DNA of 64,000 bases from Turicibacter sanguinis (GTDB taxonomy: Bacteria; Bacillota_I; Bacilli_A; MOL361; Turicibacteraceae): positions 589,501-653,500 of the forward strand of contig NZ_CP053187.1 in the NCBI RefSeq assembly GCF_013046825.1. Direction: 5' to 3'. The position numbers and the translations under genes are program-made. The notes beneath the pieces are model-generated. The model made no database searches, was not told the origin of the DNA, and saw only the letters and a list, made by a program, of their open reading frames with translations. Shown here piece by piece: positions 1-64,000 of this stretch (positions within the stretch are counted from its first letter, which is position 1; each line of letters begins with the position of its first letter).

Positions 1-2263
<2,263 letters not shown>

Positions 2264-2285
2264 ACTAGTTCACCGTCCTTATTTA

Positions 2286-3788
2286 TTAATTGAAAACGGC
2301 TTTAAAGCTCTCAATTGCTTCGTTTAATAAATCTGTATCTGGTAAATCTTTTGTATCACGAATATGTGCAAAGATTTGTGGACGTTCATTTTCTAAGAAT
2401 GTGTATAATTCTTTTTCAAAACGAGCGATATCTGCTAATTCGATGCTATCTAAGAATCCATTAACTAATGCGTAGATGATACATACTTGTTTTTCAACCG
2501 CAACTGGTTGATTAACACCTTGTTTTAATACTTCAACTGTGCGTTCCCCGCGAGCAAGTTTAGCACGAGTTGACTCATCTAAGTCAGATCCGAATTGAGC
2601 GAAGGCTTCTAATTCACGGTAAGAAGCTAAATCAAGACGTAATGTCCCCGCAACTTTTTTCATTGCTTTGATTTGAGCAGATCCCCCTACACGTGATACT
2701 GATAACCCGGCATCAATCGCAGGACGGATACCAGAATGGAAGTAATCTGATTTTAAGAAGATTTGTCCATCTGTAATCGAAATAACGTTTGTTGCAACGT
2801 ATGCTGATAAGTCACCAGCTTGTGTTTCAATGAATGGTAAAGCAGTAATTGATCCTGCCCCTAACTCATCATTTAACTTCGCTGCACGCTCAAGTAAACG
2901 AGAATGTAAGTAGAATACATCCCCTGGATATGCTTCACGACCTGGTGGACGTTTTAATAATAATGATAACTCACGGTAAGCAGCTGCTTGTTTAGATAAA
3001 TCATCATAAATAATTAATACGTGTTTACCAGCGTACATGAACTCTTCTGCCATCGCAACACCTGAATATGGTGCAACGTATAACATTGGAGATGGTTGAG
3101 AAGCTGATGCAGATACAACGATTGTATAGTTCATTGCATCATGTTTCTTTAATGTTTCAACTACTGAGTTTACAGTAGATTCTTTTTGTCCAATAGCAAC
3201 ATAAATACAGATAACATCTTGACCTTTTTGGTTTAAGATTGTATCAACTGCGATTGCTGTTTTACCAGTTTGACGGTCACCGATGATTAACTCACGTTGT
3301 CCACGTCCGATTGGAACTAAAGCATCAATCGCTTTGATCCCTGTTTGTAATGGTTCATGAACTGATTTACGAGCCATTACTCCTGTTGCTTTTGCTTCTG
3401 TTGGACGATATTTATTCGTATCGATTGGACCTAATCCATCGATTGGATTTCCTAATGCGTCTACAACACGTCCGATTAATGCCTCTCCTACTGGAACAGA
3501 CATGATACGTCCTGTACGTTTAACTTCGTCACCTTCACTAATTGAACGGTACTCCCCTAAGATGATAACCCCAACGTTATCTTCTTCAAGGTTTTGTGCC
3601 ATCCCAACAGCACCTGAGGCAAATTCAATAATTTCCCCAGCCATGACATTTTGAAGACCATGAACACGAGCGATTCCGTCCCCAACTGTTAATACCGTAC
3701 CAGTTTCAGTTACATCTAATACTTGCTCATAGTTTTTAATTTGCTCGCGCAAAATTGCACTAATTTCTTCCGGTTTGATGGCCACCAA
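2286..3788 (-). CDS. atpA: ATP synthase F1 subunit alpha
   Basis: Non-catalytic nucleotide-binding subunit alternating with beta in the F1 hexamer. 500 residues, full length. The P-loop GDRQTGKT is present at about residues 170-177, with the typical [15 protein letters not shown] lead-in and the conserved [20 protein letters not shown] segment. Same operon; 14 bases separate it from atpH. Confidence 0.98.
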
Positions 3789-3802
3789 TGCTCACCTCTA
3801 TT

Positions 3803-4345
3803 CTATTTTAACTCAACGTTCATTAGATTTTGTTTTAAGTTTTTTAATTGTAACTTAATTGTGTTGTCATAAACAACATCTCCTAAGTTTACTTTATAAC
3901 CACCAAGTAATGATGGATCAATAACTACGTTAAGCTTAACTTTTTGGTTTAATTTTTTTGTAAAAACATATGTTAACTGATTTAACTGAGCATCACTCAA
4001 TGGAACAGCTGAATAAACAGTTCCTTCAACAATGCCGAAATGCTCATTAACCATTTGGTTAAAGGCAACCACAATTTCATTTAATAAATCGATACGGTCT
4101 TTATCAATTAATACCATTAAAAAATTAACTGAAATTTGTGGAGTATTTGATGAGAAAATAGATTTAATTAATTGTTTTTTCTCTTCTTTATCTAGTTTTG
4201 GAAGTGTTAAAACATTTAAGAATTGTGGTTGTTCTTTTATAGATGAAACAATCACATTAAAATCATTTTTAACTTCTTCTAAAACATTTTCTTCTAAAGC
4301 AATATCATATAAAGCTTTAGCATAAGTAGAAGCAATTTTACTCAT
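3803..4345 (-). CDS. atpH: ATP synthase F1 subunit delta
   Basis: Peripheral stator subunit linking F1 to the b subunits (OSCP-type). I place the start at the ATG at 4345 (MSKIASTYAKALYDIALEE), because AGGTGG lies five bases before it; an in-frame GTG at 4354 sits inside that Shine-Dalgarno. This gives 180 residues, normal length. The start overlaps the last 8 bases of atpF, a translational-coupling arrangement common in atp operons. Confidence 0.95.
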   Translation of the reverse strand: MSKIASTYAKALYDIALEENVLEEVKNDFNVIVSSIKEQPQFLNVLTLPKLDKEEKKQLIKSIFSSNTPQISVNFLMVLIDKDRIDLLNEIVVAFNQMVNEHFGIVEGTVYSAVPLSDAQLNQLTYVFTKKLNQKVKLNVVIDPSLLGGYKVNLGDVVYDNTIKLQLKNLKQNLMNVELK

Positions 4346-4838
4346 GGCTTCCACCTACTTTAGATACGAATTGATTAAATAATTCATCGTGTGCTTTTGC
4401 ATCGATTTCTTTTTCAATCATTTTTTCTGCAGAACTTACTGCTAACTCAACGATATCCTCACGAATACTCGCATAAACAGCCTTACGTTCTTGTTCGATA
4501 TCGGCTGATGCTTTCGCTAATTTTTGTTGAGCTTCCATGCGAGCACTTGTCACGATTTCATCATGAATATTTTGTGCTTGTTTCTTAGAATTTTCAACGA
4601 TTTCACGTGCTTCATCGCGTGCAACTTGCACTTGCGCTTCTGCAGATTGTTTTAAAGCAATTGCATCTGCTTTTAACATTTCTGCATGATTAATCTCTTC
4701 AGAAACTAACTCTTGACGCTTACGTAAGAATTCTTTCATAGGAGCCCATGCAAAATGCTTAATGACAAAGAATAAGACTAGAGTCGACAAGATTTGTAAC
4801 GTGAAGTTGATCCAGTCTGGCATGATATAGATTTGCAA
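4338..4838 (-). CDS. atpF: ATP synthase F0 subunit b
   Basis: Membrane-anchored stator stalk. One N-terminal transmembrane helix (about residues 8-30) is followed by a long charged coiled coil rich in A, E, K and Q. The probable start is TTG at 4838, eight bases after GGGGG; the first ATG (4823) is 23 bases from that site, too far. 166 residues. It overlaps atpH by 8 bases. Confidence 0.94.
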   Translation of the reverse strand: MQIYIMPDWINFTLQILSTLVLFFVIKHFAWAPMKEFLRKRQELVSEEINHAEMLKADAIALKQSAEAQVQVARDEAREIVENSKKQAQNIHDEIVTSARMEAQQKLAKASADIEQERKAVYASIREDIVELAVSSAEKMIEKEIDAKAHDELFNQFVSKVGGSHE

Positions 4839-4892
4839 GTAGGTTGCCCCCTTTCTTATCAGTCTTAGATATAATTAGTTAGTTTATATGAA

Positions 4893-5177
4893 TTATAATT
4901 GACCGATGAATGGGTTGATGAATAATAAGATGATTGCTACTACGAATCCGTAGATTGCTGATGTTTCCGCGATCGCTTGACCTAAGATCATCATTTGCAT
5001 TACATCACCTTTTGCTTCTGGTTGACGTCCAACAGCTGCAGCAGCTTGACCTGCGGCATTACCTTGCCCGATCCCTGTCCCGATACCTGAACATACTGCG
5101 ATTCCAGCTCCAACAGCTGACATACCTAATACGAATGCTTCATTTGAAATTGTTGATGCAACAGTTTGTAAAAACAT
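4893..5177 (-). CDS. atpE: ATP synthase F0 subunit c, with Na+-type ligand residues
   Basis: Ring-forming proteolipid, 94 residues, two transmembrane helices joined by the RQPEAKGD loop. The ion-carrying carboxylate is E71 in LGQAIAETSAIYGF. Q38 in helix 1 (GIGTGIGQGNAAG), T72 directly after E71 and Y76 occupy the positions of the Na+ ligands Q32, E65, S66 and Y70 of the Ilyobacter tartaricus ring (Q-E spacing is 33 in both). Proton-specific Firmicute rings normally have a hydrophobic residue after the glutamate. This predicts Na+ coupling; the Pro of the classical PxxxQ motif is Thr here. Confidence 0.96.
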   Translation of the reverse strand: MFLQTVASTISNEAFVLGMSAVGAGIAVCSGIGTGIGQGNAAGQAAAAVGRQPEAKGDVMQMMILGQAIAETSAIYGFVVAIILLFINPFIGQL

Positions 5178-5227
5178 AATTAAATTCCTCCTAATAACTT
5201 GTTATTTTAATTTTTTTAATTTTTGGA

Positions 5228-5911
5228 TTACTCCATTGCCCCTTGTGTCCAAATCATGGTTAACATGATAAAGATGAGCGTTTGAATAACTCCCGCAAAG
5301 ATATCAAAATATCCATGCGCAAATGGAGCGATTAATGGTGAGAACCATCCAAGTGCTTGATATACAAGTGACATAATAATACCACCACTTAAAATATTAC
5401 CAAACAAACGGAAAGATAACGAGATTGGTTTCGCAAGCTCTCCAGTAATATTTAAAGGTAATAAGAATGGGAAGTCCCCAAGATATGTGTCGTATAAGTA
5501 ACCACCAATACCTTTAGTTTTGATCCCTGATCCAACCATTAAGACAATAGTCATAACAGCCAAGGCTAATGTGACGTTGTAATCTGATGTTGGTGCTGTT
5601 AATCCAATAAGCCCCAATAAATTGGCACAGACTAAATACACAGCTAAAGTTCCAATATATGGGGCAAATTTCATATGCTTAGTCCCCATTGTTTGATCTA
5701 CTAATCCTTCAATACCTGTAATCAGTATCTCTAAGAATAGGACAACACCCTTCGATGGTTTCGATGGATCTGCCTTTTTAACTTTGCTACCAAACCAGAT
5801 AAATAGTACACATAACACAACGACCAATAAAACTGAATTGGCAACCGTTGGATTAACTAATGTTTCTCCATTAGAATTTTCAACAACGATTTTCATTAGT
5901 AATGGACTCAT
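5228..5911 (-). CDS. atpB: ATP synthase F0 subunit a
   Basis: Stator channel subunit that passes ions to the c-ring. 227 residues, about five transmembrane segments; the conserved Arg-containing helix is visible as ISLSFRLFGNILSGG. The ATG at 5911 is seven bases after AGGAGG. 144 bases separate it from the AtpI-like gene; I see no convincing promoter or terminator in that gap. Confidence 0.97.
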   Translation of the reverse strand: MSPLLMKIVVENSNGETLVNPTVANSVLLVVVLCVLFIWFGSKVKKADPSKPSKGVVLFLEILITGIEGLVDQTMGTKHMKFAPYIGTLAVYLVCANLLGLIGLTAPTSDYNVTLALAVMTIVLMVGSGIKTKGIGGYLYDTYLGDFPFLLPLNITGELAKPISLSFRLFGNILSGGIIMSLVYQALGWFSPLIAPFAHGYFDIFAGVIQTLIFIMLTMIWTQGAME

Positions 5912-6055
5912 TCTTAACCTCCTTTCTTAGAGATTCATAGAAAATGAATCAATATTTTACTTTTTAATTCTTACCCCTAAAACACACATAATCTGTTTTA
6001 AGTTTTGGCTCTAGTTTGTTAAAAACAATCTATTGAGCTATATATTCAACGATGA

Positions 6056-6457
6056 TTACTTTTTGTTTTTTCCATAGCCAAACGTAAAGAAACCATCAGT
6101 TTGAATCGCAAATCGTACCATTGAAATTCCAATAATTGCTGCAATAAATGCATGAGTTCCAAACTGAACTGCTAGAACAAGTGTTGCGGCATAAATGACT
6201 AATCGAATAACTAAATTCGACATCATCGATGACCTAGCACCCTTTTCTTGACGATCTAGTGCATTTTTAGCACCAATAACAATTAATCGGAAATTAATAA
6301 GGTTAACAATAACTCCTAGCCAGTACCCGATTATCATATTTACCATTGGCCACTTAAATACCATTGCCACAATTGCAATTAAAAAAGTAAAAACCAATGC
6401 CAATTGAATAACTCTTTTAGGTACGACTCTAATTGGATCATTCTGTAATTGACTCAA
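6056..6457 (-). CDS. atpI: AtpI-like ATP synthase accessory membrane protein
   Basis: 133 residues with four predicted transmembrane helices, fitting the ATP synthase I-chain family encoded just upstream of atpB in many bacteria and linked to c-ring assembly. Identification rests on size, topology and position. The start overlaps the stop of the preceding 77-codon gene (shared ATGA at 6454-6457). Confidence 0.8.
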   Translation of the reverse strand: MSQLQNDPIRVVPKRVIQLALVFTFLIAIVAMVFKWPMVNMIIGYWLGVIVNLINFRLIVIGAKNALDRQEKGARSSMMSNLVIRLVIYAATLVLAVQFGTHAFIAAIIGISMVRFAIQTDGFFTFGYGKNKK

Positions 6458-6687
6458 GACTTATCCCTCTTATCTATTTTAATTATTAACAGATAAACAC
6501 TTTTAATGCCGCTGAAGAACCCGATAAAGATAAATAATAATAAAAATAACGGAGATGTATGCAACCACTGGTCAAGATATTTACCGATAAATAAACCAAC
6601 CATAATATTAGCTACCATCGTAATTCCAACCTGTGACATAAGCGTCATCCACTTCATGGCTTTTACAACTTTAGGTGATTCACTCAT
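6454..6687 (-). CDS. AtpZ/AtpI-family small membrane protein
   Basis: 77 residues, two transmembrane helices with a short loop carrying GLFIGKYLDQWLHTSP, the pattern of the small AtpZ-type proteins encoded at the head of atp operons and proposed to work with AtpI. It starts at the base after the upp stop and overlaps the next gene by 4 bases, so upp and atp are probably co-transcribed. Confidence 0.75.
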   Translation of the reverse strand: MSESPKVVKAMKWMTLMSQVGITMVANIMVGLFIGKYLDQWLHTSPLFLLLFIFIGFFSGIKSVYLLIIKIDKRDKS

Positions 6688-7317
6688 TTATTTCGTTCCG
6701 AAAATTCGGTCTCCTGCATCTCCAAGACCAGGTACAATGTAACCTTTTTCGTTCAATTTCTCATCTAAAGATGCTAAGTAAATTGTTACATCTGGGTGAG
6801 CTTCATTAACTGCTTTAACTCCTTCAGGTGCACCAACTAAACAAACAAGTTTAATATTTTTAGCTCCGCGTTTTTTAATTGAATTGATTGCTGCAATAGC
6901 AGATCCCCCTGTTGCTAACATCGGGTCAACAATGAAAATATCACGTTGATCAAGTCCATCTGGGAACTTTGCGAAATACTCAACTGGTTGTAATGTCTCT
7001 TCATCACGGAAAATTCCAATATGTCCAATACGAGCAGATGGAATCATTTGTAAGATACCGTCAACCATTCCAAGACCAGCACGTAAAATTGGTACAACAA
7101 CCATTTTTTTACCTGCAATAACATTAGCCTTAGTTGTTGCAACTGGTGTTTGAATTTCGATTTGTTCTAATGGTAAATCACGCGTAATTTCATAAACCAT
7201 TAATCCACCGATTTCATTAATCATTTGGCGAAATTGAGTTGTCGATGTTTCCTTTTGTCGGATTTGTGTTAGCTTATGTTGAATTAACGGATGATCTAAA
7301 ATATTAACTTTAATCAC
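6688..7317 (-). CDS. upp: Uracil phosphoribosyltransferase
   Basis: Salvage enzyme making UMP from uracil and PRPP in the cytosol. Start chosen at GTG 7317 ([16 protein letters not shown]), six bases after AGAGGTG; the GTG at 7326 lies within that site. This gives 209 residues, the usual length. The PRPP loop ([15 protein letters not shown]) and C-terminal [12 protein letters not shown] are intact. A promoter is visible at 7365-7393. The upp-atp adjacency is the Bacillus order. Confidence 0.97.
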
Positions 7318-7364
7318 GTCGGTCACCTCTTTTTTTTCTATAATTTTTCATAATTCATTTAGTA

Positions 7365-7393
7365 ATTCTACAACTTTTTAACTATCATTTCAA
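7365..7393 (-). promoter_or_regulatory. Probable sigma-A promoter of upp-atp
   Basis: On the minus strand TTGAAA (7393-7388), a 17-base spacer and TAGAAT (7370-7365), 48 bases upstream of the upp start. It lies after the rpiB terminator, so it can drive upp and the atp genes. Confidence 0.65.
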
Positions 7394-7525
7394 TCAATAA
7401 ATAGTATAAATCGTGAATACATTTACATGTTTCTACAAAATTTTTACGTTTATCATTTTTTTCAACAACATTATCTATTGTACACACTCTATCAGTTTGA
7501 ACGAATCTTACTATTTATATGTTTA

Positions 7526-7555
7526 ACAAAAAAAGAAATCCTATTTCAGGATTTC
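7526..7555 (-). terminator. Intrinsic terminator of rpiB
   Basis: Inverted repeat GAAATCC/GGATTTC at 7535-7555 followed on the minus strand by a run of T. The stem overlaps the last rpiB codons. Confidence 0.8.
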
Positions 7556-7996
7556 ATAAGCGTTTTCATATTTTGATATTTTCTCAACACGTGCAGTATG
7601 GTGTGCACCCATAAATTCCGTTGTTAACCATACAGAAACGATTTCACGAGCAAGACCCGGACCAATGACACGTCCTCCCATTGCTAAAACATTTGAATCG
7701 TTATGTTCGCGAGTTGCTTTTGCAGAAAATAAATCATGAACTAATGCACAACGAATTCCCTTAACTTTATTCGCTGCAATACTAATTCCGATTCCAGTAC
7801 CACAAATTAAGATTCCACGATCAAATTCTTTAGCTGCAACAGCTTCTGATACTTTAAACGCGTAATCTGGATAATCTACCGCACAATCATTATAACTTCC
7901 AAAGTCCTCATATTGTACATTCATATCGTTTAATAAAGCTAAAATTTCTTGTTTTAACGCAAATCCACCATGATCACATGCAATAGCTACTTTCAT
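7541..7996 (-). CDS. rpiB: Ribose-5-phosphate isomerase B (RpiB/LacAB family)
   Basis: Interconverts ribose 5-phosphate and ribulose 5-phosphate. Start at ATG 7996 (MKVAIACDHGGFALK), nine bases after AAGGAG; an upstream in-frame ATG is not supported. 151 residues. Family motifs: ACDHGG near the N terminus, GILICGTGIGISIAANK with the active-site Cys, and REHNDSNVLAMGGR. It equals ywlF in the conserved Bacillus order. Confidence 0.93.
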   Translation of the reverse strand: MKVAIACDHGGFALKQEILALLNDMNVQYEDFGSYNDCAVDYPDYAFKVSEAVAAKEFDRGILICGTGIGISIAANKVKGIRCALVHDLFSAKATREHNDSNVLAMGGRVIGPGLAREIVSVWLTTEFMGAHHTARVEKISKYENAYEILK

Positions 7997-8129
7997 GAAT
8001 ATACACTCCTTCTTACCTGTCAAAATCACATCCATTTTATTATATCATAAAATTTAGGTGATAAATAAAACTATCCTTCAAAATTTTCCCACTTTTATCT
8101 TCCATTTTTATCTAATCATTTCCATTTAT

Positions 8130-8546
8130 CTAAAATTTAATACTCATAACACGCATCTGATCATCTTTAAATAAATCTGATTCCCCTAAATTAGTTGGTT
8201 TCTTCACCTCAATAAATCCTAGTAATTCAAACAACTGGTAAGCATATGGTTGATTAGCCATTGAAATCAGTTGATTAATTCCCGCTGCCTTAGCACTAGC
8301 GTACAATTCAAAAAACATATTAACTAATAAATCGGGATTAATTTGATGATTATAAATGAAATAACGAATAATCCCTAATCCATCAAACTTTTCGTAAGAT
8401 ACCATCCCAGTCACCTCTTCGTCATTCTTAATTAAAACAGAATGGGCGATAATTTCCTCATTTACTGTTTCAATCCCTGATGCTCTTTTTACAAATTCAC
8501 ATACTAAATCATAATCTTCACTTGTATAACGTTTCACACTTGCCAT
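8130..8546 (-). CDS. GNAT-like N-acetyltransferase
   Basis: 138 residues. The layout fits a GNAT fold: N-terminal strand-helix (RYTSEDYDLVCEFV), a central MVSYEKF strand, and a C-terminal half ending YAYQLFELLGFIEVKK, where the LLGF segment matches the usual end of the acetyl-CoA domain. The canonical Q/RxxGxG/A loop is degenerate, so activity is uncertain. Its position matches the acetyltransferase ywlB of the Bacillus synteny block. Confidence 0.6.
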   Translation of the reverse strand: MASVKRYTSEDYDLVCEFVKRASGIETVNEEIIAHSVLIKNDEEVTGMVSYEKFDGLGIIRYFIYNHQINPDLLVNMFFELYASAKAAGINQLISMANQPYAYQLFELLGFIEVKKPTNLGESDLFKDDQMRVMSIKF

Positions 8547-8986
8547 AATCTACTCCCCCTCCTATATACATAACGATTCATAACCTGGATAATGAAAGTT
8601 GGTCTGAGTTATTCAGATACTTGATAATCAAGTCCAACTATAATCCCGATAAAAGTTTCTTTCTATATATCTACAGAAATGTTTTACACACTTTCGAATT
8701 AGACTCGATTGATGATATAAACACTAACTAGACGGGTCGCCTATTATTTTCAAATAAAATGACCTTCTATTAATAGGGCAATCAACTAATGTACAAAACT
8801 TAGCAGACTGATATAGAGAAAATTAATCACAGTTATATATCTAAATCTATATTCGCTATCTAGCTAAATTATTAATAAAATACTTAAATAACAAAAAAAG
8901 AATAACAAAGCAATTGCTGCTTCATTATTCTTAACTAGATAAAAGGAGTTGAATGGGAGTGTTTGTTTTTATAAGCAAAGAATATT
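8547..8986. other. 440-bp gene-free interval
   Basis: Between the acetyltransferase and spoIIR. Apart from the spoIIR terminator at its right end it is AT-rich with no convincing ORF, promoter or strong hairpin that I can see. Base composition is ordinary (about 11 G in the line 8581-8640), a useful contrast with the G-free locus at 19.9-21.6 kb. Confidence 0.6.
8893..8932 (-). terminator. Intrinsic terminator of spoIIR
   Basis: Stem AAGAATAA/TTATTCTT (8898-8905 with 8925-8932) with an inner AAGCA/TGCTT hairpin, followed on the minus strand by a T run. Confidence 0.8.
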
Positions 8987-9697
8987 TTAATATTCATCCT
9001 CATATAAATACCAATTTGCTTTTGCTGATTGATCTACCTTTGCATAAGTATTCTCATTTACTTTAGTGTCACGCCCACCAAAAAGAGTTTCAAACACTTC
9101 ACCAAAATATGATTTAAATTGTTTAGTTTGAAATGCCTCTTGTGTTGTCTCCATTGCTGTATATTGAGCATTCCAATGATCGTCTGATTCCTCAGCTTTA
9201 GTTGCACTTGGACCTAAACAAAGATCAGGGTTCATAAAACACCACCAATTGTTACCAAGACCATCACCGATTGTAATAACTAAACTTTCATAGTAACCTG
9301 CATCATAAGTTGCTCCGTTGTATTGTTTTTCCGGAAATAAATGTGCACCATATGAAACCTCGAACTCTTCATCATAATTGATAGTATCTAAAACATAAGC
9401 TACTGTTTTTTCAATCTCACCAATATTTTCAACAATAAATTGTCGAGTTGAATCAATCGTTTCAAAATATGTTTTATTGTTTGCTAAATATTCATCAATA
9501 GCAAATCGAACCATTTTCTTAGCTTGTTGATCTTCATATTTATTTGAATTAGGAATAATACGAATTCTAATTGCTGTATCATTCACTGTCACAGTTTCCT
9601 CTGCATATGTTGTTTTTGTTTCAGTTTTTCCTATTTGGTATACTACTACCATCATAATTAAAGTTATTGCTACGATAATTTTTGTTTTGTTTGTCAT
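8987..9697 (-). CDS. spoIIR: Stage II sporulation protein R (SpoIIR)
   Basis: Secreted forespore signal that triggers SpoIIGA to process pro-sigma-E in the mother cell. Family marks: one N-terminal hydrophobic segment, then IRIRIIPNSNKYEDQ, SYGAHLFPEKQYNG, YYESLVITIGDG and GNNWWCFMNPDLC, the characteristic Trp-Trp-Cys block. Start uncertain: ATG 9697 (MTNKTKIIVAIT) has AAAGGG twelve bases upstream and puts the membrane segment at the N terminus; ATG 9709 and 9757 are in frame but badly spaced. The gene shows that the organism can sporulate. Confidence 0.92.
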   Translation of the reverse strand: MTNKTKIIVAITLIMMVVVYQIGKTETKTTYAEETVTVNDTAIRIRIIPNSNKYEDQQAKKMVRFAIDEYLANNKTYFETIDSTRQFIVENIGEIEKTVAYVLDTINYDEEFEVSYGAHLFPEKQYNGATYDAGYYESLVITIGDGLGNNWWCFMNPDLCLGPSATKAEESDDHWNAQYTAMETTQEAFQTKQFKSYFGEVFETLFGGRDTKVNENTYAKVDQSAKANWYLYEDEY

Positions 9698-9763
9698 CTC
9701 AAACACCATCCCTTTCGCTGATAACTCAGTATGGATGATTTTTTTAAAATTATACATCTAACT

Positions 9764-10366
9764 TTATTTTTTTAAAACTTTTTTTATTTCTTCTTCTGAA
9801 ATAGCACCTTGGCGTAAAATAACTATCTCACTTTGCGTGCAATCTAAAATAGTAGATGGTACTTTCTCCATCGTCTCTCCATCATCAATAACAAACTTCA
9901 CACGAGAGATAACTGGATTCGAAGTTTCTATCATTGTCGGACTAGGTTCTCCAGAAATATTAGCACTCGTTGTAGCTAAGGGCCCGACCTTCTCTAGCAA
10001 TTCAAGAGCCACTGGATGATTTGGAATACGTAATCCAATTGTCGATTTTCCACGTGTAATCTCATCTGCTAACTCCAACTTTGTATTCAATATTAGCGTC
10101 AATCCTCCAGGTAAAAAATTATCCACAAGCACCTTAACCTGTTGATCTAGTGGTCCAACAATCTCCTCCATCTGCATAACATTCGCACATAAAATAATCA
10201 GTGACTTATCTGTCGGACGATTCTTCACCTCAAAAATCTTATTCAAAGCAATGGGAGAATGAATATTAGCCCCAATTCCATACACCGTATCAGTTGGAAA
10301 AACAATGACATCATCTTCATGAAGTTGTCCTATTATTTCAGATAGCTGTTCCTTTTTAAAAATCAT
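9764..10366 (-). CDS. tsaC: Threonylcarbamoyl-AMP synthase, YrdC-domain only
   Basis: Makes L-threonylcarbamoyladenylate for the t6A37 modification of tRNA. 200 residues covering the YrdC domain: VFPTDTVYGIGAN, the KNRPTDKSLIILC loop, FLPGGLTLIL and PLATTSANISGEPSPT. The longer Sua5/YwlC proteins of Bacillus carry an extra C-terminal domain that is absent here. ATG at 10366 follows AGGAGG by seven bases; that Shine-Dalgarno can pair with an upstream TCCTCC (see findings). Confidence 0.93.
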   Translation of the reverse strand: MIFKKEQLSEIIGQLHEDDVIVFPTDTVYGIGANIHSPIALNKIFEVKNRPTDKSLIILCANVMQMEEIVGPLDQQVKVLVDNFLPGGLTLILNTKLELADEITRGKSTIGLRIPNHPVALELLEKVGPLATTSANISGEPSPTMIETSNPVISRVKFVIDDGETMEKVPSTILDCTQSEIVILRQGAISEEEIKKVLKK

Positions 10367-10381
10367 TCATATTCCTCCTAC

Positions 10382-10407
10382 AAAAAGGAGGATGTCTAAA
10401 GACATCC
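10382..10407 (-). terminator. Terminator-like hairpin upstream of tsaC
   Basis: GGATGTC TAAA GACATCC at 10390-10407; on the minus strand it is followed after a few bases by TTTTT (10386-10382). It would end transcription leaving the repeat array before tsaC, or act as an attenuator. Confidence 0.6.
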
Positions 10408-10518
10408 CCATTCTATACATTACTTACTCTATCATCATAATTAAAGATAGTATTCTCTCTTTGCTAATAATAACTAAGAGAACATTTGATTTATTTCATC
10501 TTAAGCAAGGTTCACCCC

Positions 10519-11262
10519 CGCCCACTAGCGGAGGAAAGCTAAGAGCTCTCTTCGCTCGCTTTCATCTTAAACGAGGTTCAATCTCTTACTTTATATCTCC
10601 CCAGTGGTTGAGGAAATCTAGCTTCGCTAGCCTGGGTCCCCCCGCCCACTAGCGGAGGAAAGCTAAGAGCTCTCTTCGCTCGCTTTCATCTTAAACGAGG
10701 TTCAATCTCTTACTTTATATCTCCCCAGTGGTTGAGGAAATCTAGCTTCGCTAGCCTGGGTCCCCCCGCCCACTAGCGGAGGAAAGCTAAGAGCTCTCTT
10801 CGCTCGCTTTCATCTTAAACGAGGTTCAATCTCTTACTTTATATCTCCCCAGTGGTTGAGGAAATCTAGCTTCGCTAGCCTGGGTCCCCTCGCCCACTAG
10901 CAGAGGAAAGCTAAGAGCTCTCTTCGCTCGCTTTCATCTTAAACGAGGTTCAATCTCTTACTTTATATCTCCCCAGTGATTGAGGAAATCTAGCTTCGCT
11001 AGCCTGGGTCCCCCCGCCCACTAGCAGAGGAAAGCTAAGAGCTCTCTTCGCTCGCTTTCATCTTAAACGAGGTTCAATCTCTTACTTTATATCTCCCCAG
11101 TGATTGAGGAAATCTAGCTTCGCTAGCCTGGGTCCCCCCGCCCACTAGCGGAGGAAAGCTAAGAGCTCTCTTCGCTCGCTTTCATCTTAAACGAGGTTCA
11201 ATCTCTTACTTTATATCTCCCCAGTGATTGAGGAAATCTAGCTTCGCTAGCCTGGGTCCCCC
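10519..11262. repeat. Six tandem copies of a 124-bp unit
   Basis: The motif CCCACTAGC starts at 10521, 10645, 10769, 10893, 11017 and 11141, exactly 124 bp apart; the last copy ends one base before the prmC stop codon. Copies are almost identical. They differ at a G/A in GTGGTTG (copies 1-3) versus GTGATTG (copies 4-6), and AGCGGAGG versus AGCAGAGG (copies 4, 5). Each unit has a CTAGC-TTC-GCTAG hairpin, a GAGC-TCTCTTC-GCTC hairpin and a C run. A partial copy of the unit precedes the array (about 10497-10518). Open frames across it are by-products of the repeat. Confidence 0.95.
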
Positions 11263-12114
11263 CTACTTATTTATAATAATTGTCATACGGTCTTTTCCGT
11301 TTAGGTCTTTTAATGTTTCAAATTCTGCATTTGGGAAGTGTTGTTTCACAAGTTCAGCCATGGCTTCTTTGTGATTATAAGCATGCTCAAATGCAATAAT
11401 ATTTTTCTCATTTACCACTTTATGAGCATCTTTTAAAATTTGACGATAGAATTTTAATCCATCTTCTCCACCAAATAAAGCTAAGTGTGGTTCATTATCT
11501 TTCACAAGTGGATCCACATCTTCAGTTAATGGAATATATGGAGGATTTGAAACTAAAATATCAAACTTTAATCCACGTTCAATTAAAGGTTGTAACATAT
11601 CCCCTTGATAGAACGTCACATTAGCTCCTAAATTAGCAGCATTTTTCTTTGCCACTTCTAAAGCTGCCTCAGAAAGCTCAGTTACTGTCACTTCCATATT
11701 TGGCTCTTCAACCGCTAAAGTAACACCAATTGCACCACTACCTGTTCCAACATCAACGAGTTTAACTGCTGCCCCATCAAACACATCATCATATGTTGAT
11801 AAAACATTAGCTACTAACTCTTCCGTTTCAAAACGAGGAATTAATACGTCATCATTTACGATAAATTTATGACCAAAGAACGTTTCATAGCCCATAATGT
11901 GTTGCACAGGGATATTTTGCTCCACATACGTTTTAACACTACGTTCAAATTCTTCAACTTGTTCTTGTGGCACTTCCATATTCATATCAGCTAAAATTTC
12001 GTAACTCTCTTTCCCAGTTACATGCATTAATAATAATTTAACAGCTGAATCTTCTTTTCCATTTTCAAGGGCATAATCTTCAGCCCACTTTAACAATTCG
12101 CGCATTGTTTTCAT
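11263..12114 (-). CDS. prmC: Peptide chain release factor glutamine methyltransferase
   Basis: SAM-dependent methylation of the GGQ glutamine of release factors. Start at ATG 12114 (MKTMRELLKWAEDYA), six bases after GGTG; an in-frame GTG lies at 12123. 283 residues: N-terminal helical release-factor-binding domain, the SAM loop VDVGTGSGAIGV and the catalytic motif VSNPPYIP. Its substrate gene prfA is the next minus-strand gene upstream, but two small RNA genes separate the two, so prmC has its own promoter here. Confidence 0.95.
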   Translation of the reverse strand: MKTMRELLKWAEDYALENGKEDSAVKLLLMHVTGKESYEILADMNMEVPQEQVEEFERSVKTYVEQNIPVQHIMGYETFFGHKFIVNDDVLIPRFETEELVANVLSTYDDVFDGAAVKLVDVGTGSGAIGVTLAVEEPNMEVTVTELSEAALEVAKKNAANLGANVTFYQGDMLQPLIERGLKFDILVSNPPYIPLTEDVDPLVKDNEPHLALFGGEDGLKFYRQILKDAHKVVNEKNIIAFEHAYNHKEAMAELVKQHFPNAEFETLKDLNGKDRMTIIINK

Positions 12115-12144
12115 TTTTATCACCGTCTTCTTAAAATCAATCCC

Positions 12145-12173
12145 ATTTTACTCTAAATTCTATAAACATGCAA
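12145..12173 (-). promoter_or_regulatory. Probable promoter of prmC
   Basis: Minus-strand TTGCAT (12173-12168), spacer 17, TAAAAT (12150-12145), about 30 bases before the start codon. From here up to the small RNA promoter at 12485 the sequence is AT-rich with nothing else recognisable. Confidence 0.6.
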
Positions 12174-12484
12174 ATCATTTATTTATCCCAATTCAAAACA
12201 TCCTGATTAATCAGATCGACCATTCTCTATCAATACGCACTATTTTCTCTATATTTATTCACTTCTTTATTCAAATAGCCTTGTGTATAAATGACTCTAT
12301 ATCTTTTAAAATATTATTCTCTTCATTTCTCTAAAATCTTTATCCTGGCCATCACCATTTCATTCGCCTAACATATATTATATTAGATGCAGCAATAAAT
12401 GCAGTATTTAAGCATTATTGGAACCATATTTTAGAATTACTAAAAAAATATCTTAAAAAAACTTATTTTTTTTACACAATATAC

Positions 12485-12518
12485 GTTTAAAATTCACAGT
12501 ATAGGTTCATACTATAAT
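12485..12518 (+). promoter_or_regulatory. Promoter of C-rich small RNA copy 1
   Basis: GTTTAAAA (12485-12492) and TATAAT (12513-12518) are separated by 20 bases. Copy 2 has both blocks at the identical distance although the bases between them differ, which marks the two blocks as the conserved promoter elements. The -35 match is weak. Confidence 0.6.
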
Positions 12519-12520
12519 TG

Positions 12521-12842
12521 TCCGTAAGACGAGAAACTTACGGGTATACTCTTCCCCCCATATAAAACTTTATTTCATTACTCATTTCTCTCCCCAATTT
12601 TTAAAGTTTTATTTTTCATACTCTCTCCTTATAATTCTCTCCCAAAGTATTTTAATACTTTAAACTCCCTCGTGAAAGCAAAGACTTTTTCCGAGCTTCC
12701 CTCTTTTCCCCCAAAGAGGTTCGAGGGATAGATGAGAATTTACTCCCCCCAGTGAATTCTCATCACTTGAACACTGTAGAGGTCTCCCCCCCTCTACAGT
12801 CTCCTAATTTTAAAAAAGCGCCCCTCCCCCGGGCGCTTTTTT
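12521..12842 (+). ncRNA. Small RNA gene with C-rich hairpin loops, copy 1
   Basis: About 320 nt, no ORF. It begins with a 5' hairpin CCGTAAG/CTTACGG (12522-12543) just after the -10 box and ends in a GCGCCC/GGGCGC terminator. Between these are a hairpin CCTCTTT-TCCCCC-AAAGAGG (12700-12719), a 14-bp stem with loop CCCCCC (12731-12764) and a 10-bp stem with loop TCTCCCCC (12773-12800), plus single-stranded CTCTCC-type tracts. A T-G pair (12741/12754) is legal only in plus-strand RNA. Such C-rich motifs can pair with Shine-Dalgarno sequences (as in RsaA/RsaE/LhrC-type sRNAs); the target role is inference. I do not recognise a known family. Confidence 0.8.
12812..12842 (+). terminator. Terminator of small RNA copy 1
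   Basis: A run, GCGCCC (12818-12823), loop CTCCCCC, GGGCGC (12831-12836), then TTTTTT. Confidence 0.88.
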
Positions 12843-12913
12843 AATACTTATTTACATCAAAAAGTATTATTTTAATCCAATATAATTAAATTTTAAATTT
12901 TTTTGTATTTAAT

Positions 12914-12947
12914 GTTTAAAAATAATTATAACTGCCTATACTATAAT
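12914..12947 (+). promoter_or_regulatory. Promoter of C-rich small RNA copy 2
   Basis: GTTTAAAA (12914-12921), 20 bases, TATAAT (12942-12947): same spacing as copy 1 with a different intervening sequence. Confidence 0.6.
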
Positions 12948-12949
12948 TG

Positions 12950-13270
12950 TCCGTAAGACGAGAAACTTACGGGCATACTCTTCCCCCCATATAAAACTTT
13001 ATTTCATTACTCATTTCTCTCCCCAATTTTTAAAGTTTTATTTTTCATACTCTCTCCTTATAATTCTCTCCCAAAGTATTTTAATACTTTAAACTCCCTC
13101 GTGAAAGCAAAGACTTTTTCCGAGCTTCCCTCTTTTCCCCCAAAGAGGTTCGAGGGATAGATAAGAATTCACTCCCCCCAGTGAATTCTTATCACTTGAA
13201 TACTGTAGAGTCTCCCCCCTCTACAGTTTCTCTCCTAATTAAAAAAGCGCCCCTCCCCCGGGCGCTTTTT
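12950..13270 (+). ncRNA. Small RNA gene with C-rich hairpin loops, copy 2
   Basis: Tandem duplicate of the RNA at 12521, offset by 429 bases throughout. The CCCCCC-loop stem at 13160-13193 differs from copy 1 by a compensatory change (G-C at 12734/12761 becomes A-T at 13163/13190) and by T-G becoming C-G. The hairpin after it also changes length on both sides while staying paired. Such covariation between copies argues that the RNA fold is selected. It ends in its own GCGCCC terminator, convergent with prfA. Confidence 0.8.
13241..13270 (+). terminator. Terminator of small RNA copy 2
   Basis: A run, GCGCCC (13247-13252), C-rich loop, GGGCGC (13260-13265), TTTTT. Confidence 0.88.
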
Positions 13271-13278
13271 ATTATGTC

Positions 13279-13315
13279 AAAATAAAAGGGTACTTTAAAC
13301 TTAGAGTACCCTTTT
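13279..13315 (-). terminator. Intrinsic terminator of prfA
   Basis: AAAAGGGTACT (13284-13294) pairs with AGTACCCTTTT (13305-13315); on the minus strand a T-rich tail follows. Confidence 0.8.
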
Positions 13316-13326
13316 ATATATAAAAA

Positions 13327-14391
13327 CTATTCTTGATGAGCTAATTTACGTTTTTGTTCTTCCGTAATTAACGCTTCAATAACTGGTTCTAATTTACCTT
13401 CCATAACGCGATCTAACTGTTGAATAGTAAATCCAATACGGTGATCTGTTACACGGTTTTGTGGATAGTTATATGTACGGATTTTTTCTGAACGCTCTCC
13501 AGTACCAATTTTTGAACGACGCTCTTCACCTTCAGCTTCTAAACGCTCTTGTAAAATTGAATCATAAATACGAGCTTTTAATACTTTTAATGCATTCGCC
13601 TTATTTTCATGCTGAGATTTTCCATCCTGACATGATACAACGATTCCAGTTGGAACGTGAGTTAAACGTACTGCAGATTTCGTTGTATTTACAGACTGAC
13701 CACCAGGCCCTGATGAACAGAATGTATCAACACGGATATCATTCATACTTACTTCAATATCTACATCTTCTGCTTCTGGCATAACTAATACAGTTGCTGT
13801 AGATGTGTGGATACGTCCTTGAGATTCAGTTGCAGGAACACGTTGTACACGATGAGCTCCTGATTCATACTTCATGTGAGAGAACACACTTTCACCTGAA
13901 ATCATAAACTCAACTTGTGACATCCCTCCTGATTCAGAATAGTCAACGTTCATAACTTGAATTTTCCATCCTTTTAACTCAGCATACTTCGTATACATAC
14001 GGTATAAGTCTGAAGCGAAAATATTTGCTTCATCTCCACCTGCTGCTCCACGAATTTCAACGATAACGTTTTTCTCATCATTTGGATCTTTAGGAATTAA
14101 TAAAATTTCTAATTGTTGCTCAAGCTCTGGTAAACGAGGTTTTAATTCCTCTAATTCCATTTCAGCCATTTCACTGATTTCTGGATCAGAATCTTTAGCC
14201 ATTTCTTTTAAATCTTCAATAGAACTTGCAATATTTTTATATTCATTATACACATTAACTGTCTCTTCAAGACCACGTTGTTCTTTTGATAACTCAGTTA
14301 ATTTTTTAATATCAGTAACGATTGCAGGATCTGCCATCATCTCATTAATTTTTTCATAACGCTCTAAGATTGCCTCTAAACGTTCAAACAT
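13327..14391 (-). CDS. prfA: Peptide chain release factor 1
   Basis: Class I release factor reading UAA/UAG. 354 residues. The GGQ loop is present ([20 protein letters not shown]) at about residues 229-248, with the following [12 protein letters not shown] block. A PxT-like anticodon motif is expected in the middle domain. ATG at 14391 follows AGGAGG. It has its own promoter and a leader with a terminator-like hairpin. Confidence 0.97.
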
Positions 14392-14416
14392 AAGTTGAAT
14401 CCTCCTCTATATATAA

Positions 14417-14444
14417 ACAAAAATGTTTTCTAGCCATAAAACAT
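14417..14444 (-). promoter_or_regulatory. Possible attenuator in the prfA leader
   Basis: In the about 150-base leader between promoter and prfA, minus-strand ATGTTTT (14444-14438), loop ATGGCTAG and AAAACAT (14429-14423) are followed by TTTTTG. It is placed 32 bases before the start codon. An upstream CTTTTGG/CCAAAAAG pairing could belong to a sensor. No known riboswitch class is recognised. Confidence 0.4.
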
Positions 14445-14549
14445 CAGCCTTAGTTGCTAAATCTTTTTGGTGCCAAGACATCCTATAGTCCAGCCAAAAG
14501 TTTTCAACTGCACAAAACTTATCTAGAATTATATAATTATCCATTCCTA

Positions 14550-14578
14550 ATTATAATATAAGTCTTTGCTATCGTCAA
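14550..14578 (-). promoter_or_regulatory. Strong sigma-A promoter of prfA
   Basis: Minus-strand TTGACG (14578-14573), exactly 17 bases, TATAAT (14555-14550). Confidence 0.82.
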
Positions 14579-14611
14579 AATGTGTTATAAATGTACAACG
14601 TTTTTATTTAC

Positions 14612-14643
14612 AAATAAAAGTCAGAGTTAAAAAACTCTAACTT
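14612..14643 (-). terminator. Intrinsic terminator of dnaB
   Basis: AAGTTAGAGTT/AACTCTGACTT on the minus strand (14643-14618) with one T-G pair valid only on that strand, then a T-rich tail. Confidence 0.8.
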
Positions 14644-14685
14644 CATAGTATCTATATTTAATCCATATCTTTAAACAAGGTTATA

Positions 14686-16047
14686 TTACAAGTCTGGGAC
14701 ACTTGCTCCTTCTGGTACAAAGGCTAGATTTTCGAAGCGGCTGATTTCTTTTCGGAATGCTAATTTAATTGTTCCGACAGCACCGTTACGGTGTTTAGCG
14801 AAAATGACTTCGACGATATTATCATTCGTTTCAGGATCCTTTTTATAATAATCTTCACGGTATAAGAAGGTTACGATATCGGCATCCTGCTCGATACTTC
14901 CCGATTCACGTAAGTCAGACATCATTGGTCGTTTATCTTCACGACTTTCAACCTGACGTGATAACTGTGATAAAGCGATAACCGGAATTTTCAATTCACG
15001 GGCCATCTCTTTTAACATACGCGAGATTTCCGATACCTCTTGTTGGCGGTTCCCACCATTAGATTTACTTCCCGATAATAACTGTAAGTAGTCAATAAGG
15101 ACTAATCCAAGACCTTTTTGTTGATGTAGTTGACGACATTTAGCGCGTAACTCCCCAACTCTGATACCAGGTGTATCATCAATATAAATTCCAAGACCAC
15201 CTAATACATCAGTGGCGATTTTTAATGAGCGCCAGTCAGCACCTTCTAAGTTCCCCGTTTTCAAACGGTGTGCCTCAATTCGTCCCTCAGCACTGACAAG
15301 ACGAGAAACTAACTGGTCGGCCCCCATCTCCAAACTGAAGATAGCGACATTTACATTATTTAATTTTGCCACATTTTGTGCAACATTTAAGGCGAAGGCT
15401 GTTTTCCCCATCGCCGGACGTGCTGCTACAATAATTAAGTCATTATTTTGTAATCCTGATGTAATATCATCTAAGGCCGTATAGCCGGTTGTTAACCCCG
15501 TTACCTCTCCAGTTGATTGTGATAACTTTTCAACATTTTTAATAAAATCGACTAAGACATTATTAATCTCTTTAAAATCAGACCCTTGATTCAAACGAGA
15601 AAGGCCTGAAAACTTTTGTTCTGCTGCATCGATTAAATCCTGAGTCGATGTCTCAGGACTATAACCTTGTTCAATTAATTCTTGGGCTCGATTAATAATT
15701 AAACGTGAAATCGACTTTTCAAGAACCATATCGATATAATGATCGGTATGAGCAGTCGTTGCAACACTCTCATAAATGGTTAAGATATACTCAACGCCAC
15801 CAATTTCTGAAATACGCTTATGATCCTGTAAAAAAGCCGTAACAGTTGTTACATCGACCCCTTTATTTTGCTCAAGCAACGTTAACATCGCTTCATAAAT
15901 AATGCGATGACGATGATGATAAAAATCATCGGGCTGTAACTTTAACTTTACATCCTCACATACCTTTTCATCAAGTAACATCGCACCAAGAATCGCTTGC
16001 TCAGCATCAGTGCTATGTGGCATGTGTCGGTTTTGCGTTTCTAGCAT
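14686..16047 (-). CDS. dnaB: Replicative DNA helicase DnaB
   Basis: Hexameric 5'-3' helicase at the replication fork (called dnaC in B. subtilis). N-terminal primase-binding domain (PHSTDAEQAILGAMLLDE), then the RecA-like domain with Walker A ARPAMGKTAFALN and the DYLQLL block. I take ATG 16047 (MLETQNRHMPHSTDAEQ) as start; the upstream TTG at 16059 touches the AAGG site. 453 residues. It is the last gene of yybS-gdpP-rplI-dnaB, the usual Firmicute order. Confidence 0.96.
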   Translation of the reverse strand: MLETQNRHMPHSTDAEQAILGAMLLDEKVCEDVKLKLQPDDFYHHRHRIIYEAMLTLLEQNKGVDVTTVTAFLQDHKRISEIGGVEYILTIYESVATTAHTDHYIDMVLEKSISRLIINRAQELIEQGYSPETSTQDLIDAAEQKFSGLSRLNQGSDFKEINNVLVDFIKNVEKLSQSTGEVTGLTTGYTALDDITSGLQNNDLIIVAARPAMGKTAFALNVAQNVAKLNNVNVAIFSLEMGADQLVSRLVSAEGRIEAHRLKTGNLEGADWRSLKIATDVLGGLGIYIDDTPGIRVGELRAKCRQLHQQKGLGLVLIDYLQLLSGSKSNGGNRQQEVSEISRMLKEMARELKIPVIALSQLSRQVESREDKRPMMSDLRESGSIEQDADIVTFLYREDYYKKDPETNDNIVEVIFAKHRNGAVGTIKLAFRKEISRFENLAFVPEGASVPDL

Positions 16048-16073
16048 AGACGTGACCAACCTTCATCTTCTAA

Positions 16074-16517
16074 TTATTTTTCTTTGATTTGAACATTAAT
16101 TGTTGCTGTTACTTCTGGGTGTAAGTGAATTGGAACTCGTGCCATTCCTAAACCACGAATTGGTTCCTCTAAATCCATTTTACGTTTATCTAATTTAATT
16201 TTAAATTGTTTTTCAAATTCTTCTGCAATTGCTTTAGTACTAACAGATCCAAATACACGTCCGTTATCTCCAGCTTTTACTTTAACAATAACTGTTTTTT
16301 GTTCAAGATCCGCTTTTAAAGCTTTCGCTTCTTCTAATCTTAATTCAGCCTGTTTTTCTTCTTCAGCTTGTTGTTGCTTTAATTTATTCATATTTGCTGG
16401 TGTAGCATCAACAGCTTGTTTATTTTTAATTAAAAAGTTTGCAAACCCATTAGGGAAATCTTTAACTTCTCCACGTTTACCTTTACCTTTAACATCAACT
16501 AACATAATTACTTTCAT
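16074..16517 (-). CDS. rplI: Ribosomal protein L9
   Basis: 147 residues. N-terminal domain [20 protein letters not shown] with the conserved PNGFANFLI stretch, long connecting helix, C-terminal domain with [16 protein letters not shown]. It starts 2 bases after the gdpP stop, so the two are translationally linked. Confidence 0.97.
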
Positions 16518-16519
16518 GC

Positions 16520-18499
16520 CTAGTCACCACTTTCTTCTAATTCTTTTTCAATTGCATCTTTTAACATCAACACAGCTTCTTGAGTATTAATCCCTTTAAT
16601 CTGAGTTGCTGCATTATTTAAATGGCCACCGCCACCTAATTGTTCCATCAAGAGTTGAACATTAATATCTCCAAGTGATCTCGCACTAATTCCAATATGT
16701 TGATCATCAATACGCGAAATCACAAATGATGCCTTAATATTTTGAACATTTAATAACTCATCTGCAGTCTGAGCAATTTGAACTTTTTCAAGTACCATCT
16801 CATCATCTGCTGGCGCGATAATAAACACATCTTTGAAAATCTCCGCACGTTCGATTAAATGCGCTTTACTATAATAATTTTCAAGCGGCGTACGTAGAAG
16901 CTGTTGTACTAACTTCTCCTCTGCCCCTTTTTGTTTTAAAATCGCAGCCGTTTCATAAGTTCGACGTCCCGTATGATATGAAAAACGTCTTGTATCTACA
17001 ATAATTCCCGCAAGCATAATCGATGCTTCAAGCGACGACATCTTAATTTTTTGCGAGTAATAATCAAACATATCCACTACTAATTCAACAGTTGAAGATG
17101 CGTATGGTTCTGCAAACGAGAGCACAGATTCAATCACATCGACCCCTCTACGATGATGGTCGAATACCGCAATTTTCTTCGCACGTTGTAAAAGTAATGG
17201 TTCAATTACCATTTTTGGATCTTGCGTATCGGCAACAACAAGTAACGTATTTTTCGTCATTAACTCTAGCCCCATCTCAGATGAAATAAAATAAGGCCTT
17301 AACTTCTCATCTTGCATAATGGCAGCGACGAAATTTTTAGCTGTTTTATCTAATTCTTCTTCTTTTAAAACAATATACGCTTCTCGTTTCGAGGCAATGC
17401 TCATACGAAGCAATCCAATACTTGCTCCAATTGCATCGACATCTGGATAACGATGTCCCATAATAATCACACGTTCACTATCACGAACCAAACGTTCATA
17501 AGCTTGTGCATTAACACGCGCTCTTACACGATTACGTTTTTCAACTGGATTTGTTTTTCCACCATAGAATAAGAACTTATCGTCACTTGCAATTTTAATA
17601 GCAACCTGATCACCACCACGACTTAAGGCTAAATCTAGCATATAATTCGCACGCTGACCAAGCTCAGCAAAACTTTCATAGCCTGTTGCTAAGCCAATAC
17701 TAATAGTTAACAACATCTCTTTTTCTTTTGCCGCTTCACGAACCTTATCTAAAATAGCAAACTTCTTATCACGCAATTTCTGCAACACTTCAAAAGACAT
17801 CATCATCACAAAACGGTCACTTGAAACTGTTCGAATATAAATATTATTTTCTTCAGCCCACTGCATAATAATAGAAACTATTTTTCCATAAAATTCACTT
17901 TTTTCTTGTTCTTTTAAATTATGGATAACTTCATCGTAATTATCCATAATGAGTACCCCAATAACCGGTTGTTCATTCACATACTTCTTACAAAGATCTG
18001 TGAACGGTGTATTATCCGTTAAATATAACAAGCGCTCATCACGATGATGTTCTACTAAATATGTTTTATCTTTAACCGTAATTTCAAAAACAGCGCTCTC
18101 CCCTAAAACCTTATCATACAAAGCTTCACTCATCGTTTGTAAAGGAAGATCATGTAAATCTGCACCGAAAATTTGTTTTGCAAAACCATTAAACCAGACC
18201 ACTTCATGAGCTTCATCATATAATAAAACTCCAATTGGTAATTCATTAAAAACAATCTCACCTGCATGCTTCACACGATAGCTAACTGCTTCAATTCGCT
18301 TTTTAGTATCTAACTTATAATGATAATACGCATTAATCTTATAGATAGCGTCTCCTACAAAGTACAAGAAGATGATTAGTGAAATCACATCTGACTGAAA
18401 ATAAGCATAAACTCCTGAAACAAGAATAAATAAGCTCGATACAGTAATATAGCCAAGGTGTTCTTGATATTCATCCAACCATTTCCGAACCTTCTTCAC
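16520..18499 (-). CDS. gdpP: Cyclic-di-AMP phosphodiesterase GdpP
   Basis: Degrades c-di-AMP. Layout: two N-terminal transmembrane helices (about residues 12-45), PAS-like domain (about 80-160), degenerate GGDEF domain (about 170-300), then DHH ([21 protein letters not shown]) and DHHA1 ([11 protein letters not shown]) domains. Start taken at GTG 18499 ([15 protein letters not shown]), about ten bases after AAAGGTGG; an alternative GTG at 18520 overlaps the preceding stop. 659 residues, normal length. Confidence 0.95.
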
Positions 18500-18519
18500 T
18501 ATCGATACACCACCTTTCA

Positions 18520-19437
18520 CTATACCCCTTTTATCTCAAAACGTTTTCGATAGTCAAACAATGCATCCATCATTCCAATCAATGAAACAAACATAACTAA
18601 GTTTGATAAAATGGCGAATACAACAACCATAATGCCTAAACCTTTTTGATTTCTTGATTTAAAGAACTGAATAGCCACAATAATTCCTTGAATCATAAAT
18701 AAAGTGTTTAAAAGCATTACCACGTTTAATAAAACAACTGTCACACCACTATTTCTAACAAAAGCCATCGCAAACTGTGAAATAATCAATAAAATAGCAA
18801 GCTTTGCTCCAAGTTGAAACTCAGAAATAGGCTGTGAAACTGGAGTTTGAAGATGCATGCGTTTTAACACAAGAGTCGAAACCTTGTCGCTTAAAAAAGC
18901 TTGAATTGCACCCATAATTAACAGCAACGTTGGCATTACCATTGGAATAACCGTCTGCATCATCTCTTGCATCGAAGTCAATTGCTCCATACTTCCTTCA
19001 GGCATCACACTTCCAACTTGATCAAAAACACTAAACATCTCATTCATCGTCTGTAAAAACATTTCCGAAATGCTTAATTTGGTTAAGACATAAGTCATTA
19101 ATGGCATAACTACAACAAACACAATTGATGCATTCAAAATACGATTCCAATAAGGCCACTTTTTAACAATTCCAATTCCTAAAAGAGCACCTGTTATACC
19201 ATAAAGAAGCGTTGTCATTAAACCATAAACAGATCCAATCAAGTACGTTCCAATCGTACATCCAAGCAACAATAATAGAATATCAGACACCTTCTGACTA
19301 ACCACGCTATAGATAATGAGGGGAATAGGTAACAGAAGTGTCATGATACTTGGTAAAATTCCGACATTATATAAAATAAAAAAAACTAAGTAAATGGCCA
19401 TCATCATTGCTGCATTTACTAGCGACTTTGTCTTCAT
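18520..19437 (-). CDS. YybS-like multi-pass membrane protein (DUF2232)
   Basis: 305 residues from ATG 19437 (MKTKSLVNAAMMMA), seven bases after AAGGGGG; upstream in-frame ATGs lack such a site. About eight transmembrane helices. Similar proteins lie directly before gdpP in Bacilli (YybS); the function is unknown. The stop at 18520-18522 is within a few bases of gdpP. Confidence 0.8.
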   Translation of the reverse strand: MKTKSLVNAAMMMAIYLVFFILYNVGILPSIMTLLLPIPLIIYSVVSQKVSDILLLLLGCTIGTYLIGSVYGLMTTLLYGITGALLGIGIVKKWPYWNRILNASIVFVVVMPLMTYVLTKLSISEMFLQTMNEMFSVFDQVGSVMPEGSMEQLTSMQEMMQTVIPMVMPTLLLIMGAIQAFLSDKVSTLVLKRMHLQTPVSQPISEFQLGAKLAILLIISQFAMAFVRNSGVTVVLLNVVMLLNTLFMIQGIIVAIQFFKSRNQKGLGIMVVVFAILSNLVMFVSLIGMMDALFDYRKRFEIKGV

Positions 19438-19603
19438 CAAAAGACCCCCTTCTAAACGTTGGCTATCATGAGTATTATACCACATAACCCAAATTTTAAG
19501 AATTATAAAAATACGTTACTCCTATTATGGCCTTTTTACCGATAAATCAAGCACTTTAAAAATAATACACACTTTTTTAAAAAAATATAGAGAACTATTC
19601 CTT

Positions 19604-19632
19604 TTGCTCATGCAAAAAAGATGCTCTAGAAT
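19604..19632 (+). promoter_or_regulatory. Possible promoter of the G-free RNA locus
   Basis: TTGCTC (19604-19609), 17 bases, TAGAAT (19627-19632). Eleven bases later comes a 9-bp hairpin TGTGATAAG/CTTATCACA (19643-19682), so a transcript starting near 19639 would carry a 5' hairpin, as the two C-rich small RNAs do. Confidence 0.45.
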
Positions 19633-20113
19633 AAACTATTATTGTGATAAGGAGTTAGAAAACAAGAAAACAACTTATCACACCACTAGAATAGCAATCA
19701 TCGAAGCACTACACTAATTCTTATAACAATAGCCATCAGCAAAATATTTGATGCACCCTATCAACTCGAATCTTAATATTAAGCCTAGTGATTTATTGAT
19801 GAAGAACAAAGTGTCGCTAGTACCTCAAATAATTTTATTAACAAATATATTCCTATCCATTACTTAACTTTAAGTGCGACATCTTACTAATTACTTAACC
19901 TCCATCCATTCCAAACCCTATATCCTTTCATTCAAAAAATTCCTTTAACATCTTTCCTTTCAACTAAACTACAGTCTTTTAAAAACTATCGCGCTTAGTT
20001 CTCATCAACCTTCAATATTCTAAAAGTTTGTCTCATTGCACTATAGTTTCACTAAACTCATTCATATCAAATTATCAACTCCACACTATTTATTCATATA
20101 CATTCTTAACCTC

Positions 20114-20810
20114 CATCCACTACACCATTTTAAGCACCATTTAATTTCCAATCATCACACCACCCTTCATTACTCACTCACACTCCACCTATTCATCATC
20201 CCAAACTCCTAGTATCACATCCATTACATCTAATACCTTTCATTCTAATATCCTTTCAAATTCCATCCTTCATACAAATCCCACTACACACCATCCACTA
20301 CATTTTTTTAAGCACCATTTAATTTTCAATCATCACACCACCATTAATTAATCGCATCCCCCCTATACATCCACTAAGCTCCTAGTATCACATCCACTAC
20401 ATCTAATACCTTTCATTCTAATACCCTTTCAAATTCCATCCTTCATACAAATCCCACTACACACCATCCACTACATTTTTTTAAGCACCATTTAATTTTC
20501 AATCATCACACCACCATTAATTAATCGCATCCCCCCTATACATCCACTAAGCTCCTAGTATTACCTCCACTACATCTAATACCTTTCATTCTAACATCTT
20601 TTAAAATTCCATCCTTCATACAAATCCCACTACACACCATCCACTACATTTTTTTAAGCACCATTTAATTTTCAATCATCACACCACTATTGATTACTCA
20701 CATCCCACCTATACATCCACTAAGCTCCTAGTATTACCTCCACTACATCTAATACCTTTCATTCTAACATCTTTTAAAATTCCATCCACTATATCATCCC
20801 ATTCACTAAC
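20114..20810. repeat. 173-bp tandem repeats inside the G-depleted locus
   Basis: The motif TAATACCTTTCATTCTAA starts at 20231, 20404, 20577 and 20750, exactly 173 bp apart. Copies carry CCACTACA, TTAAGCACCATTTAATTT, AATCATCACACCAC, CTCCTAGTAT and AAATTCCATCC in the same order; the first is most diverged, the middle two nearly identical. Confidence 0.93.
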
Positions 20811-21583
20811 ATCCTTTTAACATCATTATAAATTTGTCCCAACTCATTTATCACTACTTCCTAAACTAACTTTGATAGATCCTCCAATACACATCCCCAA
20901 ACATTAAAATAACTATTCTAAAAAAATCCCATCATTGCAGTAAAACACCTACCAAAAAATAGCTTCCATCTCCTAACATCATCCATCCATTCATCCAACA
21001 AAAAAATTGCTTACTAGTCCTAATCCATCTACCAATCATCAAAACAACATAGTCCTATTAATAAAAACATTACACAAAAAGAATTCCATCATATTCATCA
21101 TAACGTCAAAACAAGCATCGACCCATTCGAAACAACTATTTTAAACTCAACTTTACCACTCACAATAACTCCGTAGCATTAAATCTAACATCATCTAACT
21201 AACACATTGCAACATTCAAAAAAAACTCTTTATATCTACACATCATTCTAAAACTACCACCATCTAATAAATACATTCTAAACATAATCATACTCCAAAC
21301 GTACCACTAACCCTACTACTTCAACTACACCCTTTCACTCCAATCGCTCAGTTATAAATGTATAAAAAAACACTCTCTCCTTTCATCCTAACGGTCATCC
21401 TATTCCACACATATTGATTCAAGCTTTTAGATTAATTTTTTAAAAATAAACCTTCTTCTTACTATTTACCTACACATCCTAACCTAACTTAAATAATAAG
21501 AAGATCCCTTTATCAAAACATTATTCCACGTAATATTCCTACACCTATCATCCCTATATTTCACTTAATAACTAACATTTTTC

Positions 21584-21632
21584 TAATAATAGATAAGGCT
21601 CCCTTTATAGGGAGTCTTTATTATTTATTTTT
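21584..21632 (+). terminator. Terminator closing the G-depleted locus
   Basis: CTCCC (21599-21603), loop TTTATA, GGGAG (21610-21614), extended by AATAATA/TATTATT arms, then a T-rich tail. Confidence 0.7.
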
Positions 21633-21665
21633 ATAAAAATAATAACGCTAAGCAACATTATGATG

Positions 21666-21671
21666 TATAAT
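21666..21671 (+). promoter_or_regulatory. Possible -10 box of the 54-codon gene
   Basis: TATAAT 49 bases before the start codon; no good -35 is seen. Confidence 0.35.
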
Positions 21672-21719
21672 AAAAAGGTAATAACGTTTAAAATTTAAAT
21701 ATTCTAGGAGGGTTTTTGT

Positions 21720-21884
21720 ATGTCAGAGAAAAAATATAATCCATTAAGTTTATTAAGCGATGCTCACTTATGTGAAGATATGAGTTGCTGTACAGACACT
21801 TACTTATTAGATCGTTCAACGATGAAATATGAACCAATCCAAGAAGTAGCAAATAAAGAAACAGAAAAAGAAGAAGAAAAATAA
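21720..21884 (+). CDS. Small Cys-containing acidic-tailed protein, 54 aa, unknown
   Basis: ATG at 21720 lies seven bases after AGGAGGG, and a strong terminator follows directly, so this is very likely a real gene. The product starts MSEKKYNPLSLLSDAHLCED, continues with a Cys-Cys pair (C18, C23, C24) and DTYLLDRSTMKYEPI, and ends in a K/E-rich tail. No signal peptide or membrane segment. The three cysteines could bind metal or be modified as in a peptide precursor; I recognise no family and no maturation enzyme nearby. Confidence 0.75.
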   Translation: MSEKKYNPLSLLSDAHLCEDMSCCTDTYLLDRSTMKYEPIQEVANKETEKEEEK

Positions 21885-21888
21885 AACA

Positions 21889-21927
21889 AAAAGAACATCA
21901 TCTAAAACATAGATGATGTTCTTTTCT
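21889..21927 (+). terminator. Terminator of the 54-codon gene
   Basis: AAGAACATCATCTA (21891-21904) pairs perfectly with TAGATGATGTTCTT (21910-21923), then TTCTTT. Confidence 0.85.
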
Positions 21928-21984
21928 TTATTCACAATAACAAATCCACACCTTTAACCTATCTACCCTAACTAAGACGCTACT

Positions 21985-22233
21985 CACTTAATACAGATGC
22001 ACTCTTTTAATATCACCTTTGGTTATGCCTCGACTATTAATTGTTATGTCCCGCTAACTTTCACTCTGTGAAACAAGCTGGGCTAACAATAACTCCGCTA
22101 ACCCGAATTTCATTTAATACAGACATCTTCTTTCAATATGGGTTCGGCTTACGCCTCACCTATCATCCGCGGAATCGCCTCTCTTCGCTCGGCATATAGA
22201 TGAACTAACGCGATAAAATCGCGAGTTCATCTA
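21985..22233. repeat. Hairpin-rich segment with an imperfect duplication
   Basis: TTAATACAGA followed by TCTTT-AATAT and TTA-GCCTC recurs at about 21988 and 22109. Hairpins include TTTCAC/GTGAAA (about 22058-22072) inside TTGTTA/TAACAA, and GATGAACT-CGCGAT/ATCGCG-AGTTCATC (about 22200-22232). The 13-mer CTCTCTTCGCTCG occurs here and in the 124-bp repeats at 10.5-11.2 kb. No ORF seen. Confidence 0.5.
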
Positions 22234-22234
22234 A

Positions 22235-22270
22235 CAAAAAAAGACTGCCTCCTATTAAGAGACAGTCTTT
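22235..22270 (-). terminator. Minus-strand terminator after the pseudoknot RNA candidate
   Basis: AAAGACTG/CAGTCTTT (22240-22270) followed on the minus strand by T7. No minus-strand gene lies between this and the rpsR terminator at 22402, which suggests a separate RNA. Confidence 0.8.
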
Positions 22271-22400
22271 AAACTTAAGAATATTAAGTTTTTGGGCCCT
22301 GATGCAAATATCTCATTTGAGATGCCACTAGAAGAAACAGGTTGTTTCTTTTACATCACCTAGTGGACAATAAAGGTTTGTTTGTGTGTGTATATGTTCT
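22236..22400 (-). ncRNA. Candidate small pseudoknotted RNA
   Basis: On the minus strand CCACTAG (22366-22360) pairs with CTAGTGG (22331-22325), enclosing hairpin AAGAAAC/GTTTCTT. GATGTAAA (22357-22350), inside that loop, can pair with TTTGCATC (22308-22301) outside it, forming a pseudoknot; an ATCTC/GAGAT hairpin (22323-22310) sits between. One pair is G-U on the minus strand and would be C-A on the plus strand. A terminator follows. No clear promoter found; it may be read through or processed from the rpsR transcript. No known class recognised. Confidence 0.5.
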
Positions 22401-22401
22401 G

Positions 22402-22428
22402 AAAAAAAATGGCGCTTAAATTGCGCCA
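22402..22428 (-). terminator. Intrinsic terminator of rpsF-ssb-rpsR
   Basis: TGGCGC/GCGCCA (22410-22428) followed on the minus strand by T8. Confidence 0.88.
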
Positions 22429-22443
22429 CTTTTTAAACCATTA

Positions 22444-22677
22444 CTATTCAGCAGAGAATGGTAATAATGCCATGTGACGAGCACGTTTAATAGCAACTGT
22501 TAATTCACGTTGATATTTAGCGCTTGTTCCTGTTACACGACGAGGTAAGATTTTTCCACGATCAGATACGAAACGTTTTAATAAATCTACATCTTTATAG
22601 TCGATTTTCGTAATTTTGTTTGTAGTGAAATAACAAACTTTACGACGACGACGTCCTCCACGACGGAATTGAGCCAT
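22444..22677 (-). CDS. rpsR: Ribosomal protein S18
   Basis: 77 residues, very basic. Conserved [20 protein letters not shown] and [20 protein letters not shown] are intact. Last gene of the S6-SSB-S18 operon; S18 with S6 is the presumed ligand of the operon leader. Confidence 0.97.
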
Positions 22678-22731
22678 GTTAGTTCCTCCTATTCATAAAC
22701 AAAAGTATTTATTTTATTTTTTATTTAAAAA

Positions 22732-23292
22732 TTAAAATGGTAGATCATCATCTGAAATGTTAATAGTAGAACTGAAATCAGGTCCATTATTGAACGAAGG
22801 TGATGAATTGCCAAAGTTTTGATCTGGACTTGGAGCTCCTCCAAATGGGTTTCCACCAAAAGCATTGGAAGATTGTTGTGATGGGAATGATGGCGCACCA
22901 CCATATCCTCCACCGAATCCACCAAAGTCTTGTGATGGCTGAGAACCAAAGCTTCCACGATCAGCAGATGCAGAGCGTGGTTCTAAGAACTGCACGCTAT
23001 CGCAAACAACGTCTGTTGTATAGCGAGTTGATCCATCCTGAGCTTGATAGCTACCAGTTTCAATACGTCCTTCCACTCCGATAAGAGATCCTTTACGTAA
23101 AAACTTCGCCATATTCTCAGCTTGGTTACGCCATGCAACACAGTTGATAAAATCTGCTTGGCGTTCTCCATTTTGACTAGTGAAAGTACGATTAACCGCG
23201 ATGCTAAATCTCAAGTTAGCAATACCATTAGTGGTATACTTTAACTCAGGATCACGAGTTAATCGCCCTACTAAGACTACGCGATTAATCAT
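22732..23292 (-). CDS. ssb: Single-stranded DNA-binding protein
   Basis: 186 residues: N-terminal OB fold ([20 protein letters not shown] to about residue 105), a Gly/Ser/Phe/Gln-rich linker and the acidic tip DDDLPF that recruits partner proteins. Between rpsF and rpsR as usual in Firmicutes. Confidence 0.97.
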
Positions 23293-23323
23293 TTATCTCA
23301 CCCTCACTTAGTACTGATTAATA

Positions 23324-23611
23324 TTATTCTTCTTCTTTAATAGCGATGTAACGGATAACATCTTCGCTGATTCCAGCTAAACGATCGAATTCGTTTTTAG
23401 CTTCGATTGAAGAGTTAACAGTTAATACTACATAGTAACCTTTAGTGAAATCTTCGATAGCATATGCTAAATCACGCATACCCCATTCTTTCATTTCAAC
23501 GATTTCAGCTCCCATGTTAGTGAACATAGTGTTGAATCCTTCAATAACAGCTTTGCGTCCTTCTTCTTCTAAGTTAGGACGAACGATGTACATAATTTCG
23601 TATTTTCTCAT
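23324..23611 (-). CDS. rpsF: Ribosomal protein S6
   Basis: 95 residues, [20 protein letters not shown] with the conserved [12 protein letters not shown] strand. First gene of the operon; ATG at 23611 follows AGGAGG. Confidence 0.97.
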
Positions 23612-23680
23612 TATAGTGCACCTCCTCTTGGTCTAGACGGCTCTTACCGAGCAAGGAGTAATCTTCAATTACTCACAGTC
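23612..23680 (-). promoter_or_regulatory. S6:S18 autoregulatory leader candidate
   Basis: The rpsF leader contains hairpin GAGTAAT/ATTACTC and then CTTG-CTCGGTAAGAGCCG-CAAG, i.e. a CGG/CCG element near the Shine-Dalgarno. Known S6:S18 leaders mimic the S6-S18 rRNA site with a CCG bulge, so feedback control by the ribosomal proteins is likely. Assignment is by position and the CCG element. Confidence 0.6.
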
Positions 23681-23684
23681 ATAT

Positions 23685-23714
23685 ATTATAGCACAGTGTG
23701 TCGTACTATGGCAA
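23685..23714 (-). promoter_or_regulatory. Promoter of rpsF-ssb-rpsR
   Basis: Minus-strand TTGCCA (23714-23709), 18 bases, TATAAT (23690-23685) with the extended -10 TGTGCTATAAT. Confidence 0.85.
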
Positions 23715-23742
23715 GTCAAAAAAAACTAGACTCACCATTTCA

Positions 23743-23775
23743 CAAATAAAAATAAGCACGTTTAAAACGTGCCTA
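23743..23775 (-). terminator. Terminator of the phnDCEE operon
   Basis: GCACGTT/AACGTGC palindrome (23756-23772) followed on the minus strand by a T-rich tail. Confidence 0.75.
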
Positions 23776-23883
23776 TTTGTTAAAATCATCACCTAATTCT
23801 AGTTGCAATTATACAATGTACTAGATGATGATTCAAATTTATTATGGTTATATAACTTAAACCTTATTCAATCATTATAAAAT

Positions 23884-24690
23884 TTAACCACGTGCTAATT
23901 TCGTACGTAACTTAGTAGAAATAGTTTCAACAATTAAAACTAAAATAATAATCCCAAGTAAAATAGCTCCTGCTTTTGACCAGTTAAAATCGTTCATCGC
24001 AAAAATTAATGGTGCACCAATTCCACCTGCCCCAACTAATCCTAAAGTAGAAGCATCCTTAATATTGATTTCAAAACGATAGATAACCGTTGAAGCGAAA
24101 TCAGTAAATAACTGAGGTAAAATGCCATAACGAATTTTCTCAAAAGTATTGCATCCTGCGGCATCTAATGATTCTAATATTCGCTTATCTAAATCTTCAA
24201 TCGCCTCAATATATAACTTTGAAATCATACCAATCGAAACAACAGATACGGTTAAAACACCAGCGAAAGCTCCTGGTCCTGTTACACGAAGAAACATTAA
24301 CCCATAAACAAAGGCTGGGAATGTACGAATTGCAGCAATAAAAGTAAGAGCAATAAAATTAACCCATTTTGGTGCAATATTACGAGCTGCTAAGAACGCT
24401 AATGGTAAAGCTAAAATGGCTCCAATAATTGTTCCGACAAAAGCGATGGCGATAGTTTCTAGTAATAAGGCCGGTACTCCTAATTTAAAATCAAATAAGA
24501 AATCAACATCAGGCTGAAATAATGAGCTCACAATATTAGACATGATTGTAAATCCATTTTCTTTAATCCCTGTAAAAGTTATCGTCCCCATCGCCCATGC
24601 AATGATAACGAAAATAAAAGCGATGGTTAGGGATTTATGAATCCATCGATTTGGTTCTTTTCTTAATTGTTGATCAATAGTTAATTGCAT
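23884..24690 (-). CDS. phnE: PhnE-type ABC transporter permease (second)
   Basis: Membrane component of a phosphonate/phosphite-type importer. Start at ATG 24690 (MQLTIDQQLRKEPNRW), overlapping the stop of the first permease by an ATG within GGTAATATG; 268 residues. About six transmembrane helices; the permease signature is the EALDAAG-like ESLDAAGCNTFEKIRYGILPQ. Paralogue of the upstream permease. Confidence 0.9.
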   Translation of the reverse strand: MQLTIDQQLRKEPNRWIHKSLTIAFIFVIIAWAMGTITFTGIKENGFTIMSNIVSSLFQPDVDFLFDFKLGVPALLLETIAIAFVGTIIGAILALPLAFLAARNIAPKWVNFIALTFIAAIRTFPAFVYGLMFLRVTGPGAFAGVLTVSVVSIGMISKLYIEAIEDLDKRILESLDAAGCNTFEKIRYGILPQLFTDFASTVIYRFEINIKDASTLGLVGAGGIGAPLIFAMNDFNWSKAGAILLGIIILVLIVETISTKLRTKLARG

Positions 24691-24691
24691 A

Positions 24692-25513
24692 TTACCCCAA
24701 CCTTTCTCGGATATAACGACTAATATTTTCAATCACGATAATAGTCACAAATAACAATAATAATATCATTCCAACTTGATCATATTGACGCCATCCTAAT
24801 TTTTCTTTTAATAATAATCCAATCCCACCTGCCCCAACATATCCTAAAATAGTGGCAGCACGAACATTAATTTCTAACGTATATAAGCACATTGAGAAAT
24901 AGTTAGGTAAGATTTGAGGTGTAATAGCAGATTGAAAAGCTTCTAATTTTGTAGCTCCAACAGCTTCCATTGCCTCAAATGGTCCCATATCGATTGTCTC
25001 AATTTTTTCATATAACATTTTAACGACAATACCAAATGTAAAAATAGAAATTGCAACGGTTCCAGCAAATGTTCCTAACCTAAACACATAAGTTGCAAAT
25101 AAAGCAATAATTAAGGTCGGAATCGTACGAACAATACTTAGGATAAATCGCATAATCCATAATGAGCATTTTGATTTATTAATATTTGAAGAAGATAAAA
25201 TAGCAACTGGGAATGCTAATAAACTACCAATAATTGAACCTAAAATAGACATCTTAATCGTTTCCACTAATGGGGGAATAATTTGATCAATAATTGACCA
25301 ATCTGGGGATAGCATATCTTTTAAGATAATAAAGAATTGATTTCCACGTCTCATTAAGGCATTAAAATCAAATCCTGTAATCGTAGCAGCCCCCCATAAT
25401 GCAAGTGCTAATCCAATTAAAATAAAGGGTGCGACTGAACGAGGTGGCTGAATCTCTTTCCCGTTATCTAACGTAATTTTTTTGGGTTGAAATAAATCTC
25501 TCATTCGCTTCAT
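24692..25513 (-). CDS. phnE: PhnE-type ABC transporter permease (first)
   Basis: 273 residues; ATG at 25513 is seven bases after GGAGG. Signature EAMEAVGATKLEAFQSAITPQ, followed by NVRAATILGYVGAGGIG. With the second permease it probably forms a heterodimeric channel served by PhnC. Confidence 0.9.
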   Translation of the reverse strand: MKRMRDLFQPKKITLDNGKEIQPPRSVAPFILIGLALALWGAATITGFDFNALMRRGNQFFIILKDMLSPDWSIIDQIIPPLVETIKMSILGSIIGSLLAFPVAILSSSNINKSKCSLWIMRFILSIVRTIPTLIIALFATYVFRLGTFAGTVAISIFTFGIVVKMLYEKIETIDMGPFEAMEAVGATKLEAFQSAITPQILPNYFSMCLYTLEINVRAATILGYVGAGGIGLLLKEKLGWRQYDQVGMILLLLFVTIIVIENISRYIRERLG

Positions 25514-25515
25514 TC

Positions 25516-26280
25516 TTAAGCCTCCATTAATTCATCAGCTGCTAATTCGCGACCATAGATTTGTTTTAAGATTTCACTATCTACCATATTTGACGGACCA
25601 TCATAGACAATTTCTCCTGCTTTGATTCCAATGACACGAGTTGCATATTTTAAAGCTAAATCAACATGGTGAATGTTAATTAAGACTGAAATCTTCATTT
25701 CTTCATTAATACGTTTAAAATCATCCATAACTTGAGTTGCAGTAATTGGATCTAATGCCGCTACAGGCTCATCTGCTAAAATAATTTCTGGTTTTTGGGC
25801 AAGTGTACGAGCTAACGCAACACGTTGTTGTTGCCCTCCTGATAATTGATCTGCACGAACATAGGCCTTATCTAAAATTCCTACTTTATCTAATGCCTCT
25901 AACGCAATCACTTTATCCTCTTTTGAAAAGACACCAATCATTGATTTATAAAATGGCATATCAGGAACACGTGATGTTAAAACATTATTGATAACTGTTG
26001 TACGAGTTACTAAGTTAAATGATTGGAAAACCATTCCGATATGACGACGGAATTTACGTAATGATTTTCCTTTTAAATCATTAACATTTTCACCATTTAC
26101 AATTAATTCTCCGTCTGTAATATCATGCATACGATTAATCGTACGTAATAACGTTGACTTTCCCGCTCCAGATAATCCAATAATTGCAACAAATTCACCC
26201 TGTTCAATCTCTAAATTAATATTTTTTAACGCATGAAATCCATTTGGATAAACTTTATTTACATTATTAAACTTAATCAT
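25516..26280 (-). CDS. phnC: PhnC-type ABC transporter ATPase
   Basis: 254 residues. Walker A GLSGAGKST (about 35-43), signature LSGGQQQRVALARTLAQ, Walker B ILADEPVAALDP. Cytoplasmic ATPase of the importer encoded with it. Confidence 0.94.
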   Translation of the reverse strand: MIKFNNVNKVYPNGFHALKNINLEIEQGEFVAIIGLSGAGKSTLLRTINRMHDITDGELIVNGENVNDLKGKSLRKFRRHIGMVFQSFNLVTRTTVINNVLTSRVPDMPFYKSMIGVFSKEDKVIALEALDKVGILDKAYVRADQLSGGQQQRVALARTLAQKPEIILADEPVAALDPITATQVMDDFKRINEEMKISVLINIHHVDLALKYATRVIGIKAGEIVYDGPSNMVDSEILKQIYGRELAADELMEA

Positions 26281-26311
26281 CGACTTCTTTCTCCTTATCT
26301 TCTACATGAAA

Positions 26312-26338
26312 GAAATGAGCCCAATTAGGACTCATTTC
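26312..26338 (-). terminator. Intercistronic hairpin between phnD and phnC
   Basis: GAAATGAG...CTCATTTC stem with a short T-poor tail. Such partial terminators or stabilisers usually keep binding-protein mRNA higher than that of the membrane genes. Confidence 0.55.
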
Positions 26339-26349
26339 TAATAGATTGA

Positions 26350-27360
26350 TTATTTATTTGATTGAACTAATTCGTTTGCTTTACGAGCACCATCATAATC
26401 TTCAGACGTTCCAATTTGGTATCCTTTATGGCTATAGATTGAAATAATTTCTTTACCTACTTCAGTATTTCCAATGTTGATAAATGCCTGTTGGATGGCT
26501 GCTTTTAATTCAGGTGTCATCACTGGATCTTTAGTTACTGAAATCGTATCATTATAAATTCCTTCTGTTACCCCAATAACATTTGTTTCTTCCCAGATTG
26601 ACGATTCACGACCAAAGTCATTTACCCATTGATTTTCAAAATCAAGACGAGCATCTGCATAAGTAACCATAATATCGATTTGACCATTAGCTAATTGTGA
26701 TAGAGCTGTTCCATATCCGTCTAAAGCTACTTTATTTGGTAAATCTAATATTGAGATGCCATAGTTATCTTGTAACCATAAAGATGGGTAAATATATCCT
26801 GCTGATGAAGAAGTACTTCCTTGCACTCCCCAAACTGCTGATTCTAAATCTTCTTTTGTTAATGTTTCACCATTATTAATCTTAGCCGCTAATTCTTGAC
26901 CTTTTGCAGATGGTCCAGCAATAATTAACGCACGATAATAAGTAACTTGGTCTTCTGTATTTGCAGTTGGTGCTGTATTCCAATCTACCGGATTTTCAGA
27001 ATCATGATTTAATCCAAAACGTGTTGCTGTTAAGGCAACATCTACATCATTATCATATAGTACGTAAGTTCCACCAGGAATAAATCCAACTTGAGCTGTA
27101 CCTGAAGCTAATGCTTCTCCAACAGCCTCGAAACTTGTTCCAACTGTAATTTTAATATCTTCAAATTCAAATCCTTGAGCTGCTAACTCTTCTTTTAATA
27201 ATCCCTCTAAAGGTTCTGTTGCTTTCTCAATTTCCTCTGCATTACGTGATGGAACGAAATATACCACTAACTCGTTTAAGTCTGCCGAACTTGATCCACA
27301 CCCAGCTAATGTTAAAAATGCAATCATCATAACCGAGAAAAAATTCAATAATTTCTTCAT
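26350..27360 (-). CDS. phnD: PhnD-type substrate-binding lipoprotein
   Basis: 336 residues with lipoprotein signal: basic start, hydrophobic core and lipobox LAGC (C21). The body (VVYFVPSRNAEEI, GTSFEAVGEALASGTAQVGF, GVQGSTSSSAGYIYPSLWL) matches the PhnD family that binds phosphonates or phosphite. No C-P lyase or phosphonatase gene is in this window, so the substrate stays open. Confidence 0.88.
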   Translation of the reverse strand: MKKLLNFFSVMMIAFLTLAGCGSSSADLNELVVYFVPSRNAEEIEKATEPLEGLLKEELAAQGFEFEDIKITVGTSFEAVGEALASGTAQVGFIPGGTYVLYDNDVDVALTATRFGLNHDSENPVDWNTAPTANTEDQVTYYRALIIAGPSAKGQELAAKINNGETLTKEDLESAVWGVQGSTSSSAGYIYPSLWLQDNYGISILDLPNKVALDGYGTALSQLANGQIDIMVTYADARLDFENQWVNDFGRESSIWEETNVIGVTEGIYNDTISVTKDPVMTPELKAAIQQAFINIGNTEVGKEIISIYSHKGYQIGTSEDYDGARKANELVQSNK

Positions 27361-27497
27361 TTTGGTAGTACTCCTTTCACTTTTTAAATACCTATCTAAA
27401 ATATCTAAAAAATAATATCATTTTTTCGACTTTTTTCTACAATTATTGTTAATACGATTTAAAATCATACAAAATTCCCACAGACTTCAACTGAGTA

Positions 27498-27532
27498 TAA
27501 AAAAAAGAATTAAGTAAAGTTTACTTAATTCT
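27498..27532 (-). terminator. Intrinsic terminator of ychF
   Basis: AGAATTAAGTAAA/TTTACTTAATTCT (27506-27532), on the minus strand followed by T8. Confidence 0.87.
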
Positions 27533-27551
27533 TCTAAAATAATTGATTTAA

Positions 27552-28652
27552 CTAAACATTGAAACGGAATAACATAACATCCCCATCTTGTACGATGTAC
27601 GATTTTCCTTCTAAACGGTACCGTCCTGCTTCACGTGCCGCTAACTCAGAACCATATTTTACTAAATCATCAAATGAAACAGTTTCGGCACGAATGAATC
27701 CGCGTTCGAAATCACTGTGGATAATTCCAGCACATTGTGGAGCTGTCATTCCTTTAATGAATGTCCAAGCACGAACTTCTTGCACTCCAGCTGTAAAGTA
27801 AGTCGCTAATCCTAATAAATCATAAGCTTCGCGAATTAATTGATCTAATCCACTTTCTTTGATTCCTAACTCTTCTAAAAATGCTGCTTTTTCTTCTTCC
27901 TCTAATTGAGAAATTTCTTCTTCGATACGAGCACAAACTTTAATTACTTTTGCCCCTTCACGGTCAGCATATTCAACTAAAGCTTTAACATATTCGTTAT
28001 CTTCACCAGCCATTAAATCATCTTCACCAACATTAGCAACATATAAAATTGGTTTTAAAGTTAATAATTGTAAATGTTTGATAGCTGCTTTATCGTCATC
28101 TGATAAATCCATTGCACGTGCAGGTAATTCTTGATCGAATCCTTCTTTTACTTTTTCAAGTACTGCAACTTCAGCTTTTGCATCTTTATCTCCAGATTTA
28201 GCTTGTTTTGCTAAACGAGTTAAACGACGATCAACTTGCTCCATATCAGCTAAGATTAACTCTAAGTTAATAACTTCAACGTCACGAACTGGATCTACTG
28301 AACCTTCTACGTGAATGATATTTCCATCTTCAAAACAACGAACCACTTGAGTGATTGCATCTACTTCACGGATATTGGCTAAGAATTTATTTCCTAATCC
28401 TTCTCCATTACTTGCCCCACGTACTAATCCCGCGATATCTGTAAATTCGAAAGTTGTTGGAACTGTCTTCTTAGGACTAACTAATTCCGTTAATTTATTT
28501 AAACGTTCATCCGGAACCTCAACAACCCCAACATTTGGGTCAATTGTTGCGAACGGATAGTTTGCTGCTTCAATTCCAGCTTGAGTAATTGCATTGAATA
28601 AAGTTGATTTCCCGACGTTTGGTAAACCAACAATTCCAGCCGTTAATGCCAA
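27552..28652 (-). CDS. ychF: Ribosome-binding ATPase/GTPase YchF
   Basis: OBG-family P-loop protein, 366 residues. Start chosen at TTG 28652, giving the canonical [20 protein letters not shown] and ten bases from AAAGGA; the GTG at 28661 is one base from that site. Motifs: G1 [21 protein letters not shown], and the C-terminal TGS domain ([20 protein letters not shown]). In many Firmicutes ychF precedes rpsF; here the phn operon separates them. Confidence 0.95.
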
Positions 28653-28863
28653 TGTCTTCACGTCCTTTTTATCTAACTGTATAATATCTTTTTTATTTTA
28701 CACTATTTTAGTCCTTTTAGCAAAATCAACTCGAGATAATCACAAAGATATCGACTAAAAATGCGCATCCTAACTTCCATTAAGTTGGAATTTTTTTATT
28801 TCATTCCTCATATAATGAGAAAATAAATCGTTATTTGACATCACCTTGAAAGGATGTGGATTC

Positions 28864-29256
28864 ATGACTCAAATTAATTTTTCAGTAAAAGGATTAATCA
28901 TTAAAGACCATCATTTTTTAGCTTTACACAAAAGCAATGCCAAAAATAACTTCTTAGACTTACCTGGTGGAAAAACACATATGAAAGAAAGTGCTGAGCA
29001 AGCATTACTTCGAGAAATCGAGGAAGAGACTAACCTTATTGTCTCACCCAAAAAAGTATTAAGCACCTGGCAGTTCGTTAATGATGATTACCTCATTATG
29101 GGCGTTTTATATCTATGCGATTTAGTTGGGGGTGATCTAGTTCTTTCAAGTGAACATAACTACTACGAATGGTTACCACTTAATCTAGACTCAGCTACAC
29201 GACTAAATCCTTCATTATCTGACGCAATTTGTCAGTTAGATTTTAAAGCACTTTGA
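28864..29256 (+). CDS. Nudix hydrolase
   Basis: 130 residues from ATG 28864, nine bases after AAAGGA. The Nudix box is GGKTHMKESAEQALLREIEE followed by ETNL: all catalytic E and R positions are kept and the last Gly is Asn. Substrate (nucleotide or sugar-nucleotide diphosphate) cannot be read from sequence. One of few plus-strand genes. Confidence 0.88.
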   Translation: MTQINFSVKGLIIKDHHFLALHKSNAKNNFLDLPGGKTHMKESAEQALLREIEEETNLIVSPKKVLSTWQFVNDDYLIMGVLYLCDLVGGDLVLSSEHNYYEWLPLNLDSATRLNPSLSDAICQLDFKAL

Positions 29257-29348
29257 GGTCTATTTTTCATCTTTTCGCATATGCTATAAATGTATTGGTT
29301 TTTCCTTTACACTCTTTCAAAAATTTTAACACTTATCCATTAAAAGAT

Positions 29349-29376
29349 AGCCCAGGCAAAATGACCTGGGCTTTTA
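29349..29376. terminator. Bidirectional terminator between Nudix and exopolysaccharide genes
   Basis: AGCCCAGG (29349-29356) pairs with CCTGGGCT (29365-29372); T-rich on both outer sides. The two genes converge here. Confidence 0.8.
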
Positions 29377-31635
29377 CTATGCCTTTGTTAACCACATCTT
29401 CACTTCTTCATTCCATATTGATAAAGGAATGTCTTGATAATTTAAGATTTCAAACAGTGAAAATTCTAATTCTTGTTCTTCAATCTGACGCTCAATGATT
29501 TGTTTAAACTGACATCTTAACATAATCTGTGGATGAGTTAACAATGGGATTTCAACTTCAGTAAACCCGTGCTTTCCTTTAACTAAGAAATAATGATAAT
29601 TAAAATTTTCAATATTCAAGTGATCATTTTGTGTGCTCACCACCTCTAAATTCAAATCGACTCGAGGCAATGTTCTTGAAAACTGACGATTTTTTTGACG
29701 TCGAAATCTAATATTTCGTTCAATATCATTATAGATACTTTTATCCACAATTTCGCTCGGTAAATGCGGGACACGATCATATAAAATCTTAATTAATTCC
29801 TGATAATTTTCTTCAGATATTTCATTTACTTCAAAAACATACCGATAGGTGTCATCTGAATCCACACGAATTAATTTCCCTTTAAATGAAGCCTGATAGT
29901 CTTCTCGAGTTAAACTAATCGGATAAATCTGATCACTTGGAATCAAGTATGGAAAATCTGATTGTACAGCAATTCCTTTTTCTGAAATATCATAGGTTTT
30001 TAACGATTTTAATTCATGGTCCACTTCAATAGTTACATCCGTCTCAATTTTAAATCGATCGCTCATCCGATAGACAGGGCGACCTAAAACAAAGAATAAT
30101 GCCATTAATAATCCATAACTATTTGTCGCTAACCAAAATAAAGCAATGACGTATTCACTTCCATCGCCTAAAAACAAATGATAAAATGAACGGATCATTC
30201 CAATGAATGTCAATGCTAGTAAAATAAAATGAGGAATAGCCAGCTTTAAAATATCAGAATTTTTATGAACGACTTGTTTATCCTTACGTGTAACTTCAAA
30301 TTTTTTCATACTTAAACCGATTGACTCTAATAAAACAGCTGGAATTAAAGAGGGCATCATAATAATTTCATAAACATTCGTCCACTTAATACTTCGAACA
30401 TTTCCCGAAAAGCGACGAAGTGTCATTCTAATCATGACATACATTGGCAACCAAAAAACAATGACTTGAATTAAGTTTGCTTTGACAACGACCACATTAA
30501 AGACTGTAAACATAATCGGTGCCGACAAATAAATGATTCGCTTTAAACAGTTATACCAATAAAAAATCGCATTTGTATAGTTGATGCGTTGTTTCCATGT
30601 TAGTCCTTTTAAAAGTAATGGACAGTAACGACGAAATGTTTGAATACATCCACGGGCCCAACGATTACGTTGTTTCAAAATCCCCTCTAAATCATGTGGT
30701 GATAATCCAGATGCTTGAATGGAATCTACCGCATATGAAAGATATCCTTTACTTTGAATCAACATCCCCGTGGCAATATCTTCGGTGATAATTCCTGTGA
30801 CGAATCCCCCTATTTCATTTAAGGCCTCTCTTGATAAAATGGTGTTACTTCCACCATAAATAACAGAGTTACTTTCATTTTTTCCAAGTTGAATATCTCG
30901 ATAAAAATAATCCTGTTCATTCGGAATCCGATCTTCAGAGAATAAATAATATTGGAAAATGTCTGGGTTATAAAACACCTGCGGAAGCTGAATAAATCCA
31001 AGCTTTTGGCTTAAATTCTTTTCTTCAATCCCTCTTTCACGTTCTAACTGACGTTTTTGCTCATTTTCAATGAAAAATGGAATACTCTCAAGTAAAAAAT
31101 GCTTCATCGGTATCATATCTGCATCTAGTGTCACCACATAAGGGGATGTTGTAAGGCTTACTGCATGATTTAAATTCCCTGCCTTTGCGTGTTCATTATC
31201 CACTCTACTTATATAATGTACACCTAAATGCTTGGCTAACTGTTTAACATTCGGACGATGTCCATCATCTAGTATATAGATATGAACCTTTGATAAATCC
31301 GGATACGCCATATTCTTACATCCTATAATGGTTTTATATAACAGTTCCTCGGGTTCATTATATGTAGCAATATAAACATCAACATGTGGATAAAGCTCTT
31401 TATCTACCACTTCCGGTTTTACGGGCACAATCAGTTTAGTTACATTTAAGAAATGAATAAAACATTCACTCATCCCTAGTAACTCAACAATTAACAAAAT
31501 AAGTCCGCAACTAATAGAAAACCATCCGTATCCAATCGGAATCGTAAAAAAAATTCGCCAAATAAAGTACACTGTTGAAAATAAAACATAAAATAACAGC
31601 CACTTTCGATGGCTTCTTATTTTTTTTGTTTCCAT
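29377..31635 (-). CDS. Cellulose-synthase-like glycosyltransferase with PilZ domain
   Basis: 752 residues, BcsA/CcsA type. N-terminal and C-terminal membrane helices flank a GT2 domain with DDG (123-125), DAD (171-173), TED (284-286) and QRNRW (322-326), the processive beta-glycan synthase set. A PilZ domain follows the last helices: RPVYR (519-523) and DISEKG (549-554) are the c-di-GMP binding motifs RxxxR and DxSxxG. So c-di-GMP should activate polymer synthesis. Last gene of an operon with MBOAT and DHHW genes (3 bases apart). A 200-residue C-terminal extension is unassigned. Confidence 0.93.
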   Translation of the reverse strand: METKKIRSHRKWLLFYVLFSTVYFIWRIFFTIPIGYGWFSISCGLILLIVELLGMSECFIHFLNVTKLIVPVKPEVVDKELYPHVDVYIATYNEPEELLYKTIIGCKNMAYPDLSKVHIYILDDGHRPNVKQLAKHLGVHYISRVDNEHAKAGNLNHAVSLTTSPYVVTLDADMIPMKHFLLESIPFFIENEQKRQLERERGIEEKNLSQKLGFIQLPQVFYNPDIFQYYLFSEDRIPNEQDYFYRDIQLGKNESNSVIYGGSNTILSREALNEIGGFVTGIITEDIATGMLIQSKGYLSYAVDSIQASGLSPHDLEGILKQRNRWARGCIQTFRRYCPLLLKGLTWKQRINYTNAIFYWYNCLKRIIYLSAPIMFTVFNVVVVKANLIQVIVFWLPMYVMIRMTLRRFSGNVRSIKWTNVYEIIMMPSLIPAVLLESIGLSMKKFEVTRKDKQVVHKNSDILKLAIPHFILLALTFIGMIRSFYHLFLGDGSEYVIALFWLATNSYGLLMALFFVLGRPVYRMSDRFKIETDVTIEVDHELKSLKTYDISEKGIAVQSDFPYLIPSDQIYPISLTREDYQASFKGKLIRVDSDDTYRYVFEVNEISEENYQELIKILYDRVPHLPSEIVDKSIYNDIERNIRFRRQKNRQFSRTLPRVDLNLEVVSTQNDHLNIENFNYHYFLVKGKHGFTEVEIPLLTHPQIMLRCQFKQIIERQIEEQELEFSLFEILNYQDIPLSIWNEEVKMWLTKA

Positions 31636-31637
31636 CG

Positions 31638-32786
31638 TTACTCTCCTTTCGAAAAGTTAAAAAATTCAGGAACTAAATTTGAAGGACTGACTGAAACTAA
31701 AACAATATCTGGCTGATACATCGGAACTAATTCATACAGTGAGCCACCTTCATAATAACGTAAGTCAATGAGTTTCATTTCACCAACCGTTGTGGATAAA
31801 AAAGCAGCCAATGGTAACATAAAGGAATCTTTAATCATTAAAATTTTAGGACCATTCTCATATAAATTATTTTTAATCCTTACTTCTCCATAATTTCCAC
31901 CTAAATAAACCATATAATGGTCGGCCTCTATCCCTAGATCCTCAGATAACCAATGGGTTTGAAGAACGGTTTCATCAAATGTACCTGTTACCATATTCCC
32001 ATCCCAAGTATAAGTTAAATTCGTTTCAAACATTGGCTTAATGACTATAAAATCATCCATTCCTGCATAACCATAACCGATTCGTTTTCCTAAAGAACCC
32101 AGAAATGATTGAGGATAACTAATCTGTTCATACTGATTTAAGTCCGTATAACCTTCATCTAACTCCAAACCATATCGCTCATTCAAAAATGAGACAACCT
32201 GTGTAAATCCCCAAAAGGCAGTCCTTGGTGTCCAGTGGTGATCAGTATCAAAAAATAAATCAGACGGTTCGATCCCACTTTGTAAAATACCCTCTCGTAA
32301 ATCGAGATAATCAATCTTATCTTCAGACAACTTTCTTAAAAATTCATCTGCTCCCTCATTTGCATAGTTATAAGGTAATCCTTTACTAAAGGTCGTATAA
32401 CCCTTAATAACTTTATCCGGTGGCATAATAAATGCTACATCCACAGCATACAAATCCAGATAATTTTTAAAATTTTTCATTTCTTGATTAATCTCACTCA
32501 TATCATTAGGTCCTTTTGAAAAATAGGAAAAATGTAATTTTCCCTGTTCATCTCGGATCACATCAAAATTATCTACCTCATTTTTTCCCATCCATTTTTG
32601 AATCACTCCATAAAAATCTACAAACTGAATCTTCCCAATAAAATTCTCATTAAAGTAAGCTTCAAGTTGTGTAGGATTATCGAGTTCAACCTCCTTCGGT
32701 ATCTGAATCAGATGAAAGATATTGAGTGCACTCATCCCTAAAATTGAAACCATCAATACACTAGTCGTCACTGACTTTACCTTCAT
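31638..32786 (-). CDS. DHHW/AlgJ-like polysaccharide O-acetylation protein
   Basis: 382 residues from ATG 32786 (MKVKSVTTSVLMV), six bases after AGGAGGTG. One N-terminal membrane anchor, then an extracellular SGNH-type domain: FFDTDHHWTPRTAF carries the Asp-x-His-His motif and LMIKDSFMLPL the candidate Ser. Proteins like this (AlgJ, AlgX, WssI, CcsI) transfer or help transfer acetyl groups to exported polysaccharide, with an MBOAT partner as encoded next to it. Confidence 0.82.
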   Translation of the reverse strand: MKVKSVTTSVLMVSILGMSALNIFHLIQIPKEVELDNPTQLEAYFNENFIGKIQFVDFYGVIQKWMGKNEVDNFDVIRDEQGKLHFSYFSKGPNDMSEINQEMKNFKNYLDLYAVDVAFIMPPDKVIKGYTTFSKGLPYNYANEGADEFLRKLSEDKIDYLDLREGILQSGIEPSDLFFDTDHHWTPRTAFWGFTQVVSFLNERYGLELDEGYTDLNQYEQISYPQSFLGSLGKRIGYGYAGMDDFIVIKPMFETNLTYTWDGNMVTGTFDETVLQTHWLSEDLGIEADHYMVYLGGNYGEVRIKNNLYENGPKILMIKDSFMLPLAAFLSTTVGEMKLIDLRYYEGGSLYELVPMYQPDIVLVSVSPSNLVPEFFNFSKGE

Positions 32787-32798
32787 CCTATTCACCTC

Positions 32799-34190
32799 CT
32801 AAAAATTAAAATAAATAAATGGATTATACGTTCCCTTAACTAAATAAGTAACACTAATCATGAACAATAACCACATTGCAATGGGAGAGATCCACTTCAT
32901 TCCCTTAATAGGTTTTAGTGGAACCGCAAAAATTAATCCCGCCATTAAAAAAAGCCCATACTCTTTTAGATACATTAAATCCTGTGAAATCAAGAAGTGA
33001 GATTTTAATGGATTAAGCATGGAACCAAAGTATGAAAAAGCGTCGGTCATACTATTCGATCGAAATAAAACCCACCCAAACAATACGACCAATAGCGTAT
33101 AAACTCTTGGCCAAACTCGACCTTTTTTTCGCATCCACTTCGTGAAAGGAAATAGCTTCTCAATTAAAATAAAAATAAAAAACCAAAGTCCCCATACAAT
33201 AAAGGTCTCCTTTGCTCCATGCCAAATACCAGTTAATAACCAAACCACAAATAAATTACGAATCAATATATCCGGGTTACTAACACGGGAACCTCCGAGT
33301 GGGAAATAGACATAATCTCTAAACCATTGACCGAGGGAGATATGCCAACGACGCCAAAATTCAGAAACAGATTGTGCGATATATGGAAAGTTAAAGTTCT
33401 CATCAAAATGAAAGCCAAGCATCAACCCGAGTCCAATTGCCATATCCGAATAACCACTAAAGTCATAGTAAATCTGAAGTCCATAAGCTATAGCACCTAC
33501 CCATGCAAACACCAATGACAATCCATCATTAACCTGTAAAAACGCACGATCGGCCACAATTGCAATCGTATTAGATAACAATACTTTTTTTGCTAATCCA
33601 ATCACAAATCGGTTCATTCCCGTACTGAAATCATTCCAATTTTCTCGACGATTTTCGATTTCCCAAGCAATGGTATTATAACGAACAATAGGTCCTGCTA
33701 TGAGCTGTGGAAAGAATGAAATATACAACCCAACATTTAAAATATTATGCTGGGCCTTAGCATTTTTCCGATAAATATCCACAACATAAGAAATACTTTG
33801 AAACGTAAAAAATGAAATTCCAATCGGTAATAAAAAATCAGGAATCGGTAACTGATAATTTCCTTGCGTATTAATGAACATCATCGTTGGTCCTAAGTAC
33901 TTAAAGACAAATAAAATACCGATGTTATATAAAAGCATCCAAAACATGAGCCACTTACCTGCTTTAGATCCGTGCTCTACCTTCTCCGACCACAAGCCTA
34001 AAAAATAATTAACGACGATGGAAGTGATCATCAACCAAACAAAAATAGGCTCTCCAAAAGCATAGAATAAAAGACTAACAATTAATAAAAAGACATTACC
34101 AGCTCGGCGAAATGGTTTTAATAAAAAATACCCGATCCAAAAGAAGGGCAAAAATGCAAATAAAAAGATTGTAGATGAGAATAACATCAT
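32799..34190 (-). CDS. MBOAT O-acetyltransferase (AlgI/WssH/CcsH-like)
   Basis: 463 residues, about ten transmembrane helices. Conserved MBOAT segments: QLIAGPIVRYN, FSGYSDMAIGLG, SVSEFWRRWHISLGQWFRDY and the catalytic-type His in LLTGIWHGA. It moves acetyl groups across the membrane for O-acetylation of the glycan. First gene of the three-gene operon. Confidence 0.92.
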   Translation of the reverse strand: MMLFSSTIFLFAFLPFFWIGYFLLKPFRRAGNVFLLIVSLLFYAFGEPIFVWLMITSIVVNYFLGLWSEKVEHGSKAGKWLMFWMLLYNIGILFVFKYLGPTMMFINTQGNYQLPIPDFLLPIGISFFTFQSISYVVDIYRKNAKAQHNILNVGLYISFFPQLIAGPIVRYNTIAWEIENRRENWNDFSTGMNRFVIGLAKKVLLSNTIAIVADRAFLQVNDGLSLVFAWVGAIAYGLQIYYDFSGYSDMAIGLGLMLGFHFDENFNFPYIAQSVSEFWRRWHISLGQWFRDYVYFPLGGSRVSNPDILIRNLFVVWLLTGIWHGAKETFIVWGLWFFIFILIEKLFPFTKWMRKKGRVWPRVYTLLVVLFGWVLFRSNSMTDAFSYFGSMLNPLKSHFLISQDLMYLKEYGLFLMAGLIFAVPLKPIKGMKWISPIAMWLLFMISVTYLVKGTYNPFIYFNF

Positions 34191-34306
34191 TCAAAACCTC
34201 GCTTTACCTAACTACCCTTTACAAGTAGTATGTGATAAAAAGACTTTATTAAAGATTGGCAGTCCATCTATTTGGGTAAAACATTCACCAAACTATTTCA
34301 TCCATT

Positions 34307-34342
34307 AAAAAGACATTCTTTCATTAAAAAGAATGTCTTTTT
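34307..34342 (-). terminator. Terminator of the 558-residue membrane protein gene
   Basis: AAAAAGACATTCTT/AAGAATGTCTTTTT stem; overlaps the last codons. The 133-base gap to the MBOAT gene should therefore hold that operon's promoter, which I could not place. Confidence 0.8.
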
Positions 34343-36000
34343 CTAGATTTTGAAAATAAAATAATGCCTATAAAACCAATTAGGCTACAAATACTCACAA
34401 CCAAAGTGACCTTTTGTAGGATCGTTCCTTCGTATGAAACCACAATCATCCCTTCGCCTACAATATCTCGAACAATGACACGAACGACTCCATTGTCTCC
34501 ACTCCCAACCTCTAAAGATTCGTCATTCAATTTCGCCCCATATCCTTTGTAATAAAGTAATGGGACCTTAATCTCTAAATCAGGCTGTGTTTGTCCACTA
34601 AATTTAATCGTAATCGTCGTCCCCACTTGATTCGCAACATAATCAATATCCTGATTAACAAAGTACTGATTCTCACGTTCGATCATCAAATCATTATCTG
34701 TCTCAAGAGGAATATACTCCCCATTTCCAACCGTATAATGGCGATCTGTAATCGAATTTGATGAGGTATCGGTTCTCGCTAAAGGATCCACTAGAATTGG
34801 ATCATAATAATTAATCGTTTCATACTCAGCTTGAACCCCAAGCCACACACTCCACGCTACAATAATGATACCTAGAATCTTTCCAATTTGACTTGATAAC
34901 GAGTAAAACAAGGCAAAAGCCAACGTTAAAAAAGACGTCGCAATCATTAATAATCGCCATGGAAACTGAAGACGAGCAAAAATCGGGATATATTTCAAAA
35001 CAAAATGCCACGGAAACAAATGACTTGTCATGATTAATACCATAAAACTAATGATAACTCCTATCCAGGCTACATTTTTTTGCCTTTGAGTGGCTTCTTG
35101 ACGTTGTGCTAACATGCCGAGTAAGACAATCCCAATAATAGAAATCCCTACTCCACCTGGAAACCAATCATCAGGAGATCCACTAATCGAATACGTTAAA
35201 AACACATCCTTTAATGAAAATAACCAATTCAAATCATAATTTGAGTTGTCAGATACCCTAAATTTTTGATTCATTAACAGCTCAAACATTGGAAACAAAC
35301 AATAACTAACCAATAAGATGGACATCATAGTCGCTTTAATCAAGCTCCATAATCGCTTTCGATGTCTAAATAATTTAATAATCGAGAATAAACAAATCGC
35401 CACCATAACTTCACACCACATCGAACCACTCAGTAAATGCGATAAAAAAACACCACTAAATCCAATAGTTAGCTCATACCATTTTCTCTCATCATCAAAA
35501 AAGATATAGTAAATTCCAAGAAGGATAAACGGAATAAACATAAACGCTAAAACTTCACCGAGTGCAGCTCGTGTCCACACATCCACAATGCGATATAAAG
35601 ACACGGTATAAAGCAGCATTCCAAGTCGTGATGCCCACTCATGATGCGTGATTTTAATTAAAGCACGATATATAAATATGGCAGTCAGTGCAGTATAAAC
35701 TAAAATCATGATTTTATAAGCTAAAATAACATCAACACCGACTAAACACAATAAAGCAGCGGGATATAAAAACAAATCGGGATACATGATTCCATTTGCG
35801 TAACCATAACCATAAAAGTAATCTGGATAAATTCGCACCGGAAATTCACCAAATTGTAATCCTTTTGAGATAGCTTCGATTCGTGATAAATGAAAAATTA
35901 AATCATGCCCGCCGGGAATCGTTTCGTTAAGTAATCCAAAACAACTTAAACAAATGGCGAGCAATAAAAAAATCCACAAACCTATATTGAATTTCTTCAT
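34324..36000 (-). CDS. Multi-pass membrane protein, 6-pyruvoyl-tetrahydropterin-synthase-related type
   Basis: 558 residues. About ten transmembrane helices, first loop with PGGHDLIFHLSRIEAISKGL, then a C-terminal extracellular part (about 390-520) ending in one more helix. The GHD..FHL.R pattern and helix count resemble GT-C-fold glycosyltransferases and the PTPS-related membrane family; it is not a pterin enzyme by any visible motif. Paralogue of the next gene. Role in cell-surface glycan or pilin glycosylation is a guess from neighbours. Confidence 0.65.
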   Translation of the reverse strand: MKKFNIGLWIFLLLAICLSCFGLLNETIPGGHDLIFHLSRIEAISKGLQFGEFPVRIYPDYFYGYGYANGIMYPDLFLYPAALLCLVGVDVILAYKIMILVYTALTAIFIYRALIKITHHEWASRLGMLLYTVSLYRIVDVWTRAALGEVLAFMFIPFILLGIYYIFFDDERKWYELTIGFSGVFLSHLLSGSMWCEVMVAICLFSIIKLFRHRKRLWSLIKATMMSILLVSYCLFPMFELLMNQKFRVSDNSNYDLNWLFSLKDVFLTYSISGSPDDWFPGGVGISIIGIVLLGMLAQRQEATQRQKNVAWIGVIISFMVLIMTSHLFPWHFVLKYIPIFARLQFPWRLLMIATSFLTLAFALFYSLSSQIGKILGIIIVAWSVWLGVQAEYETINYYDPILVDPLARTDTSSNSITDRHYTVGNGEYIPLETDNDLMIERENQYFVNQDIDYVANQVGTTITIKFSGQTQPDLEIKVPLLYYKGYGAKLNDESLEVGSGDNGVVRVIVRDIVGEGMIVVSYEGTILQKVTLVVSICSLIGFIGIILFSKSRKRHSF

Positions 36001-36064
36001 GAAAAAACAAGCCTCCTAAAAAAACAGTCCTCCTTATATTTCCACTTTTTGAACATTATATACG

Positions 36065-36090
36065 GAAAAAGGAAAGTCTTTCGACTTCCC
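36065..36090 (-). terminator. Terminator-like hairpin between the paralogues
   Basis: Minus-strand GGAAGTC GAAA GACTTTCC then TTTTTCC. A second hairpin (GGCTCC/GGGAG, near 36112-36128) with T-rich tail follows the 560-residue gene. Confidence 0.6.
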
Positions 36091-36138
36091 TTCTCTAATA
36101 ATAAAATAAAGAGATCTCCCTTAGGAGCCCCCTTTGTT

Positions 36139-37821
36139 TTATATTTTTTTAAGTTTGGAACGGCCTATAATTACAATAAAAACAATGAAACTAATAATAC
36201 TAATACCAAGCGTTATATGTTGTAATGTTGTTCCTTCGTAGGAAACCACAACTATTCCATTTTCTACAACTTCTGGAATAACAAAACTAACAGCTCCATT
36301 GCTACCTGATATCACTTCAAGTGATCGACCCTCTAGTTTAGCACCATAACCCTTGTAATAAAGTAGCGGCACTTCAACTTGTAAGTCTGGTTGAGTCTGC
36401 CCTTCGAATTCAATGGTAATCGTTGTCCCCTCTTGTTTTGTTTTGTATTCAATTTCTTGATTTACACGATATCGATTTTCAAGTCCATACATATTGATAA
36501 TATTAGTTTTTAAAGGGACATATTCAGAATTTCCAACCGGATAATCACGATCATTAACTGCATACTCTGATATCTCCTCGCGAACTAAAAGACTTGAATC
36601 TACTTTCGTCATATATCTCAACGTTTCAATTTGCGCTTCTACCCCAACTATGACACTAAGGATTACCGTTAAAATCCCTAACACTTTAGCATAGCTCGTT
36701 GAATATGAATAAAAAATAGCAAAAGCTAAAACTAATAATGACGTTGCTATCATTAATAATCGCCACACAAACTGAAGACTTTCAAAGACTTTAGCATACT
36801 TTAAAACTTCATACCATGGGAAAATATCACTCATCATCACTAATACAACAAGACTAATGATGACACTTCCCCAGGCAACAACTGATAATTTTTTAGGAAT
36901 TTCTTGAATCTGTGCTGCCAAACCTATCGCAATAATCCCCATTACTGAAAATCCAATTCCACCAGGAAACCACTCATTAGGATGACCTTCAATTTTTGAA
37001 TCTAAAAAAATAGCCTTTAATGGTAAAACAGAATCACCTAAATAATACGCAATATCTTCAGACATTTTAAGTTTTTGGTCCATTAACTGTTCAAACATTG
37101 GAAATAGGAAAAAACTAACTAACAAAATCGTCATTCCTGTTGCTTTAATTAAATTCCATAATCGTCTAGGTTCTTTAATCATCTTTGGAATAAACACAAT
37201 ACAAATCACAACCATAACAGATGACCACATAGCTCCGCTCAGTAAATGAGATAAGAAAATTCCTGTAAATCCAATCGTTAACTCATACCATTGTCGGTCA
37301 TCATCAAAAAAGATATAGTAAATTCCTAGTAAAACAAATGGAATAAACATAAACGCTAGCACTTCTCCCAGTGCTGCTCTTGTCCAAACATCAACAACTC
37401 GGTATAACGATACCGTATAAAGAAGCATCCCAAGTCTTGATGCCCACTCCTGACGGGTAATCTTTATTAGCGTACGATACATAAAAATAGCAGTCAAAAT
37501 TGTACACACTAAAATCAAGCCTTTATATGCCCAAATGACACCTATCCCTGTTAAACAAAGAAAGGCAGCGGGATATAAAAATAAATCGGGATACATAAGA
37601 CCATTTGCATATCCGTACCCTTTAAAATAATGTGGATAAATTCGAACCGGTAACTCTCCAAATCGGATCCCTTCAGATAACGATTCAATTCTCGCTAAAT
37701 GAAACGATAAATCATGTCCCTTTGGCAAGTCATTCATAAATAATCCAAAGCAACTCAATCCAACAGCTGCAACTAAAAATACTAATAACCCTACATTCAA
37801 TCTTTTTGTTAGAAAATTCAT
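36139..37821 (-). CDS. Multi-pass membrane protein, paralogue of the 558-residue protein
   Basis: 560 residues with the same plan: PKGHDLSFHLARIESLSEGI after helix 1, shared blocks such as WASRLGMLLYTVSLYR and RAALGEVLAFMFIPF, and the same C-terminal LLYYKGYGAKL. ATG at 37821 is preceded by AGGAGG. Divergence is highest in the extracellular C-terminal part, which suggests different acceptors or partners. Confidence 0.65.
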   Translation of the reverse strand: MNFLTKRLNVGLLVFLVAAVGLSCFGLFMNDLPKGHDLSFHLARIESLSEGIRFGELPVRIYPHYFKGYGYANGLMYPDLFLYPAAFLCLTGIGVIWAYKGLILVCTILTAIFMYRTLIKITRQEWASRLGMLLYTVSLYRVVDVWTRAALGEVLAFMFIPFVLLGIYYIFFDDDRQWYELTIGFTGIFLSHLLSGAMWSSVMVVICIVFIPKMIKEPRRLWNLIKATGMTILLVSFFLFPMFEQLMDQKLKMSEDIAYYLGDSVLPLKAIFLDSKIEGHPNEWFPGGIGFSVMGIIAIGLAAQIQEIPKKLSVVAWGSVIISLVVLVMMSDIFPWYEVLKYAKVFESLQFVWRLLMIATSLLVLAFAIFYSYSTSYAKVLGILTVILSVIVGVEAQIETLRYMTKVDSSLLVREEISEYAVNDRDYPVGNSEYVPLKTNIINMYGLENRYRVNQEIEYKTKQEGTTITIEFEGQTQPDLQVEVPLLYYKGYGAKLEGRSLEVISGSNGAVSFVIPEVVENGIVVVSYEGTTLQHITLGISIISFIVFIVIIGRSKLKKI

Positions 37822-37867
37822 TCTCTAAACCTCCTGCTATAAAACAAAAACCTATTTTATCCAATTC

Positions 37868-37892
37868 AAAAAAGAAAGTCAAATGACTTTCC
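37868..37892 (-). terminator. Terminator of pilD
   Basis: GAAAGTC AAAT GACTTTC followed on the minus strand by a T run; marks the end of the pilus cluster. Confidence 0.8.
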
Positions 37893-37896
37893 TTTT

Positions 37897-38655
37897 CTAA
37901 AATAAATTAAAATACCAATCTAATAACGACTGCCCATAAAACAAACAAATATACGAGGCCATTGCAATAAATGGCCCGAACCCAATGACTTTTGCTTTAT
38001 CTTTCATAAATAATAAAATATAACTTAAAGCAATAACTGACGCGATAAAAATAGATAAAAAGGTTGGTGCTATCCCAAGAACAAAACCAACGACAGCATA
38101 AAGTTTGATGTCTCCACCACCTAGTGCCTCTTTCTTAAATAAAAGTTGTCCGAGTAATCCAATGACGTAAAGTGTCAAAAAACCAACGACTCCACTTACC
38201 AAAGCACTCATCAAATCGAGTTGTGGATAAAGCACATATAAAAAAACGATGATAGCTCCCCAAAACAGCAACACCTTATCAAGAATCAATTGATAATAAA
38301 TGTCCGACACGGTGATGATGATTAGCATTGAGAGAAAGGCCCACGCAACAAAAATATGTCCTGTTTCAAATCCTTCAAAACCATAAAACCAAACCGGGAA
38401 CACAAATAGAAGTCCCGCTACGATTTCTGATAATAAATAAATCGGCTTAATGTGCATCTGACATTCACGACATTTTCCACCCTGAATGATATATGAGAGA
38501 ATCGGCATTAATTCAATAGCTGTCAGTTGATGTCCACACCCCGGACATCTCGAACGGTCGCTCACCCAGTTTTCTCCGATTGGCATCCGGTAACCCACGA
38601 CGTGGTAAAAGGACCCAAGAGCAGCTCCCAAAAATAAAAGTAATAAGTAAAACAA
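37897..38655 (-). CDS. pilD: Prepilin peptidase / N-methyltransferase PilD
   Basis: A24 aspartic protease that cuts and methylates prepilins in the membrane. Start taken at TTG 38655 (MFYLLLLFLGAALGSF), seven bases after a perfect AAAGGAGG; the upstream ATG pair has no site. 252 residues. N-terminal zinc-type domain CPGC...CREC, catalytic Asp in TVSDIYYQ and in ALGGGDIKLYA. Full-length two-domain enzyme, unlike the other peptidase at the head of the cluster. Confidence 0.93.
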   Translation of the reverse strand: MFYLLLLFLGAALGSFYHVVGYRMPIGENWVSDRSRCPGCGHQLTAIELMPILSYIIQGGKCRECQMHIKPIYLLSEIVAGLLFVFPVWFYGFEGFETGHIFVAWAFLSMLIIITVSDIYYQLILDKVLLFWGAIIVFLYVLYPQLDLMSALVSGVVGFLTLYVIGLLGQLLFKKEALGGGDIKLYAVVGFVLGIAPTFLSIFIASVIALSYILLFMKDKAKVIGFGPFIAMASYICLFYGQSLLDWYFNLF

Positions 38656-38705
38656 ACGAAAACCTCCTTTCATCATACTATACGCTACTTCTCTACCACT
38701 TCTTT

Positions 38706-39731
38706 TTATTCTAAATATGCTTTTGCATCTTCCATTCCAATGACCCCATACATCATCTGTTCTTTAATTGCCATTTCCATGGTTTGCATCCCCATCTCTT
38801 TACTCGTTTGGATGACACTTGGAATTTGATAAACTTTTTCTTGACGGATTAAATTTGCGATAGCAGGAGTATTGACCATAATCTCACACACAGCTTTACG
38901 ACCATCACTATCTTGACGCTTAAATAGACGCTGCGCTACTACCCCAACTAGACTTCCAGCTAACTGCATACGAATTTGAGTTTGCTTCTCTGCTGGGAAA
39001 ACATTAATAATACGTTCAATCGTTGAAGCAGCTGATGAAGTATGTAGCGTTCCAATCACTAAATGACCTGTTTCAGCTGCTGTTAAAGCAATTTGTATAG
39101 TTTCTAAATCACGCATCTCCCCCACTAAAATAATATCTGGATCCTGGCGAAGGGCAACACGTAATGCAGAATTAAAATCCTTCACATCTGATCCAATTTC
39201 CCTTTGATTAATCACACATTTATTATGTTTATGCTGAAACTCAATCGGATCTTCAAGCGTAATAATATGCTTATGGGCGTTTTGATTCACATAATTAATC
39301 ATGGCAGCTAACGTGGTTGATTTACCTGAACCTGTAGGACCAGTTACTAACACAAGCCCGCGTGGTTTATCCATAAAAGCTTTTAAAATAGGAGGTAACT
39401 CAAGTTCTTCAAATGTAGGAATTTTATTTGGAATCGGTCGAATAGCCAGTGCCATTTGGCCACGTTGATAATAAGCATTTACACGAAAACGTGAAACCCC
39501 CGGAATACTATGAGAAAAATCTAGCTGATAATTTTCTTGAAAGCTTTCAAAATGATCTTGCGGAATAATTTCATGTACTAATGCTGTCACAATTGACGGT
39601 GCTAAGACGTCATCATTTAAGGGGCGTAATTCTCCCCTTAAACGAATCATCACTGGTACCCCTACTGTAATATGAATATCTGAGGCTTTAAGCGTAATCG
39701 CCTCCGTTAAAATCTCATTAATTGATTGCAT
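38706..39731 (-). CDS. pilT: Pilus retraction ATPase PilT
   Basis: 341 residues. Walker A GPTGSGKST (131-139), Asp box ITLEDPIEF, Walker B DIILVGEMRDLETI, and the His box THLHTS-like IGTLHTSSA. PilT depolymerises the pilus for twitching or retraction. Separated from the upstream operon by a terminator, so it may have its own promoter or depend on read-through. Confidence 0.95.
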   Translation of the reverse strand: MQSINEILTEAITLKASDIHITVGVPVMIRLRGELRPLNDDVLAPSIVTALVHEIIPQDHFESFQENYQLDFSHSIPGVSRFRVNAYYQRGQMALAIRPIPNKIPTFEELELPPILKAFMDKPRGLVLVTGPTGSGKSTTLAAMINYVNQNAHKHIITLEDPIEFQHKHNKCVINQREIGSDVKDFNSALRVALRQDPDIILVGEMRDLETIQIALTAAETGHLVIGTLHTSSAASTIERIINVFPAEKQTQIRMQLAGSLVGVVAQRLFKRQDSDGRKAVCEIMVNTPAIANLIRQEKVYQIPSVIQTSKEMGMQTMEMAIKEQMMYGVIGMEDAKAYLE

Positions 39732-39786
39732 ATACTTTCTCCCTTAATTACTAAATATAAAACTATTTGAATTGTATTTTTGTAAT

Positions 39787-39815
39787 AAAAAGCTACACAT
39801 ATTGTGTAGCTTTTT
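39787..39815 (-). terminator. Terminator after the large secreted protein gene
   Basis: AAAAAGCTACACA (39787-39799) pairs with TGTGTAGCTTTTT (39803-39815). Confidence 0.85.
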
Positions 39816-39824
39816 GTTTTTTTA

Positions 39825-42800
39825 TTAGAACAAGTCTGGAAGATATGAATTAGGGTCTGGAGTTATTATGACCTCTTCATTTACACGTATAACAACATCC
39901 TCATTTGTTGCTCCAACTTGTAGAGTATTGGTTAAATAATTTATATCTTCATTTGCAACTAATCCCGTATAGTAAATTAACACTTTAACATCCGAATTCG
40001 TATTTTCTGGTAAAGTAATATGATACGCTTGTTCAACTTGAGTAACCATTGCACCCACAAAAGGTTTTATAGTTAAGGCACCTGAACTAGTATCTTTCTC
40101 TAATTTATAAATTTTTATTGAGTCTTTTTTAAAATTATTTAATTTATTACTAACTGTTAATATGGCATCGTTATTTCTGTGTTTTGTCGTATAAGTCGCT
40201 GCAAAATTCACTAGTGTATTTCCAGTCACTTGCTTCGGATTCTGATATATTGAAGGTTCTATTACAATTTGGTTATTAGATTGAGACTTAAACAAACCAT
40301 GTACTAAGTCAAATCTTACTTGATTCAATTCAAAGCTTAATTTTTCAATATTTTCAGTATAAGATACAGATGCTGGATGCAAAGTCTCCCAATTAACCAA
40401 TGATTCAGTTAAAGATTGTAATATATAATCATCTTCTGATAATGTATCCGGTTTAATTATTTTCACGAAATAATCTCCACTTGATACAGCATCAAAAATA
40501 ACATTATTTGAATTCGTAACTCTTTGAGTTGTTAATATATTTTTATTACTATCTAGAAGTTGAATTGCAACTTCATAATCATTAAATAAAGTAGCTACGT
40601 TAGAGCTAAATTCAACAATAATCTGCCCACGTTTAACATTAAGAACTGCTGTTTTGGTATCGGGGGTTTCTGGTAATTCCACACAAGATTGACTATTAAT
40701 GTTTAAACAGTATGAATAATTAGCTGATACATTTACCGCTTTATTGTTATCAGTTTGAATATCCGTATGGTTATTAACTATAAATTTGAACGTTTTATTT
40801 AAAGTTTCATTTTGACCAATATTAAAATTAAAGCTAGTTAATCCAACACTCGATGACTGTAATGAAATTAAAGAAGAAATAGGAGTTAATAAACTGAAGA
40901 TTCCATCCTTAGCACTATCACCATTCGCCTTAATATTTGCTGTCACTACCGCCTCATCACCAATTAAATATCCTATCTTATCAGCCGTAAAAGAAACATC
41001 TAGCAATGCTTGATTCGTTAGTTGAATTACCAATTCAGCTGCTTGAGAACTTGCATGATGTTCATCAGTTGCAACAACTTTAATTTTTATTTGATCAAAG
41101 TTAGTCAATTTATTTTTAATATCAAACTCGACGTCTACACCTACTCCATTAACTCGAACAAATTCTGAATCTTTTTGTTCTAAAATTGATGTATCAGAAC
41201 AGATGTTATTTGTGCATCCAAATACCTCAATTGATAACTTCATTTGATCTAAATCCATATCGTAAGGAATAACACTAAAGCTTAAATCACCTTGATGTTT
41301 TGAAATAACTGTACTCTTACTAATATTAACAAGTTCCACTGTTGGCGCATGATTAGCTCCACGTTCTGCCTTAATGATCGTATTAACAAATAATTTCATT
41401 TCTAAATCTGGATAAGGAGCATTTTCGCGTTTATTTTCTCCTGTACCGGAGAAAGTAATATTGTTTCGTGAATACGTATAGTAATTATTTCTAACATCGT
41501 ATGGATTCATCCTACTATCAGATGACCCATATAACGTATACCAAGGGATAACTGCCTCATCCTCTAAATTTAATTGTAAATACTGTGCATGTGTCGTTCT
41601 GATTCTCAGTGTATTACCTGTTGTAATTAAATTAAAAGGATACTCAGTTATCAATGCAGCATTGGTTTCATAAATATTAGAAGCCTTCGAAACATTTCCC
41701 ATACTCCCCGTATCTGCCCATACAGATGCAGACCCTGAATACTTACTCAAACTAGTAATCGATGGTTTATCGGGATCAAATGGAATATTACTTCCATCTA
41801 AATCTTTTAATGCCGTGTATACTCCATTACTTCCCAAACCATACCGTGATTGCCCTGAAATTCCTCTAAATAAATTAAGCATCGAATTTTTAGAATTCTC
41901 TATATTAGTATCTCTTTGATAAAACAGTGTGTCATGTGTCAACATTAAGCCTTGACCTGTTTCAACAAAGTCATAGATATTTTGAACACCTGCATCGTTA
42001 ATTCCAAAAGTAGGACCACATCCTGTATAACAATCTCCAAAACCAAGAATTAACATATCATAATAACCATTTAATTCTTTAATCCCTACTTCAAATAATG
42101 ACAAATTAGCTGTTTTATTCATAATCTGATTATATCTAGAAACACTTATAGTCGTAACTTCGATATTATAATCTTTTAAAGCAACATCATCTAATAAGGT
42201 TTGAAATTTAGGATTTCTACTCAAATCTAGCACTTCATATCTTCCGTTATTATCTAAATTACCATTTTCATCTGCTGACTCGTAATTAGACTGCGGAATA
42301 AGATGCAATACATTAATTTCTTTTTTAGGTCTATCTGGTAAACGATGAAAATTCATATCTCCTGTTACATATGTTTTGATTGGGTTTTTTGAATCCCCTT
42401 TAGTCACTTCTAATTTCCAACTTAATAATCCTAAAAAATCAGGATGAATATTATAGTGCAAAATTAAATCATTCAATGGTGTCTTTAAATTGTCACGTGA
42501 TACAGCGACTTCATCATCAGAATATAATCCGTCGCCATTTAAATCTAAATATAAATTTATCGAAACATCTTCAGTTAAAATCTCTTCTACACTATTATTT
42601 AATGATGTTGCGCTAACAATCATCTTTCGTGTTCGATTAGCAGCAACTCCATCAGCTACATCAAGATTAGAAGATGTGATATCGGAAGCTGTTGCATCAG
42701 TTACCTGTAACAATAATTGCTTTTGTTGTACTAAAACATTGTCCTTGTAATATTGAACAATTCTCTCAATTGATAATTCAGACACTGAAGTTGTTCTTAT

Positions 42801-44525
42801 TAAATTAGTACCTGATACGTCTACAAAATTTCGATACAATTTAGTGTCACTAATACTAGTTTCAAAAATATTTTTATCAATATAAACTAATTGGCCAGAG
42901 TCAATAAAATCAATAATTTCCTGTGCTTTGCGATTTGTAATATCATTTTCTTCAAATGATTCCGTTCTTGTAAAATTATAATCTTGATATTTAGTTTGCT
43001 TATTCAAGTCTGTTCCCCAATTTTTATTAACAATTCTTCCAAGCACAACAATATCATATTTACCATTTATCTTTTCGACTGTTCCAATAAATTCTGGCAT
43101 TGTGATTCTTGTAATCTCTACTTTTTCACCATTGATAGTTAACTCTTCCGTCCCAGTTGTTAGCCCCTTTTTCGATCCTAATTGAAAATAATCAGCTGGT
43201 TCAATCTCAAGAATTTTAATACTATCATTCGTATAAGTTTCTCCAATATAGACACTAGGTGTCTCTATATTAATGTTTGGAACTTTATTTCCATTGAAAT
43301 CATTATATACAAAATAATTACTTTCAGAAGAATCAGGATTATTAAATGTAATAGTTCCTGTACTCTGACTATTTACTCTCACTGTAAATTTAACCTCTAT
43401 CGGTTTAGCTTCATAATTATAAGTCCCATCACTATTCTGACTTTTCTGTAGATACTCAATTTGAGGAACATTAATTTTATATGTTGTGCCACTCACATGT
43501 TCCAATCCACTTACGTGTGAGAATTTACTACCTAAGTCGAAATTCAAAGTTGAATTAATATTATTCTGAATACTCGCTCCGTTTATTCTATCCTTTATTG
43601 TTGTTCCATAAGTATTATTAATTTCATTCCCATCATTTTTCCCCACAATATAATTATCTTTTGTAGAGCTCATTTTGTTAAACCATTCATATAACACTTT
43701 ATAATCTGTCTCAACTGTATTATTTGAACTATTGACAGCTAAAACTACAACATTGTATTGGCTAAAATTTAAATTAGGCAATGAATCTGTAGGATTTCCC
43801 ATCGTAACTATTACAATATGATTACTATAACCATTACTCAATGAATCAAAAAATTTCGAAGCAGTAGATAGAGCACTCCCTAACTTTCTTTCATTAGAGT
43901 TACTAGATTTTAACCCACGAATAAAATTATGTATTTGATCATACCATCCATTCGGATGGATAGGGTCATCTACTTTTAATTCTACAGTATCGCTATAAGG
44001 TATAATAGCAAATTTCCCCTTATTACTCTTGAAATGATTAGCTATCATATTGTCTAAAGCATTCATCATATAACTATCTAAATATTTATTGTCTTTTGAA
44101 ACATCAAATAAAATAGCAATATTTTTATCTTCTGTATTAGAAAAATTAGATTGAGAAAATGATTCAGGTGTTATCTGATAAGTTACTTCGATTTCATCAC
44201 CGTGCTTAGCACTAACTATACTTTCTGATACTAATTCAACATTTATAAGTGGAGTTATATTACTAGATAAAGTTTCTGCTAGTTCATTAATTTGAAGTTC
44301 ATCATTCTCCACTGTATTTTCTTCTAATACCTGTTCATCTATGCCACCTTCATTGGATTCCGAAATAATTTCTTCTATTCCAACTTTTACATCTTCTGTT
44401 ATTGTTGTTTCTAATTGAGCTGCTAAAGCAATGAGCGGTTCTAAAACTCCTGTTCCCAATAATAAAGAAGCCACTAATATTAAATTTAAATACTTTGTTA
44501 AACTAGGGGTTTTTCTACATTTCAT
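39825..44525 (-). CDS. Large secreted VWA-like / DUF5057-like protein, candidate pilus tip protein
   Basis: 1566 residues. Signal peptide ending near ALAA (36). A VWA-like region follows (about 135-290: NIAILFDVSKDN, FAIIPYSD, HIVIVTMGNP), its MIDAS reading D-V-S-K-D instead of DxSxS. Then two related blocks of the DUF5057 kind (about 435-560 and 735-900; YDIVVLGR and YDMLILGFGD with INDAGVQNIYDFVETGQG), then several beta-rich Ig-like segments. No LPXTG, no C-terminal membrane helix. It is encoded inside the pilus operon after the minor pilins, the place of PilY1-like tip adhesins, which also carry a VWA domain; that role is inferred. Confidence 0.7.
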   Translation of the reverse strand: MKCRKTPSLTKYLNLILVASLLLGTGVLEPLIALAAQLETTITEDVKVGIEEIISESNEGGIDEQVLEENTVENDELQINELAETLSSNITPLINVELVSESIVSAKHGDEIEVTYQITPESFSQSNFSNTEDKNIAILFDVSKDNKYLDSYMMNALDNMIANHFKSNKGKFAIIPYSDTVELKVDDPIHPNGWYDQIHNFIRGLKSSNSNERKLGSALSTASKFFDSLSNGYSNHIVIVTMGNPTDSLPNLNFSQYNVVVLAVNSSNNTVETDYKVLYEWFNKMSSTKDNYIVGKNDGNEINNTYGTTIKDRINGASIQNNINSTLNFDLGSKFSHVSGLEHVSGTTYKINVPQIEYLQKSQNSDGTYNYEAKPIEVKFTVRVNSQSTGTITFNNPDSSESNYFVYNDFNGNKVPNINIETPSVYIGETYTNDSIKILEIEPADYFQLGSKKGLTTGTEELTINGEKVEITRITMPEFIGTVEKINGKYDIVVLGRIVNKNWGTDLNKQTKYQDYNFTRTESFEENDITNRKAQEIIDFIDSGQLVYIDKNIFETSISDTKLYRNFVDVSGTNLIRTTSVSELSIERIVQYYKDNVLVQQKQLLLQVTDATASDITSSNLDVADGVAANRTRKMIVSATSLNNSVEEILTEDVSINLYLDLNGDGLYSDDEVAVSRDNLKTPLNDLILHYNIHPDFLGLLSWKLEVTKGDSKNPIKTYVTGDMNFHRLPDRPKKEINVLHLIPQSNYESADENGNLDNNGRYEVLDLSRNPKFQTLLDDVALKDYNIEVTTISVSRYNQIMNKTANLSLFEVGIKELNGYYDMLILGFGDCYTGCGPTFGINDAGVQNIYDFVETGQGLMLTHDTLFYQRDTNIENSKNSMLNLFRGISGQSRYGLGSNGVYTALKDLDGSNIPFDPDKPSITSLSKYSGSASVWADTGSMGNVSKASNIYETNAALITEYPFNLITTGNTLRIRTTHAQYLQLNLEDEAVIPWYTLYGSSDSRMNPYDVRNNYYTYSRNNITFSGTGENKRENAPYPDLEMKLFVNTIIKAERGANHAPTVELVNISKSTVISKHQGDLSFSVIPYDMDLDQMKLSIEVFGCTNNICSDTSILEQKDSEFVRVNGVGVDVEFDIKNKLTNFDQIKIKVVATDEHHASSQAAELVIQLTNQALLDVSFTADKIGYLIGDEAVVTANIKANGDSAKDGIFSLLTPISSLISLQSSSVGLTSFNFNIGQNETLNKTFKFIVNNHTDIQTDNNKAVNVSANYSYCLNINSQSCVELPETPDTKTAVLNVKRGQIIVEFSSNVATLFNDYEVAIQLLDSNKNILTTQRVTNSNNVIFDAVSSGDYFVKIIKPDTLSEDDYILQSLTESLVNWETLHPASVSYTENIEKLSFELNQVRFDLVHGLFKSQSNNQIVIEPSIYQNPKQVTGNTLVNFAATYTTKHRNNDAILTVSNKLNNFKKDSIKIYKLEKDTSSGALTIKPFVGAMVTQVEQAYHITLPENTNSDVKVLIYYTGLVANEDINYLTNTLQVGATNEDVVIRVNEEVIITPDPNSYLPDLF

Positions 44526-44547
44526 TTATTCATCTCCCCACTCTCCG

Positions 44548-45045
44548 TCATTTAATATTTCGAAATATAATTTGATTTTCAATCGCTAAACTCTCCGTAT
44601 TTTTACCACTTTTCATACTTAATTCAATTTGATATTTCATAATTGTTCCTTTAACCTCAACACTCATACCATTAACATAATTTGATAATACTCTCTCTTT
44701 TAATGTGACTTGCTCCTCATTGCTTCCAATCTCAATCATTTTATAAACTAAGCTCTTTTCATTTAATTCAAATAAATGAATATTACTCTCCGTCAAAGAA
44801 TCCTGTAAAATCAATTGATCTGATTCATTTGATACCACTCCACTACATTCAAGCGCAACCTTCGATAATTGTTCTTGGATCATTTGTGCATCCAACTGTA
44901 ATTCAGACTTCATATCTACCTTGGATAAAATATTTGAATTTGAGGTAAATACAATCGTCACCGTTGCCATAATAATACCTAAAATCGCCATTGTCATAAC
45001 TAATTCAATAAGGGTAATTCCCTTCTTTTTCATCTTCATCTTCAT
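44548..45045 (-). CDS. Minor pilin-like protein (PilW/GspJ-like position)
   Basis: 165 residues. Class III-type prepilin signal: basic MKMKMKKKG then ITLIELVMTMAILGII, cleavage after G9 with Glu at +5. The rest is a small beta-rich domain. Encoded between the PilX-like gene and the large secreted protein; probably part of the priming/tip complex. Confidence 0.85.
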   Translation of the reverse strand: MKMKMKKKGITLIELVMTMAILGIIMATVTIVFTSNSNILSKVDMKSELQLDAQMIQEQLSKVALECSGVVSNESDQLILQDSLTESNIHLFELNEKSLVYKMIEIGSNEEQVTLKERVLSNYVNGMSVEVKGTIMKYQIELSMKSGKNTESLAIENQIIFRNIK

Positions 45046-45055
45046 CTTTACACCA

Positions 45056-47194
45056 CTACTTCACAAGTTCCCAACGACCTTTAGAAATAATCGCTGTTGC
45101 ACTATAATCTGGAGTCTCTGTTGATTCAATAGACGTCGAAACTTTTCCAGAATCAATAAATAATCCATTAAATAACTCTGCATTTGTTGCTAAAATATTT
45201 TTCATAAATACTTCATCATATTTTAAATTCACCTTTGAATTTGCTTGTTTTATATCTAAATGTCCACCAACTATAAGGTTTCCAGTTAATTCAACATCTC
45301 CCTGGACTTCAACATCACCTTTCGTCACTAAAAATAAATAATTGTCTTTTATCTGTTGTCGCTCACTACTACCAATTTGAACATAAACTTGTCCAGCATG
45401 TTTACTAATTATAACCTTTAGATTTTTATCGCCATTTAATACGATAGTTCCAATATCTGTTTGAGTAACTGGCGTTTCAAATCCTTTAGCAGTCCAAATA
45501 ATCTGATTCGCAACCGTACGTTTTAAAATATTAGAATCAGTTACTCCTCCCATATCATAAACACTCAATTTATAATCCTTTTCTTTAGCAACTCGAATTA
45601 ATTCACCTACTTCAGTTTGGCCTGTTGTTCCTTGAACTCCATTCACTGATACAATAGCACCTGCTGAATAAAGATTAGTAGGCAGTTTAATTCCACCCGC
45701 ATCCATTGTTAATAAATTACCTTCAGAAACTTTAACAAAATAGTCACTTTTCGATACACCTTCAGGTAAGCTTTCTACTAGCATCAAAGGATTATAATAA
45801 CGGAATGTTAATTCTGAAGCATACTCTTCAACAACTTGGGTATACGCTAAATAATTAGGCTTAATGGCAACAGACTCACCTGTCTGATATTTATTTCCAC
45901 TCGAATCCGCTACATCAATAAACGCTAATCCACCAATATAAGCTTCATCTGTAATTTCAACTGATGCGCCTTCCGCATTGACCAAAATACTACTCGACTC
46001 CTTGGATAATTGCTGTGTCTTATCTAAAGGAATATCCTGATCCGTAACATTCTTATTTGAAAATCCATAAAATTTATCTATCACAACACTTGAAGCTTTC
46101 GTGAAATTAGGACTCCCGTTGATTGTTAAATCATTTGATAACACCACATCATACTTCGTATCATTCTTCCCAATTACCTCTAATCTCACATCATCTGATG
46201 TAGCGGCTACATTTTTTCTACCAATATAAATATTACGTCCATAAACATTTCCATTTAATAAAACAATTGCTTTATCATATATCGCTAATGTTTCATCCGT
46301 TGCCAATACACCATTCAACGTAAAATCTGCTTTATCAATCAAAATACCATTACTATATTTTTCATACGTCACATCATTGACAATAGTTGAACAATTCTCT
46401 AATTGATTAACACAACGATTTCCACCAACCCAAACATCCCCAGTCACATCAAGTTTTACTTTACTCGTATCATTTCCTGCTATGGTTAGATTTCCATCAA
46501 CAGTCAAAGCTTTTCCATTAAAAACAGGATATATATCAACTAAATATTGAGTATAATTCGGAATATGGAATTCAAATATTCTTGAGACTTTCCTCTCATT
46601 AACACTCATTTGAGTGTTATCTTCATCAGATTTAAATATTGACGTTACTTTTACTTTGAATTTTGTTTGATTTGTGACTAAATCGGTCATTATCTGACCT
46701 GATTCATCTAAAAGTTCCACTTCAATCTTTATTTCTTTATCCTTGGGATTAAAATCTGAACTTTTAAATGTTAGCTGTGAAACATCATTTACAATCGGAT
46801 AAACTAAATTTGTTAATAAATAGGATACTAAACCATCTTCAACATATTGATTAGGTTCATGTTTATAACCCCTATCAAACAAAGCCTTGAAATACGTACT
46901 CTTAAATAGCACATTTAAATCAACGGGATCAGTTGAACGATTATTGGATTCAGTTGCTAATCTAGCGTTCGTTACTTCTATCGCCTCATTAATTGCATAA
47001 TCTGATGCTTTTAATAAAATATCATATGCAATTTCAAGTCCCGACTCAGCTCCATAAAGATTCTCAACACGATAACTCTCATTTACTCGAGACTTATAAT
47101 CCATCATCGTTGTCGTAACTGCCGTTCCACCAACAATCATTAAAAACATCATAAAAATCATAACTGTAATTAAACTTGAACCTTTCCTTTTCAA
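45056..47194 (-). CDS. Large PilX/GspK-like minor pilin
   Basis: 712 residues, unusually big for a pilin. N terminus MKRKGSSLITVMIFMMFLMI is prepilin-like but position +5 after the Gly is Thr, not Glu, as in capping pilins of the GspK/PilX kind. A YGAESGLEIAYDILL helix follows, as in PilX proteins. The middle and end have repeated VDGNLTIAGN / GNLIVGGHLDI strands suggesting a beta-helix. Likely tip subunit. Confidence 0.78.
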   Translation of the reverse strand: MKRKGSSLITVMIFMMFLMIVGGTAVTTTMMDYKSRVNESYRVENLYGAESGLEIAYDILLKASDYAINEAIEVTNARLATESNNRSTDPVDLNVLFKSTYFKALFDRGYKHEPNQYVEDGLVSYLLTNLVYPIVNDVSQLTFKSSDFNPKDKEIKIEVELLDESGQIMTDLVTNQTKFKVKVTSIFKSDEDNTQMSVNERKVSRIFEFHIPNYTQYLVDIYPVFNGKALTVDGNLTIAGNDTSKVKLDVTGDVWVGGNRCVNQLENCSTIVNDVTYEKYSNGILIDKADFTLNGVLATDETLAIYDKAIVLLNGNVYGRNIYIGRKNVAATSDDVRLEVIGKNDTKYDVVLSNDLTINGSPNFTKASSVVIDKFYGFSNKNVTDQDIPLDKTQQLSKESSSILVNAEGASVEITDEAYIGGLAFIDVADSSGNKYQTGESVAIKPNYLAYTQVVEEYASELTFRYYNPLMLVESLPEGVSKSDYFVKVSEGNLLTMDAGGIKLPTNLYSAGAIVSVNGVQGTTGQTEVGELIRVAKEKDYKLSVYDMGGVTDSNILKRTVANQIIWTAKGFETPVTQTDIGTIVLNGDKNLKVIISKHAGQVYVQIGSSERQQIKDNYLFLVTKGDVEVQGDVELTGNLIVGGHLDIKQANSKVNLKYDEVFMKNILATNAELFNGLFIDSGKVSTSIESTETPDYSATAIISKGRWELVK

Positions 47195-47210
47195 CCTCTA
47201 ACCCCCTTAC

Positions 47211-48215
47211 TTATTCAAACTTTAATGGTACTACTCGAGTTCCTTTAAATAATAAATCTGTTGAATCAGGTTTATACACCTTTAGCTGTACTTCAAATAA
47301 ATCTAATGAATCTGTAGCCTGTGGGGGAATAATATTCCCATTATTATCGTCACCACTTTCATCACCTTCAGAAATACTAAATTTGCAAACTGCTTCTCCT
47401 TCTAACACCTGAATATCAACCTTACCAACTGCCTCAATCTTATCTTCAGTTATCTGAATATGTCCACCGGCATCCTTATTACTAATACATCCATATATCG
47501 CTAAATCACTACTATTATTAATCTTGACTTTACTCAGCCCATGACTTTGATTATTATTATGAAATTCAATTAAAAGATTTCCAATCGTCAAAGTTCCTTC
47601 TAAATATTTAGATTCTCGATTATTGGATATTAACACTTTTCGATTTCCATCAATCGTAATAATTAACTCATCTTTATCTTGTTTATCAATCTTACTTTCT
47701 TGCTTGTTCTTTATTTGACCCATAATATTTTTATTTTCTACTAAGATAAACAATTCTTTCTCTGGCGTAGAGGCATTCGTCTCTATTAAAAGACGATTAC
47801 CTTGTTCTATACCTAAATCATTAAAATCAATATCAATATAAAACTCTTGTAACGCTACTTCCTTAATACAATACTGACTTCCTTCACAAGAGTCTGATTC
47901 TAAAATTTCAACATCACTTTTGCCAAATAACTGATTCACGCCAACTACTAATTTATCAACACTTGCTAACTCTTCTAAAATACTTTGTCCCAGTAACGTT
48001 GCCTGTTGCTTCACTTCAGACTTCTTATTCATCTTAATACTCGAATTAACAAATCCCGAAACTGGTATAGCTAACAACGAAAAAATAGCTAAACTAATGA
48101 CAACTTCAATCAAAGTCAATCCTTTATTTTTCCCTTTATATGTACAGATAGACTGTAGGATTTTTCCTACAGTCTTTCGCCTTTTTAGTTGTGATTCTTG
48201 ATTTTGCATCTCCAT
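47211..48215 (-). CDS. Minor pilin-like protein (PilV/GspI-like) with long leader
   Basis: 334 residues. The prepilin motif GLTLIEVVISLAIFSLLAI starts at residue 32, with Glu at +5. The basic leader of 32 residues is longer than the usual 6-15, yet I find no better start: ATG 48215 lies right after the pilO stop. Leader codons contain a 9-bp perfect hairpin (48151-48174). Confidence 0.8.
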   Translation of the reverse strand: MEMQNQESQLKRRKTVGKILQSICTYKGKNKGLTLIEVVISLAIFSLLAIPVSGFVNSSIKMNKKSEVKQQATLLGQSILEELASVDKLVVGVNQLFGKSDVEILESDSCEGSQYCIKEVALQEFYIDIDFNDLGIEQGNRLLIETNASTPEKELFILVENKNIMGQIKNKQESKIDKQDKDELIITIDGNRKVLISNNRESKYLEGTLTIGNLLIEFHNNNQSHGLSKVKINNSSDLAIYGCISNKDAGGHIQITEDKIEAVGKVDIQVLEGEAVCKFSISEGDESGDDNNGNIIPPQATDSLDLFEVQLKVYKPDSTDLLFKGTRVVPLKFE

Positions 48216-48217
48216 CC

Positions 48218-49450
48218 CTACTTGTTATTTATATTTACTGCCCCATCTTTTAAAATCGTCACACGTGGGGTTACCGTATCATCATTCTTAATTTCAACAT
48301 CTACTGTTTTATCTGTTTGATTTAAAATTTTAACTGCTACTCCTGAATTATCTGATAACGTCACACGCTCTTCACTTAAAATTTGAAGATTAATCGTATT
48401 ACCCGGTGTAAACTCAACACCTTTAGATAACTCAATCGGATAAGATTGATCACCTAAAAAATACTTATAATAATAAGTCTCACCTTCTTGTGAAAACTGA
48501 ATCTCAACACTTTCAACCTCTGAAGAATCCGAGAATAAATAAGACTGACGCGTTTCATCATTCGCTTGACCTACCGTAACACTCGGCATATCCGATGCAC
48601 TTGAACGAACAACCATCATTAGATCATTTACCCTTATCCCTAAAGAGGCCAACTCTTCAATACTTGTATGATAAGCACCATTTGCTACACCCGTTGAAAA
48701 CGGCATCTCTTTACCATACGTATTATTTAACGTCCAATCCAAATATGCTTGGTCCTGATTTTGCAACTTCGGTACCCCGTAAAATTCTAAATTAAAGCTT
48801 CCCGCTACCTCCGTCTCACTTTGTGGATTCAACGATAAATTCGTAATCACTAAATTGTATTTCCAATTCTGAATCGTATCAATAAACGTTTTAACTACCT
48901 CATAACTTCCATTAAACGTCATCGAAACCGTTAAAACCTCGGCACTAGCAGACGACGTTCCTACGTTAGATTCGTTAGATGCATCTTGATTTGCCTCGGT
49001 TGAAGAATCTTGTTGACTACCTGATTGCAATCCTTTAATCTCGTCCACCAATGGTTCTAATGAACTCTGTGGCTTCACATACTCGCCCGCCGTCAGTCCT
49101 TGTACTGTTTGCGCACTAATCGTTGAAAACGAAAATGTTGCCTTAATTCCTGTCTTTTCAATTATTTCGTCTAACTCTAAAATAATTTTTTCCTGAATGA
49201 GCGTCGGATAATAAGCTGATGTCCGCTCGCTAATACTAGCTGTTAGTCCCTTAATTTTTTCCTGTCGTTGTGGCAATGTTGCGATATTTGACATGACTTG
49301 ATCATAGCGTGCTTGAACTTCCATTAATTGTCCCTCAAGCGTTGCAACTTTCTCTTTTTGAGGTGTTAACACAAATTGATAATAAAGAACAACAACTAAG
49401 ACACACCCGACCACCATTAATAAATACTTTTCTCTTTGACTAATCTTCAT
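48218..49450 (-). CDS. pilO: Pilus alignment protein PilO, extended
   Basis: 410 residues. One N-terminal helix (about 9-28) and coiled coil (30-75), then the PilO ferredoxin-like domain (about 85-215, with VLTVSMTFNGSYEVVKTFID). A C-terminal half of nearly 200 residues has no counterpart in usual PilO (about 200 residues total). Inner-membrane alignment complex with PilM and PilN. Confidence 0.85.
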   Translation of the reverse strand: MKISQREKYLLMVVGCVLVVVLYYQFVLTPQKEKVATLEGQLMEVQARYDQVMSNIATLPQRQEKIKGLTASISERTSAYYPTLIQEKIILELDEIIEKTGIKATFSFSTISAQTVQGLTAGEYVKPQSSLEPLVDEIKGLQSGSQQDSSTEANQDASNESNVGTSSASAEVLTVSMTFNGSYEVVKTFIDTIQNWKYNLVITNLSLNPQSETEVAGSFNLEFYGVPKLQNQDQAYLDWTLNNTYGKEMPFSTGVANGAYHTSIEELASLGIRVNDLMMVVRSSASDMPSVTVGQANDETRQSYLFSDSSEVESVEIQFSQEGETYYYKYFLGDQSYPIELSKGVEFTPGNTINLQILSEERVTLSDNSGVAVKILNQTDKTVDVEIKNDDTVTPRVTILKDGAVNINNK

Positions 49451-49451
49451 C

Positions 49452-50000
49452 TTAGTTCACATCCTTTAACGTACAATTTAAACTAAAGCTATACGTATCC
49501 GTGCCACCAATTGAGCCGATATACACATCCGCAATAAAATCTAATTGTTTTAAATTATGTTGAACCTCTGCAATCGCCGTGCGTGATGTCGAGGTAGCTG
49601 AGATTGTAATATTCGTATTCGTAATACTCAAACTTCCAAACTGAACTTCAGATGGAATCGTCGAACTAATTAAATCTAGCTTCTGAGTCGTGATTAAATC
49701 ACGTGATTCAATACTGGTTAACAGTGAGGTTAATCCATTATCATACTGCCCCAGTACTTCTGATAACTTAAAGGCAAGGTCTGATTCTTTAATTTGTTCT
49801 TGAATGGCAGGATCTAAAAGTTTGCTTTCTAATTCATCAATTTGGTGATTAATGTTTGAAATTTGAACTTGATTATAGGTAAATGTTCCAATTACAAACA
49901 AACCGACGACTCCCACTAAAACATAACTGTAAATATTTTGATTTTTCTGTTTATATCGCTCATTTTGATAGGTACTAAAAAAGTTAATATCTCGTCTCAT
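49452..50000 (-). CDS. pilN: Pilus alignment protein PilN
   Basis: 182 residues. The N-terminal RRDINFFSTYQNERYKQK is the cytoplasmic INF-type motif that docks in PilM; then a transmembrane helix (28-46), coiled coil and a small domain. One base separates it from pilO. Confidence 0.9.
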   Translation of the reverse strand: MRRDINFFSTYQNERYKQKNQNIYSYVLVGVVGLFVIGTFTYNQVQISNINHQIDELESKLLDPAIQEQIKESDLAFKLSEVLGQYDNGLTSLLTSIESRDLITTQKLDLISSTIPSEVQFGSLSITNTNITISATSTSRTAIAEVQHNLKQLDFIADVYIGSIGGTDTYSFSLNCTLKDVN

Positions 50001-50010
50001 ACCACACCCC

Positions 50011-51156
50011 CTAAAAGCGAATCATTGCACCAAGTGCATTCGCATAATCTCCTAAAACATCCGGAGTTAACGCTTGATTAACATCCGTTAAACTAATATC
50101 TTTAAGTTTTGAAACTGGCGTATTCAAACGATTTTCCATATAAGTTTCTAAGCCTTTTAAGTGCGATAAACCACCTAATAGATAAACATGATCAATCGTA
50201 TTTCCTACTGCTTTATTGCGATAAAACTGTAACACTCGCTCAAGCTCATATAACATTTCATCAATTGATAGAATGATAGCACGCTGTACGAGATTACTAC
50301 TTCCAATTTCTCTTAAATCAGCTTCTTGCTTTAAAGATACCGCTGATTTTATTGACATATCCGGTAATTGATTTAATTTTTCATCGATGATTGCGCCACC
50401 AGATTTAATTAAACGAGTAAATTGAATATTTTCATCCGTAAAAATATTTAAATCAATTGATTGGGCTCCCATATCAACAAAAGCAACCGTACCTTCTGCT
50501 GTCGTAACTTGTTCTAATAAATCGCTATAAGTCGCTAACTTACTAATCGCGTTATAACTCACATCTAACGCATAAGGTTTAAATCCTAATTCTTTTAATA
50601 AATCATAATAGCTTCTCGCCATTTTTTCAGGGAATGTAATAACATTTAACTTTAAACGCTTCTCCCCCATGACTTCCACTTCACCTAAAATCACATATTG
50701 AATTAAATAATCAGACAAATTAATCGGTAAGAACTGTTGAATCTCATAACGAACAACGGTTTCCATCTCATCTGACGCAACCACTGGAATTAATAACTCA
50801 CGATTAATAATTTGAGTTGAATTTAAACAACCAATCGCATCCTTAGCTTTCACACCATGATCACTTAATGCTTTAGATAAAGCCGTCACTAATAAACTAA
50901 CATTTACAATACGCCCGTCTTCAATCGCACCTAGTGGCGTTTCAACTGAAAAACAATTCGTCACCTGTAACTGTTCACGAATATAACGACCTTCGACCAC
51001 CTTAATGCTCTCTGATCCAAAGTCAAATGAAACAACAGGTTTTAGCATTGGCTTAGATTTCTTTTCTTTAACTTTAGTTGGTGCCTTCTTCTTAAATAAA
51101 TCCTTAATATCCATCTGCGCTAACTCTTTAAAATCAAACTTCTTTTTCTCAGACAT
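50011..51156 (-). CDS. pilM: Pilus assembly protein PilM
   Basis: 381 residues, actin-like ATPase fold: VVSFDFGSESIKVVEG (phosphate 1), VAFVDMGAQSIDLNIF (phosphate 2) and HVYLLGGLSHLKGLETYME (adenosine loop). Cytoplasmic ring binding PilN. A roughly 40-residue N-terminal tail rich in K is an addition. Confidence 0.93.
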   Translation of the reverse strand: MSEKKKFDFKELAQMDIKDLFKKKAPTKVKEKKSKPMLKPVVSFDFGSESIKVVEGRYIREQLQVTNCFSVETPLGAIEDGRIVNVSLLVTALSKALSDHGVKAKDAIGCLNSTQIINRELLIPVVASDEMETVVRYEIQQFLPINLSDYLIQYVILGEVEVMGEKRLKLNVITFPEKMARSYYDLLKELGFKPYALDVSYNAISKLATYSDLLEQVTTAEGTVAFVDMGAQSIDLNIFTDENIQFTRLIKSGGAIIDEKLNQLPDMSIKSAVSLKQEADLREIGSSNLVQRAIILSIDEMLYELERVLQFYRNKAVGNTIDHVYLLGGLSHLKGLETYMENRLNTPVSKLKDISLTDVNQALTPDVLGDYANALGAMIRF

Positions 51157-51199
51157 AATCTCTCACCCCATATTTCTAAACTTGATATTGATATAAGAA

Positions 51200-51223
51200 A
51201 GTGTAAAGCCGAAGCTTTACACT
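51200..51223 (-). terminator. Hairpin after the major pilin gene
   Basis: AGTGTAAAGC-TTCG-GCTTTACACT on the minus strand, a 10-bp stem with UUCG tetraloop and a weak T tail (TTCTTAT). Likely a partial terminator or 3' stabiliser that keeps pilin mRNA in excess of pilMNO. Confidence 0.75.
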
Positions 51224-51242
51224 CTACTATTAAATAAAATTA

Positions 51243-51731
51243 TTATTGTGCGTAACGATCTTTTGGATTAGGATAAATTTCTACAGCATTAGCTGCATCT
51301 ACAGTAGCCTGGTCTACTGCTACAGTAGCATTATCATCTTCAACTACTAAAATTTTAACTTCACCATTCCCATTTAATCCCACTAAAAATTCTGTTCCTT
51401 GATATGTTTTTGGAGCTGAAACGCCTGCTAAATGACTTTCAACTAAATTAATACTTGTTGGTAAATTTTTTAAATCATAGTAAGAGAATGTTTCTCGAGT
51501 TGAAGCATCAGCTCCTGTACCATTGTTTGGTAATGTGATAGTTTCTTCGGCAACTAATGAAGTAACAACTGAATAAATTGAACGTGCATTTCCGATATCA
51601 GCTGACACATTTGCTTTTTGACGGATTTGTCCGAATGCTGGTACAGCGATTGCCGCTAAAATGGCGATAATTGCGATTACGATAATTAACTCAATTAACG
51701 TGAATCCGCGTTTTTTGTTACGTTTGTTCAT
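51243..51731 (-). CDS. pilA: Major type IV pilin
   Basis: 162 residues. Leader MNKRNKKRG, then FTLIELIIVIAIIAILAAIA: cleavage after G9, N-methyl-Phe at +1, Glu at +5. Globular domain is acidic with no cysteine pair visible. A good Shine-Dalgarno (GGGAGG) precedes ATG 51731. The hairpin behind it and its place after pilC suggest it is the main subunit. Confidence 0.93.
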   Translation of the reverse strand: MNKRNKKRGFTLIELIIVIAIIAILAAIAVPAFGQIRQKANVSADIGNARSIYSVVTSLVAEETITLPNNGTGADASTRETFSYYDLKNLPTSINLVESHLAGVSAPKTYQGTEFLVGLNGNGEVKILVVEDDNATVAVDQATVDAANAVEIYPNPKDRYAQ

Positions 51732-51812
51732 AGTTTTTTCCTCCCATAATCTCTACTTTTTATATTCCAACCCAAAGTGTGCATGTCATCTTTAGGGATT
51801 GGCCTGAATCAT

Positions 51813-53015
51813 TTACATTTGAGTGTACATCTCAAACATTGGAATCATGATAGCTAAAACAATAGCCCCGATAATGATCCCCATGACTACAATAAGTAAT
51901 GGTTCAATTAAAGCAGTTGTTGCTTGAATTTGTGCCTCTAACTCATCGTCATAAAAATCGGCTGTTTTATTTAGTATTTCATCTAATGCTCCTGTTTCTT
52001 CCCCGATATGAATCATAGAAGATAACATCGGTGGAAAAATTCCAGCATCTTTCATCGGACCGCTTAGTCCCTCCCCTTTAACAAGTTCATCTCGAACTGT
52101 TAAAAGGGCTTGTTCTGCGACTGTATTTTGAACAACTTCCGAGACAATTTGAATGGATTGCGCTAATGGCATCCCACTCGAAAGCAGTGTTGATAACGTT
52201 CTTGTAAACCTTGAAACAATAATTTTTTGATTCAATGGTTTCACAATAGGCAATGCCAATTTTAATTGACTCATTGTGTATTTCCCATGATCCGTACGTG
52301 AATACATTCGATATACGAAGCTGATGGCAAATACACTGACAATCAGCACTAAAGCATTGGATGTCATAAAATCACTTGTCCAAAGGAGTGCTTTTGTTAA
52401 CCAAGGAAGTTCGACTCCCATCTCATTAAACATTTCGATAAATGTGGGCATGACGAATGTTAAAATAACTGTCACAGCTCCTGCTGCTACAATTGCTAGA
52501 ATCGATGGATATATCATTGCATTTTTAACTTTAGCATTCATCTTATTTTCTTTTTCATAGTACACAGACATACGTAGCAAAATCGTATCCAAATTCCCGC
52601 TGACCTCTCCCGATTGAATCATCTTCAGCAGCAATTCTGGAAACTCCTCTTCATGCTTTGACATCGATTCATACAATGACTCTCCGCGCTGCACATCTTC
52701 ATGAACCTGTGTTAAAGCTTTTTTAAGTTCAGGATGCGTTAACTGTGTTGACAAGATATCCAAACAGTTATCAATCTGAACTCCGGCATCGACCATCGTG
52801 TAAAACTGACGACAAAATACCGCAATATCCTTGAGTTTAACTTTCTTTTTAAGACCCAAATTAATATTTGTACTTTCGATGACTTCCTCAATCATTAAAG
52901 GGTAATAGCCATTTGACGAAATAATCGCCAATACTTCATCTTTCGACTTCGCTTCATACACACCTTCTACCTTTTCATTCGTAGAAGTTAACGCGCGATA
53001 CTTAAACTTCGCCAC
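51813..53015 (-). CDS. pilC: Pilus platform protein PilC
   Basis: 400 residues, GspF family. N-terminal MAKFKYRALTSTNEKVEGVY, two repeated T2SSF domains (FCRQFYTMVDAGVQIDNCL and FTRTLSTLLSSGMPLAQSI), three transmembrane helices. Inner-membrane platform turned by PilB and PilT. Confidence 0.95.
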   Translation of the reverse strand: MAKFKYRALTSTNEKVEGVYEAKSKDEVLAIISSNGYYPLMIEEVIESTNINLGLKKKVKLKDIAVFCRQFYTMVDAGVQIDNCLDILSTQLTHPELKKALTQVHEDVQRGESLYESMSKHEEEFPELLLKMIQSGEVSGNLDTILLRMSVYYEKENKMNAKVKNAMIYPSILAIVAAGAVTVILTFVMPTFIEMFNEMGVELPWLTKALLWTSDFMTSNALVLIVSVFAISFVYRMYSRTDHGKYTMSQLKLALPIVKPLNQKIIVSRFTRTLSTLLSSGMPLAQSIQIVSEVVQNTVAEQALLTVRDELVKGEGLSGPMKDAGIFPPMLSSMIHIGEETGALDEILNKTADFYDDELEAQIQATTALIEPLLIVVMGIIIGAIVLAIMIPMFEMYTQM

Positions 53016-53026
53016 ATACTCTCCCC

Positions 53027-54715
53027 CTAACGTTCAAAGACTGCCACATCCGCCAACTCTTCAAGCGTTGTGATACCATCCATGACTAATATCTTACATT
53101 CATCAGCAAGTAATCTCATATGATGCTGAAGTGAAATTTCTCTCAGTACCGTTGCATCTTTGTTTTGAGCAATCGCTTCTCGATGTGCCTTCGTAATCTC
53201 CATAATCTCGTAAATTCCTGTACGACCAATATAGCCAGTCTGTTGACAATGACCACATCCCACTCCCTTATATAAAGTCAGTGGTTTTAATGGATCTTCG
53301 CATAAGAAGTTCTTTTCGTGTACTGAAGCTTCATAGGCTTCCTTACAATGCGGACAAATCTTCTTAACAAGACGTTGTGCGATAACCCCCGTAATCGAAG
53401 ATGCTACTAAGTAAGATTCAACTCCCATATCAACTAAACGATTAATCGTTGTTGGGGCATCATTTGTATGAAGTGTACTTAAAACTAAGTGACCTGTAAT
53501 CGCAGCACGTGTTGCAATTTTCGCTGTTTCTTCATCACGAATCTCACCAATCATGACAATATCAGGGTCCTGACGTAAAATACTTCGAAGACCACTAGCA
53601 AACGTTAAACCAGCTTTTGTATTTACATTAACCTGATTTACACCATTTAACGTATACTCGACCGGATCTTCAACCGTGACAATATTTACTTTATCTGTAT
53701 TTAAATCTTCTAAAATCGTATATAGAGTCGTTGATTTTCCACTTCCTGTTGGACCTGTTACAAGTATGATGCCGTGTGGATTCGATAAAATACGGTCAAG
53801 TTTCTCGATATTTTCGCCACTAAGTCCTAGACGTTCTCGACCAAACTGGTATGATGAACGATTTAAAATACGAATTACAATTTTCTCCCCACTTACAACG
53901 GGTAAAATCGAAACACGTAAATCAACATCATACTCTCCAATTCGCATCATAATACGACCATCTTGAGGCACACGTTTTTCAGCAATATTGAGACCTGCTA
54001 AAATTTTAATACGTGCAACAAGTGGTGCTAATGATTCAATTCCTAGTGTATTAACTAGACGTAAATCACCATCAATACGATAACGAATACGAATCTCATG
54101 TTCAAAAGGTTCAATGTGAATATCTGAAGCACGCATTTCAATTGAGTTTCTAAATAAGAAATCAACCATTTTAACAACAGGTGCATTTTTCACATCTTCT
54201 AAATCTTCAATATTGGTTGTCATTAAACGAGTTTGTAATGATTCCTTTGTTAAAGCTTCTGCTGCTTTAGAAACTTCTTCACTCGTATAAATAATCTTAA
54301 TAAATTTAAAAATATCACTTTTTGGGGCAATGTAAACTTCAACTTCAAGGGCTGTTGCAATTGAGATATCGTCAATCGCAAAAATATTTAATGGGTCAGC
54401 CATGGCAACTTTAATTTTATGAACATCCATTTCAAATGGAACTAATCCGTATTTCTCACATAAATTTTGAGAAATAGCCTTAATCGCATGTTTATCAAAA
54501 TCAATATTATTTAAATTGACTTGCTGAATCCCTGTTTGTTCTTCAACTGCCTCAATAATATCAAGTTCTGTTATAATCTTTTGATCAACTAGAATCTCTC
54601 CTAGCTTTTTACCCAGAATCTTTTGATTCTTTAAAGCTTCTTGTAACTGAAAATGATTAATCTTTCCAGCTCGAACTAATATATCTCCTAGACGTCTTTT
54701 TTCAGCTAACCCCAT
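53027..54715 (-). CDS. pilB: Pilus extension ATPase PilB with MshEN-type N domain
   Basis: 562 residues from ATG 54715 (MGLAEKRRLGDILV), six to eight bases after GGAGGAAGG; an in-frame ATG at 54730 precedes that site. N-terminal region has RLGDILVRAG followed by L24, L28 and Q31, fitting the MshEN c-di-GMP motif, and a second weaker copy (KLGEILVDQK, with Q60). Walker A GPTGSGKST (321-329), Asp box VEDPVEY, Walker B DIVMIGEIRDEETA, and a CPHC...CGHC zinc site near 455-490. Confidence 0.95.
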   Translation of the reverse strand: MGLAEKRRLGDILVRAGKINHFQLQEALKNQKILGKKLGEILVDQKIITELDIIEAVEEQTGIQQVNLNNIDFDKHAIKAISQNLCEKYGLVPFEMDVHKIKVAMADPLNIFAIDDISIATALEVEVYIAPKSDIFKFIKIIYTSEEVSKAAEALTKESLQTRLMTTNIEDLEDVKNAPVVKMVDFLFRNSIEMRASDIHIEPFEHEIRIRYRIDGDLRLVNTLGIESLAPLVARIKILAGLNIAEKRVPQDGRIMMRIGEYDVDLRVSILPVVSGEKIVIRILNRSSYQFGRERLGLSGENIEKLDRILSNPHGIILVTGPTGSGKSTTLYTILEDLNTDKVNIVTVEDPVEYTLNGVNQVNVNTKAGLTFASGLRSILRQDPDIVMIGEIRDEETAKIATRAAITGHLVLSTLHTNDAPTTINRLVDMGVESYLVASSITGVIAQRLVKKICPHCKEAYEASVHEKNFLCEDPLKPLTLYKGVGCGHCQQTGYIGRTGIYEIMEITKAHREAIAQNKDATVLREISLQHHMRLLADECKILVMDGITTLEELADVAVFER

Positions 54716-54807
54716 ATCCTTCCTCCACATGTTGCGAAAATGTCAAAAATTACTACAATTATACAATAAAATAACATTTTCTTCAATATTTTACCTTTTT
54801 TCCTAAA

Positions 54808-55473
54808 TTAATAAATTAAATTCAGATAAAATTCTATAATATTTTGTCCCATTAACATCGCAATAAAAGATCCCATTACCAGATAGGGACCAAAAGCCAT
54901 TTCATCTTTCATTCCTTTTAATTTTAAACTTAATAATATCGCCCCAACGATACCACCTAAAACAAATCCCAAAAATAAAGTAATCACCAATCCTTGAGTT
55001 CCAAGATATAAGCCAGCTAATGCTGCAATTTCAATATCGCCTTCGCCCATCCCGCGTGTTAAAACTACAATTAATCCAATCACACCAAATCCAATGAATG
55101 CACCCATCAAATCATCTACTGGCCATGCTTGGGATTTAAAACTTTCTATCCCCATAAATAATAATCCGCCTAATGCGGTAATTAAAGTTGTTGATCGATA
55201 CACATAAGTCGTTTTAAAATCAATCAAACCAATCAAAATCATTAAAACTGTAAAAAATAAATATTTATACAAGTCTAACTGTAAACCATATTTTTGATAA
55301 AGAGAAATTCCTATACTTCCTATTAATGCAGAAAGTAATAAACTATCTATGATTTCTTTCTGATTAAAATGTATCTTCCAGCTTGCCATCGGTAGCTCTT
55401 CGATTAATCCCGTAGCTGCTATTTTTATCATTGGACCTAGGCAAAGACTCATAATTAAAATAATACTGATCAT
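54808..55473 (-). CDS. Minimal A24 prepilin peptidase without zinc domain
   Basis: 221 residues from ATG 55473 (MISIILIMSLCLGP), six bases after AAGGACGG; the frame is open upstream but that part is the riboswitch. Catalytic Asp in LIGLIDFKTTYVY and in RGMGEGDIEIAAL. The CxxC zinc/methylation domain of PilD is missing. First gene behind the c-di-GMP riboswitch. It may process specific pilins or lack methylase activity. Confidence 0.85.
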   Translation of the reverse strand: MISIILIMSLCLGPMIKIAATGLIEELPMASWKIHFNQKEIIDSLLLSALIGSIGISLYQKYGLQLDLYKYLFFTVLMILIGLIDFKTTYVYRSTTLITALGGLLFMGIESFKSQAWPVDDLMGAFIGFGVIGLIVVLTRGMGEGDIEIAALAGLYLGTQGLVITLFLGFVLGGIVGAILLSLKLKGMKDEMAFGPYLVMGSFIAMLMGQNIIEFYLNLIY

Positions 55474-55507
55474 GTCTAACCGTCCTTTTCTCCTTAATTT
55501 TAAGCAT

Positions 55508-55539
55508 AAAAAAAAACGGCTCCACAAAAAAGGCAGCCG
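55508..55539 (-). terminator. Riboswitch-controlled intrinsic terminator
   Basis: Minus-strand CGGCTGCC (55539-55532) pairs with AGCCG (55521-55517) plus inner GG, followed by nine T (55516-55508). Its 5' arm uses the same bases as the aptamer P1 3' strand CCGGCT (55540-55535), so ligand-bound P1 excludes the terminator. Confidence 0.88.
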
Positions 55540-55604
55540 GTTGTACCAATAACTCCATATGTCCCAGGTACCCAAATACAGGACATATTTCAACATTTCC
55601 AACT
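55535..55604 (-). promoter_or_regulatory. c-di-GMP-II riboswitch aptamer
   Basis: Read on the minus strand: P1 5' strand AGTTGG (55604-55599), GGAAA, P2 ATATGTCC (55587-55580) pairing with GGACATAT after the loop TGTATTTGGGTACC, then GGAGTTA, GGTAC (pseudoknot with GTACC of the P2 loop), AACCG and P1 3' strand CCGGCT. This matches the Clostridium acetobutylicum class II aptamer block for block (GGAAA, TTGGG-AC, GAGTTA, GT-C, AACCG). Genes behind it are the pilus operon. Expected ON switch. Confidence 0.88.
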
Positions 55605-55607
55605 AAA

Positions 55608-55636
55608 ATAATATCATCTTTTCAAAAAAACATCAA
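55608..55636 (-). promoter_or_regulatory. Promoter of the pilus operon
   Basis: Minus-strand TTGATG (55636-55631), 17 bases, TATTAT (55613-55608). The transcript would begin at or inside the riboswitch P1 helix. Confidence 0.82.
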
Positions 55637-55865
55637 TTTTTTTAGAGTATTTCTATCACAACAATTTTTATTCTTTTACAAATTTTTCATTAATAACTAA
55701 AACGATTGCATCAAAAAAATAATCCATTAATTCTCAGAATTCTAATATTATTTAATTAACCCTCGATTCCTGAATTTCAATTAAATAACATTTTTATAAC
55801 TTTATCCCTTAATTTGTAAATATTTTAGAAATATCTGGATAAACTAACTTCTGAGGTGAAGTTAT

Positions 55866-57857
55866 GTGAAAAAGTTATCCACATTTTTTAAGACCAAATA
55901 TTTAGTTGTAACAATGATTATGGGAATTGAGTTAGTGGCAATCCTGGGACTAACCGTTTATCAATATTTTAAATATCTCCCTGCCCCAGACATTAACGTC
56001 AATACAACCATTACTTTTTATGATTCAGATGGAGAAGTCTTTTTAGAAAAAACATACCCTAAAAATCAAAACTGGGTTACACTCGATGAAATTTCTCCTT
56101 ACGTGATTGATGGATTTATTGCGACCGAAGACCGTAATTTTTATAATCATATGGGATTTGATCCAATTCGCATTGCAAAAGCCGTTTTAGTTAACATAAC
56201 GACTGGAAGCAAATCTCAAGGTGCATCAACGATTACCCAACAGTATGCTCGTAATTTATTCTCGGACTTTGATAAAACATGGGAAAGAAAAATTAAAGAG
56301 GCATTTTATGCATTGAAGCTTGAAATTGCCTATGATAAGGAGACCATTTTAGAAGGTTATTTAAATACAATTAACTTCGGTCATGGTAACTATGGAATTG
56401 AAGATGCAGCCTTATTCTACTTTGACAAACATGCGAGTGAACTCACACTCGAAGAAGCATCTGTTTTAGTTGGGATTCCAAAAGGTCCTAGCTACTACTC
56501 TCCACTCATCAACTACGAAAATGCCATGTCAAGAAAACAAATCGTGCTAAAATCAATGCTCGTTGAAGACTATATTACACAAGAAGAATACGATCTTGCG
56601 CTTAACACAGAGGCAACCATTATTGGGGAACATCCAGAAGCACTTGAATATGATGCCCCATATTATGTCGATGCTGTTTTAAGTGAAGTGGATAAACTGC
56701 TAGATGGACAAATGATGTCCTATCGTCATTTAAATATTTGCACGACGCTTGATCGCGAGATTCAAACTTATGTCAACGATGCTATTGAAGACACGATTAA
56801 ACAAGAGGGAGTTCAAACAGCCGTCATCGTTATGGACCCTCAAACTGGATATGTGAAAGCTCTCAGTGGTGGAACCAATTACGAAACCTCTCAATTTAAT
56901 CGAGCGTTATATAGTCGACGTCAAATCGGTTCTATGATGAAGCCATTTCTCTATTACGCCGCCCTTGAGTATGGATTCACCCCTTCAACCACCTTTATGA
57001 ATGAACCTACATCTTTCACTTATAATGATGGAGCAAACACTTATACACCTGGAAACTACTCAGGTGCCTATGCTTACGACGAAATTTCAATGGCTAATGC
57101 CATTGCTGTATCTGACAATATCTTTGCAGTTAAAACGCACATGTTTTTAGGAATGGATGTCCTGTCTGAAACCGTGAAACGCTTTGGAATCGAAGAAGAA
57201 ATTCCACAGATTCCATCCGCTATTCTTGGAGTTAGTTCAATAAATATTATGGAAATGGCCGAGGCCTATAGTATCTTTGCTAATAACGGACAAAGTGTTG
57301 AACGAAAATTTGTAACTGAAATTACAGATGGACGTGGCTTCTATGTGTATAAAGATCAAGCCTCTCAAGGTGAACAAGTTTTAGATCAAACCAAAACGTA
57401 TATCATGAATGAAATGATGACTGGAATGTTTGATATTAATCAAAACAATCATCTATCTGTAACAGGACTATCTATTATCCCAGAACTTACCCACCGATAT
57501 GCTGGTAAAAGTGGAACAACAAACACCGATTCTTGGATGATTGGATATACTCCTGAACTTGTGACAACCGTTTGGACTGGATACGATGAAGGTCAGACAC
57601 TCGATGGTGTTGAAGTCAATCGATATGCCAAAAATATTTGGGCATCTGTCATGGAAAACTCATTAAAAGAAAGTGGATCGACTTGGTTTGAAACACCTAA
57701 AAACGTTGTTCCAGTTTCAATCGAACCCGTATCTGGGTACCTTGCAGCAGATGACTGCGATAAAAAAGTAACGCTTTATTATGAAAAAGGAAATATCCCA
57801 ACAACGACATGTTCAGCTCATGAAAAAGAAACAACTATTGTGGATAACGCAAACTAA
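55866..57857 (+). CDS. Class A penicillin-binding protein (PBP1a-like)
   Basis: 663 residues; GTG start at 55866 after GAGGTG. One N-terminal membrane helix (12-34); transglycosylase (GT51) domain with EDRNFYNHMGFD (88-99) and GASTITQQ (119-126); transpeptidase with S356-MM-K359, SDN (416-418) and KSGT (548-551). All catalytic residues are kept. Divergent from the pilus operon; builds peptidoglycan outside the membrane. Confidence 0.95.
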   Translation: MKKLSTFFKTKYLVVTMIMGIELVAILGLTVYQYFKYLPAPDINVNTTITFYDSDGEVFLEKTYPKNQNWVTLDEISPYVIDGFIATEDRNFYNHMGFDPIRIAKAVLVNITTGSKSQGASTITQQYARNLFSDFDKTWERKIKEAFYALKLEIAYDKETILEGYLNTINFGHGNYGIEDAALFYFDKHASELTLEEASVLVGIPKGPSYYSPLINYENAMSRKQIVLKSMLVEDYITQEEYDLALNTEATIIGEHPEALEYDAPYYVDAVLSEVDKLLDGQMMSYRHLNICTTLDREIQTYVNDAIEDTIKQEGVQTAVIVMDPQTGYVKALSGGTNYETSQFNRALYSRRQIGSMMKPFLYYAALEYGFTPSTTFMNEPTSFTYNDGANTYTPGNYSGAYAYDEISMANAIAVSDNIFAVKTHMFLGMDVLSETVKRFGIEEEIPQIPSAILGVSSINIMEMAEAYSIFANNGQSVERKFVTEITDGRGFYVYKDQASQGEQVLDQTKTYIMNEMMTGMFDINQNNHLSVTGLSIIPELTHRYAGKSGTTNTDSWMIGYTPELVTTVWTGYDEGQTLDGVEVNRYAKNIWASVMENSLKESGSTWFETPKNVVPVSIEPVSGYLAADDCDKKVTLYYEKGNIPTTTCSAHEKETTIVDNAN

Positions 57858-57903
57858 AAAAGAAGATGTAAAAGTAGCTTTCTACTCTTACATCTTCTTT
57901 TTA
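57856..57903. terminator. Terminator between PBP and the 105-codon gene
   Basis: AAGAAGATGTAA...TTACATCTTCTT long stem with T-rich ends both ways; one pair is G-T on the minus strand, C-A on plus. Confidence 0.82.
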
Positions 57904-58218
57904 TCTTTTGTTTTCTAAATATTCTTTTAAAATATAAGGCATTTTTGCTTCAAGTACTTTAAACTCTGTCTTTAAATCCACTTTAATATTATCCACATCT
58001 TTTGAAATATTATTGATTTCCTCTTTTAAGCGTTGATTCTCTTCTCTAACAACCGCCCTAATCAAATCAATAATATTCTCTTCCTCTACCTTTTTCGCTT
58101 CACGTTCCATATCAGCAATAATTAAATTACAAATATAATTAGATTGATTCTTCTTTGACTGTAGATAAGGAATAACTGTAGGTTCGTAATGTTCGTTAAT
58201 ATTAAACGTTTTAAGCAT
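57901..58218 (-). CDS. Unknown 105-aa protein, possible ribbon-helix-helix plus coiled coil
   Basis: MLKTFNINEHYEPTVIPYLQ then SKKNQSNYICNLIIADMERE: a short strand followed by two helices with the KNQSxYI pattern of ribbon-helix-helix DNA-binding or partition-type proteins. Residues 45-95 form an acidic/basic coiled coil. No signal or membrane segment. Stands alone with its own terminator. Family not identified. Confidence 0.6.
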   Translation of the reverse strand: MLKTFNINEHYEPTVIPYLQSKKNQSNYICNLIIADMEREAKKVEEENIIDLIRAVVREENQRLKEEINNISKDVDNIKVDLKTEFKVLEAKMPYILKEYLENKR

Positions 58219-58621
58219 GCTCTCAGATCCCTTCTTATCAATTAAATGGTTAACTTAAAACGACTTTTACATAAAAAATAGTCCATTCACAAACTCGATT
58301 AATACCATTGTTACTTGAATAATTTAACCTTTACTAAATCATATGCGACACGTTGCAAATCTAGACATTTTTTAAGTAATTTTTATTAACTTTCTTTATC
58401 CTTCCTCCCCATCAAGCCTTCATTACCTATATCAAAACAAAAACATTTCTTATCTATTTCAAGTCACAATTAATAGCTAACAAAAACATTTATAATCTAT
58501 TCACCTGTTCATCTCAAGTAATGCCTAAATATTTTAAACTAATTCAGCATATACTAACTTTAGCTATAAAAAACTGATCTGGACTTCTATATTCAACTTA
58601 TTTAACGTCAGGAGGATTCCC
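58219..58621. other. 403-bp gene-free interval with a G-poor patch
   Basis: From about 58370 to 58560 there are few G on the plus strand (1, 2 and 4 in three successive 60-base lines) with several C-rich tracts. Otherwise AT-rich. AGGAGG at 58610-58615 belongs to the 74-codon gene. No clear promoter or repeat. Confidence 0.5.
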
Positions 58622-58846
58622 ATGAAAGACAAAAATTTAATAGAAAAAATACAATTTGAAGCTGGTCAAATAACCGAAGGAATCATTTTAGGAACAGGAA
58701 AAGTTGTCACAGCTATCGAAGATGCTGCCGTCGATCTAACAGAAGATATTCTTGATACTGTCAAAGAAAACAATGAAGATTTAGCCGATGATATCGATGA
58801 ATTAGAAGAAAAAATAGAAAAAAATCGTATCTCTAGTAAAGAATAA
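58622..58846 (+). CDS. Small acidic helical protein, 74 aa, unknown
   Basis: ATG six bases after AGGAGG; terminator directly behind, so likely real. MKDKNLIEKIQFEAGQITEG then a helix-rich acidic sequence with many D and E (LADDIDELEEKIEKN). No signal peptide or membrane helix. Convergent with htrA. I recognise no family. Confidence 0.65.
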   Translation: MKDKNLIEKIQFEAGQITEGIILGTGKVVTAIEDAAVDLTEDILDTVKENNEDLADDIDELEEKIEKNRISSKE

Positions 58847-58878
58847 AAAAAGTCCAATCGATTGATTGGACTTTTTTT
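58845..58878. terminator. Bidirectional terminator between the 74-codon gene and htrA
   Basis: AGTCCAATC/GATTGGACT (58851-58872) flanked by A run and T7. Confidence 0.88.
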
Positions 58879-58879
58879 A

Positions 58880-60025
58880 TTAGCTAATTTCAACATCAGC
58901 TGGTTGAATCGTTGTTTTTAAATCTAATGTTTGTTGTTCACGAACAACCGTTAATGTGATTTCATCACCTTCACGGAAATCATATAATTTTTTTCTAAAT
59001 GCCATTGCGTCATCAACTGAATCACCATTAATCGCTGTTACCACATCACCAGCTTTAATTCCCATTTGTTCAGCAACACCACCATCAAATACTTCATAAA
59101 TGAAAACACCTGTTTTTTGATCAGTTGAAATATTTAAAATCTCTTTTAAACGATCTGGAATCATACTCATATCTTGAATATAAACACCAAGTTGTGGACG
59201 GCGAACTTCACCGTAAATTTCTAAATCATTAATAATTGGAAGTGCAACATACGTTGGAATCGAGAAAGACATCCCCTCAACCGAACTTGTTGCAATCTTC
59301 ATTGAGTTAATCCCAACTATTTTACCATCTAAATTGATTAAAGCTCCACCACTGTTACCAGGGTTAATCGCCGTATCTGTTTGTAAAACAGTCATTTCCC
59401 AATCATCATATCCGTCGCTATTTAAATCAACAGAAACCGTACGATCCTTACCAGAAACAATTCCTGATGTTGCAGAACCTGCAAAGTTTAATCCTAAAGG
59501 ATTCCCAATTACAATGACCGTTTGCCCTACTTGTAAATCTTCAGTACTACCAAACTCAGCTACTGCATCAACTGTCACATCAGAAACTTTTAATACTGCT
59601 AAATCTGTATAAATATCGCTACCTAATAACTCGGCTTCAGAACGATTACCATTCGAGAACACAACCTCAAAATAATCACCGCTATCTACAACGTGTTGAT
59701 TCGTTACAATATAAGCCGTATCTCCTTCAGCTTTATAAATAATTCCTGATCCCTCACCTTGTGTACGGTTATTTGCAAAATTAACCACACCAACAATAGC
59801 AGGCGATACTTTTTGAATTGCTTCAATGCGTTGAGATTCTTGAGTTACTACTTCACGTTCTACAACTTCTTGAATAATATTTTGATTATTATTATCCGTT
59901 GTTTGAGTCGTTCCTGTATTTCCCCCAACGCTCGCTTTATCATAATAGAAGTTCGCAATAAAGAAAACACTCCACGCCGTTACTAAAACAACTAAAGATG
60001 TGTATAAAACCTTATTCATTTTCAT
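58880..60025 (-). CDS. htrA: HtrA/DegP-like serine protease
   Basis: 381 residues from ATG 60025 (MKMNKVLYTSL), eight bases after AAAGGTGG. N-terminal membrane anchor (5-26), linker, trypsin-like domain with H111 (TNQHVV), D141 (YTDLAVL) and S225 (GNSGGAL), and one C-terminal PDZ domain (GVFIYEVFDGGVAEQMGIKA). Surface quality-control protease. It follows tatD by 23 bases, so both share the promoter near 60950. Confidence 0.95.
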   Translation of the reverse strand: MKMNKVLYTSLVVLVTAWSVFFIANFYYDKASVGGNTGTTQTTDNNNQNIIQEVVEREVVTQESQRIEAIQKVSPAIVGVVNFANNRTQGEGSGIIYKAEGDTAYIVTNQHVVDSGDYFEVVFSNGNRSEAELLGSDIYTDLAVLKVSDVTVDAVAEFGSTEDLQVGQTVIVIGNPLGLNFAGSATSGIVSGKDRTVSVDLNSDGYDDWEMTVLQTDTAINPGNSGGALINLDGKIVGINSMKIATSSVEGMSFSIPTYVALPIINDLEIYGEVRRPQLGVYIQDMSMIPDRLKEILNISTDQKTGVFIYEVFDGGVAEQMGIKAGDVVTAINGDSVDDAMAFRKKLYDFREGDEITLTVVREQQTLDLKTTIQPADVEIS

Positions 60026-60048
60026 TCTACCATCCACCTTTCAATAAA

Positions 60049-60816
60049 TTATCCGATTTTAAATAAAGCACAGGCATTTGCCATCGTCTGCTGACAAACT
60101 TCTTCATAAGGCACTTCTTTAACTTCAGCGATCTTTTTAGCCACCAATGAAACATAAAAAGGTTCATTCCGCTGCCCACGATGTGGATGAGGTGTTAAAT
60201 AAGGCGCATCCGTTTCAATCAATAAATGTTCAAGTGGAATTTCACGAGCAACCGACTGTGGCTTTTTCCCATTTGTAAAGGTCACAGGTCCTGCTAATGA
60301 AATTTTAAAATTCAACTTAATGAACTCACGTGCTGTTTCAACACTTCCACTATAACAATGCATCACACCACCTACTGACGCAGCATCATACTGTTTCAAA
60401 ATCTCAAGCGTATCTGCAATCGATTCTCGCGTATGAATCACAAGTGGCTTGTTCACTGACTGTGCTAAATGAATCTGGCGAATTAACACTTCCTTTTGAA
60501 CATCATGTGGAGACGTCTCCCAATAATAATCAAGACCACATTCTCCAATCGCTACCACACGAGGATGCATCGCCTGTTTGGATAACTCCTCAAATAACTC
60601 ATCCGTTAAATAAATTGCATCAACCGGATGCCACCCAACAGCTGCGTAAATAAAATCGAATTCTTCGGCTAACTCAATGGCTTTTTTGTTCGTTCTCGCA
60701 TCAAACCCCACGACTAACATCTTTGAGACACCTTCGTCTTTGGCACGTTCGATTACTTCCATTAAATCTTCTTCAAACTTCTTATCATTTAAATGTACAT
60801 GTGTATCAAAAAGCAC
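60049..60816 (-). CDS. tatD: TatD-family metal-dependent hydrolase
   Basis: 255 residues. Start chosen at GTG 60816 giving the canonical MLFDTHVHLNDKKFEED, shortly after AGGTGAT. Metal ligands: HVH (N terminus), E in AIGECGLDYYW, H in LVIHTRE, H in MHCYSG, D in IETDAPYLTP. Cytoplasmic 3'-5' DNase or related hydrolase. Confidence 0.95.
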   Translation of the reverse strand: MLFDTHVHLNDKKFEEDLMEVIERAKDEGVSKMLVVGFDARTNKKAIELAEEFDFIYAAVGWHPVDAIYLTDELFEELSKQAMHPRVVAIGECGLDYYWETSPHDVQKEVLIRQIHLAQSVNKPLVIHTRESIADTLEILKQYDAASVGGVMHCYSGSVETAREFIKLNFKISLAGPVTFTNGKKPQSVAREIPLEHLLIETDAPYLTPHPHRGQRNEPFYVSLVAKKIAEVKEVPYEEVCQQTMANACALFKIG

Positions 60817-60947
60817 ATTATCACCTATCTTTAACCTCAAAATCACTCTTCATAGTTTCCTCATTACACACCCTTATCATACATGAATTTTCAGGGGATT
60901 TTATGATATTTATTTATAAAATATGTAAAATTTAGAGTGTCGTTTTC

Positions 60948-60983
60948 ATTATATCAAAATCAGGTTAAATTTAGGTTAAATTT
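60948..60983 (-). promoter_or_regulatory. tatD-htrA promoter with 11-bp direct repeats
   Basis: TATAAT on the minus strand (60953-60948). Upstream, where a -35 should be, AGGTTAAATTT occurs twice in tandem (60962-60972 and 60973-60983; TTTAAC on the transcribed strand with 11-bp phase). No -35 consensus, so an activator of the OmpR/PhoB family (PhoP- or WalR-like) is plausible. Confidence 0.55.
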
Positions 60984-61205
60984 CCAATAAAAATATTAGG
61001 TTTTTCCTTTGAGCTATACCTCTATTAAACACAATCTTGCTTAAAATAATATTAAATCTCTATCTTATTTTGAAAAAATAAAGTCATAAATTTTCAAATA
61101 ATGAAAAATAAAATAACAATCTGACCGTTTTCATCGTGTATTTCTTGAAAACTGACAAATATCAGCCTAAAATAGGATCAATTTCTCGAAGTTTGTAAAC
61201 TCCAA

Positions 61206-61239
61206 TAAAAAAATTCCAATCAGATAAACTGATTGGAAT
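61206..61239 (-). terminator. Terminator of the opp operon
   Basis: ATTCCAATCAG (61213-61223) with CTGATTGGAAT (61229-61239), then T7 on the minus strand. Confidence 0.88.
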
Positions 61240-61244
61240 CATAG

Positions 61245-62159
61245 TCAATCTTCAATCCATTGGGCTAACTCTTCAGACGTTGCTAACACCGAATGCGTTT
61301 CACTAATTTGATGTTTTACCCCTTTTGAATAATCCACAGTATCTGAATCATATATCAAAATCTCTCGTGTCTTTTCATAAATCGGATCAGGATTTGGAAT
61401 TGCTGATAATAATGATTTCGTATACGGATGAATTGGATTATTAAAAATATCTTCTCGTGTTCCAACCTCAACTAAATAACCTAAATGCATAACTCCTATT
61501 CGATTTGAAATATATTTGACCATCGATAAATCATGCGCAATAAACAAATAAGCAATCCCAGTCTCCTTCTGAATCTTTTTCATCAAATTAACCACTTGTG
61601 CCTGAATTGAAACATCAAGAGCACTAATTGCTTCATCTGCAATAATCAGCTTTGGCTCCATAATTAAGGCCCTTGCAATTCCAATACGCTGACGTTGACC
61701 ACCAGAAAATTGATGGGGATAACGATAGGCATGATCACGGCTGAGTCCAACCTTATCAAGCATCTTAAATACCAGTTCATTGCGCTCTTCTTTTGACTGA
61801 TATAAATGATGCACATCAATTCCTTGAGCAATCAAATCAAGTACCTTTTTACGTGGATTAAGAGACGCCATCGGATCTTGAAAAATCATTTGCATATTCG
61901 TTCTTAAATGCTTCTCATCCGCTTTGCTTAACTTTCCTGAGATATCCACACCATCAAAAACAATTTTTCCTGAAGTTGGTTCATATAAACGAATAATCGA
62001 GCGTCCCGTCGTTGATTTCCCGCTTCCACTTTCGCCAACCAAACCAAACGTTTCCCCAGGATAAATCTCAAAGTTAAGCCCATTCACAGCCTTTACTGTA
62101 TAATGCTTATTAATTTTAAAATGTTGCGATAAATTCTCTACTTTTAATAAAGGTTCCAT
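61245..62159 (-). CDS. oppF: Oligopeptide ABC transporter ATPase OppF
   Basis: 304 residues. Walker A GESGSGKST, signature FSGGQRQRIGIARAL, Walker B LIIADEAISALD, and the C-terminal oligopeptide-type tail (HPYTKSLLSAIPNPDP). Its start codon overlaps the oppD stop. Confidence 0.95.
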   Translation of the reverse strand: MEPLLKVENLSQHFKINKHYTVKAVNGLNFEIYPGETFGLVGESGSGKSTTGRSIIRLYEPTSGKIVFDGVDISGKLSKADEKHLRTNMQMIFQDPMASLNPRKKVLDLIAQGIDVHHLYQSKEERNELVFKMLDKVGLSRDHAYRYPHQFSGGQRQRIGIARALIMEPKLIIADEAISALDVSIQAQVVNLMKKIQKETGIAYLFIAHDLSMVKYISNRIGVMHLGYLVEVGTREDIFNNPIHPYTKSLLSAIPNPDPIYEKTREILIYDSDTVDYSKGVKHQISETHSVLATSEELAQWIED

Positions 62160-63229
62160 TACTGACCACCTCGCTTCATCTTCTCAATCCGACGTTTTAA
62201 CGCTTCGGGCATCTCAACGTGCGGTGCTCGCTCATCCATTAACCAAGAAGCTACACGATGCTTTCCTCCTACATTATACATAGGCGGCTCTAATCGATAG
62301 TCGATATGTAAAGCTACCGCGTTTCTTGGCGCAAACGCATCACCCTCAACTTGATTCAATAAATTTGGTGGAGAACCTGGAATTGTGTATAAGTACTCAT
62401 CATCCGATTCTAAATCTGGAATCGATGACAACAATCCCCAGGTATAAGGATGTCTTGGATCATAAAAAATCTCTTCAACTGATCCCTTTTCAATAATCTT
62501 ACCGGCATACATCACCGCAACATAATCAGCGATATTAGCCACCACCCCTAAATCATGGGTAATAAAAATAATCGCAACATTCGTTTTTTCCTGAATCTCT
62601 TTTAATAACTTCAAAATCTTGGCCTGAATCGTAACATCAAGCGCCGTTGTCGGTTCATCACAAATTAACAACTCCGGTTCACAAGCTAATGCAATTGCAA
62701 TCACGACCCGTTGACGCATTCCACCAGATAACTGATGTGGATACTGTTTATAACGTTTTTCAGGATCCGTAATACCCACTATTTCTAACAATTCAATGGC
62801 TTTCTTACGAGCTTCATCCTTTGAAATCTTATAATGTTCTCGCATTCCTTCAATAATCTGATGCCCAATCGTCATAGTTGGATCTAAAGAAGTCATTGGA
62901 TCTTGAAATACCATCGCAATTCGCTTTCCTCTAATATGCTTTTGCATCTGTTTACTTGTAAGTTGTGTCAAATCACGCGTCACCACTTCACCATCTCGGT
63001 CGTACGAAAAAAGAATGCTTCCCTTCTCAACCTGACCGTTCTCACTCAAAATTCCTAAAATAGCTTTCGTCGTAACTGATTTCCCACTTCCACTTTCTCC
63101 TACAATCGCTAACGTCTCCCCCTGATATAAATCAAGGCGAACCCCACGTATAGCACTTACCTTACCAGCTGTCGTTCCAAACGAAATCTCTAAATCACGA
63201 ATCGATAACACTCGTCGTCTTTCACTCAT
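62159..63229 (-). CDS. oppD: Oligopeptide ABC transporter ATPase OppD
   Basis: 356 residues from ATG 63229 (MSERRRVLSIRDLEI) just behind a G-rich Shine-Dalgarno; an in-frame GTG at 63235 lies in that run. Walker A GESGSGKS, signature LSGGMRQRVVIAIALA, Walker B LLICDEPTTALD, and HPYTWGLLSSIP. Partner of OppF. Confidence 0.95.
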   Translation of the reverse strand: MSERRRVLSIRDLEISFGTTAGKVSAIRGVRLDLYQGETLAIVGESGSGKSVTTKAILGILSENGQVEKGSILFSYDRDGEVVTRDLTQLTSKQMQKHIRGKRIAMVFQDPMTSLDPTMTIGHQIIEGMREHYKISKDEARKKAIELLEIVGITDPEKRYKQYPHQLSGGMRQRVVIAIALACEPELLICDEPTTALDVTIQAKILKLLKEIQEKTNVAIIFITHDLGVVANIADYVAVMYAGKIIEKGSVEEIFYDPRHPYTWGLLSSIPDLESDDEYLYTIPGSPPNLLNQVEGDAFAPRNAVALHIDYRLEPPMYNVGGKHRVASWLMDERAPHVEMPEALKRRIEKMKRGGQ

Positions 63230-63241
63230 ATCCACCCCCCC

Positions 63242-64000
63242 TTACATATCTTTCATTTTTGGATCAAAGGCATCTCGAAGTCCATCTGCTAACATATTAA
63301 AACTTAACATTAAAATAGCTAAGACTACGACAGGAAACATCAACATATGTGGATAAGCAAGTAATGACTTAAATCCATCACTAATTAAAACTCCAAGTGA
63401 AGCCATTGGTGGTTGTAACCCAAGACCGATAAATGCTAAAAAAGACTCATAAAAAATAGCATTCGGAATCGAGAACATCGACATGATGATGACCTGTCCA
63501 AAAATATTAGGTAAAATATCCTGACGAATAATTCCAAACGTTTTTACCCCTAGTGTTCGAGAGGCAAGAATGTAGTCGAGTTCCTTAAGTTTTAAAACTT
63601 GAGATCTCACGACACGGCTCATGCCAATCCACCCTGTAATCAACAAAGCAATCGTAATCGACATAATCCCTGGTTTCATGATAATAACTAGTAAAGTAAC
63701 GATAACTAAGTTAGGAATCCCACTTAAAATTTCAATAAAACGTTGCATATAGATATCAGTTCGTCCCCCAACATATCCAGAAATCATTCCATAAGTCATC
63801 CCAAACACCATATCAATCAAAACAGCAAGCGCTGCAATATACAAAGAAACTCGCGTTCCAATCCAAACACGTGTCCAGATGTCACGTCCAAGCGTATCTG
63901 TTCCGAAAAAATAATAGACATTTTCAAGTCCACGTTGTTCATATACATTCACACCATTATGTGTTCCATCAAAAATTCCTAATTTTTCGAGGAATGGAAT
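63242..64000 (-). CDS. oppC: Oligopeptide ABC transporter permease OppC, 5' end outside window
   Basis: The frame is open from the stop at 63242 to the right edge (about 252 codons). The edge reads IPFLEKLGIFDGTHNGVNVY, and FFGTDTLGRDIWTRVWIGTR is the OppC signature, so the GTG at 63952 is internal. About five transmembrane helices remain and the EAA-type loop ASRTLGVKTFGIIRQDILPN is present. oppB and oppA should lie beyond the window. Confidence 0.93.
   Translation of the reverse strand: MPFLEKLGIFDGTHNGVNVYEQRGLENVYYFFGTDTLGRDIWTRVWIGTRVSLYIAALAVLIDMVFGMTYGMISGYVGGRTDIYMQRFIEILSGIPNLVIVTLLVIIMKPGIMSITIALLITGWIGMSRVVRSQVLKLKELDYILASRTLGVKTFGIIRQDILPNIFGQVIIMSMFSIPNAIFYESFLAFIGLGLQPPMASLGVLISDGFKSLLAYPHMLMFPVVVLAILMLSFNMLADGLRDAFDPKMKDM

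Follow-up and report, generated by a model that had tools for sequence, protein, structure and literature searches.

Between yybS and rpsR, the genomes of five Turicibacter species carry a nearly G-free locus which, judging from its conserved architecture, very probably encodes a structured noncoding RNA with G-free loops. A role of this RNA as a binding platform or sponge is put forward tentatively, and the combined statement, that the locus encodes a G-free-loop RNA acting as a binding platform, is given a probability of roughly 0.5. Across the genomes compared, the locus, its architecture, its predicted pairing and its exclusion of G are conserved, and its loops are low in predicted structure; we infer that it is transcribed, from the plus strand, and that it has a function. 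The window, i.e. the whole 64-kb stretch of DNA analysed, corresponds to G000:C1:589501-653500 of a closed 3.0-Mb genome, and the features of the locus within it are listed in Table 1.

Table 1. Features of the yybS-rpsR locus (positions in the window).
Feature	Position	Strand	Remarks
Promoter-like sequence TTGCTC, 17-nt spacer, TAGAAT	19604-19632	+	Read from sequence
Putative transcript start (approximate)	19637-19642	+	About 5-9 nt past the -10-like hexamer
P1, 5' hairpin, TGTGATAAG / CTTATCACA	19643-19682	+	Compensatory change at 3/9 pairs
P2, candidate second helix, CACTAG / CTAGTG	19684-19790	+	Weak in the window; L038 and L039 have stronger ones
P3, candidate third helix, TTAAGTGCGA / TCGCGCTTAG	19870-19998	+	Encloses conserved loop motif AACCTCCATCC
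P4 5' strand, TCTAAAAGTTTG	20019-20030	+	Pair probability 0.997
Giant loop, 1389 nt, 40 G (2.9%)	20031-21419	+	Closed by P4
173-bp tandem repeat, 3.9 copies	20113-20787	+	Within the giant loop
P4 3' strand, CAAGCTTTTAGA	21420-21431	+	Pairs with 20019-20030 (12 bp); closes the G-less body
P5 hairpin, TCTTCTTA / TAAGAAGA, continuing beyond one mismatch	21454-21504	+	Comes after P4 in three species
Intrinsic terminator	21595-21632	+	Also placed at 21595-21618

Gene neighbourhood and base composition of the locus

The genes run in the order rpsF-ssb-rpsR, a 54-codon plus-strand open reading frame (ORF), the G-poor locus and then, on the minus strand, yybS, a gene for a DHH-type phosphoesterase, rplI and dnaB. 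With yybS as the search handle, the locus was found in four further species, giving a comparison set of five Turicibacter genomes, one per species, with four complete copies. In all five, the element separates yybS from the small ORF/rpsR (the contig of G002 ends within it), whereas in a sister-genus genome yybS directly adjoins rpsR and the element is absent; the earlier remark that the locus breaks a gene order that is tight in other Firmicutes stands for Turicibacter as set against this sister genus. No ORF of at least 60 aa was found in 19604-21632, as the sequence-only reading had stated, and a protein-coding gene was ruled out by this and by repeat periods (173, 79 and 168 nt) that are not all multiples of three. 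A mobile element or invertible DNA was likewise ruled out, as the element occurs in a single copy in its own genome and at the same locus in all the species.

The 54-codon plus-strand ORF (21720-21884; SDAHLTEDMSCCTDTYLLDRSTMK) is kept in three relatives with 71-85% identity, has no Pfam match and, in every complete contig, lies next to the G-less locus. Elsewhere in the window, a 124-bp unit is repeated six times at 99% identity, with many short inverted repeats (10515-11263), and one of its words, TCTTCGCTCG, is found again in the gap preceding rpsR, at 22182; a Cyclic di-GMP-II riboswitch on the minus strand (55526-55609) scored over the Rfam gathering score.

The interval 19604-21632 holds 92 G in 2029 nt, and 19850-21590 consists of 3.1% G, 29.5% C, 34.9% A and 32.5% T. 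The best-scoring G-poor segment of the 64-kb window (19821-21591; about 3% G and 30% C) reached a log-odds score of 131.6, against 17.5 for the runner-up, and is the sole such place in the 3.0-Mb genome; in ten other stretches of the same genome the top G-poor segments spanned only 115-180 nt, lay mostly at gene starts and scored up to 17. A genome-wide scan of both strands for 180-nt segments with at most three G yielded 190 forward matches, all of them (190/190) inside the locus, and seven on the reverse strand. Under the same criterion, 865/868 and 362/362 forward matches fell at the same yybS-rpsR locus in two relatives, and 0/75 in G004, where the locus is less extreme. In other Bacilli, the matches had the look of AT-rich noise and in most genomes occurred on both strands; those that were strand-asymmetric, in G218 and G156, were rich in T/A instead of C. 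The papers that were searched contained neither a G-less bacterial RNA nor a survey of Turicibacter RNAs.

These data make it extremely improbable that the locus is a product of mutational skew or a functionless relic. The whole window does have a negative GC skew in the same direction as the locus, but strand skew is no explanation, because all 190 extreme segments of the genome lie in this one locus and the adjoining same-strand gap between the 54-codon ORF and rpsR contains 13-16% G in four species; furthermore, the loss of G is matched by a gain of C, and the helices described below covary. Two of the checks proposed along with the sequence-only reading, the genome-wide composition and the same interval in relatives, agree with its description of a nearly G-free 2-kb locus for which skew alone is insufficient; its view is supported as regards a noncoding, transcription-unit-like locus that is conserved in relatives, is under selection for G exclusion and is not accounted for by skew.

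G exclusion is conserved in Turicibacter, with 1.9-5.0% G in the loops across species. The loop sequences, on the other hand, align between species barely above shuffles, and the tandem repeats they carry bear no relation to one another (173 bp x 3.9, 168 bp x 3.7, 79 bp x 15.4, and none in L038, which has 4.9% G). In the copies compared, composition is thus conserved while body sequence and repeats turn over. A tandem repeat with a 174-bp spacing and at least six copies, a period near that of the 173-bp repeat in the window, was also observed at G003:C1:2210327-2211212.

Conserved ends and helices

A promoter-like 5' end, the P1 hairpin, the P4 helix and a 3' intrinsic terminator are common to the species. 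The promoter-like sequence (TTGCTC/TTACTT -17- YTGAAT/TAGAAT) occupies the same place in all five, being a weak sigma-A consensus match that the promoter scan did not call, and TATTATTG at the putative transcript start is invariant in them. A covariance model built from the other four species found the copy in the window (E=3e-4) as the only hit in its own genome; each Turicibacter genome yielded a single strong hit, and the other genomes yielded no hit. L038, L039 and L040 have predicted terminators of unrelated sequence in the corresponding position (z -5 to -8), and each of the four complete copies ends in a strong one (4/4). Both boundaries first noticed in the letters of the window, the promoter-like sequence with its 5' hairpin and the plus-strand terminator, are accordingly recovered, the former as conserved across species. 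P2 and P5 are not present in every species (P5 has 13-bp counterparts in L038 and L039 and is absent in L040). The helices of L038 lie nearly edge to edge (in transcript coordinates, P1 7-41, P2 43-101, P3 104-293, P4 295-1410, P5 1419-1544 and terminator 1581-1607).

P4 spans 1.1-1.4 kb, pairing the last part of the 5' domain with a segment that lies 83-201 nt short of the 3' end, and its strands are ATCTGAATATTTGAA/TTCAAATATTCAGAT in L038 and TAGAATATTTAAT/ATTAAATATTCTA in L040, in addition to those given for the window in Table 1. It is the top 5'-3' helix in each species, its score being matched by 0, 0, 0 and 1 per 100 random bodies, and it shows compensatory change at 7/15 pairs across four species; its probability under unconstrained full-length folding was 0.997-1.0 in each of the four complete copies. 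When P1 and P4 were aligned together, 92.7% of the cells were paired, compared with 26-45% when the alignment was slid, although this alignment was registered by hand and registered helix alignments lean towards structure. Compensatory double changes were present at 10/24 of these pairs, a level reached by 0/500 shuffles.

Unguided RNAalifold recovered P1 and the long-range helix P3. The predicted probability of P3 was >0.97 in L038, L039 and L040, but it was missing from the predicted fold of the window, whose own P3 is uncertain; taken alone, its covariation was reached by 23/500 shuffles, which is suggestive of conservation by compensatory change.

The helices are kept through compensatory and G-U changes, as in a structured RNA, and the wobble count favours the plus strand modestly. 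The same evidence bears on a DNA-level or opposite-strand element (an R-loop former, a replication or segregation site, or a C-free minus-strand RNA), which is very improbable. The minus strand is G-rich, as was pointed out when a C-free, G-rich RNA or an R-loop was suggested for it from the sequence, and the terminators of L038, L039 and L040 also have minus-strand T-runs; however, the promoter-like sequence, the 5' position of P1 and the terminator all match the plus strand, and that suggestion is disfavoured. Taken together, the conserved promoter-like end, P1, P4, the terminator, the covariation and the folding of P4 make it most likely that the locus encodes a noncoding RNA.

A second G-poor noncoding RNA candidate adjoins a leucine tRNA gene in four Turicibacter species (G004 L054:1336-1775; L065-L068). 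In this candidate, a 12-bp helix (ATTGAGGATACC/GGTATCCTCAGT) closes a loop of 93-97 nt with 0-2 G and GACAGTA/TACTGTC closes one of 164-243 nt with 2-8 G, with a conserved GTCGATTAAGGACAGTAG between the two helices; one compensatory C-G to G-C change was seen, in L066. It had no Rfam match and was not detected in the genome of the window. By its predicted architecture, it is a shorter second member of the same design.

Predicted open loops, known RNA classes and possible partners

The predicted folding energy of the loops was -1 to -5 kcal/mol per 150 nt, versus -31 in neighbouring genes and -17 on the antisense strand; only 12-33% of the RNA is paired, and its bulk is one G-free loop. Changing half of the C to G raised the folding energy two- to fivefold, with P4 lost in 24/32 folds and kept in 8/32, whereas random loops of genome composition were two to four times more structured but kept P4 in 26/32 folds. 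Because these genome-composition loops mostly retain P4, keeping the loop single-stranded is favoured over keeping P4 closed as the role of G exclusion, and the idea that P4 closure requires it found partial support. Selection for a structure weaker than the composition implies was rejected, since only L040 fell below its shuffles, and the window and L038 were slightly stronger. The expectation of a long, unfolded G-less RNA therefore fits the loops, although not the chain of helices that closes them. Two words, CATCC and CTAAC, are enriched over expectation across species, and GG occurs 0-3 times per loop; C at 30% exceeds the prediction from G loss, which suggests C-containing sites.

CsrB/RsmZ and CrcZ are long-lived protein-titrating sponges in which a single RNA carries many repeats of a single-stranded element, and the proposed Turicibacter platform is like them in this arrangement; CsrB, however, uses GGA. 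A CsrB-type sponge was rejected, as repeated GGA was not found (0-3 GG per loop), and the giant loop is specific to the genus. FsrA, RsaE/RoxS and LhrC, which are C-rich Firmicute small RNAs of about 100 nt with short seeds, share unpaired C-rich, G-poor elements with the Turicibacter RNA, but the latter is >1 kb and its anti-Shine-Dalgarno words are not enriched. No covariance-model match to the locus in the window was found at gathering score in Rfam 15 (including GOLLD, ROOL, OLE and raiA), the best sub-threshold hits being only at the terminator. GOLLD, ROOL and OLE (PMC12286853) are, as is the Turicibacter RNA, large noncoding bacterial RNAs with covariation-supported long-range helices. 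They are compact and heavily paired, unlike the mostly single-looped Turicibacter RNA.

Among Firmicute small RNAs, C-rich seeds complementary to Shine-Dalgarno sequences are common, which counts in favour of a base-pairing decoy. In such a decoy, the C-rich loops would bind G-rich RNAs, for instance Shine-Dalgarno regions, and G would be excluded against self-pairing. CCTCC does lie inside the conserved P3 loop of most species, but neither CTCC nor CCTCC was consistently enriched in the bodies of four species (CTCC observed/expected 16/12.8, 9/7.2, 8/11.2 and 2/16.5; depleted in L040) and the enriched CATCC is not anti-Shine-Dalgarno, so that such a decoy is unlikely. An anti-Shine-Dalgarno sponge over the whole body was rejected on these counts; of the sequence-only suggestion of a sponge for SD-like RNA, the CCTCC in the conserved loop is what speaks for it, and its support is weak.

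The locus also has the composition preferred by Rho, i.e. C-rich and G-poor RNA, and its loops resemble the unstructured rut sites. Nevertheless, no Rho RNA-binding domain was detected in 13 genomes (five Turicibacter and eight other relatives), whereas the search did recover controls such as B. subtilis, and an intrinsic terminator stands at the 3' end of the RNA; the probability that it is a Rho decoy, one giant Rho loading site, is negligible.

G exclusion might instead serve mainly stability, by removing the sites of RNase Y (after G) and EndoA (UACAUA) and leaving the loop as an inert spacer or part of a very stable RNA. RNase Y is encoded in all five Turicibacter genomes (5/5) and its S. 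aureus counterpart cleaves mostly after G (PMC4608709), UACAUA was observed twice versus about 11 expected over the four bodies, and hairpins stand at both ends of the RNA. This explanation is nonetheless decidedly unlikely, as it leaves the rise of C to about 30% unexplained, two species (L039 and L040) do not avoid the residual G/A dinucleotide that RNase Y favours, and a 2025 study of B. subtilis found the -1 G dispensable at the tested RNase Y sites (PMC11780869). As for protein partners, cold-shock-domain proteins number 3-6 per genome and nothing links them to the yybS-rpsR RNA.

A proposed platform of G-free loops

In the preferred explanation, a plus-strand noncoding RNA of about 1.6-2.0 kb would begin just past the promoter-like sequence, with P1 folding at its extreme 5' end, and P2, P3, P4 and P5 would form a row of adjoining helices, each closing a G-poor single-stranded loop. 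P4 would close the largest of these (1.1-1.4 kb) and the intrinsic terminator would end the RNA. The loops would stay open because without G neither G-C nor G-U pairs can form, and the end hairpins, together with the scarcity of sites for a G-preferring RNase Y, would protect the RNA and make it long-lived. Its repeated C-rich elements (CATCC and CTAAC) would then hold a protein that binds single-stranded RNA, or some other partner, the RNA being a multivalent platform that displays repeated C-rich single-stranded sites. The absence of Rho may permit the completion of so long an untranslated, C-rich transcript.

We lean slightly towards a broader proposal, in which the exclusion of one nucleotide would be the design principle of a new RNA class with at least two Turicibacter members (the yybS-rpsR RNA and the tRNA-Leu-linked RNA), whose helices would hold open kilobase-sized loops, single-stranded for lack of G and maintained by selection while loop sequence and repeats turn over completely, and which would serve as a multivalent platform or condensate scaffold. 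It looks like a new class of RNA, with giant G-free loops held by paired stems, whose role would probably be to offer a long unfolded strand to a binding partner. Since the usual homology and covariance searches would miss a composition kept without sequence, long single-stranded RNAs of this kind could form a hidden class in bacteria. If natural RNAs stay open through the loss of G, questions of RNA stability (the choice of sites by RNase Y), of Firmicute proteins that bind single-stranded RNA and of unstructured RNA scaffolds would become directly testable in a common gut commensal.
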